Source: Candidatus Kuenenia stuttgartensis
GTDB taxonomy: Bacteria; Planctomycetota; Planctomycetia; Pirellulales; UBA1268
NCBI GenBank assembly: GCA_943332855.1
Contig: CALQRA010000020.1
Location: 1-35,647 of the forward strand
Direction: 5' to 3'
Length of the DNA stretch: 35,647 bases
Part shown: positions 1 through 35,647 of the stretch, one piece after another
Layout of the letters: each line of letters starts with the position of its first letter
Position numbering within the stretch: position 1 is the first letter of the stretch
Program-made: the position numbers and the translations under genes
The notes under the pieces: generated by a model
Told to the model about the DNA's origin: nothing
Databases searched by the model: none
Seen by the model: the letters and a program-made list of their open reading frames with translations, nothing else

Positions 1-1904
1 CCGCCAGACCGCGCCATCACGAACGCCTGCCAAGCCGCCTCGGCGTCGGGCACCGCCAGCAGCACGTCGATGAGCCGCTCGCGGTCGCCGGGGAGGAAAT
101 GCCATGTGGCGAGGTCGGCTGGGGCCACGGCACGCCCGCCGGCGGCGGAACGGAGATGGTTGCGCATGGCGATGCGGAGGGCGTGGACGAGCTGAACGTC
201 GGCGCCGTCGGTGGCGCGGAGGGCTTCGAGCAACGGGGCGAGGGTGGCTCGCGACGGATGGCTGCCGAGGGCCTCGGCGGCGGCCCGACGGACGAACGCG
301 TCGTCATCGGCGAGCATTCGCATCACCGTCGTCGCCCGCGCGCCGTCGAAGCCCGGCCACCCGACCGCGGCGTCGAGAGCCTTGACGAGGTGAACCCTCA
401 CCATCCGCTCAGGGTCCTGCGAGAGCCGCTCGATGGAACGTGAATCGAGCCGGTCGAGCCGGGCGAGGATCCAGGTCGCGAGGGCCCTTGCGGCCGAGGG
501 CGCTGCGGTGTCGGAGGCGATCAGGAGGCAGTCGCGGGGGATGCGTTCGTCGGTCGCACCGAGTGCCAGGAGCCGCTGGAACGCGAGCTGGCGAAGGGTC
601 TGGTTGTCGTCGCCAAGGAGCGACTGGAGCGTCGCCGGCGTGGCCGACTGCAGATCGACCGGTCGCGGCGTGCCGTCGCGCTGCGTCGCCTGTTCCCCCT
701 TCCACACCACCCGCCAGATCCGGCCCCGTTCCCGATCGCGGCGCGGATGGAGGAGATCGACTTCGTAGTGGCCGATGATGCAGTTGTAGAAGTCAGCGAT
801 ATAGAGGGCGCCGTCGGGGCCCGTCTGCAGGTCGACAGGCCTGAACCACCAATCGTCACAGACGAGAAAATCCTCCGGGGTGTCGACCCACGGTGACGAT
901 CCCTTCCACTGGAGCCGGTCGCGGTGAACGGTGTTGGTGATCACGTTGCCGACGAACAGGTTCCCCTGATACTCGGCGGGGAAGCCCGCGGCATCGTCGT
1001 AGACAAGCGCCCCGGCGATCCCAGTGGAGCCATGATCGTGGCCGGTCATCGCCGGCGCGTAGCCGAGGCCGTCGTGCGGCTTGCCAAAGCTCTCGTACAC
1101 GCCCCCCCGCAACAGCATCGTCACCGGGCGGGAATGGCAATCGGCGGTGAACTGGTTGCCGAGGGTGTCGAAGCCCATTCCGAAGGGGTTGACCTGCCCC
1201 CAGGTGACCTGCTCGATCGCCGAGCCGTCGGGCTTGAAGCGGTAGGTGTTTCCCGACTGCATCGTCAGGACGACCTCCCCCTCTCCATGGAGCTTGATTT
1301 TCGAGTCGTTGCGGAAGCCGTGGCAGGCGTAGACCCAGCCATCGGGGCCCAAGCGGAACGAGTTTTGATCGCCGTGGGTATCGACGAAGTCGAACGGGCC
1401 GTAGAGGATTTCCCGCTTGTCGGCCTTTCCGTCGCTGTCGGTGTCGGCGAGCTTCCAGATGTTGGGGATCGACCAGACGATCACCTCGTCGCCGGCGCCG
1501 ATGGGGAGGACGCCGATCGGGATGTTGAGATCGTCGGCGAAGCGCACGGCCTTCCGCGCCCGGCCATCAGGGCCGAAATCGGAGAGGACGGTGAGCCCGT
1601 CGCGGTGCGGGGCGCCTTCCTTCGGCGCAAACGGATACTCGATCGAATGGGTGACCCAGAGCCGACCGCGCGCATCGAAGGCGAGGTTCATCGGCTTCTG
1701 GATCTCCGGCTCGGCGGCCACCAGCTCAATCGCAAATCCCTCCGGTAGCCGGAACTTTTTCAATTCCTCCTCCGGCGTAAGGGCCTCGGTGGGGGCGACC
1801 GGCGGGCTCGCGGGAGCGGGGAACGGGAGGAGTGCCGCAACCACCGCGAGCAGAGGCCCAACACCCATGGCGGCAAGGGAAAATCGGGCGGCAAGCGATG
1901 TCAT
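1..1904 (-). CDS. PVC-type membrane-bound dehydrogenase domain protein, partial (3' end outside window)
   Basis: The gene reads leftwards from an ATG at 1904 and is still open at base 1, so 634 residues are visible and the C-terminus is missing. It begins with a signal peptide (MTSLAARFSLAAMGVGPLL, then a hydrophobic stretch ending in PAPAS). A beta-propeller follows with the hallmark PVC wording: LPEGFAIELVAAEPEIQKPM, LAFDARGRLWVTHSIEYPF, DGWVYACHGFRND and GPDGALYIADFYNCIIGHYE. After about residue 430 the sequence turns into short helical HEAT-like units (for example RMVRVHLVKALDAAVG and DDAFVRRAAAEALGSHP). Known members continue into a C-terminal haem-binding CxxCH domain, which would lie beyond the left edge. 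The family is thought to be a periplasmic PQQ/sugar-dehydrogenase-like oxidoreductase, and its substrate is unknown. It lies 121 bases downstream of the PLP enzyme gene on the same strand and may be cotranscribed. Confidence 0.9.
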   Translation of the reverse strand, partial: MTSLAARFSLAAMGVGPLLAVVAALLPFPAPASPPVAPTEALTPEEELKKFRLPEGFAIELVAAEPEIQKPMNLAFDARGRLWVTHSIEYPFAPKEGAPHRDGLTVLSDFGPDGRARKAVRFADDLNIPIGVLPIGAGDEVIVWSIPNIWKLADTDSDGKADKREILYGPFDFVDTHGDQNSFRLGPDGWVYACHGFRNDSKIKLHGEGEVVLTMQSGNTYRFKPDGSAIEQVTWGQVNPFGMGFDTLGNQFTADCHSRPVTMLLRGGVYESFGKPHDGLGYAPAMTGHDHGSTGIAGALVYDDAAGFPAEYQGNLFVGNVITNTVHRDRLQWKGSSPWVDTPEDFLVCDDWWFRPVDLQTGPDGALYIADFYNCIIGHYEVDLLHPRRDRERGRIWRVVWKGEQATQRDGTPRPVDLQSATPATLQSLLGDDNQTLRQLAFQRLLALGATDERIPRDCLLIASDTAAPSAARALATWILARLDRLDSRSIERLSQDPERMVRVHLVKALDAAVGWPGFDGARATTVMRMLADDDAFVRRAAAEALGSHPSRATLAPLLEALRATDGADVQLVHALRIAMRNHLRSAAGGRAVAPADLATWHFLPGDRERLIDVLLAVPDAEAAWQAFVMARSG

Positions 1905-2025
1905 GACGACTCCCAAAGCGATGGCGTGGGGAAGAGCCAACCGCAGCCCTCCCGCCGTATTCAAGAGTATGGCTTGGGCCGATATCGACGGGCAACGCCG
2001 ACCAGACGAGGCCGTGATCCGCGGA

Positions 2026-3150
2026 TCAGGAGAGCTTCCCGCGGGCGTCGACGGGGAGCACCTGGAGACTGCCGTCGGCCTCCCACCACCAGGCGCTGTC
2101 GTGGAGGTTCACGACCGGGCAGATGTGGTTGGGGATTACGGTCACCCGCTCCCCGACGCGCGGCCTCGTGCGGCACCGGCTGACGTCGACCTGGGCATGC
2201 TCCTCGGTGAGCTTGCCGATGAAGGCATCGGGGTATTCGACGACGAGACCGTGGCCGGAATCGGGCGCGGGGCCGCAGCGGTCCATCGTCAGCGTCTTCG
2301 ATCCGCCGTCGAGGATCACCTGGTCGCTGACGGCATCACTGACGACCGTGCAAACGACGCTCGCCGCACAGTCGTCGAGGGAGCCGAAGCCGCCGCGGAC
2401 GATGTTGAGATCGTTGTAGACACAGGTGCCAGGGCGGATCTCGGTGCCGCCGCGAACGAGATGCGACTGGTAGGCCGTCGGCGTCGAGCCCCCCGACACG
2501 ATCTCCCGACAGAGGCCCTGTGCGTCGAAGCGGCTGATCGCCTCGGCGAGCTTCGCAGCCACCAGGCCGAGGGGAGCGGCTTGCGAGTCGGGGAGGACGG
2601 TGACATGCCCCGGGTAATAAAAAATCCCGTCGAGGCGGAGACCGGGGGAGCGATCGACAGCCGCGGCCAAGTCCACGAGCTGCTCGACCGTGGGAACGCC
2701 AGTCCGCCCCGATCCAACATCGAGATCGACGAGGATCCCGATCGTCGTTCCCGCTTCTCGGGCCGCGGCGGAGAGGGCAGCGATCGCCTCGGGGCTGTCG
2801 ACGGCGACGCGGATCGTGGCGGTGCGGGCGAGCGCCGCGAGGCGCACCGTGCGGGCCGGATCGACGGCCGGATAGGCGACGAGGATGTCGGGCTCACGGT
2901 CGGCGAACGCGCGGGCGAGGATCTCCGCCTCCCCGACCTTCGCCACCGTCAGCCCGACGGCGCCGGCGGCGAGTTGGAGGCCGGCGATGGCGACGCTCTT
3001 GTGGGTCTTCGTGTGAGGGCGGTTGGCGATGCCGAAGGCCTTCGTGTAGGCCGCCATCCGCGCGATGTTCCGCCGCACCTTCGTGGCATCGAGGACGAGG
3101 GCGGGGGTGGGGATCGTGTCGATCGAATGTCCGCGGGCCGCACCTGGCAT
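2026..3150 (-). CDS. PLP-dependent D-threonine aldolase / D-serine dehydratase-like enzyme (fold-type III, DSD1 family)
   Basis: A 374-residue protein of the alanine-racemase-like fold. Near the N-terminus RPHTKTHKS (residues 44-52) carries the PLP Schiff-base lysine, most likely Lys48 by comparison with the KxNAYG lysine of alanine racemase. At the C-terminus PNHICPVVNLHD (340-351) supplies His342 and Cys344, the metal ligands that define eukaryotic D-serine dehydratase and bacterial D-threonine aldolase. The SGGSTPT phosphate-binding segment and the GGTEIRPGTCVYND segment also match the family. It should cleave a beta-hydroxy-D-amino acid or deaminate D-serine in the cytoplasm. The sequence alone does not separate aldolase from dehydratase, and both activities occur in the family. 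GGAG lies 10 bases before the ATG. A 14-base palindrome (2015-2028) covers the stop codon. Length is normal for the family. Confidence 0.88.
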   Translation of the reverse strand: MPGAARGHSIDTIPTPALVLDATKVRRNIARMAAYTKAFGIANRPHTKTHKSVAIAGLQLAAGAVGLTVAKVGEAEILARAFADREPDILVAYPAVDPARTVRLAALARTATIRVAVDSPEAIAALSAAAREAGTTIGILVDLDVGSGRTGVPTVEQLVDLAAAVDRSPGLRLDGIFYYPGHVTVLPDSQAAPLGLVAAKLAEAISRFDAQGLCREIVSGGSTPTAYQSHLVRGGTEIRPGTCVYNDLNIVRGGFGSLDDCAASVVCTVVSDAVSDQVILDGGSKTLTMDRCGPAPDSGHGLVVEYPDAFIGKLTEEHAQVDVSRCRTRPRVGERVTVIPNHICPVVNLHDSAWWWEADGSLQVLPVDARGKLS

Positions 3151-3659
3151 TTTCAGCGTTCTCCAAGGGGTCTGCTCAGGAAGATGCTACCGCACGTGGC
3201 CGGGTGGGGGCAGATGGGTGTACGCTTGTGGCCTCGCCGGGGGCCATGTCCGCGCGGCACGCGGCGGGCAGCCCGACGGACCGTTCCCTCCGCCATTCCG
3301 TCCGATGTCACCAAGCCTACCGTTGTCGAGGAATGGCTCGATGGAGCGGCCCTGGCCCTGGCCCCCGGTGTGACCGTGTTTCCCAAAAACGAAGGTCAAG
3401 CAGAAAGTCCATGTCTATTTTGGTGGCCGCCACGCCCAACGCCCGGCTCGTGGAGCGCTGCAAGGAGTCGATCAACGACATCAGGGAGGGTCCCGTCCTC
3501 GCCAAATGCCATGTCGACTGCGAAGGGGCGAGCACAGCGTGTTCTTGATGGGGGGGCACAAATACCTCATGGTTGGCGCGTCCCTCCGCGACGCCGTACG
3601 ATGTTAGTATCGACGAAAAGGGTCATGTGCCCCACGCACGCTCCGCCGAGGGACGCTTC
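3151..3659. other. 509-bp intergenic region between divergent genes
   Basis: This gap separates the minus-strand PLP enzyme from the plus-strand PEP-CTERM gene and must hold both promoters. The only usable promoter-like signal I see on the plus strand is at 3573-3602. A 45-codon ATG frame (3411-3548) exists, but it has no recognisable domain and I do not call it a gene. No long inverted repeat, RNA gene or mobile-element end was recognised. Confidence 0.5.
3573..3602 (+). promoter_or_regulatory. candidate sigma-70-type promoter of the PEP-CTERM gene
   Basis: TTGGCG (3573-3578) and TACGAT (3597-3602) are separated by 18 bases. Each matches four of six consensus bases. The element would give a leader of about 50 bases before the ATG at 3660. 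The match is weak and is supported mainly by its position. Confidence 0.28.
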
Positions 3660-5084
3660 ATGTTCTCAAACGTTTTGACCCGAGCGACAGTGATCCTTCT
3701 CGCGTTGACGGTGCCCGGCCCGTCCCTCGCGTTCGCCGAGGCGTTTCGGATCATTCACGCCTTCGACAACGCGTCGGGTGCGGCTGTCCCATACAGCTCA
3801 ATCATCAGGAAGGATGGGTGGTTGTACGGTACCACTACGTTCACGAACTATGGATCATCAAAAAACTATCCCCCCGAACTTCGGGTCGATGGAGGAGCGG
3901 TTTTCAAGCTGCGGCCGGACGGGACTGGATTCCAGGTCATCAAGCAGTTCGCGACGTCCGAATCGGCGTCAGGGTACGCGCCTTTCCAGGGGTTGACGGT
4001 CGCGGGCGACGCTCTCGTGGGAACTCTCATGTCCGGCGGCGCCAACAGCCGGGGCACGCTCTATTCGGTCGGCATGGACGGAAGCAGTTTCCGAGTGCTC
4101 CACGACTTCGGGGGTACTGGCGACGGGACTCACGCCTACGCCGCTCCGGTCGTGGTGGGGTCTGTGCTCTACGGAACAACTGGATTTGGAGGGGCGAACC
4201 CCGGTGGCGGTGAATATCCCTCTCTGGGGGCTGGCGTCCTCTATTCGTACAACCTGACCACAAGTTCATACCGCGTCGAGAGAAATTTCAGTTCAGCCGG
4301 TTCGACCTCCTTTGGCGCCCTCACACAGGTTGGAGACTGGTTGTATGGGATGGTGGCGGACCACCGGAACCCGGCGGAGCACGGGCAGGTGTTTCGCTAC
4401 CGCCCGTCGGATCAGGCCTACGAAGTCATTCATGAGTTCACCGGTGGACACGGGGGGGGCTATCCGTACGATTCACTCGTGTTTGACGGCGGACATTACC
4501 TGTACGGCACAACCTTGGGGTATTATCCTTTTCTACCGCTCTCTCCCTCGGAAATTGCGGCGATTCAGGACGAGGGGGTGATCTTTCGCATTGATCTTGC
4601 TATGGCCCTCTCGGACCCGCTCCAGTACCAAGTGCTCCACGACTTTTCCCTGGCTACAGGAGACGGGGCGAAGCCCAACAGCAGCATGCTCGTCGCGCCA
4701 GACGGCTTTCTTTATGGCATTGCCCACGGCAGCGAGAGTTTTGGGGGAACTTTTAACGGTGTGCGCTACGGAACAGAATTCGGTACGCTTTACCGTCTCC
4801 ATCCGGATGGATCGGACTTTTCCGTCCTCCACACCTTCGACTCGGTCGAAGCTGGCCTCACACCCATGCGTGGTCTGGTGTGGGAAAACGGGACGATCTA
4901 CGGGACGACCGCCGAGGGAGGCACCAGCATCACCCTGGGCGGTGGACTGACCTCGCGAGGGAGCGGAACGGTCTGGAGTTATGAGGTCTATTCCGTCCCC
5001 GAGCCCTCGACGCTTTTGATTCTGGCTGGTGGCGGCATAATGGCTTGGCGTTTCAGGCCGCGACGCTCCGAACGAACCTGCTGA
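3660..5084 (+). CDS. PEP-CTERM sorting-domain protein with GloVer-type tandem repeats
   Basis: The start at 3660 is chosen because GAGGGA lies 6 bases upstream and the translation opens directly with a signal peptide (MFSNVLTRATVILLALTVPG then FAEA). The frame is open further upstream to 3573, but that part does not look coding. The 474-residue protein carries repeated blade-like units of the form LYGTT..GG....G.LY or VF....DGS.F.VLH.F, for example WLYGTTTF, VLYGTTGFGG, YLYGTTLGYY and TIYGTTAEGG. This is the pattern of the choice-of-anchor GloVer repeat. The C-terminus is a textbook PEP-CTERM signal: VPEPST, a short hydrophobic helix and an arginine-rich tail (RFRPRRSE). The protein should be exported and then processed by an exosortase encoded elsewhere. 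Codon choice is visibly less GC-rich than in neighbouring genes. Exact role unknown. Confidence 0.9.
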   Translation: MFSNVLTRATVILLALTVPGPSLAFAEAFRIIHAFDNASGAAVPYSSIIRKDGWLYGTTTFTNYGSSKNYPPELRVDGGAVFKLRPDGTGFQVIKQFATSESASGYAPFQGLTVAGDALVGTLMSGGANSRGTLYSVGMDGSSFRVLHDFGGTGDGTHAYAAPVVVGSVLYGTTGFGGANPGGGEYPSLGAGVLYSYNLTTSSYRVERNFSSAGSTSFGALTQVGDWLYGMVADHRNPAEHGQVFRYRPSDQAYEVIHEFTGGHGGGYPYDSLVFDGGHYLYGTTLGYYPFLPLSPSEIAAIQDEGVIFRIDLAMALSDPLQYQVLHDFSLATGDGAKPNSSMLVAPDGFLYGIAHGSESFGGTFNGVRYGTEFGTLYRLHPDGSDFSVLHTFDSVEAGLTPMRGLVWENGTIYGTTAEGGTSITLGGGLTSRGSGTVWSYEVYSVPEPSTLLILAGGGIMAWRFRPRRSERTC

Positions 5085-5107
5085 CAATCCTTGCTCTCAA
5101 TATCCGC

Positions 5108-6061
5108 ATGACAAATACCACCCCCGCGATCACCGGCATCCTCGTCCCCCACATGGTGCCGCTCGACGCCAAGGGGCGGATCGACGAGGAAGAATTGTTC
5201 CGGTACGTGCAGTGGCTCGTCGACCGGGGCGTCCATGGCCTCTATCCCAACGGCTCGACCGGCGAGTTCCTCCGCTTCACCGTCGAGGAGCGGCGGAAGA
5301 TCGTCCAGATCGTCTGCAAGGCGGCCGCGGGACGGGTGCCGGTTGTCGCCGGCGCGGCGGAGGGGACGGCCGCCGAGACGATCCGGGCCTGCGAGCACTG
5401 CCTCGAGGCCGGAGCCCGGGCGGTGGCCGTCGTCGCCCCCTACTATTACCGCCTTTCCGCGGAGAGCGTCGAAGCCTATTTCCGCGAGATCGGGGCCCAC
5501 AGTCCGATTGATGTCACGCTCTACCACATCCCGATGCTCGCCTCGCCGATCGAGATCCCGGTCGTCCGTCGGCTTGCGGAGGAGTTTCCGCGGATCATCG
5601 GCATCAAGGATTCCAGCGGCGACATCTCCCACATGCAGCGGTTGATGGCCGCGGTCCGCCCGGTCCGGCCGGGGTTCTCCTTCCTCACGGGCTGGGATCC
5701 AGCGCTGACGTCGATGCTCTTGGTCGGCTGCAGTGGCGCCACCGTCGCCACCAGCGGGATCCTGCCCGAACTGACGCGCGCGGTCTACGATCTGGCGATG
5801 GCCGGAGACGTGAAGGGGGCGATGCGACTCCAGCCGCGGATCATCGAGCTGTTCGACATGGCGATGCAGGGGGCCGATTTCCCGGAGGGCTACCGGGTGG
5901 CGGCCTCGTGCCGCGGTTTCCGCATGGGGCCCTCCAGACATCCGGCCTCGGCGAAGCAACTCACCGATCGCGAAGCGCTCGGGGAGCGACTCACGGCGCT
6001 CCTCGAAACCCTGGGGATGAACCGGGCTCGTCCCGGCGAGGCGGTCGTGCCGGTGGCGTGA
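5108..6061 (+). CDS. Dihydrodipicolinate synthase / N-acetylneuraminate lyase family aldolase
   Basis: A 317-residue class I (Schiff-base) TIM-barrel lyase when started at the ATG at 5108. The frame is also open to 5045 inside the previous gene, but family homology begins at TPAITGILVPHMVPLD, so the shorter form is preferred. No clear Shine-Dalgarno is present. The pyruvate carboxylate-binding loop NGSTGEF (residues 48-54) has the GSTGE form typical of N-acetylneuraminate and keto-deoxy-sugar-acid lyases rather than the GTTGE of true DapA. The catalytic tyrosine is Tyr139 (TLYHIP) and the Schiff-base lysine is Lys167 (IIGIKDSSGD). It probably cleaves or forms a 2-keto acid with pyruvate as one partner, and the specific substrate cannot be read from sequence. 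It is only 23 bases downstream of the PEP-CTERM gene and convergent with eutBC, with 12 bases between the stops. Confidence 0.87.
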   Translation: MTNTTPAITGILVPHMVPLDAKGRIDEEELFRYVQWLVDRGVHGLYPNGSTGEFLRFTVEERRKIVQIVCKAAAGRVPVVAGAAEGTAAETIRACEHCLEAGARAVAVVAPYYYRLSAESVEAYFREIGAHSPIDVTLYHIPMLASPIEIPVVRRLAEEFPRIIGIKDSSGDISHMQRLMAAVRPVRPGFSFLTGWDPALTSMLLVGCSGATVATSGILPELTRAVYDLAMAGDVKGAMRLQPRIIELFDMAMQGADFPEGYRVAASCRGFRMGPSRHPASAKQLTDREALGERLTALLETLGMNRARPGEAVVPVA

Positions 6062-6073
6062 AGCCCGCGCCCT

Positions 6074-8266
6074 TCAACGCTTGGCGGCGAGCATGCCCTC
6101 GAGACGGTTGCCGGCGGCCCGGCAGGCGAGGATCTGCACGGTCTTCTCGACGATCTGGGCAGCGGCCTCGACGGGGGGAAGGCCAGCGGAATAGATGTTC
6201 GAGATCACCGTTACCTCGTGCCTGATGTCGGCGTTGCCGCTGGCCCGGGCCGCATCGCCGCGCTGTTCGGCCGGCACCCGGTAGACGAGATAGGCCGACA
6301 GGCTCCTCGAAGCCAGCGCATCCCCCCCCGGCCGCTCGCCGATGAGATGAATGACGAGATCGGCCCCGAGGTGCTCCCCCACCGGCTCGGCGAGCTTGAC
6401 CCGGCCGTGGCGCGCCACCAGCGGCACGCCGACGCCGATCCCCTTGGCGGAGAGCCCTTCGAGGAGGACAGGGAGGAGATCGGGGAGGTTGTAATGAACG
6501 GCTGCCGCCGACAGGCCGTCGGAGATGAGGATCTGCACCGCAAACGGCTCGGAGTTGAGGCTCGCGAGGGCTGCGGCGGTCGGTCGGGTGCCGAGGCCCG
6601 GTGAGGCGAGGTGGGCCTCATGCGTGGCCGCTGCGGTGGCGATTTCACGGACGGGGTGAATCGCCCGCAGGCGGTCGACGTCGAGAGGGAGATGGACGGC
6701 GCCCCGTCCCACCGCCTGATGGAAGCGGACGCGGCGGGAGACGGCGTCGGCGGGGCGCGGGCCGGCGTTCTCGAAGCCGTGGAGCGCCGGCGTCGCCGCG
6801 ACAAGCTCGGCGAGCTCCTCCGAGGAATCGCAGAATCGCTCCGGTCGCCCCCACTCCGGGCCGCGGACGACCGCGCCGGCGGCGTCGCGCGCGAGGATCC
6901 CGCGGCCGAGGCACCAGGCGAGGAACTCTCCGGCAGGCTCGCGGCCGTGGATCTCGCGGAGCGTCTGGTTGTCGTGGGCGCTGGTGTCGAAGTAGGCGAG
7001 CATCCGATCGGTGTTGAGGGCGACGTCCATGAAGTAGGTGGCGCCGGCGGCCGCGAGGAGCTCGGTCGTCGCCTGCTGCCCCTCAAGGCCGCTGCCGGCA
7101 TGGAGCGTGTAGCAGCTGCCGATTCCCATCGGCAGGCCGAGGAGCTTGGCGAGGAACAGGTCCTGGAGGCTCGCCACGAGGAGCTCGAAGTTGTCGGCGT
7201 GGGTCTCCGGGCCGATGAAGCCGGTGACGTTGTTGATCATGAAGGGGTCGTAGCGCCGCGCCAGGCCGTAGCAAAGGGCCTCGGTCGTCGTCATGTCGAT
7301 CCCGTCGTGGCGGCCGTAGGAGAGCTCGCTCCCCTGGCCGGTCTCGAAGTACATGAACTGTGCCGCCGAATCCTTGAGCGGTCCGTGGGCGCGCATCGCC
7401 TCCCAGCCGCGGTCGAGGAGCGTGACCGTGACGTCAAACTCGGCCGTCAGCGTCGCCTCGGTGCCGGCGAGGCTTTGAAAAAGGATCTCGACCGGGGCCC
7501 CCCCCTCGAGCGCCGCCAGCTGCGTCTTGATGTGCGAGAGGACGCAGATCTGCGTTGGCACGCCGGCCTGGCGGCGGATGCCGTCGAGGAGCCGGAGGAT
7601 GGCCGACACGTTGGCGACGGTGTCGATCGCCGGGTTGACACCGATGAGCGCGTCGCCGGCGGCCATCGACAGGCCCCACCATGTCAGGAGCGTAATCCCG
7701 CGCGGGTCGTCGGTGGGATGGTTGGGCTGGAGACGCGAGGAGAGCGTGCCGCGGGCCCCGAGGAGCGTCCGGGCCCGGGTCGGATGGACGATCCGCCGGG
7801 CGACGAGAACGAGCTCGTGGATGTCGCAGAGCTTGGCGACCGCGGCGGCGGTAACGCCGGTCAGCCCGCGCCCCAGCCGGAGGGCCTCCTCCCCCGATCC
7901 GGCCAGAAGCCGGTCCTTCAGCCCCCCGATCGTGAGCCCGGCGATCTCGCCGTAAACATCCGCATCGATGTCGTAGTTGACGCGCATCACGTCGTCGACG
8001 CGATCGTCGGCGGCCAGGAGCGGGCGCTGGTGGAGATGGTCGATCGTGAGCCCGGCGAGGATCGAGCGGGCCGCCTCGCGCTCGGTCTCGGTGGCGGCCG
8101 CGAGCCCGGCGTGCCGGTCCCCCGCCTTGGGAAAGTCAGCAGCGCCGAGGAGGCGTTTGAGCCCGACAAACCGGATCGGCCCCTCGGGGCCTTCGCAGGT
8201 ATAGGTCTCATCGGGCCGCGCCGGCGGCACGGCGATCGCGGAGAGCGGATTCAGTTGAGCGGCCAT
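6074..8266 (-). CDS. eutBC: Single-chain ethanolamine ammonia-lyase: EutB (large) fused to EutC (small subunit)
   Basis: A 730-residue protein. Residues ~30-480 align with EutB and ~505-720 with EutC, which are separate genes in most bacteria. EutB landmarks are SRLQPN (Arg178, Gln180), GDALIGVNP (Asn211), ILFQSLAGTE, YFETGQGSELS (Glu308) and YGLARRYDPFMINNVTGFIGPE. They match E. coli Arg160, Gln162, Asn193, Glu287 and Phe329 as I recall that sequence. The EutC part keeps VQILISDGLSA and IGERPGGDALASRSLSAYL, the cobalamin-binding region. The reaction is adenosylcobalamin-dependent conversion of ethanolamine to acetaldehyde and ammonia. Oddity: the E. coli SMGCDCCYTNHAD segment, whose Asp362 touches the substrate amine, reads PMGIGSCYTLHAG here, so the Asp is Gly383. 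Substrate preference may therefore differ. No carboxysome-like shell genes are nearby. The upstream region (8267-8378) is shared with the divergent SdpI gene. Confidence 0.93.
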   Translation of the reverse strand: MAAQLNPLSAIAVPPARPDETYTCEGPEGPIRFVGLKRLLGAADFPKAGDRHAGLAAATETEREAARSILAGLTIDHLHQRPLLAADDRVDDVMRVNYDIDADVYGEIAGLTIGGLKDRLLAGSGEEALRLGRGLTGVTAAAVAKLCDIHELVLVARRIVHPTRARTLLGARGTLSSRLQPNHPTDDPRGITLLTWWGLSMAAGDALIGVNPAIDTVANVSAILRLLDGIRRQAGVPTQICVLSHIKTQLAALEGGAPVEILFQSLAGTEATLTAEFDVTVTLLDRGWEAMRAHGPLKDSAAQFMYFETGQGSELSYGRHDGIDMTTTEALCYGLARRYDPFMINNVTGFIGPETHADNFELLVASLQDLFLAKLLGLPMGIGSCYTLHAGSGLEGQQATTELLAAAGATYFMDVALNTDRMLAYFDTSAHDNQTLREIHGREPAGEFLAWCLGRGILARDAAGAVVRGPEWGRPERFCDSSEELAELVAATPALHGFENAGPRPADAVSRRVRFHQAVGRGAVHLPLDVDRLRAIHPVREIATAAATHEAHLASPGLGTRPTAAALASLNSEPFAVQILISDGLSAAAVHYNLPDLLPVLLEGLSAKGIGVGVPLVARHGRVKLAEPVGEHLGADLVIHLIGERPGGDALASRSLSAYLVYRVPAEQRGDAARASGNADIRHEVTVISNIYSAGLPPVEAAAQIVEKTVQILACRAAGNRLEGMLAAKR

Positions 8267-8378
8267 CGCCCTACGATACCGTCAGCCCGCGCCGGCGTCT
8301 GCGGGGCTACGTCTGACCGGCCACAGCAACCGTCGCCGGCCGTCGTAGAATAGAGCAATCCCACCCCAGGTGCCCACC

Positions 8379-9023
8379 ATGCCCCGTGCTGCCGTGCTTG
8401 TTTCGCTGGCGCTGATCGGCGTCTCCCTCGCCCTCTCCGCCTGGCTCTACACAAGTCTTCCTGACGTCATCCCCACCCACTGGAACATCAACGGGGAGGC
8501 CGACGGCTTCGGGCCGAAGGGGGTGGCGGCCTGGCTCCTCCCGGTGATCACCCTCGCCCTGCTCGGCTTCATGTGCCTGATTCCTTGGCTCTCGCCGCAG
8601 GGATTCCAGGTCGATGTTCATGGGCGCGCTTTCAGCGTCCTTCTGGTAGCGCTGACGTCGCTGATGGTCTTCATCCATCTCCTCTCGCTCGCGGCGGCGC
8701 TTCGCCCTGGGCTCGAGGTTGGCCGAGCGATGGTGGCCGGCGTGATGTTTTTCCTCGGGGCCATCGGGACGACCTTCAGCGGGATCAAACGCAATTTCTT
8801 CATCGGCGTCCGCGTTCCCTGGACGATCGCCTCGGAGCGGGTGTGGGACGATACCCACGCTCTCGCCGCGCGGATTTGGGTCGTCGGTGGGTTTCTCGGC
8901 GCGGTGCTCGCCGCCCTCGGGCAGACGCTGCCGGCGCTGATCCTCGTGGCGCCGATGGCGCTGGTGCCGATTGTCTATTCCTTCGTCCGCTACAAGCAGC
9001 TCGAGCGGCTCGGGCAGCTGTGA
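8379..9023 (+). CDS. DUF1648 / SdpI family integral membrane protein
   Basis: A 214-residue protein with about six membrane segments. The N-terminal DUF1648 motif is LPDVIPTHWNINGEADGFGPK. The SdpI-type signature KRNFFIGVRVPWTIASERVWDDTHALAARIWVVGG follows in the second half. The ATG at 8379 is preferred over the in-frame GTG at 8370, and AGG lies 8 bases upstream of the ATG. A TAGAAT hexamer (8346-8351) could be a -10 element, though no convincing -35 is seen. In Bacillus, SdpI gives immunity to the SdpC toxin, but most homologues have no known partner and no SdpC-like gene is visible here. The gene lies opposite and between eutA and eutBC, converging on eutA with only 18 bases between the stops. 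Confidence 0.85.
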   Translation: MPRAAVLVSLALIGVSLALSAWLYTSLPDVIPTHWNINGEADGFGPKGVAAWLLPVITLALLGFMCLIPWLSPQGFQVDVHGRAFSVLLVALTSLMVFIHLLSLAAALRPGLEVGRAMVAGVMFFLGAIGTTFSGIKRNFFIGVRVPWTIASERVWDDTHALAARIWVVGGFLGAVLAALGQTLPALILVAPMALVPIVYSFVRYKQLERLGQL

Positions 9024-9041
9024 CACCCGTGCCTGCAGGCT

Positions 9042-10472
9042 TCAGCCCTCGAGGCCGTGGTACGACACCGGCACGACGCCGTCGCGCTCCCTCCCCAGGG
9101 AGACCCAGCGGGCAGCGGGGAGATCGAGCTCGTCAACGATCACGAGCTCGACGGCCAATCCTCCCCACCGGGTCGCGCACTGGCCGAGGGCCTGGCCGCA
9201 GTTGGTGTCGAGGAGAACCACCAGCGGCCTTTCGGCGGGCCAGGAAAGCGATTCGAGGACAGCGGCGAGCCGCCGGCCGAAGGACCGCACGGCGTCGGCG
9301 GTCGGCGCGAGGCCCCTGACGCGCACCGCCGCGCCGGCCCCTGAGCGCCGGGCCAAGCCGAGGGCCGCGGCGACGGCGGCGTCGTTGCTGGCCGGCTCGA
9401 GCGTGGCGACGATCGGCAGGTCGGTGAGGGGGAGGAGCCGCGGGGCGGGGAGATGGATGCTTGCCCCCGAGATCCGCGTGGCATGGCGGAGCAGGCCGAC
9501 GACGGTCGCCCGGCCGCCTCCCTCCGGTACCTCCTCGCGCCAGTGCCGGCGCCAGGTGGGATGGACGAGGAGCCGGCGGGCGAGATCGACGCCGAGATCG
9601 CCGTACGCGCTCGTGCCGGGAAGCTCGTCCCCCCGCGCCGCGGCGTAGACCAGCTCGCCGACGCCGCCGGAGAGCGTCACGATCCGGTCGGGGCCTGTGG
9701 CAATCTGCCCCGGCAAAAAGGGTATTTGGAGATGGCCGAGCGTTGTTGGGTCGTCGGCGTCGACCGCCGCGCCGGCCACGGCCTGGTCAAGGAGGGCCAG
9801 GTACCAATCGAGGACTCGCTCGAGATCGGCGGCCGGCAGATCGTCGCCGGGGGCGGCGCGGATGCCGAGGGCTGCGAACAGGGCGCGGGCCTGGCAGGAG
9901 AGGGCCTCGATCCGACGCGATCCCGCCACGAAGCGCACGTGCCGCGCGCCGACAAACAGGCAGCCGGTGGCGAGAACGGTGCCATCGATCCCAGCGGCGA
10001 GGTTCGTCGTGCCGCCACCGATGTCGAGATGGATGAAGGTCCGCCGCGGATGCCGCCGGGAGAGCGCCGCACAGCTCCCCTGGAAGGCGAGCCACGATTC
10101 GAGGCAGGGGTCGTCGGCCGTGGCGACCAGCGTCGTCCCCAGCCGGGCGCGGATCGCGGCCACCAGTCCGGCGGCGTTCTCTCTTCGGGCAGTGAGGCCG
10201 GTGAGAAGCGCTCCCCCGCCGCCGATGTCGGTCGTCCCCGGGATCACCCCGGCGCGGGTCAGCCAGTCGTCGACGAGCCGGAGCGTGGCGGCGAGATCGA
10301 GCACGTCGCCATCCAGCGGCGTGAACACGAGCGGCGAGCGGTAGGTCTCGCGGATCACCGTCAGCTCCATCCGCCCAGTAACAGCGTTGCGACGGACCAT
10401 CGCCTCGGCGGCGAGCGCGCTCGATGTCGTCGTTCCGAAGTCGAGGCCGACGAGGGTCGTTGTGGCAGCCAT
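9042..10472 (-). CDS. eutA: EutA, ethanolamine ammonia-lyase reactivating factor
   Basis: A 476-residue ASKHA-fold ATPase. It opens with VGLDFGTTTSSALAAE (phosphate-1 loop). It continues with DIGGGGALLTGLTARRENA (family hallmark, ~82-100), HLDIGGGTTNLAAGIDG (phosphate-2, ~149-164), TLSGGVGELVYA (adenosine loop, ~267-278), SAYGDLGVDLARRLL and TRISGASIHLP. These follow the order and wording of EutA, and the length matches the usual ~467 residues. EutA exchanges damaged cobalamin on EutBC for fresh adenosylcobalamin using ATP, so a nearby EutBC is its expected client. The ATG at 10472 overlaps the TGA of the upstream permease as TGATG, which suggests translational coupling. The same frame is open far upstream, but that part reads against the permease gene and is not coding. 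eutA is separated from eutBC by the opposing SdpI gene. Confidence 0.9.
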   Translation of the reverse strand: MAATTTLVGLDFGTTTSSALAAEAMVRRNAVTGRMELTVIRETYRSPLVFTPLDGDVLDLAATLRLVDDWLTRAGVIPGTTDIGGGGALLTGLTARRENAAGLVAAIRARLGTTLVATADDPCLESWLAFQGSCAALSRRHPRRTFIHLDIGGGTTNLAAGIDGTVLATGCLFVGARHVRFVAGSRRIEALSCQARALFAALGIRAAPGDDLPAADLERVLDWYLALLDQAVAGAAVDADDPTTLGHLQIPFLPGQIATGPDRIVTLSGGVGELVYAAARGDELPGTSAYGDLGVDLARRLLVHPTWRRHWREEVPEGGGRATVVGLLRHATRISGASIHLPAPRLLPLTDLPIVATLEPASNDAAVAAALGLARRSGAGAAVRVRGLAPTADAVRSFGRRLAAVLESLSWPAERPLVVLLDTNCGQALGQCATRWGGLAVELVIVDELDLPAARWVSLGRERDGVVPVSYHGLEG

Positions 10473-12031
10473 CACGCCCGCGGTCCGGCGAGGGTGTCGA
10501 GGTGGGGCGGGCCAGGGAAATGACGCCTTTTGTGGAGGAACCACCAGGCGACAAGGACCAGCGCAAAGCCGGGCACGATCCACAGCGCCACCTCGTTTGG
10601 CGGCTGAACCCCGACGACAAACAGGGCCACGCCGCCGAGGAGGCACAAGCCTGCCAGCGGGCGGTAGGCGGCCCCCAGCGACCATGGCCCCATCCGCGTC
10701 CAGGTGCGGCCGTGGGTGAGGAGCCCGGAGAGTGTCGGCATCAGGTAGGAGACATAGAGGAGGATCACGCACACCGCCGTGATCGTCAGGTAGGGAACGA
10801 GCACCGTGAACCCCACCGCGAGGACGGCGACGACCCAGATGGCGACATTCGGCGTGCGATGCACCGGGCTGACGCGCCGCAGCAGCGGCGACCAGGGGAG
10901 GCCGCCGTCGCGGGCGAAGGCGAAGAGCATCCGGGAGCCGCTGGTGACGGTCGCCAGCCCGCAGCAGAATTGGGCTGCGGCGATACCGACGAGGAGGAGG
11001 AGCCGCAGCGGCCCGGGAAGGACGTGGCCCATCGTCCAGAAGAAGGCGTTGCCCCCTTCGGCGGCAGCGGCGTCGAGATCGGGAATCGCCATCACCAGGG
11101 CCGCGAGCATCACCCAGCCGGCCAGCGCCGAGACGATGACGGCGCGGAGGATGGCGCGCGGCACCTCGAGCGCCGCGCCGACGGTCTCCTCGGCGGCATG
11201 CGCCGAGGCGTCGAAGCCGGTGATCGTGTAGGCGGGGAGGAGGAGGCCGAGAGCGAACGCCCAGCCCGGGCTGTCCGTCGCCGGCCAGACCGGTGCTCCG
11301 GCCGGTACGCCGGTGAAGTTTCTGATCTCGATCAATCGACCGGGATCGAGCGCGGGGGCGAAGGCGAGGAGGGCGACGGTCAGTCCGGCGGCGACCAAGA
11401 GAATGAGCCAGCCACTGGCGTCGGTGATCCGGGTCGTCGTGCGGATGCCGGTGTGGTTGAGGGCGGCCTGCACGAAGGTGAGGAGGGCCACGGCGATGAA
11501 CTGGACGAGGAGAGGGGCGAGGCGGTCTGAGCCGGGGTGGAACAGCTCGTGGGCTGGCGCTGACTCGACGAGCGCTGAGAGTGTCTTTCCGGCGGCCTCG
11601 GGGGACCACCCCAGGACCGGGGCGAAGGCTCCAAAACAGAACTGGACCGTGGCGACGTTGATGGCGGCGAGGACGGTGATGATGCCGGCGAGGTTGAACC
11701 AGGCGGTGGCCCAGCCCCAGCCGCGGCCCCCAAGAATCGCCCCCCAATGGTAGAGGCCGCCAGCGGTGGGAAAGGCGGAGGCGACCTGGGCCATCGTGGC
11801 GGCGAAGGCGAGGGCGACGAGGCTCACCAGCGGCCAGCCGAGGCCAATGCTCGCGCCGCCGGCCGCCCCCAGCCCGACCGGGAACGACGTGATTCCGCCG
11901 GCGAGGATGCAGATGATCGACAGCGAGATGCAGTAATTGGAGAAGCCCCCCATCCGCCGCTCGAGCTCTTGGGCGTAGCCCATCGCCGCAAGCGTGCGGA
12001 CGTCGTCGTCGATGTCGGGGGCCGGGGGCAT
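10472..12031 (-). CDS. APC-superfamily amine/amino-acid permease of the ACT (amino acid/choline transporter) type
   Basis: A 519-residue protein with about 12 hydrophobic segments. The cytoplasmic lead-in LAAMGYAQELERRMGGFSNY followed by CISLSIICILAGGITSF is the signature of the ACT family, which includes yeast choline/ethanolamine permease Hnm1, GABA permease and bacterial relatives. TGFDASAHAAEET and VPRAILRAVIVSALAGW (the loop around TM6) also fit. Its coupling to eutA through a one-base stop/start overlap argues that it imports ethanolamine or a related amino alcohol for EutBC; that is inference from context. The start at 12031 has no obvious Shine-Dalgarno, and a slightly later start is possible. 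It is divergent from the AI-2E exporter gene across 206 bases, in which GATAAT (12158-12163) is the only -10-like hexamer noticed. Confidence 0.85.
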   Translation of the reverse strand: MPPAPDIDDDVRTLAAMGYAQELERRMGGFSNYCISLSIICILAGGITSFPVGLGAAGGASIGLGWPLVSLVALAFAATMAQVASAFPTAGGLYHWGAILGGRGWGWATAWFNLAGIITVLAAINVATVQFCFGAFAPVLGWSPEAAGKTLSALVESAPAHELFHPGSDRLAPLLVQFIAVALLTFVQAALNHTGIRTTTRITDASGWLILLVAAGLTVALLAFAPALDPGRLIEIRNFTGVPAGAPVWPATDSPGWAFALGLLLPAYTITGFDASAHAAEETVGAALEVPRAILRAVIVSALAGWVMLAALVMAIPDLDAAAAEGGNAFFWTMGHVLPGPLRLLLLVGIAAAQFCCGLATVTSGSRMLFAFARDGGLPWSPLLRRVSPVHRTPNVAIWVVAVLAVGFTVLVPYLTITAVCVILLYVSYLMPTLSGLLTHGRTWTRMGPWSLGAAYRPLAGLCLLGGVALFVVGVQPPNEVALWIVPGFALVLVAWWFLHKRRHFPGPPHLDTLAGPRA

Positions 12032-12237
12032 GAGGAGGCTGCCGCGGGGAAAAGGTCCGGTCCGGGGGAACAGGCCCGGCGGGGGGACAGAGGGGCGCCC
12101 CGATGGCCCGAGTGAGCAGGATACTCTGGCGGGCTGTCGCCGACGGGACGACGAGCTGATAATCGGTTTGCGATCGCCTCGCTCCCGATCCCGACGCTCA
12201 TTTCCCCCGGACCTTCCGGCTCCGACGAGACCCCGGC

Positions 12238-13317
12238 ATGGAATCCCCCTCGGCCCCCTCCTCCCGTTCCGCGACGGCCGACGCGAGCTTGGTGGTGATC
12301 GCGATCGTCGTCGCCGGCGCGGCGATCACCCATCTCGGCCCTGTGCTCCAGCCGTTCCTCGTGGCGCTGTTCCTCTTCTACGCCACCCGGTTCGGCGTCA
12401 AGACGCTCTCCGGGCTGGGGATGCGTCCGCTCACGGCCTACGCGACGCTCGTCGGGCTGATCCTCATCGCTTCGGTTCTCCTCGCGCAGTTCGTTTACCG
12501 CGAGGCGGTGTCGTTTCGGGGGAGCTGGCCGCGCTACGAAGATCGGATCGGCGACATCATCACGCGCTGGAGCGGCCCGCTCGGCGGCGCGGCGGGCGGG
12601 GGGGAGCACGTGCCGATCGACGCGGGGGCGGTCGACCCGACCGCCGCGCGGACCTCCCTCTCCGACCTGTTCCGGGTTTCGAGCCGCGACGTGCTGAACT
12701 TCGTCTTTGCCAAGGGGATCGACGCGGCGGAGCTGATCGTGCTCGTGTTTTGCTATCTCGTCTTCCTGTTCCTCGGCAGCCGGAAGTTCGAGGCCCGCGT
12801 TGGGCGCGCCTTCCCCGGTGAGCGTGGCAAGCGGATCCTCGCCGTCGGGGAGGGGATCTCGGAGTCGATGGAACGCTTCATGATGGTGAAGTCGGTGATC
12901 GGCGTTGGCATGGGGCTCTCGGCGGGGGTGATCATGTGGCTCTTCGGCCTCGATCACTGGCCGCTGTGGGCGTTCCTGTTCTTCGCCGCCAACTACATCA
13001 CGTCGATCGGGAGCTGGGCGGCGTGCGTCCCGCCGATCCTCATGGCCGCGCTCGATCTGGGGGCGGTGCCGGCCACGATCCTCGCCATCCTGATCGTCGT
13101 CAACCGAATCTTCTGGATCGACTTCCTCGAGCTCAAGCTCTCCGGCAAGCAGCTCAACCTCGACCCCACGCTCCTCTTCCTCTGGCTCTCCTACTGGGGC
13201 TGGGCATGGGGGATCCTCGGGCTGATCCTCGCTTATCCGATGATGGCCGCGGTGAAGATCTCGCTGCGGCACCTCGGCGATACCCACGGCTGGGACGAAC
13301 TGCTCTCCGACGAGTGA
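12238..13317 (+). CDS. AI-2E family transporter (UPF0118)
   Basis: A 359-residue polytopic membrane protein. Two helices near the N-terminus (ITHLGPVLQPFLVALFLFYATRFGVKTL) are followed by a hydrophilic domain (~100-165). Then come the family-typical helices: AELIVLVFCYLVFLFLGSRKF, MMVKSVIGVGMGLSAGVIMWLFGLDHW, LWAFLFFAANYITSIGSWAA and, at the end, YWGWAWGILGLILAYPMMAAVKI. Family members include the E. coli TqsA autoinducer-2 exporter and sodium/proton antiporters, so substrate cannot be assigned from sequence. No other gene here points to quorum sensing. It converges on the AhpD-like gene with only 18 bases between the stops, in which the 10-base palindrome GCCTGCAGGC occurs. Confidence 0.88.
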   Translation: MESPSAPSSRSATADASLVVIAIVVAGAAITHLGPVLQPFLVALFLFYATRFGVKTLSGLGMRPLTAYATLVGLILIASVLLAQFVYREAVSFRGSWPRYEDRIGDIITRWSGPLGGAAGGGEHVPIDAGAVDPTAARTSLSDLFRVSSRDVLNFVFAKGIDAAELIVLVFCYLVFLFLGSRKFEARVGRAFPGERGKRILAVGEGISESMERFMMVKSVIGVGMGLSAGVIMWLFGLDHWPLWAFLFFAANYITSIGSWAACVPPILMAALDLGAVPATILAILIVVNRIFWIDFLELKLSGKQLNLDPTLLFLWLSYWGWAWGILGLILAYPMMAAVKISLRHLGDTHGWDELLSDE

Positions 13318-13335
13318 CCCCCGCCTGCAGGCACC

Positions 13336-14763
13336 TCACTCCAGCGGCAGCCCGGCCACCTCGGTGAATCGGTCAAAGAGCGACTCCATCGCGACTTCGT
13401 GGACGACATGGACGAGCGTCGCCGGCGACGTCGCCCCGAGGGCGGCCTCAAACTGGGCGTCGGTGCAGGCGACGGGGCTCGCGGCGAGGGTGTCGGCGAC
13501 GACGAGGACCGCACGCTCGGGGGCCGAGAGTCGGGCTTGGTCTCCGGCGAGATCGGCGAGCGCCGCGTCGTCAACGCCGAGATTCCGCAGTCGGTTTTCG
13601 GCCAGCCCCAGCGCGTACCAGGCCCGGTTGCGCCGGGCGACGGTCCAGGCGATCCGCGCCCGCTCCGCCGGCGAAAGCCCCGGGCTTGAGGCGGTCAACC
13701 CGAAGGCCCTCACCATCCTCGGGCCGGCGACGGGGAAGTGGGAAAGGAGGCGCATCCACTGCGGGATCGCCCCTGCGGGAGCGAGGTCCCCCAGGACCTC
13801 CCGAGCCGTCGCCTCGTCGACCGGCGCCAGCCGAGCGCTGCGCGTGCGGGCCGCAGCGCGGCCGGCGGCGAGCTCCTCCGCCGTGGGGAGCGGGGCGGGG
13901 GCGCGGGTGGCGGCGAGCGCCTCCCCGCCGAGCTCTGCCCCGAGCACCGCGACCGCCGATGGCAGGGCCAGATACGGCGCGGAGGTCGGTGTCAGGTAGG
14001 AGTGGGCTCCGCCGGCTCCGGTCTGGGCCCAGCCGGAATTGCCGCCGTTCCCCGCCTGGGGGACACCGATCCCCTCCTTCCAGCGGTTGATGGCATTGTT
14101 CCCCCCGACCGACAGGCTCATCTCGACGACCTCCTTCGGCGTGAAGTGCTCGAGGCAGGCGGCGACGTCGGCGTCGGTGAGGCTGCCGGGGGCGAGCGTC
14201 AGCTTTCGCGCCAGGGCGAAGGCGGCCTGCTCGTTCTCCGGGAAGCCGCTCCAGTCCGTGTCGAGCCGGGCGAGATCGTCGTCGCTCATCCCCACGGCGA
14301 GGAGCTTCGATTCCTGGTGGCCGAGGCAGTATTGGCAGTTGTTGACCCGCGACGCGATCCAGAAGAGGCGAGTCTTGAAGCCGTAGTCGAGGGTCACGGC
14401 TGGGTCGGGCTCGATCACGACTTTCGGCACCGGGGCCCCGGGGCGCTTCGGCGCTGTCCCGCCAAATCCCAGATAACCGCGGAGCTCCGTGCCGGGTAGG
14501 TAGAGGGACCGGAGCCGGTTCTCGTAGGAGAGGGCCGTGGCATCGTCCGCGGCGGCTGCCTGCTCGGCCTCGGTCGGATCGGGGAGGGGGATCCGTTCGT
14601 GCCGCGTCTTCATCCCCTCGAGCATCCGCTTCATCGCCGGCCGGGTGACGGGCGTGGGGCGCGGGGCGTCGACGACCGGCGTCTCGCCACGGCTGATGCC
14701 GATGGCGAGGGTCGCGATCAACGCCTGCGCGAGGTGGCAGGAAAAACGGCTTTGACGGTGCAT
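13336..14763 (-). CDS. Exported protein with two AhpD-like (carboxymuconolactone decarboxylase family) domains
   Basis: A 475-residue protein with an N-terminal signal-like segment (CHLAQALIATLAIGISRGE). The first AhpD-like domain (~120-240) contains the redox motif NNCQYCLGHQ with Cys143, Cys146 and His149, the CxxC...H of alkylhydroperoxidases. A second repeat of the fold (~330-470) keeps the helix pattern (ARIAWTVARRNRAWYALGLAENRL, APERAVLVVADTLAASP) but has no cysteines at the motif, so it is probably structural. In planctomycetes such proteins are commonly annotated as carboxymuconolactone decarboxylases, though a peroxidase-like thiol role is more likely. The gene follows the lipoprotein gene by 63 bases and DUF1559 further upstream on the same strand, suggesting a three-gene transcript. 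Confidence 0.82.
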   Translation of the reverse strand: MHRQSRFSCHLAQALIATLAIGISRGETPVVDAPRPTPVTRPAMKRMLEGMKTRHERIPLPDPTEAEQAAAADDATALSYENRLRSLYLPGTELRGYLGFGGTAPKRPGAPVPKVVIEPDPAVTLDYGFKTRLFWIASRVNNCQYCLGHQESKLLAVGMSDDDLARLDTDWSGFPENEQAAFALARKLTLAPGSLTDADVAACLEHFTPKEVVEMSLSVGGNNAINRWKEGIGVPQAGNGGNSGWAQTGAGGAHSYLTPTSAPYLALPSAVAVLGAELGGEALAATRAPAPLPTAEELAAGRAAARTRSARLAPVDEATAREVLGDLAPAGAIPQWMRLLSHFPVAGPRMVRAFGLTASSPGLSPAERARIAWTVARRNRAWYALGLAENRLRNLGVDDAALADLAGDQARLSAPERAVLVVADTLAASPVACTDAQFEAALGATSPATLVHVVHEVAMESLFDRFTEVAGLPLE

Positions 14764-14826
14764 GAAAGGGTCCTTGTGGGTCGGGCCAGAAAGCGTCGAG
14801 TCCGGCTCCGCGTCGTGCCTGTCGAA

Positions 14827-15210
14827 TCAGTCCCCCAACGCGATGCTGATCGCGGGCTGGGTGGAGACGGTGTAGGTCGCCTTCTTCGTGCCGATCGGCG
14901 GGGGGCCTTCGAGTGTCACGTCGAAGCGGGTGCTCGGCCCGAATGGTTTCCCCGCGCCGATCGTGTAGGACGTGATCGTCGCCCCGCCATGCCAGCGTTC
15001 GTCGGCGACATGGATCGGGGGGGAGAGCTTGCGCAGATCGTCGCAGCTCTTCCCCTCCTTCCAGGCCGCGAGCGCCGCCTCGATCACCGCAGCGGCCTTG
15101 TCGGGCTCGGCCTTGTACTGCGGCCCCTGCCCGCAGCCGGCGAGGAGCGCCGGTGCGAGGAGGAGCCAGTTCAACGTGGTTGCAGGGAACCCGGTGGGTC
15201 GCATCGGCAT
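14827..15210 (-). CDS. Small lipoprotein of unknown function
   Basis: A 127-residue protein with a type II signal peptide: a hydrophobic stretch LNWLLLAPALLAGCG ends in the lipobox LLAGC. The mature part has AAAVIEAALAAWKEGKSCDD (helical) followed by a strand-rich segment (ATITSYTIGAG..., TRFDVTLEGPPP...KATYTVSTQPAISIALGD). I do not recognise a named domain. Small lipoproteins of this kind frequently follow DUF1559 genes in planctomycetes. Here the stop of the DUF1559 gene is 60 bases upstream on the same strand, which fits cotranscription. Probably located in a membrane facing the periplasm; role unknown. Confidence 0.75.
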   Translation of the reverse strand: MPMRPTGFPATTLNWLLLAPALLAGCGQGPQYKAEPDKAAAVIEAALAAWKEGKSCDDLRKLSPPIHVADERWHGGATITSYTIGAGKPFGPSTRFDVTLEGPPPIGTKKATYTVSTQPAISIALGD

Positions 15211-15270
15211 GGTGCCTTTCGGGGGGAAGTTGGAGGCGTGGGGCTACGGCCGTGGTGGGGCCGTGGTGGC

Positions 15271-16245
15271 TCACTGGCCATCGAAGCCCGACACGATCTC
15301 AGCGCCACTCTTCGTTCCCAGGCCACGCCAGATCTTCAGGTCGACCCCGTCGGAGACGAACCGCACCGACGCATCGCACATCCCCAGCATCACGCCGCCT
15401 GAGTGGTAGCTCTGGGCGGTGGTCATGATCCGTCCCGGGGGAAACATGCAGGAACGGCTGTTGGGGACATTGGAGTGGAAGTAGATCGTCGTCGAGTGAT
15501 AGCCGTAGAGCCAGGGGCCGCCGATGTTGCTGAACCGCTGGTAGGTGAGATTCGACGGATCGATCGCCTGGCACTGCTGGACCGCCTCGTCGGTGGTGCT
15601 GGGGTTCGTCTGCGGCCAGAAGGTATCGGTGCGGGCCGTCGAGAGGCCGTTGTTGAAGTCGCCGACCCCGTGCTCGCTGATCGCCGCGGTCTGGCTCGAG
15701 CCGTCGAGCACCTCCGACATCCGCACCTTGCTGTCGAGGAAGAAGACGCCGTCCGGTGCAGGCATGCCGAAGTTTGGATCAGACGAGGCCGTGGGGGGAT
15801 TCCCCCACAGGACTCCCGACCCCTGATTGAATCGGTAGTTGTTCTGGGCGTACGAGGCAGGCAGGTAGGTGGCCGGATCGGACGGGCAGGCGAACGTGGA
15901 GACTTTCATCGCCGCCACGGCGGTGTGGAACGGATCGTTCCAGGCCTTCGAGGGATCGACGAGTTGGAAGATCGTCGATTGCTCGATGTAGGGGAGGAGG
16001 TAGGTGTGGGTGGAGATCGACTGGGCGTTGCGGCCGGTGGGGAAGAAGCCCTTTGCCGAATGGTGGCTCTGGAGGCCGAGGCCGAGTTGCTTGACGTTGT
16101 TGGCACACTGCGACCGCCGGGCCGCCTCGCGGGCCGACTGAACGGCTGGGAGGAGAAGGCCGACGAGGGTGCCGATGATGGCGATGACAACGAGGAGTTC
16201 GACGAGCGTGAAGGCCCGGGTTCGACGGAGAACGGGGGTGGTCAT
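15271..16245 (-). CDS. DUF1559 domain protein with prepilin-type N-terminal cleavage/methylation motif
   Basis: A 324-residue protein beginning [37 protein letters not shown], written here in parts: basic leader RRTR, cleavage site AFTLVE and the hydrophobic helix of type IV pilin-like proteins. The DUF1559 landmarks follow: [56 protein letters not shown] and, at the end, [27 protein letters not shown]1559 proteins occur in large numbers in planctomycete genomes and are thought to be pseudopilin-like envelope proteins; no precise function is known. The start at 16245 is supported by AGGAA seven bases upstream. The frame is open to 16635, but that extension is proline/arginine-rich and not family sequence. 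Confidence 0.95.
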
Positions 16246-16600
16246 GGGGGTGGTTCCTGGAAGCGGGATCAGAATGAAAAATGGAAGGAACGGATCGAAT
16301 GGATCGAGACACCGACCGGAAGAATGAGGAGCCTCCAGATGGGGCTTCGCGGCTTGATGGCGCGGCGCCGTCGTCGGGAGCGGTGGCACAAAGGAATGCC
16401 GGTTTGTCCAAGCGGGCCCCGGGGCGATGGCCATCATCGGCTCCAGGGAGGAGCCGCGGCGTTCGTCACGGCGCAGCGTGGGAACGCCCGAGGGCACGAA
16501 CCGGGGACGACGGCAAGAAGAGGGCCCCAAAGCATCACCGGTCCTCACGGCAGCCAAAAGGCCTCGTGAAGGACCAGGCGCGCAGGCGCCCACGCCGTCG
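16246..16600. other. 355-bp intergenic region upstream of the DUF1559 gene
   Basis: It must hold the promoter of the DUF1559 gene and the end of the transcript of the small secreted protein. Apart from a hairpin at 16541-16574 and two short stems (16439-16455 and 16577-16590), I see nothing. Open frames across it on the plus strand are rich in Arg and Pro and look like shadows. Confidence 0.5.
16541..16574 (-). terminator. candidate terminator hairpin after the small secreted-protein gene
   Basis: GTCCTCACG (16541-16549) pairs with CGTGAAGGAC (16565-16574) with one bulged base. It lies 27-60 bases beyond the stop codon of the minus-strand gene at 16601. No clear U-tract follows. Confidence 0.3.
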
Positions 16601-17059
16601 TCAGCTGACCCTGGGGGGACGCTCGGGGGGGCCAAAAACGGCCGGGATCAAGAGGGGCTCGTCGAGGACGAGCCAGGCACCGGCGGTCGAGGCTTCGACC
16701 GGGGCAAGATTGGAGAGGAGCGCGGCCCGCTCGAGATCAGGGGGGTTGGTGGCCTCGCTCGGGGCGAGCGGGGCGACCGGGGCCCGGCCGCAGGAAGGGC
16801 CATTGCAGGGCCGACGCCGGAGGGGCTGGCCCGGCTTGGCAGTGGCAGCGTCGTCCGCTTCCCCGCTCGTCACATCCGGGGAGTGGGCCGGCATGTCGTG
16901 GCCGACGAGCCAATCGCCGCAGCTGGCTTGGGCCGACTGGAGAGAGCCCAGCGCCATCAATGCGAGCACCACCACGATCTCACAGCAGCGGAGGAACCGC
17001 GTCTGGAGAGAGCAAACGCGGGGGAACCGCGTCTGGAGATGGTGAAAAGACAGGCTCAT
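16601..17059 (-). CDS. Small secreted protein, cysteine-containing, unknown function
   Basis: A 152-residue product with a long N-region, a hydrophobic stretch ([13 protein letters not shown]) and a probable signal peptidase site at SAQAS. The mature part starts [13 protein letters not shown] and contains a [10 protein letters not shown] motif (two Cys three residues apart) in a proline-rich context. The C-terminus is hydrophobic ([18 protein letters not shown]). I recall similar Cys-Pro-rich short secreted hypotheticals in planctomycetes but cannot name a family. Support for expression comes from a good sigma-70-type promoter 84 bases upstream (17143-17172). The N-region contains an in-frame 10-codon duplication, so translation may truly begin after it, at a later start. 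It is divergent from the alcohol dehydrogenase operon. Confidence 0.6.
16993..17039 (-). repeat. in-frame tandem duplication (17-bp identity, 30-bp period)
   Basis: GGAACCGCGTCTGGAGA occurs at 16993-17009 and again at 17023-17039. The 30-base period keeps the reading frame and gives [10 protein letters not shown] / [10 protein letters not shown] in the signal-peptide N-region of the small secreted protein. Confidence 0.75.
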
Positions 17060-17364
17060 GGCTTCGATACGCTGGTCGGGGGCGGATGGATCGCAGCCAG
17101 GGGACGGCCCACGCGGCCAAGCCGATTTCCACCCCTGCTCGGATAATAGTCCGCGCTCCCCGGAAGAGTCAATCGTCCAGCGCCCCGTTTTGGTGAGACT
17201 TTTTTCGCTGAGCGTTTTTCTGGTCCGTCCCGGTATGGACCCCGATGCTGGGCCATGCCGGCGCCGCGGCAGGCCTGTTTGGTACGATCCGGCCTTCTCC
17301 CTGTGGGGCCGCGCCGTTTCCGGAGCGTGGGGGGAGATACGGGAGCCGCACGGGGAGACTTCAG
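17060..17364. other. 305-bp divergent intergenic region ahead of the amine/alcohol operon
   Basis: It holds the minus-strand promoter at 17143-17172. Towards the operon it contains T-runs (around 17201-17217), a short inverted repeat GGTCC/GGACC (17222-17226, 17237-17241) and a TACGAT hexamer (17283-17288) that could be a -10, but no matching -35 is convincing. GGGGAG (17352-17357) is the likely ribosome binding site of the next gene. Confidence 0.5.
17143..17172 (-). promoter_or_regulatory. sigma-70-type promoter of the small secreted-protein gene
   Basis: Read on the minus strand: TTGACT (-35, 17172-17167), an 18-base spacer, then TATTAT (-10, 17148-17143). Both hexamers match five of six consensus bases, unusual for such GC-rich DNA. 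The start codon at 17059 lies about 84 bases downstream. This is the best promoter match I found in the window. Confidence 0.6.
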
Positions 17365-18525
17365 ATGGTCGACATGCGCCAGGGCTACGAAAATCATCTT
17401 CCCCGCCGCGTCATCACCGGCCGCGGCGCCAGTGGCCGCTTGCCCGAGATCTGCCGGGAAAGGGGCTGGAACCGGGCGTTTGTCGTCAGCGATCGGGGGG
17501 TGGAGTCAGCCGGACTCCTCGCCCCAGTGGTGGCCTCCCTGCAGGCGGCAGGCGTGCTTGCGGGAGCGTCTGCCGACGTCACTCCTGAGCCGCCGCTGAC
17601 GGATGTCTCGCGTCTGGCAGAACAGATCCGTGCGGCGGCCAGTGATGTCGTCATCGGCCTCGGCGGCGGGAGCGTCATGGATGCCACGAAGGTGGCGGCG
17701 CTGGTGGCCCTGCGAGGGGGAGGGCCGGCCGACTATGTCGGGATCGGGAAGGCCGGAGGGCGGGGCCTCCCCACGATCCTCGTGCCGACAACGGCTGGCA
17801 CCGGTTCGGAGGCGACGTTTGTGGCGATTCTGACCGACACGGCCGCCGGCACGAAGGTGGGGGTCGTCGATCCGGCGCTCCTGGCCGACGTCGCCATCGT
17901 CGATCCCGCCCTCACCGATGGCCTCCCGCCGGCGGTCACGGCCGCTGCCGGCATGGATGCGCTCGTCCACGCGATCGAGGCCTTCATCGCTCGCGTTGCC
18001 ACGCCGATCGCCCGTGGCCTCGCCCTTGAGGCGGCCCGGCACATCGGCCCGGCGCTCGAGAGAGTCTGTCGCCATCCGGGCGATGAAGAGGCGCGCGATC
18101 GGATGGCGATTGGATCGCATCTGGCTGGCATGGCCTTCGCCAACGCCTCGTGCTGCGCCGTCCACGCCCTCGCGCTCCCCCTCGGCGGGCGGTTCCACAT
18201 TCCCCATGGCGTCATCACCGGATGTTTTGCCGGGGAACTGATGCGGCACAACGCCCCAGCCAGCGCTGCCGACTTCGTGGCGCTGGGGACAGCGCTTGCG
18301 TGGGGGGCGCTTGAGCCTCAAGCCTTCGCCGACCGGCTCGATGCCACCGCCCGCGATATTGGCCTCCGTGCGGCGCTCGATCGGGTCGTTGTCCCCACGG
18401 CTGACATCGCCCCGATGGCCCGTGACGCCGCCAACAATCGCCGTCTCATCGATCCCAACCCGGTCCCCGTGACGGCGGCGGATGCCGAGCGGATCTACCG
18501 TGCCGTCCTCCAGGTCGGCGGGTGA
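17365..18525 (+). CDS. Iron-containing (group III) alcohol dehydrogenase
   Basis: A 386-residue protein from the ATG at 17365, which has GGGGAG seven bases upstream; the frame is open to 17245 without coding character. The nucleotide-binding loop is IGLGGGSVMDATK (~97-109) and the next landmark is LVPTTAGTGSEAT (~139-151). All four metal ligands are visible: Asp198 and His202 in GMDALVHAIEAF, His267 in CCAVHALALPLGG and His281 in FHIPHG. Spacing and numbering are close to E. coli FucO. It should interconvert a small primary alcohol or diol and an aldehyde with NAD(P)H in the cytoplasm. It is the first gene of a same-strand run of seven with gaps of -4 to 123 bases, and it is followed after 81 bases by an aldehyde dehydrogenase. 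Confidence 0.92.
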   Translation: MVDMRQGYENHLPRRVITGRGASGRLPEICRERGWNRAFVVSDRGVESAGLLAPVVASLQAAGVLAGASADVTPEPPLTDVSRLAEQIRAAASDVVIGLGGGSVMDATKVAALVALRGGGPADYVGIGKAGGRGLPTILVPTTAGTGSEATFVAILTDTAAGTKVGVVDPALLADVAIVDPALTDGLPPAVTAAAGMDALVHAIEAFIARVATPIARGLALEAARHIGPALERVCRHPGDEEARDRMAIGSHLAGMAFANASCCAVHALALPLGGRFHIPHGVITGCFAGELMRHNAPASAADFVALGTALAWGALEPQAFADRLDATARDIGLRAALDRVVVPTADIAPMARDAANNRRLIDPNPVPVTAADAERIYRAVLQVGG

Positions 18526-18606
18526 CCGGTCGGCATGCTGCTTCAGGCGTCAAACCACGAGCCTTCCCCCACCGTCTGCCGCGTCCTCCAGCAGTCTTCT
18601 TTCATC

Positions 18607-20088
18607 ATGAAAACCTCCCCTCCGTTCTGGTTCGAGCCTGCTCCGTGGATCGATGGTGCCTGGCGGCAGCCCCGGCGCGGCGGTGATTCAGTCACCGTCC
18701 GTAATCCGGCCACCGGCGCCCTCCTCGCCGAGGTGGGGCGTGCCGATGCCGAGAGCGTCACGGCGGCGATCGAAGGGGCGGCCCGCGCCGGGCGTGGCTG
18801 GCGCGACGTTCCGGCGGCTGCGCGCGGCGAGATTCTGAAGCGCACGGCGGTGGCGTTGCTTGCGCGGCGCGACGAGTTTGCCCGCCTTCTCACGGCCGAG
18901 CAGGGAAAGCCCTACCTCCAGGCCGCCGGCGAGGTCGACTACGCGGCGAGCTTCTTCCAGTGGTTTGGCGAGGAGGCCCGGCGCGTTCACGGGAGGATCG
19001 TCCCCCATCCGGAGGCGGGGAGGGAGTTCCTCGTCGAGCAGCGTCCAGCCGGCGTCGCCGGGTTGATCACGCCGTGGAACTTTCCGCTCGCGCAAGGGGC
19101 GAAGAAGGTTGCCGCGGCGCTCGCTGCCGGATGCACGGCGGTCTGGAAGCCGGCTGAGGCGACGCCGCTGGTGGCGCTCGCCCTGGCGCCGATCCTCGCG
19201 GCGGCGGGGCTGCCGGCGGGGGTGCTCCAGATCGTGCCGGGGAGGGGCAGCGTCGTCGGGCCGGTGCTCGCCGCGCACCCGCACGTGCGCGTCTTGAGCC
19301 TCACCGGGTCGACCGCGACCGGCAGCAGCCTGATGGCCGCCGCCGCGCCGGGCATCAAGCGGCTGTCGCTCGAGCTCGGGGGCAATGCCCCCTTCATCAT
19401 CCTCCCCGACGCCGATCTGGGATTCGTCACCGATCAGCTCGTGCACCTGAAGATGCTCGTCTCGGGGCAGGTGTGCGTGACGGCCAACCGGATCTTCGTC
19501 CCCGCCGACCGCGAAGCGGAGCTGATCGAGCGGCTCTCCACCCAGATCAAGGGATTGAAGGTCGGCGACGGCCTTGCCGAGGGGGTCGATGCCGGGCCGC
19601 TGATCCATACGGACGCCTGTCGTGACGTGCGCGGCCGCGTCGCGGAGGCGGTGGCGGCCGGGGCGAAGATCGTGGCAGAGAACCGGAGCTTCGACTCGAC
19701 TCCGGGATTGTGGGTTGAAAACTTCTCGCCGCCGACGGTCGTGGCCGGCGTGACCGACGAAATGCGGCTGGCGCGCGAGGAGATCTTCGGGCCGGTGATC
19801 CCGCTGCTCTCCTACCGGACACTCCCCGAAGCGGTGGAGCGTGCCAATGCCACCCCCCATGGCCTGGCGGCCTATGTCTATGGCACCGATCTGGGGCGGC
19901 TCCGCGCGGTGGCCTCGGCGCTCGAAGCGGGGATCGTCGGCGTCAATGAGTGGCGGCCGCTCAAGGCTGAAATCCCTTTCGGCGGGGTGAAGCAGAGCGG
20001 GATCGGTGCCGAGGGGGGGGAAGAGGGAATCCGCGAGTTCCTCGAGACGCGTGTGATCTCTCTCCCGAGGCCGGAGGTGGAGAGATGA
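18607..20088 (+). CDS. NAD(P)-dependent aldehyde dehydrogenase (succinate-semialdehyde dehydrogenase-like)
   Basis: A 493-residue ALDH-superfamily enzyme started at the ATG at 18607 (MKTSPPFWFEPAPWIDGAW). An in-frame ATG at 18535 would add 24 residues with no family similarity. Catalytic parts are complete: Asn158 in TPWNFPL, Lys181 in VWKPAEATP, the SLTGSTATG cofactor loop, Glu256 in LELGGNAP and the nucleophile Cys290 in SGQVCVTANRIF. EEIFGPVIPLL and PFGGVKQSGIGAEGG are also typical. The general look is that of the GabD/aldA branch; the actual aldehyde is unknown. In this operon it could oxidise the aldehyde released by the downstream amine oxidase. Its last codons overlap the next gene by four bases (ATGA), which implies coupled translation with the dehydratase. 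Confidence 0.92.
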   Translation: MKTSPPFWFEPAPWIDGAWRQPRRGGDSVTVRNPATGALLAEVGRADAESVTAAIEGAARAGRGWRDVPAAARGEILKRTAVALLARRDEFARLLTAEQGKPYLQAAGEVDYAASFFQWFGEEARRVHGRIVPHPEAGREFLVEQRPAGVAGLITPWNFPLAQGAKKVAAALAAGCTAVWKPAEATPLVALALAPILAAAGLPAGVLQIVPGRGSVVGPVLAAHPHVRVLSLTGSTATGSSLMAAAAPGIKRLSLELGGNAPFIILPDADLGFVTDQLVHLKMLVSGQVCVTANRIFVPADREAELIERLSTQIKGLKVGDGLAEGVDAGPLIHTDACRDVRGRVAEAVAAGAKIVAENRSFDSTPGLWVENFSPPTVVAGVTDEMRLAREEIFGPVIPLLSYRTLPEAVERANATPHGLAAYVYGTDLGRLRAVASALEAGIVGVNEWRPLKAEIPFGGVKQSGIGAEGGEEGIREFLETRVISLPRPEVER

Positions 20089-21851
20089 CGACGCGGCTGC
20101 GGTCAGAGCAGTGGTGGAACGACCCGGGCAATCCCGGCATGACCGCGCTCTATCTCGAGCGGTTTTTGAACTCGGGGCTGACCCCCGGTGAGCTCCAGGG
20201 GGGGCGGGCGGTGATCGGGATCGCTCAGTCGGCCAGCGATCTGACCCCCTGCAACCGGGTCCATCTGGAATCGGTCAAGCGCCTCTGCGACGGCGTCCGC
20301 GATGCTGGGGGGCTGCCGCTGGTCTTCCCGATGCACCCGATCCAGGAATCGGCGCGCCGGCCGACAGCCGCCCTCGATCGCAATCTCGCCTATCTGGGGC
20401 TCGTGGAGATCCTCCATGGCTATCCGCTCGACGGCGTGATCTTCACGACTGGCTGCGACAAGACGACGCCGGCGGCGCTGATGGCCGCGGTCACCTGCAA
20501 TCTCCCGGCGCTCGTCTTCAACGGTGGCCCGATGCTCAACAGCTACCTCGACGGTGAGGTGGCCGGAGCCGGCACGATCATCTGGGAGGCGCGGCGCCGG
20601 CTCGCGGCGGGGGCGATCGACGAGCGTCGTTTCATGGATCTCCTCGCCGCGTCGGCGCCGAGTGTCGGCCATTGCAACGTCATGGGGACGGCGCTGTCGA
20701 TGAACTGCCTCGCCGAGGCGCTCGGGATGGCCCTCCCCGGCACGGCGCAGATCCCCGGCCCCTATCGCGAGCGCGGCCAGGCGGCGCATGCGGTCGGAAA
20801 AAGGATCGTGGCGATGGTGGCAGAGGATCTGCGGCCTGCCCGGATCGTGACCCGCGCCGCGCTCCTCAATGCCATCCGCGTCAACACCGCCCTCGGCGGG
20901 AGCACGAATTGCCCCCCCCACATCATCGCCGTCGCCCGCCATGCCGGCATCGACCTCGATCTGCAGGACTGGGAAACCTTCGGCCATGCCCTGCCGCTCC
21001 TGGTTGACCTTCAGCCGGCCGGGGCCCATCTGGGAGAAGATTTCCACCGCGCCGGGGGCCTGCCGACGGTGATGGCCGAGCTCCTCCGGCACGGCCTCCT
21101 CGATGGCGCGCCGCTGACGGTGAGCGGGAAGACGGTGGCGGAGAACGTCGCTGCGGCCCCGCTCCCCGACGGCCGCGTCATCCGCCCGGTCACGGAGCCG
21201 CTCCGCGAGCAGGCCGGCTTCCTCGTCCTGTCCGGAAATCTGTTCGACGGGGCACTTCTGAAGACGAGCGTCATCAGCGCCGACTTCCGCCGCCGCTACC
21301 TTTCTGACCCGGGGGCCGAGGAGAGGTTTGAAGGCCGGGCGGTCGTCTTCGACAGCCCCGAGGACTATCACGCCCGGATCGACGACGCTTCGCTTGCGAT
21401 CGACGAGCGATCGCTGCTGGTCATCCGCGGCTGTGGGACGCTCGGCTTCCCCGGGAGCGGCGAGGTGGTCAACATGCTTCCCCCTGAAGCCCTCGTTCGC
21501 CGCGGGATCTCGGAGCTACCGACCCTCGGCGACGGCCGGCAGAGCGGCACCGCGGCGAGCCCCTCGATCTTGAATGCCTCCCCCGAGGCGTTTGCCGGTG
21601 GCGGCCTGGCCCGGCTGCGGACGGGCGATCGGGTCCGCGTCGATCTGGCAACGCGGCGCGTCGATGCGCTCGTGCCGGCTGCGGAGTGGGCCGCGCGCGA
21701 CACCTCCGCCTGGGACACCGTCCCCCCCGGCGTCACCCCCTGGCAGCAGCTCTACCGCGACCATGTCGGGCAGCTGCACACCGGCGGCTGCCTCGACTTT
21801 GCCTGCACGTTCCGGGATGTCTGCCGAACCGTGCCGAGGCACAGTCATTGA
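20085..21851 (+). CDS. IlvD/Edd-family dehydratase, probably for a sugar acid
   Basis: A 588-residue iron-sulfur dehydratase. Cluster cysteines are Cys56 (SDLTPCNRVH), Cys124 (FTTGCDKTTPA) and Cys197 (VGHCNVMGTALSMN). This spacing is that of the pentonate dehydratases such as L-arabinonate dehydratase, and DKTT supplies the Mg-binding Asp and Lys. ALGGSTNCPPH and GDGRQSGTAASPSIL, with the catalytic serine near the C-terminus, complete the active site. The enzyme removes water from a 2,3-dihydroxy acid to give a 2-keto-3-deoxy acid. A branched-chain amino-acid role (IlvD proper) is unlikely because no other ilv gene is near. The start overlaps the ALDH stop by four bases. The C-terminus has an extra CLDFACTFRDVC segment, seen in sugar-acid members. 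Confidence 0.88.
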   Translation: MTTRLRSEQWWNDPGNPGMTALYLERFLNSGLTPGELQGGRAVIGIAQSASDLTPCNRVHLESVKRLCDGVRDAGGLPLVFPMHPIQESARRPTAALDRNLAYLGLVEILHGYPLDGVIFTTGCDKTTPAALMAAVTCNLPALVFNGGPMLNSYLDGEVAGAGTIIWEARRRLAAGAIDERRFMDLLAASAPSVGHCNVMGTALSMNCLAEALGMALPGTAQIPGPYRERGQAAHAVGKRIVAMVAEDLRPARIVTRAALLNAIRVNTALGGSTNCPPHIIAVARHAGIDLDLQDWETFGHALPLLVDLQPAGAHLGEDFHRAGGLPTVMAELLRHGLLDGAPLTVSGKTVAENVAAAPLPDGRVIRPVTEPLREQAGFLVLSGNLFDGALLKTSVISADFRRRYLSDPGAEERFEGRAVVFDSPEDYHARIDDASLAIDERSLLVIRGCGTLGFPGSGEVVNMLPPEALVRRGISELPTLGDGRQSGTAASPSILNASPEAFAGGGLARLRTGDRVRVDLATRRVDALVPAAEWAARDTSAWDTVPPGVTPWQQLYRDHVGQLHTGGCLDFACTFRDVCRTVPRHSH

Positions 21852-21884
21852 GTCCATTGTCTTCCCGAAGGGAGTTGCCCGTTC

Positions 21885-23369
21885 ATGTCCCGTCTTTTTT
21901 GTCTGCTTCTCCTGGCGCTGTCGAGTGTCGTCGTCCCCGCCGCGGAGCTTCCGCGGAGCGCGCCTGAAGCACAGGGGGTGTCGTCGGTCGACCTGCTCGC
22001 GTTCGTCGAGGCGCTCGACGCCGCCGGCGACCCGGCCGTGGCCGATGGTCTCCACAGCGTGATGGTCGTCCGTCACGGCCAGACGATCGCCGAGGGGTGG
22101 TGGGCGCCCTACAAGCCCCAGTTGCGGCACCAGCTCTATTCGCTCTCGAAGAGCTTCACTTCAACCGCCGTGGGGATCGCGGCCGCGGAGGGGAAGCTGC
22201 GGATCGATGATCCGGTGCTCACGTTCTTTCCGGCCGAGGCCCCGGCAGATCCTTCGGCCCATCTGAAGGCGATGCGTGTGGCTGACCTCCTCCGCATGGC
22301 GACGGGGCATCAGGGGGAGCCGCCGCATCTGCGGAGCGAGCCGTGGGTGAGGCAGTTCCTCTCCCATCCGGTGCCATTCAAGCCAGGGACCCACTTTCTC
22401 TACAACACGCCGGCGACCTTCATGCAGTCGGCGATTGTTCAGAAAGCGACGGGGGAAAAGCTCCACGACTATCTGGGGCCGCGGCTCTTTGCGCCGCTCG
22501 GCATCGAGGGGGCGACCTGGGAGGAGAGCCCAGAGGGGATGAGCGTCGGTGGCTTCGGGTTGAGTGTCCGCACTGGCGACATCGCGACCTTCGGCCAGAT
22601 GCTCCTCCAGAAGGGAACGTGGGAGGGGAGGGAGATCGTCCCCGCGGCCTGGGTCGAGGAAGCAACGAGCCGGCAGGTGGCCAACGGCAGCAATCCCGAA
22701 AGCGACTGGGACCAGGGCTACGGTTACCAGTTCTGGCGCTGCCGGCATGGTGCCTTCCGCGGTGACGGGGCGTTCGGCCAATATTGCATCGTGTTGCCGG
22801 AGGAGGACGCCGTGGTGGCGATCACGTCGGGCACGCGCGACATGCAGCGCGTTCTCGACATCGTTTGGAAGAAGCTTCTGCCAGCGTTCCGGGCCGTGCC
22901 AATCCCCGCCGACGATGCGGCGGCGGCGAAGCTTACCGCCCGGCTCGCAGCGCTCCAGGTGCCGCTCCCGCCGGCGGGGGCTCTTCCCCAGGGCATGGCT
23001 GGGAAAAGGTACGACTTCGACGACAACAACGCGAAGCTCGCGTCGGTGGCCATCGAGCCGGGGGCCGACGGCGATACGGTGGTGTTCGTCGCCGATGGCA
23101 GGGAGCATCGGATTCCCTGTGGCCGGGGGACGTGGCGGACGGGTGACGTGGCGTGGGCCGGGATGCCTGCACGTCCGGCGGCCGTCGCCGGCGGCTGGGA
23201 GGGAGAGACCTTCACGCTGCGGATCTGTTTTGTCGAGACGCCGTTTGTGTCGACGGTGCGGTTGACGATGATGGACGATGAGGTGCGGATGGTGTCGGAG
23301 GCGAATGTCGGCTTCGGTGCGGTCAAACAACCGGAGCTCATCGGGAAGTCTCGTCTGCCCAACAAGTGA
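21885..23369 (+). CDS. Secreted serine hydrolase of the beta-lactamase/DD-peptidase (class C) fold
   Basis: A 494-residue protein with a clear signal peptide (FCLLLLALSSVVVPAAE). The nucleophile motif SxxK is SLSK at Ser86-Lys89 within HQLYSLSKSFTSTAVGIAAAEGKL, and the second motif is YNT (173-175) in THFLYNTPATF. GGFGLSVRTGDIATFGQMLLQKGTW and YGYQFWRC are typical of esterase-like members. The last ~150 residues form a separate strand-rich domain often found behind the hydrolase domain. Such proteins act on esters or peptides outside the cytoplasm; a true beta-lactamase role is not indicated. It sits 33 bases after the dehydratase and 54 bases before the amine oxidase, so it may release the substrate used by the operon (inference). 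Confidence 0.88.
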   Translation: MSRLFCLLLLALSSVVVPAAELPRSAPEAQGVSSVDLLAFVEALDAAGDPAVADGLHSVMVVRHGQTIAEGWWAPYKPQLRHQLYSLSKSFTSTAVGIAAAEGKLRIDDPVLTFFPAEAPADPSAHLKAMRVADLLRMATGHQGEPPHLRSEPWVRQFLSHPVPFKPGTHFLYNTPATFMQSAIVQKATGEKLHDYLGPRLFAPLGIEGATWEESPEGMSVGGFGLSVRTGDIATFGQMLLQKGTWEGREIVPAAWVEEATSRQVANGSNPESDWDQGYGYQFWRCRHGAFRGDGAFGQYCIVLPEEDAVVAITSGTRDMQRVLDIVWKKLLPAFRAVPIPADDAAAAKLTARLAALQVPLPPAGALPQGMAGKRYDFDDNNAKLASVAIEPGADGDTVVFVADGREHRIPCGRGTWRTGDVAWAGMPARPAAVAGGWEGETFTLRICFVETPFVSTVRLTMMDDEVRMVSEANVGFGAVKQPELIGKSRLPNK

Positions 23370-23423
23370 TCGACGTCCACGGTGGCCGTCGGGTGTGTCG
23401 TCGCCTTGCTCCGAGGATCAGTC

Positions 23424-25370
23424 ATGTCGCTCCCCCTCGTTCAGTGTGTGGGTTCCGGTGGCCATCCTCTCGAGCCGCTAGGCGCCGCCGAGGTTGCCGC
23501 GGCGGTGGCGATCCTGAGGCGGGGGGGAAAGATCACCCCGACGACGCGATTCGTGTCGGTGAGCCTGCACGAGCCTCCCAAGGGTCTCGTCCATGCCTTC
23601 ACGGGGACCAATCCCCCTCCCCGGAAGGCCTTCGCCGTGCTGTTCGACAATGCCAGCAACGCCTGCCATGAGGCGGTGGTGTCGATCGACGGCCAAGAGG
23701 TGGAGTCGTGGCGCCACATTCCCGGCGTGCAGCCGACGATGACGGTGGACGAGCAGGTGGAATGCGAGGCGGCGGTGCTCGCCAGCGCCGAGTTTCGCGC
23801 TGCCCTCGCCCGACACACAGGGATAAAAGATACGCGGCTGGTGATGGTCGACATCTGGAGCGCGGGCAACTATGGATCGGAGGAGGATTGCACCCGGCGA
23901 CTCGCCCGCCCGCTCTGTTTTCTCCGGTCAGATCCGACCGAGAACGGCTACGCCCGCCCGATCGAGGGAATCCGGCCGGTCGTCGATCTCAATACGATGA
24001 AGGTGATCCGCGTCGAGGAACATGGGCAGTGGGCGCTGCCGCCGGGCGCGTGCAACTACGCTGCCGATCGCGTCGCCGACCAGCGCCGCGACATCAAGCC
24101 GCTGGAGATCACCCAGCCGGAGGGCCCGAGCTTCACCGTCGAGGGCTATCAGGTCGCCTGGCAGAATTGGAAGTTCGTGATCGGGTTCAACGCCCGCGAG
24201 GGGCTGACGCTCCACCACCTCCGCTCCCGCGACGGCGACGAAGACCGCTCCATTCTCTACCGGGCGTCGCTCACGGAAATGGTGGTGCCCTACGGCGACC
24301 CAGGAGAGACGCAGCGCCGAAAAAACGCCTTCGACGTCGGCGAATATGGGATGGGGATGTGCGCCAACAGCCTCGAGCTGGGCTGCGATTGCCTGGGGCT
24401 GATCCGCTATTTCGACGCTCACCTCACGACCAGCCGAGGCGAGCCGCTCCTGGTGAAGAACGCGATCTGCATGCACGAGGAGGATTTCGGCATCCTCTGG
24501 AAGCACACCGACCGCCGGCTGGGGAAGCCCGAGGTGAGGCGGTCGCGGCGGCTGGTCGTGTCGTCGGTGTCGACGGTGGAGAATTACGAGTATGGGTTTT
24601 TCTGGTACCTCTACCAGGATGGCAACATCCAGTTTGAAGTGAAGCTGACGGGCGTGTTGTCGCTCGGTGCCGCCCCTCCCGGCGAGACTCCGCCGTGGGG
24701 TGCACTCGTGGCCGATCAGGTCTACGCCCCCAATCATCAGCACTTCTTCAACGTCCGCCTCGATGTCGACCTCGACGGCAGCGACAATTCCGTTCAGCAG
24801 ATCGACGTCGTTCCGGGGGATGCCGGCGCGGACAATCCCTTCGGAAATGCGTTTTTCACGCGGGCAACGACGCTCGCCACCGAGTCTGCGTCGCTGGCGA
24901 ATCTCTCTCTGGAGTCGGCGCGGTCCTGGAAGATCGTCAATCCGGGGCGGCTCAATGCCGTCGGGCAGCCGGTTGGGTATCGCTTTCTCCCCGGCGACAA
25001 TTGCATCCCCTTTGCTGCGCCGCAGGCGTGGTGGCGGAAGCGGGCCGGATTTGTCGATCATCATGTCTGGGTGACGCCGTTCCATCCGGAGGAGCGATTC
25101 GCGGCGGGAGACTATCCCAATCAGAGCTCCGGCGGCGATGGGCTCGTCCGCTGGACAGCTGCCGATCGGCCGATCGCTTCGACCGACGTCGTCTTCTGGT
25201 ACACCTTCGGCCACACCCATCTCCCTCGCCCCGAGGATTATCCGGTGATGCCGGCGGCTACCATCGGCTTCCTCCTCAAGCCCTCGGGGTTCTTTACGAT
25301 GAATCCCGCCAATGACGTCCCGCCGTCGCCGCCGAAGGTGGCGGCATCGGAGGGAAGTTGTTGCCATTGA
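23424..25370 (+). CDS. Copper/topaquinone primary-amine oxidase
   Basis: A 648-residue enzyme from the ATG at 23424 (GAGG eight bases upstream). The topaquinone site is STVENYEY with Tyr388 as cofactor precursor. The catalytic base is Asp304 in AFDVGEYGMG. Copper ligands are His438 and His440 in APNHQHFFNVRLD and His599 in TFGHTHLPRPEDYP, which fits the copper-site signature exactly. It oxidises a primary amine to an aldehyde with release of ammonia and hydrogen peroxide. No signal peptide is visible, so it should be cytoplasmic, as in Arthrobacter and unlike the periplasmic enterobacterial TynA. It is followed after 56 bases by an ethanolamine-type permease and preceded in the operon by aldehyde and alcohol dehydrogenases. 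I infer an amine catabolic role, possibly for ethanolamine or another short amine. Confidence 0.95.
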   Translation: MSLPLVQCVGSGGHPLEPLGAAEVAAAVAILRRGGKITPTTRFVSVSLHEPPKGLVHAFTGTNPPPRKAFAVLFDNASNACHEAVVSIDGQEVESWRHIPGVQPTMTVDEQVECEAAVLASAEFRAALARHTGIKDTRLVMVDIWSAGNYGSEEDCTRRLARPLCFLRSDPTENGYARPIEGIRPVVDLNTMKVIRVEEHGQWALPPGACNYAADRVADQRRDIKPLEITQPEGPSFTVEGYQVAWQNWKFVIGFNAREGLTLHHLRSRDGDEDRSILYRASLTEMVVPYGDPGETQRRKNAFDVGEYGMGMCANSLELGCDCLGLIRYFDAHLTTSRGEPLLVKNAICMHEEDFGILWKHTDRRLGKPEVRRSRRLVVSSVSTVENYEYGFFWYLYQDGNIQFEVKLTGVLSLGAAPPGETPPWGALVADQVYAPNHQHFFNVRLDVDLDGSDNSVQQIDVVPGDAGADNPFGNAFFTRATTLATESASLANLSLESARSWKIVNPGRLNAVGQPVGYRFLPGDNCIPFAAPQAWWRKRAGFVDHHVWVTPFHPEERFAAGDYPNQSSGGDGLVRWTAADRPIASTDVVFWYTFGHTHLPRPEDYPVMPAATIGFLLKPSGFFTMNPANDVPPSPPKVAASEGSCCH

Positions 25371-25426
25371 GATCCCCGTGGTGGTCTTGTGACGTTTGCG
25401 TCTGACACACACCAGGGGATCTGTTC

Positions 25427-26944
25427 ATGGCTGATGCACCGATTTGTCCTGTCGAGCCTGCCGCCATCGAGGGATCCGTGACGACTGGTCCGCTCTCGAC
25501 GGGGGCGGCACCGGGGGACGGGGCAGGGGGCCAATCCCTCCACCGACCGCTCCGCACCGGGCACATCTGGGCGCTCGGGGTCGGCTCGGTGATCACCGGA
25601 GAGTTTTTCGGCTGGAACGGCGGCCTCGGAGTGGCGGGACCGATCGGCATGCTCCTCGCCTCGCTGTTTGTCTGCGTTCTCTACATGGCGTGGGTGCTGT
25701 CGTTGGCAGAGCTCGCCGTGGCGATGCCGGTTGCCGGGGGCCCACTGGCCTATGGCCGCAGGGCGGTGGGCCCGTGGCTCGGGTTTCTGATGGGATGGTC
25801 GATGCTGCTCGAATGTTTGTTTGCTGCCATCGGCACGGCCATCGCCACCGGGGGATATCTGTTTTTCATCCTCGAGACGCTCGCTCCGGGGGCCGACGAG
25901 CGCCTCGTCACCACGGCGGTCGCGCTCGGAGCGGTCTTCTTGTTTGCGATCCTCCAGTGCCTGGGGGTGGGGGCGCAGGCGCGGGTCATGGAATGGATGA
26001 CCTACGGGGCGATGGTGGCGCTGGTCTGGTTTTGGGTCGCCTGCATTCCGGGGATCCGCATCGAGCGGCTTCTTACCGATCCGATCCTGCCGGGCGGATG
26101 GAAGGGAGTGTTGATGGCGATCCCGTATGCCATCTGGTGTCTGGTGATCATCGAGTCGGTGGCGCTGGCGGCGGAGGAGGCGAGCGAGCCCCACGTGGCG
26201 ATTCCGCGCGGACTCGCTTACGCCCAGGTCACGCTCATCGTCCTCGTCGTCGTGACCTGGTTCGTGGTGTCGACTGCGGGGAATGACTACCGCCAGATCG
26301 GCGATCCCACCCTCGCCTTTCCCCTCCCGGTCGTCTACCGCCAGGTGTGGTCTGATCCCGCCCAGCAGTGGCATCTGATGGGATTTTCGGTGCTGGCGAT
26401 CTGCGGGATGGTGGCGAGCTACAACGGCATGATCTACGCCGTCAGTCGGCAGGCCTTCGCCCTGGGGCGGGCCGGTTATCTGCCTCGATTCCTCGGCCGG
26501 GTGCACCCCGGAAAGCGGACGCCGCGGGCCGCGGTCATCACCGGGTCAGTCGTCACCGCGTTGTTCGTGGTCATGAACTATTTTGACAAGGAGATGGTGA
26601 ACATCGCCGTCCTCACTTGCAATCTTACGGCTCTGGTGTGGTACGCCCTGGCGATCGTCTGCCTGTTCATGCTCCGCGCGAAGGAGCCCCACATGTTGCG
26701 TCCCTACCGGGTGCCGCTCTATCCGATCCTCCCGGCAGCGGTGCTCGTGATGAGCATCGCGTCGGCCGTGATCTATGGCTGGTCGCAGGATCAGACCGTC
26801 CTCTGGCTGACGGCTGGCTTGTATGGATTGGGGATGGCGTACTACGTCTGCCTCGCCCGTCCCGACGCTGCGGAGGGCTGCGACTCCCACCGGCCGGAGC
26901 CTGACATCAGCGTCCCTGTCGGGGGGGACGCCCGCACCCTATGA
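25427..26944 (+). CDS. APC-superfamily permease of the ethanolamine transporter (EAT) family
   Basis: A 505-residue protein with ~12 transmembrane helices after a 45-residue hydrophilic N-terminus. TGHIWALGVGSVITGEFFGW corresponds to the family hallmark usually written VISGEYFGW. GGWKGVLMAIPYAIWCLVII then ESVALAAEEASEPHVAIPRG corresponds to the TM6 region of ethanolamine permeases. Later segments (GMVASYNGMIYAVSRQAFALGRAGYLP, RTPRAAVITG) are general APC features. It most likely imports ethanolamine or a similar small amine. Its place directly after the copper amine oxidase suggests that it feeds that enzyme. It is a different family from the permease that is coupled to eutA in this window. 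The C-terminal ~25 residues are hydrophilic. Confidence 0.9.
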   Translation: MADAPICPVEPAAIEGSVTTGPLSTGAAPGDGAGGQSLHRPLRTGHIWALGVGSVITGEFFGWNGGLGVAGPIGMLLASLFVCVLYMAWVLSLAELAVAMPVAGGPLAYGRRAVGPWLGFLMGWSMLLECLFAAIGTAIATGGYLFFILETLAPGADERLVTTAVALGAVFLFAILQCLGVGAQARVMEWMTYGAMVALVWFWVACIPGIRIERLLTDPILPGGWKGVLMAIPYAIWCLVIIESVALAAEEASEPHVAIPRGLAYAQVTLIVLVVVTWFVVSTAGNDYRQIGDPTLAFPLPVVYRQVWSDPAQQWHLMGFSVLAICGMVASYNGMIYAVSRQAFALGRAGYLPRFLGRVHPGKRTPRAAVITGSVVTALFVVMNYFDKEMVNIAVLTCNLTALVWYALAIVCLFMLRAKEPHMLRPYRVPLYPILPAAVLVMSIASAVIYGWSQDQTVLWLTAGLYGLGMAYYVCLARPDAAEGCDSHRPEPDISVPVGGDARTL

Positions 26945-27067
26945 TGTTTGTCGCAGGGTGGCGGCGCTGGCTTCGCGTAGGCTCCGTCTTTTGCCCACGT
27001 CTTTCTCGGCTGCACGCTCTCGTGCCGCCGCGGGGAACCTCCCAACCGCTTGCCTCTGGAATACAGC

Positions 27068-28648
27068 ATGTCTCTCACGACGAAGCAGCGCCACGCCTAC
27101 GGCGCCGTCGCTGCCGCACTCCCCTTTCCCCTCGACGCCACGAAGGTCTCGGTCGCTCCCGGCATCACCTATGTGAAGAGCCCCGTCAAGGCGCATGATT
27201 ATGCCGCCGGGGTGATGGCGGCCTTCGGCTCGGTCGTCGAGCATCTCGGCACGATCCGCGGCCTCCCCAGCCAGACACTCAAGCTCGATCGGCGCCGCTG
27301 CGGCCTCCTCCTCAACAGCCTCCAGCTGCTCTTCCAGAACGGCTACAGCACGATCATGGATACGTGGGGGGTGAACCCCGACAACGGCACCTTCCGGACG
27401 AAGGATGGCCGGCACGTGACGATGATCGGCCTTCATCCGCACCTCCGCGACCGGCTCCTCGTCGCGCTCAACTGCGTCAACACGGCCCAGGGGATCCAGG
27501 CCGCCGTCGAGAAGAAGACGGCGCAAGAACTCGAGGACGAGGCGATCACGAAGCACCTCCCGCTCGGCATCGTGCGCACGCCCGAGGAGTGGGCCGCGCA
27601 TCCGATCGGGGCCGAAGTGCTCAAGCGTCCGCTCATCGACTTCCAGGGATCGGGCAGCGAAAAGAAGCGGCTCCTCGGCAAGGCGAAGCACCGGCCGCTC
27701 GAAGGGGTGCGGGTGGTGGAGCTGTCGCATGTCGTGGCCGGGCCGAACTGCGCCCGGTTCCTCGCCGAGCAGGGGGCCGACGTGATCAAGGTGCAGCCGC
27801 CGATGGGCGACTGGGTGCTGCCGATCTGGATGGATGCCAGCTGGGGGAAGAAAAACATTCTCCTCGACATCAAGGGGCGGCGTGGCAAAGCCCGCTTCCA
27901 CGAACTCCTCGCCACGGCCGACGTGCTCATCGACGGCCAGCGGCCGGGCGTGCTCAACCGCATGGGGCTCGACGACGCGGAGCTGCGGGCGATCAATCCG
28001 AATCTCGTCCGCGCTTCCCTCTCCTGCTTCCCGCTCGGCACGGCCTGGGGAGAGCGACCGGGCTTCGAACAGATCGCCCAAGCCGTCAGCGGCACGATCC
28101 ACGTTCATTCCGCCGGCATGGAGGCGCCGACGGTCGTGCCGGCGCTCATCAACGACTACATCACCGGCTATCTCGTGGCGATCGGCGTGGTGGCGGCGCT
28201 CGCCGAGCGGGAACAGCGCGGCGGCTACTACCACGTCGCCTCGTCCCTCTCCCGTTGCTCGTCGCTGGCGCCTTTTTTTCTCGAGCGGCTCGACGCCGAG
28301 CTCTACGAGCCGGTGCGGATGAAGGACCTCGTCGAGCATGGGATCGATCAGCCGTCGCCGGCGGGGATCTTCACCCGAATCGCACCGGCGGTGGAGTTCA
28401 GCCACACGCCGTCGCATGTCGATCGCCATCCGACGATCATGAACTCGATGCCCGACACGACCGGCTGGGACGACGTTCCCATAACGGCCCCGGTGGTGCC
28501 GCACGGTCCGTCGCAGTTGGCCCGTGAGGGGAAGATCTACGGCCTCGTCGAGTGCTTCGGGATCGAGGACCGCTCCGACGGCGGCGGCATCATGAGCCTC
28601 GCCTCGAAGTCGCTCTTCGACTACGCGAAGGCCCACCGCGACGCCTGA
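27068..28648 (+). CDS. Family III CoA-transferase (CaiB/BaiF) with permuted domain order
   Basis: A 526-residue protein. The classic N-terminal motif of the family, LEGVRVVELSHVVAGPNCARF, appears only at residue 211. It is followed by LAEQGADVIKVQPPMGDW, LLDIKGRRGKARFHELLATADVLIDGQRPG and the catalytic Asp363 in INDYITGYLVAIGVVAALAE. The segment that normally follows this part, DG.xV..I.. (here RTKDGRHVTMIGLHPHLRDRLL, ~110-131), comes before it. The closing stretch SPAGIFTRIAPAVEFSHTP is at the usual C-terminal end. Such permuted forms exist in actinobacteria as far as I recall. The enzyme transfers CoA between carboxylic acids, and its acid partner is unknown. It is last in the operon, 123 bases after the permease, and is followed by strong hairpins. 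Confidence 0.87.
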   Translation: MSLTTKQRHAYGAVAAALPFPLDATKVSVAPGITYVKSPVKAHDYAAGVMAAFGSVVEHLGTIRGLPSQTLKLDRRRCGLLLNSLQLLFQNGYSTIMDTWGVNPDNGTFRTKDGRHVTMIGLHPHLRDRLLVALNCVNTAQGIQAAVEKKTAQELEDEAITKHLPLGIVRTPEEWAAHPIGAEVLKRPLIDFQGSGSEKKRLLGKAKHRPLEGVRVVELSHVVAGPNCARFLAEQGADVIKVQPPMGDWVLPIWMDASWGKKNILLDIKGRRGKARFHELLATADVLIDGQRPGVLNRMGLDDAELRAINPNLVRASLSCFPLGTAWGERPGFEQIAQAVSGTIHVHSAGMEAPTVVPALINDYITGYLVAIGVVAALAEREQRGGYYHVASSLSRCSSLAPFFLERLDAELYEPVRMKDLVEHGIDQPSPAGIFTRIAPAVEFSHTPSHVDRHPTIMNSMPDTTGWDDVPITAPVVPHGPSQLAREGKIYGLVECFGIEDRSDGGGIMSLASKSLFDYAKAHRDA

Positions 28649-28744
28649 GCCAGGGTAGATTCCCTGCGGCCCGCTCGGTACTCCCCACCCGCCGCCGCGA
28701 AGCGAGCGGCAGCGGGCGTCCGGAGGTACGCTCGCACGCGAGTC

Positions 28745-28809
28745 GAGGGGCACCTTGGCTGCCCCTCCGACGAGCCAAGCCCGCGGGGGCCATGGATGGC
28801 CCCGCGGGC
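28745..28809. terminator. double-hairpin bidirectional terminator between convergent genes
   Basis: The first hairpin is GAGGGGCA (28745-28752) with TGCCCCTC (28760-28767), an 8-bp perfect stem and 7-base loop. The second is GCCCGCGGGGGCCAT (28779-28793) with ATGGCCCCGCGGGC (28796-28809), 14 pairs with one extra G and a tiny loop. They lie between the stop codons of the CoA-transferase (28648) and the porin (28816) and could end both transcripts. There is no long U-tract. Confidence 0.6.
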
Positions 28810-28815
28810 GTAAAG

Positions 28816-30441
28816 TTAGAACACCACGGTCCCGCGCATCATCCACAGATCGGTGTGGTCGTGGCCGACGGCGACGCCGGTGAGCGGGTTCCAGATGTGC
28901 TGGTAGCTGGGGATGAGCCGGATCGCCGGCGTGATCGCGTAGTCGTAAAACACCTCCATCCCCTGCTCGTTCTTCACATTCAGGGCGCCGCCGGTGTAGC
29001 GGCGAACCTGGTTCTGGAGATCGGGGCTGATGCCGTTCATGTACCAGCCGACGCCGACGCTGTCGTAGGCCCGCGACTCGGCAAGGCCACGGGCGAACAG
29101 GGCGACGCTGCCGTCGCCGGTGATCGTGTTGGTCTGCTGCGGCGCCCAGCCGGCGCGGCCGAAGACACCGAGGCCGCGGAGCGGCACGCCACTCTTGAGC
29201 TTCATGGCGACCTCCTTCGGGGCATCGGCCACATAGAGATACTGCGAGGCGTTGGCGATCAGAAAGCAGCTGCTCGAGGAATTGTTGATCGGCAGGCCAG
29301 CCGATTCGGGGCTGCCGAGGAGATAGCCGACGGCCTGGGGGATCTGCCCGGGGGAGAGAGCGCCGTAGGGGTTGGTGAGGTCGAGCTGGTATTGATTCGA
29401 CCAATTGAAGGCGGGGCTGAACTGGCCCGGGAGGCCGCCGATCTCGTAGGACGCGACCGCGGTGAAGTAGAGGTTCACCCGGTCGAAGGCATTCGTGGCG
29501 AGGTTCTGGGCGCGGCTGTTGGGGTCGAGGACGCCGCCGGCGAAGGCGAGTTGCTTGCTCGGGGCCCACACGCCGAGGGCGGCCCAGGCGGTGGGGTTGT
29601 AGAAGTTCGTCGTGATCGGATTCTTGTTGAAGGCGAAGTTGGCGAAATAAAACTTGTAGCTGTCGCCGAACAGCGTTTGGTCCGGGATGAAGATATCGCT
29701 GATCTTGCCGACGAGGAGGCTCGTCTGTTCGCTCAAGCCTTGGACGAGGAAATACTCGCTCGGGAGCATCGTTGAAGACGCGAGCGGATCGGGGAGGAGG
29801 AGCCCGGTGTAGGTCGGGACGCTCGCGGCAGAATTGAAGGTCTGCTCTGGATTGCCGCCGTAGCGGGCCTGGGTCGTGAAGTGGATCAGACCGCCGTCCC
29901 ACAGCCCGGCCCGGCCGGTGTCAATGTTGATCGACATCTGCGTGTTTTGGACAAACCAGTCCCCCGGATCGAGGCCTCCCGACATGATGTCCTGGTAGGC
30001 GCTGGTCGTGTAGACGTCGAAGAACACGCCGCGGCGGGCGAGGTCGGTCCGCCTGCCCCCCCAGTCGCCGGTGAGTTGGGTGCGATCCCAGAAGCCGCCG
30101 GTGACGGTGCCGGGGAGGCCGAAGACGGGGCCGTTGTTGAAGAATGGATAGAGGACCGGCGCGGCGTTGGCCAGCGACAGGTGGTCGGTCGGCACCGGTC
30201 CCCAGTCGTCGGCCGACATCGCCGGAGTTGCCGGCGCGGCGGCCGGCGTGGCCCCAAGACTGCCGTCATTGAGGTAGCCGAAGCCGTCGAAATTGCCACC
30301 TTGGCCGAGGGCCCTGTCACCTCCCCCTGCGAGGCAGGCGAGGATGACGACGAGCGCTGCCAGCGACGGCGTGAGATGGTGGATCGGCTGTATCACACGC
30401 TCCATCAATCGCAAAACAGCGCCCCAACCTTTTGCCACCAT
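28816..30441 (-). CDS. OprB-type carbohydrate-selective porin
   Basis: A 541-residue protein from the ATG at 30441. A second in-frame ATG at 30405 (MERVIQPIHHL) is possible, but the first has AGGGG upstream. A signal peptide (SLAALVVILACLAGGGDRALGQ) is followed by an asparagine- and proline-rich linker. The OprB signature follows: GGFWDRTQLTGDWGGRRTDL, then ARRGVFFDVYTTSAYQDIMSGG. The rest is barrel-like, with alternating aromatic residues. Typical OprB segments include LLVGKISDIFIPDQTLFGDSYKFYFANFAF near the middle and, at the end, GMEVFYDYAITPAIRLIPSYQHIWNP and a terminal Phe. It should sit in the outer membrane as a diffusion channel for sugars or other small solutes. It faces the amine operon across the hairpins at 28745-28809 and diverges from the repeat-protein/cyclase pair. 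A hairpin CCGGCA/TGCCGG (30466-30484) lies in its leader. Confidence 0.88.
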   Translation of the reverse strand: MVAKGWGAVLRLMERVIQPIHHLTPSLAALVVILACLAGGGDRALGQGGNFDGFGYLNDGSLGATPAAAPATPAMSADDWGPVPTDHLSLANAAPVLYPFFNNGPVFGLPGTVTGGFWDRTQLTGDWGGRRTDLARRGVFFDVYTTSAYQDIMSGGLDPGDWFVQNTQMSINIDTGRAGLWDGGLIHFTTQARYGGNPEQTFNSAASVPTYTGLLLPDPLASSTMLPSEYFLVQGLSEQTSLLVGKISDIFIPDQTLFGDSYKFYFANFAFNKNPITTNFYNPTAWAALGVWAPSKQLAFAGGVLDPNSRAQNLATNAFDRVNLYFTAVASYEIGGLPGQFSPAFNWSNQYQLDLTNPYGALSPGQIPQAVGYLLGSPESAGLPINNSSSSCFLIANASQYLYVADAPKEVAMKLKSGVPLRGLGVFGRAGWAPQQTNTITGDGSVALFARGLAESRAYDSVGVGWYMNGISPDLQNQVRRYTGGALNVKNEQGMEVFYDYAITPAIRLIPSYQHIWNPLTGVAVGHDHTDLWMMRGTVVF

Positions 30442-30603
30442 GGAAGTAGGGACCCCTGCTTGGAACCGGCACAATCGTTGCCGGAGGATCATTCGGCAGG
30501 GTTTGACCGGGGGAGGAGCGAGAACCGCTGAGATCGAAACGTCCTCTCCAGTTCGCCCATCTTCCGGGGCAGGGGCTCCGGCGACTCCGTCGGCCGGCCG
30601 CCG

Positions 30604-30619
30604 GATGACGATCGTCACA
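30604..30619 (-). promoter_or_regulatory. palindromic operator candidate resembling a CRP/FNR-family site
   Basis: The core TGACGATCGTCA (30606-30617) is a perfect 12-bp palindrome. Read on the minus strand, 30619-30604 is TGTGACGATCGTCATC, which matches eight of the ten specified bases of the CRP consensus TGTGA-N6-TCACA. It lies in the 249-bp region between the divergent porin gene and the repeat-protein/adenylyl cyclase pair. No regulator gene is in the window. Confidence 0.35.
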
Positions 30620-30651
30620 CGTTTGCGGCACCACGGCTGACCGGACTATCC

Positions 30652-30681
30652 TTCCTGCCGGATCAGCGCGACCGGCAGGAA
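30652..30681 (+). promoter_or_regulatory. perfect stem-loop covering the ribosome binding site of the coiled-coil gene
   Basis: TTCCTGCCGG (30652-30661) and CCGGCAGGAA (30672-30681) form a perfect 10-bp stem with a 10-base loop. The 3' arm contains the AGGA that would serve as Shine-Dalgarno for the ATG at 30691 (nine bases away), so folding would hide it. The inverted repeat could instead be a protein-binding operator. Confidence 0.5.
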
Positions 30682-30690
30682 AGCGAGCAG

Positions 30691-31254
30691 ATGGGCAAAG
30701 ACTCCGACGAAGCCAACGCCCTGCGGCTGGAAATACGCGATCTGCAGAATCATGCCACCGCCTTGCGCGGGGAGCTTGAGGCAGCCAGATCGGCGATGGC
30801 CACCGCCGTGCAGCGAGCCGTCGCCGAGGGGGGGGCCGAAGCGGCCCAGCTCCAAGCCACGGTCGTGGCGCTGCGCGACGAGCTCGAGCGTGCCCGGGCC
30901 GATACCCAGCGCCTGGTGGCGGCCACCCTGGCCGTTTCCAGCGGGGAGATCGGCCAACTGAAGCAGACCGTCGTCGCCCTCCGCGAGACGCTCGAGAAGG
31001 AAAGAGCCGACAGGGACGAACGGATCCGTCAGACGAGGCTCGAGAGCAACGACGAGATCATCCAGCTGCGCAACACCGCCGCGGCGTTGCGTGGGCAGAT
31101 GGACGATGATCGTGCCACGCGGGACCAGACGATCCAATCGGGGCGCGCCGAGGATCGTGCCGAGATCGCCGAGCTACAGGGCACGATCCACCAGCTGCGC
31201 CAACGGCTCGAAGACGAGACGAACGCACGGCAGCAAGACCGAAGAGAGTCATGA
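30691..31254 (+). CDS. Coiled-coil protein made of five 36-residue repeats
   Basis: A 187-residue, very hydrophilic, all-helical protein without signal peptide or membrane segment. After 16 leader residues it consists of units at 17-52, 53-88, 89-124, 125-160 and a shortened 161-187, all in register without gaps. The consensus is [DQE]LQ.T..ALR..LE..RA, with a hydrophobic residue at position 24 and, in units 2-4, EI at 34-35. The hydrophobic spacing is heptad-like with one extra residue per unit (36 = 5x7+1). I do not recognise a named family. The stop codon is one base before the start of the adenylyl cyclase, so the two are almost certainly cotranscribed. A scaffold or oligomerisation partner role is possible but is inference. 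Its ribosome binding site is inside a hairpin. Confidence 0.75.
   Translation: MGKDSDEANALRLEIRDLQNHATALRGELEAARSAMATAVQRAVAEGGAEAAQLQATVVALRDELERARADTQRLVAATLAVSSGEIGQLKQTVVALRETLEKERADRDERIRQTRLESNDEIIQLRNTAAALRGQMDDDRATRDQTIQSGRAEDRAEIAELQGTIHQLRQRLEDETNARQQDRRES
30739..31251 (+). repeat. five diverged 108-bp in-frame repeats
   Basis: Units start at 30739, 30847, 30955, 31063 and 31171 (the last truncated to 81 bases). They encode the 36-residue protein repeats. They are recognisable mainly at the protein level (QLQATVVALRDELE, QLKQTVVALRETLE, QLRNTAAALRGQMD), so the duplication is old. Confidence 0.75.
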
Positions 31255-31255
31255 C

Positions 31256-33610
31256 ATGGACGAGGAACGAACGATGACAGCCGATGAGATCCCTTCGCCG
31301 TCGGGCCCGCCCCGAGCCGTGATCACCAGCCCCGCCGATCGCACCGGCAAGACGCGGAGCAATGCCGCGTCGCGTTCCCGGCGGATCCGGCTGATCGAGC
31401 TGCTGCTCGAGGTGTCGCGGCGCATGGCTGCCTATGACACGCTCGACGAGGTTCTCCACTCGCTGGTCGAGATGACCACCAGGGAAGTCGGCGCCGAACG
31501 AGGCTCGCTGTTTCTCAACGATCCGGCTACGAACGAGCTCTATTCGCGCGTCGCGCAGGGCAACATCCGCCGCGAGATCCGGCTGCTCAACACCACTGGC
31601 ATCGCCGGCCACGCGTTCACCAGTGGCGAGTCGATGATCATCAACGACCCGTATGCCGATCCTCGCTTCAGTCGGGCCAACGACGAGCAGACCGGATTCG
31701 TGACCCGCAGCATCCTCTGCGTGCCGGTCAAGACCGTGCGGGGTGAGATCATCGGCGTGGTCGAGGCGATCAACAAGATCGAAGGCACCTTCGACGAGGA
31801 AGACCTCGAGATCCTCGAAGCGATGGCCACGCAGGGAACGGTCGCCCTGCAGGGGGCCCAGTTCATCGAGCGGATGAAGGCGATTCGGGCCCAGGAGATG
31901 GAGTTTGTCGAGATCGTTTCGGAGGTCACCGCCGACATCAAGCTCGGGTCGCTGCTCCGCAGGGTGATGGGGGAGGCGACTCGGCTGCTCAGCGCTGACC
32001 GCTCCACGCTCTTCCTCCACGACGACAAGACGCAGGAGCTGTGGTCGGAAGTCGGCCAGGGGCTGGAGTCGATGCAGATCCGTCTGCCGAACCACCTCGG
32101 CATCGCCGGCGCGGTCTTCACCTCGGGGAAGTCGATCAACATCCCTTACGCCTACGCCGATCTGCGGTTCAATCCGGCCTTCGACAAGCGCACCGGCTAC
32201 TTCACCCGATCGATCCTCTGTGTGCCGATCCTGAACAAGCTCGGTGCAGTGATCGGCGTCACGCAGGTGCTCAACAAGCGCGGCGGTCCGTTTACCGCGG
32301 AGGATGAATCACGCCTCCGGGCGTTCACGGCCCAGATCTCGATCGCGCTGGAGAATGCCAAGCTGTTCGCCGACGTGCAGAACATGAAGAACTACAGCGA
32401 AGCGATGCTCGAATCGATGTCGAATGGCGTGGTCACCATCGATGACACCGGAAAGATCGTCACCTGCAATGCGGCCGGCCTGCGGATTCTCCGAGCCACG
32501 CCCGCGGAGGTGCTGCACAAGCCGGTGGCTGATTTCTTCACCGGCGGCAACGCCTGGGTGCTCGGGAAGCTCGAGGCTGTCGGGATCAGTGGCGCGGCGG
32601 AAGTGCTGATGGATGCCGAGCTTGTCTTCGGGGAGGAAACGATCTCGACCAACGTCACCGTGCTGCCGCTGGCTTCGGTCGAACACAAGCGGATCGGATC
32701 GATGCTGATGATCGAGGACATCTCGAGCGAAAAGCGGTTGAAGTCGACGATGTCGCGCTACATGGATCCGGGCATCGCCGACAAGCTCGTCGCCTCCGGA
32801 GCCGACATGCTGGGGGGGCAGTCGGTGGAAGCAACGGTGTTGTTCTCCGACATCCGCGGCTTCACCACGCACACCGAGAGGCTTGGCGCCCAGGGGACGG
32901 TGGCGATGCTCAACGAGTATTTCACGCTGATGGTCGACTGCATCCAGCACGAGGGGGGGATGCTCGACAAGTTCATCGGCGACGCCATCATGGCCGGATT
33001 CGGGATCCCGGTCGCCCATGACGACGACGTCGATCGCGCCATGCGGGCCTCCATCGCCATGATCAAGGAGCTCCGGCGCTGGAACGTGCAGCGTGTTGCC
33101 GAGGGGAAGCTGCCGATCGACATCGGCATCGGGCTCAACACCGACGTCGTGGTGTCGGGCAACATCGGCTCGAGGAAGCGGATGGATTACACGATGATTG
33201 GCGACGGCGTGAATCTCGCCGCCCGCTTGGAATCGGCCTGCAAGCAGTACGGCGCGCAGATCCTCGTCAGCGAATACACCTACAAAAAGCTCCGCGGCAC
33301 CTACCGGGCCCGTGACATCGATCTCGTGGTTGTGAAAGGGAAGACCCAGCCGGTGGGCGTCTACGAGATCCTCGATCATCACACCGAGGAGACCTTCCCG
33401 CATCTCGTCGAGTGCCTGGGGTATTTTCGCGACGGTCTCGCGGCCTACCGGGCGCGGGCTTTCGGGAAGGCCCGGGAGCTGTTTGAGAAGGTCCTGGCGC
33501 TCAACCCGGCAGACAAGGGGGCGAAGCTCTATCTGGAGCGCTGCCGGATCCTCACCGAAACGCCTCCCCCTCCGGACTGGAGTGGCGTGTGGGTGATGGA
33601 GGAGAAATAG
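31256..33610 (+). CDS. Class III adenylyl cyclase with GAF-GAF-PAS sensor domains
   Basis: A 784-residue cytoplasmic protein from the ATG at 31256; an in-frame ATG at 31274 is an alternative. Two tandem GAF domains (~65-205 and ~232-372) share wording such as GIAGHAFTSGESMIINDPYADPRF and GIAGAVFTSGKSINIPYAYADLRF. A PAS domain (~380-490) follows, with a typical start EAMLESMSNGVVTIDDTGKIV. The cyclase domain (~520-710) has metal-binding Asp532 (LFSDIRGFT) and Asp576 (GDAIMAGFG), Lys572 in DKFIGD and Thr646 in DYTMIGD as likely adenine-selecting residues. Asn653 and Arg657 (GVNLAARLES) are the transition-state pair. It therefore looks active and makes cAMP. The C-terminus has a TPR-like helix pair (AFGKARELFEKVLALNPADKG). 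GAF ligands are unknown. It lies one base after the repeat-protein gene. Confidence 0.94.
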   Translation: MDEERTMTADEIPSPSGPPRAVITSPADRTGKTRSNAASRSRRIRLIELLLEVSRRMAAYDTLDEVLHSLVEMTTREVGAERGSLFLNDPATNELYSRVAQGNIRREIRLLNTTGIAGHAFTSGESMIINDPYADPRFSRANDEQTGFVTRSILCVPVKTVRGEIIGVVEAINKIEGTFDEEDLEILEAMATQGTVALQGAQFIERMKAIRAQEMEFVEIVSEVTADIKLGSLLRRVMGEATRLLSADRSTLFLHDDKTQELWSEVGQGLESMQIRLPNHLGIAGAVFTSGKSINIPYAYADLRFNPAFDKRTGYFTRSILCVPILNKLGAVIGVTQVLNKRGGPFTAEDESRLRAFTAQISIALENAKLFADVQNMKNYSEAMLESMSNGVVTIDDTGKIVTCNAAGLRILRATPAEVLHKPVADFFTGGNAWVLGKLEAVGISGAAEVLMDAELVFGEETISTNVTVLPLASVEHKRIGSMLMIEDISSEKRLKSTMSRYMDPGIADKLVASGADMLGGQSVEATVLFSDIRGFTTHTERLGAQGTVAMLNEYFTLMVDCIQHEGGMLDKFIGDAIMAGFGIPVAHDDDVDRAMRASIAMIKELRRWNVQRVAEGKLPIDIGIGLNTDVVVSGNIGSRKRMDYTMIGDGVNLAARLESACKQYGAQILVSEYTYKKLRGTYRARDIDLVVVKGKTQPVGVYEILDHHTEETFPHLVECLGYFRDGLAAYRARAFGKARELFEKVLALNPADKGAKLYLERCRILTETPPPPDWSGVWVMEEK

Positions 33611-33622
33611 CCATCCGGCCGG

Positions 33623-34714
33623 TCAGGACCGCGTGCGGCGGCGGACGACAAGGAACAGTCCCAGGCCGGCCAGGGCGATGACGTCGAGCGGCAGGAACCG
33701 GTCGCGGTCGGTGTACCGCTTTTCCACCCGCTGGAACTCGTCCCCGGCCGGATCGAACGTGAACGTCAGGTCGTCGGTGCCGGAGGGCCACGTGAAGTCC
33801 TCGAAGGCGGTGAGCCAGGCGTTGGTGGCGCCGCCGGCTGTGCCCTCGGGGAGAACGCCGCCGAGGAACGAGGCATTGACCTCGAGGGGGTGGGAGTAGA
33901 CGAGTCTTCCGGTCTCCCACGGACGGGCCTCGACCCTCTCACCGAGCGTCCCTTGGGCCCGCCCCGGGCCGACGACGAACGCCCGCAGGACGTTGCGCCG
34001 TGGCGAGTCGGGATCGATCTGATCGGTCGGTACGCGATAGGGAAACAGGGGCACGTCGGTCTCAAACGTGAGCCGTACGGCCGAGACGTCGATGTTCGTG
34101 GCGTCGGTCGCATACTTGAAGGCGGTGATCATCCAGCCCTTCTCGACATACGGCCGCGACCAGTCGGTGAGCTCAGGCCGGGAGTCGTAGCCGTTGTTGG
34201 AGAGCCATTCGGTGAGCGCAGCCGGGTCAGCCGCCTTGAGGACGGCGACGTCGTAGCCGCCGACGCGTGCCGTCTTCATCACTTCGACGGCCGCCATCGG
34301 CGGGGGAGCAGCATCGAAGCCCCTGTTGGCCGGCGCCTTGCTCTCGAGCACGAACAGCGTCCAGAGAAGTGAATAGTGGTTTTTCCAGCGGGTCACGTCC
34401 TCGATCCGCGGTTTGATTCGCGTGTTGAGCTGTTCGAAGACGGCGCCGTCGGCCGCCGCGATCTCCGGCACCGTCGGCGAAGGAACGAGAAATCCAAACC
34501 CCTCCTGCCGGGCGCCGGCCGCAAACTTCGCCTCGCGGATGAAGTGCTCGATCCGTGTGGCCGGGTCCCAAACGACGAGGATCTGCTGGTTGGCGATCCG
34601 CACCGGTTGTCCCGGCCGCCAGGCCGGGCAGCAGGCGGGGGCGGGGCTGGCGATGGCGGCGAGGAGGAGCCCGGTTGCCACGAGGTTTAATGTCGAGAAA
34701 GAGCATCGGCGCAT
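33623..34714 (-). CDS. DUF2330 domain protein, exported, with C-terminal membrane anchor
   Basis: A 363-residue protein. The start at 34714 is fixed by GGAGGG a few bases upstream and by the signal peptide (FSTLNLVATGLLLAAIASPAPA) that follows. The mature part begins with CCPAW, as usual for the family. DUF2330 wording includes NQQILVVWDPATRIEHFIREAKF, FGFLVPSPTVPEI, VGGYDVAVLKAADPAALTEWLSNNGY, YVEKGWMITAFKY and VRLTFETDVPLFPYRVP. The C-terminus is a single helix (LDVIALAGLGLFLVV) followed by RRRTRS, so the domain is held outside the cytoplasm. Function unknown. It converges on the cyclase gene with 12 bases between the stops. Confidence 0.9.
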   Translation of the reverse strand: MRRCSFSTLNLVATGLLLAAIASPAPACCPAWRPGQPVRIANQQILVVWDPATRIEHFIREAKFAAGARQEGFGFLVPSPTVPEIAAADGAVFEQLNTRIKPRIEDVTRWKNHYSLLWTLFVLESKAPANRGFDAAPPPMAAVEVMKTARVGGYDVAVLKAADPAALTEWLSNNGYDSRPELTDWSRPYVEKGWMITAFKYATDATNIDVSAVRLTFETDVPLFPYRVPTDQIDPDSPRRNVLRAFVVGPGRAQGTLGERVEARPWETGRLVYSHPLEVNASFLGGVLPEGTAGGATNAWLTAFEDFTWPSGTDDLTFTFDPAGDEFQRVEKRYTDRDRFLPLDVIALAGLGLFLVVRRRTRS

Positions 34715-34878
34715 GTCGCCCTCCGGTCGGTCGCTGGCCGGCGGCAGAGCCGGCCCTGGCTTCGATTCCCCTCCGGAATCTACTTCGGCGTTGGCCGGTC
34801 GGAAAAGCCCTGGCCGACCCCGGCCCCGCGGGTGCGACGGGGAGTGGGGCGGGCGGTGGGCTTGGAACCGGCGGTGGT

Positions 34879-35006
34879 TCAGTCGGCCGGGGCGACGCCG
34901 ACGGGGCTGTTGGAACAGAGGTGGACGATCGCCTTCGCCTTCGGTTCGCTGCCGTCGCGGTGGTCGAGGACGACGCGGGCCCGAAATTGAGGAGGGCGCC
35001 GGCCAT
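34879..35006 (-). pseudogene. probable small gene (~42 codons) broken by a one-base frameshift
   Basis: On the minus strand an ATG at 35006 has AGGAGA eight bases upstream and opens MAGALLN. One frame over, the sequence RARVVLDHRDGSEPKAKAIV followed by HLCSNSPVGVAPAD runs to a TGA at 34879 with the C/G-ending codons typical of real genes here. In contrast, the ATG frame becomes an Arg/Ser/Pro-rich run. Adding one base near 34987 would join them into a ~42-residue protein. I do not recognise the product. It could be a genuine pseudogene, a sequencing error, or a chance pattern. Confidence 0.4.
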
Positions 35007-35105
35007 CGCAGGGTCTCCTGGAGAAACGGAAAAAGGAAGGAGCAGACTCGGCCAGGGATGGTGAAAGAGAGAGCAGTGACCGACGGGCGACATCGAGCCG
35101 ACGGC

Positions 35106-35274
35106 GTCCGGCGACGGGACACGGGCGACCCTGAAGCTCCGTTTGACCCAAGACAGGGGAGGCCCAGTGGGCCCCGGACCTGTGGGTGGTTCATCGGCGG
35201 GGCCGGCAAACGTTTCGTCGATCCTCGGGGGACCTCGTCACTCCTCAAGCGTTCGCCGATCCCCGCCTCGCCTG
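35106..35274 (+). repeat. direct repeat copy A (~169 bp)
   Basis: It begins GTCCGGCGACGGGAC and ends CCCCGCCTCGCCTG. It matches 35433-35600 along its whole length with scattered substitutions. Long identical blocks include AAGCTCCGTTTGACCCAAGA (35134-35153) and CGTCACTCCTCAAGCGTTCG (35236-35255). Confidence 0.85.
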
Positions 35275-35432
35275 TGCGCTGGCCACGACCAGCCACGACC
35301 AGCCACCAGAGTTCGCCCGCTGGCGAGGGGGCGCCCGTGTTCCGAGAGCCGGCGTTGACGGCCAGCGGAGCCATGAGCCGAGAGCGCAGGCGGCATCGAG
35401 TGAGCGGAGGCCCATGGAGGGCCGAAGCGAAC

Positions 35433-35600
35433 GTCCGGCGACGGGACGCGGGCGACCCCGAAGCTCCGTTTGACCCAAGACAGGGGAAGCCCAGTGGGCC
35501 CCGGACCTGTGGGTTGCCCGTCGGCGGGGCCGGCAAAAGTTTCGTCGTTCTTACGGTGCCTCGTCACTCCTCAAGCGTTCGCCGATCCCCGCCTCGCCTG
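35433..35600 (+). repeat. direct repeat copy B (~168 bp)
   Basis: Second copy of the element at 35106-35274, 327 bases downstream. The middle part (TGGGT...CGTCGGCGGGG, and around 35543-35560) is the most diverged. No terminal inverted repeats or transposase were seen, so it is more likely a multi-copy intergenic repeat than an insertion sequence. Confidence 0.85.
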
Positions 35601-35647
35601 CTCGTTGGCACCGAGCAGATCCACAGCAGGACTCGGAAGCGGCCGCA

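Follow-up and report, generated by a model that had tools for sequence, protein, structure and literature searches.

The window, a stretch of 35,647 nucleotides from a planctomycete contig, encodes a protein of regular 36-residue helical repeats, here called the rod, directly upstream of a class III nucleotide cyclase, and the two genes occur together in very different bacteria. We found 33 adjacent rod-cyclase pairs and no orphan rods, all beside the same cyclase subfamily and spread over two phyla, which strongly supports the claim of a sequence-only reading of the window that the rod is dedicated to its cyclase. A rod beside one cyclase subfamily in bacteria this different points to a signalling module of two parts, as yet undescribed, whose rod would hold the enzyme or set its spacing. 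The best explanation, to which we assign a probability of roughly 0.55, is that the rod serves one subfamily of soluble adenylyl cyclases, those of the CyaB1/CyaB2 type, as a rod-like scaffold or spacer dedicated to them. The features on which the analysis rests are collected in Table 1.

Table 1. Coordinates of the rod gene, the cyclase gene and their neighbour in the window, and of the comparison locus L069.
Feature	Position	Strand	Basis or remark
OprB-type porin gene, divergent from rod gene	28816-30441	-	
36-residue-repeat rod (coil) gene, 187 aa + stop	30691..31254	+	ORF, ATG start
Repeat unit 1, 36 aa	30727..30834	+	unit table
Repeat unit 2, 36 aa	30835..30942	+	unit table; profile match 30835-31047
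Repeat unit 3, 36 aa	30943..31050	+	unit table
Repeat unit 4, 36 aa	31051..31158	+	unit table
Repeat unit 5, truncated, 31 aa	31159..31251	+	unit table
GAF-GAF-PAS-class III cyclase-TPR gene, 778 aa from conserved ATG	31274..33610	+	Pfam; start from relatives
Basic unstructured N-terminal tail of cyclase, putative docking segment	31274..31366	+	pLDDT <50 at residues 1-31
GAF-A	31442..31849	+	PF01590 residues 64-199, translation from 31253
GAF-B with NKFDE-type motif NKRGGPFTAEDE	31880..32293	+	1ykd match residues 203-340; motif
PAS domain	32399..32722	+	PF00989 residues 383-490, translation from 31253
Class III nucleotide cyclase domain	32828..33349	+	PF00211 E 1.4e-24
TPR-like C-terminal helices	33434..33511	+	PF07719 E 0.0048, below curated cut-off; helices 711-762 predicted
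L069, rod-cyclase pair	G682:C65:8000-27000, pair at 7123-10213		record titled Betaproteobacteria

A strict 36-residue repeat

The repeat of the window rod is strictly periodic. As the sequence-only reading had proposed, the protein holds five regular units, with the LRxxLE-like anchor motif recurring at successive spacings of 36, 36, 36 and 36 residues and the last unit cut short. Self-identity of the rod is 0.351 at an offset of 36 residues versus a mean of 0.096 over offsets 5-79, and 0 of 500 shuffled sequences reached 0.351 at their best offset in each of four kinds of shuffle (plain, or with position kept modulo 7, 11 or 18). The dN/dS of the gene against five relatives is 0.19-0.28, indicating purifying selection, and chance or low complexity as the origin of the repeat is ruled out by the shuffles, the selection and the orthologues. 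Compared with the cyclase, the rod has a dN/dS about three times as high, so it is loosely constrained away from its repeat signature, which counts against the best explanation. AlphaFold2 models the window rod as a single helix from residue 3 to 186 (184 residues, mean pLDDT 94.9), and the stable rod-like helix foreseen from the sequence was thereby borne out as a prediction.

The same register is kept across the family. The 31 rods compared contain 164 units, and every one of the 133 unit-to-unit spacings equals 36, with arrays ranging from 3 units in L099 (3-4, as one further degenerate end unit was left uncounted) to 18 units in L068. The unit tally requires LR..L at both array ends, which makes the presence of R14 in 164/164 units partly a matter of construction at the ends; inside the arrays of the 31 rods, R14 has no exception. 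After near copies were dropped (20 rods and 116 units remaining), the most conserved unit positions were R14 (116/116), L13, E18, L6, L17, E2 and T9. Between close relatives (the window versus L008 and L069) the units stand in orthologous order, which makes the repeats old in this group. One unit pair is 0.83 identical in the L096 rod (genome G814, six units), and one is 0.78 identical in the L068 rod, a sign of younger duplications, the one in L096 being recent.

Hydrophobic residues occupy unit positions 3, 6, 10, 13, 17 and then 28, 31 and 35, a pattern fitting 7+11+7+11, and the nearly invariant polar residues E2, T9, R14 and E18 border this hydrophobic stripe on both edges. At a helix rise of 1.5 angstrom per residue, each unit is estimated to add about 5.4 nm to the rod. 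In 28 of the 31 arrays the hydrophobic period is 3.58-3.61; the strongest period of the remaining three (L005, L094 and L100) is about 3.28, which counts against the best explanation. The unit had been read both as ten alpha-helical turns and as heptads plus one skip residue: the period of 3.6 agrees with the former, whereas 7+11+7+11, i.e., 18/5, fits better than the latter. According to the accessible part of PMC4786415, a straight helix has 3.63 residues per turn and 18/5 is an accessible period. As 3.6 is close to 3.63, the rod bundle should be nearly straight, judging from the sequence. The same accessible text describes period-18/5 coiled coils with 18 residues over 5 turns as 7+7+4, and the rod period of 3.6 is alike. 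Period 18/5 is a geometry, not a family, and we found no described 36-residue repeat family that has it.

The window rod matched no Pfam or NCBIfam family at the curated cut-off. Of five other rods, L065 exceeds the cut-off for ApoO (46.1 vs 31.4) and L067 that for axonemal dynein light chain (33.3 vs 26.4), both of them eukaryotic helical families in Pfam, and three exceed none; since these three pass none, both matches are probably cross-hits of helix composition, which could nevertheless mislabel the rod family in automatic annotation (L065:9743-11047 and L067:1797-2579). A search of the PDB with the rod returned four matches (best E 0.16), and the window's own genome returned two further weak rod matches (E 0.19 and 0.39), all of which we take as chance. 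Searches of the open-licence literature found no description of a rod-cyclase pair or of such a 36-residue repeat. A GAF-tandem cyclase and a coiled-coil rod are each of a known kind; what looks new is the repeat and the dedicated pairing of the two.

The adjoining cyclase

The downstream gene is the GAF-GAF-PAS cyclase that had been read from the sequence, with Pfam matches to two GAF domains, PAS and Guanylate_cyc and a weak one to TPR. Its distance from the rod depends on the start codon. The rod stop codon lies at 31252-31254 and the first in-frame cyclase ATG at 31256, which gives the one-base gap described earlier. A later ATG at 31274 (MTADE...) is kept in close relatives, which only in some cases keep the one at 31256, and we therefore placed the start at 31274; the true gap is more likely 19 bases, judging by this conservation, and the earlier figure holds for the first ATG only.

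The catalytic apparatus appears intact. Residues D526, K566, D570, T640, N647 and R651 are invariant in 24 aligned rows, and we take D526 and D570 to be the metal-binding aspartates and K566, N647 and R651 to have catalytic roles as well. The best PDB match of the cyclase is 1ykd (E 7.6e-45), described as an adenylate cyclase; this is the GAF tandem of Anabaena CyaB2. A strict NKFDE-type motif, which is linked to cNMP binding, is present in GAF-B of 29/31 rod-linked cyclases and in GAF-A of 0/31. The window cyclase thus resembles the soluble Anabaena enzymes CyaB1 and CyaB2 in its GAF tandem in front of a class III cyclase domain, its intact catalytic residues and the NKFDE motif in GAF-B. According to the accessible part of PMC4411481, cAMP activates CyaB2 by binding to the GAF domains of that enzyme; as a difference from the window cyclase, this part mentions no rod partner. 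A C-terminal tail of the PP..DW.GVWVM..K type (window 33553-33607) was seen in nearly all compared cyclases, with or without a rod.

In the structural model of the cyclase the catalytic domain is poorly predicted (mean pLDDT 72.3), a point against the best explanation. The model predicts long linker helices at residues 175-218 and 342-381. Such helices give some ground for a regulatory role, in which the rod would form a mixed coiled coil with the inter-GAF or GAF-PAS linker and shift the enzyme between active and inactive states. The strict one-to-one pairing would suit this role, and linker helices of such enzymes carry signal, according to the accessible text of PMC1592074. A regulator of this kind would have no need to hold a 36-residue register across 3-18 units, and rod length differs several-fold among partners of similar cyclases, so we consider this explanation unlikely. 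The S-helix of the same source, as far as its accessible text goes, likewise forms a parallel coiled coil and is coupled to cNMP cyclases as well as other domains, but it spans about 40 residues between domains of one polypeptide, whereas the rod is a separate protein of 3-18 repeats, whose ORF ends in a stop codon of its own in each of the 31 pairs.

Rod and cyclase occur as a pair

The pair forms a two-gene unit with the rod upstream and the cyclase downstream on the same strand, stop and start often overlapping. Where an ATG was found (27/31 pairs), the distance from the rod stop to the first cyclase ATG ranges from -8 to +88 nt and equals -4 in 10 of the 27. Translational fusion or frameshifting of the two frames is excluded by these distances and by the rod's own stop in every pair. 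No fused rod-cyclase protein was seen, a point against the best explanation.

A curiosity confined to one genus was suggested by the early matches. With the window rod as query, 6/72 family genomes matched; a seven-row rod profile found the same six among 296 genomes of the order (6/296), and cyclase matches at E <= 1e-100 occurred in 7/72 family genomes, i.e., the six rod genomes and G031. In G031 and G479, which stand outside the counts, the cyclase (89% and 62%, respectively) is cut at the contig start (at base 3 of the contig in G031) and the rod is not judgeable. A scan of GTDB contigs gave six rod loci with the cyclase adjoining in all, including L009 (record titled Betaproteobacteria), whose rod has one extra 36-residue unit. 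The genus-only explanation was overturned by the upstream regions of distant cyclases and by a two-unit profile. A cyclase search of the window's phylum matched 12/392 genomes, with rods beside the four cyclases that have 57-61% identity and the N-terminus present, and none beside more distant ones. The two-unit profile matched in these 392 genomes only G000, G328, G353, G359 and G366, each time beside a cyclase; the 12 cyclase genomes comprise five with a rod, the truncated G479 and six with only more distant cyclases. In the classes of G328 (2/9 genomes) and G359 (1/3) the profile returned already-known loci.

The agreement is exact in the order of G682, the genome that carries L009. The two-unit profile found a rod in 21/300 genomes, and the cyclase query, in apparently the same 300 genomes, matched 27. 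The 21 genomes with a close full-length cyclase (54-80% identity) coincide exactly with the 21 rod genomes; the six other cyclase genomes and six second copies, at <=51% identity, are without a rod. Such agreement would arise by chance at about 1e-32 if the genomes were independent, which they are not. A cyclase lies beside the rod at 20/20 loci returned by the rod search, the rod of the 21st genome (G717) having been read from its cyclase locus. At class level 3/151 genomes matched, G682 and two new ones, both with an adjacent cyclase. Neither of the two large paired searches (300 and 392 genomes) found a repeat protein elsewhere in the genome. The profile search with repeat units, which had been proposed as a check of the pairing with class III cyclases, thus returned homologues beside cyclases and none away from them. 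No plasmid match was found in 72,556 records (two rods at an E limit of 1e-5, the cyclase at 1e-80). Loci L035-L038, L040 and L041 were examined but lie outside the 31-pair set, most having membrane or HAMP-like N-termini by eye, and L090, which represents the L069 locus again, was dropped.

Paired genes may have no more in common than their regulation, and adjacency alone would yield the pairing if rod and cyclase were merely co-transcribed members of one pathway that make no contact, as the many short gaps or overlaps would allow. The exact co-occurrence across two phyla, the restriction to one cyclase clade and the lack of any other neighbour common to divergent loci argue against this, and we hold it to be quite improbable. 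Among the candidates for a conserved third gene, none is common to divergent loci; the OprB-type porin gene is kept as a neighbour in relatives of the window's genus, and neither L069 nor the distant loci showed it.

The rods also recall cytoskeletal proteins. Crescentin, FilP, Scy and DivIVA are likewise long helical rods, some with non-heptad stretches according to the accessible parts of the sources, and the rod might be a self-assembling filament of the crescentin or FilP kind, with the cyclase as one client recruited to position cAMP synthesis. The long unbroken helices, without a proline inside any array of the 31 rods, and a weak match of L067 to an intermediate filament model (23.4 bits vs a cut-off of 40) would agree with this. 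The rod differs from these proteins in its strict 36-residue register and strict cyclase pairing, and it matches no curated bacterial filament family at cut-off. A general filament would be expected without the cyclase too, which was never so in the 21, 5 or 3 rod genomes, and we rate the filament explanation as quite improbable.

Cyclase phylogeny and a probable transfer between phyla

Rod-linked cyclases form one lineage. In a tree of 43 cyclases, all 31 rod-linked sequences fall into a single clade (100/100) and the 12 outside it are without a rod; the rod label requires one change on this tree versus 10.7 for shuffled labels. The window's genus together with L069 forms a group (support 100/100) that falls within the sequences of G682's order, and the four other cyclases of the window's phylum branch apart from it. 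This nesting suggests, on the evidence of the tree, that the rod-cyclase pair was transferred between phyla, with some forks open and either direction possible. The L069 cyclase is about 80% identical to the planctomycete cyclase of the window, and its neighbours look betaproteobacterial; these are presumably two Bug-type receptors, a GGDEF protein and a TerC-like protein. L069 is probably a case of cross-phylum transfer or else a chimeric contig, the betaproteobacterial label of G682's order resting on one record title and the appearance of the L069 neighbour genes.

A proposed scaffold for the cyclase

The scaffold explanation can be put in structural terms. Two or more rod chains would pair into a nearly straight bundle, with each unit adding about 5.4 nm for a total of about 27 nm in the window rod, and since one unit equals ten whole helical turns, every unit would show the same face in the same direction. 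We infer that the rod binds the cyclase, possibly via the basic unstructured N-terminal tail of the enzyme, and that the bound rod places, clusters or stabilises the cyclase dimer, much as the sequence-only reading had suggested a possible role in dimerisation or localisation. The charges count for this explanation, as the rod arrays are net acidic in 30/31 cases (the remaining one has a net charge of 0) and the cyclase tails net positive in 28/31, by the start chosen. The non-basic tails of L066, L067 and L102, whose start sites are uncertain, count against docking through the tail. The rod-free tandem-GAF cyclases L111-L113 and L117 show, by eye, a helix-like N-terminus instead of an unstructured tail. 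Clustered cyclases would favour local positive feedback, by analogy with CyaB1/CyaB2, because GAF-B mostly carries a motif of the cAMP-binding type and CyaB2 is cAMP-activated.

A bolder version of the scaffold, speculative and in our estimate quite improbable, is a molecular ladder. Because the 36-residue unit is exactly ten helical turns, the same docking face would return at each 5.4 nm step on one side of a straight bundle, and cyclase dimers would line up along it. Unit number, from 3-4 to 18, would set how many cAMP-activated cyclases can be reached by one another's product and would thereby tune the gain of a local switch driven by cAMP positive feedback; the pair would travel between phyla as a single cassette.

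Studies of bacterial class III cyclases usually treat them as single polypeptides. If the rod is indeed a strict partner in two or more phyla, one subfamily of these enzymes would act within an assembly, and rod length would offer a simple handle on how spacing or clustering alters cAMP signalling. For its part, the rod would provide a natural helical building block, nearly straight and expandable, made from one 36-residue unit.
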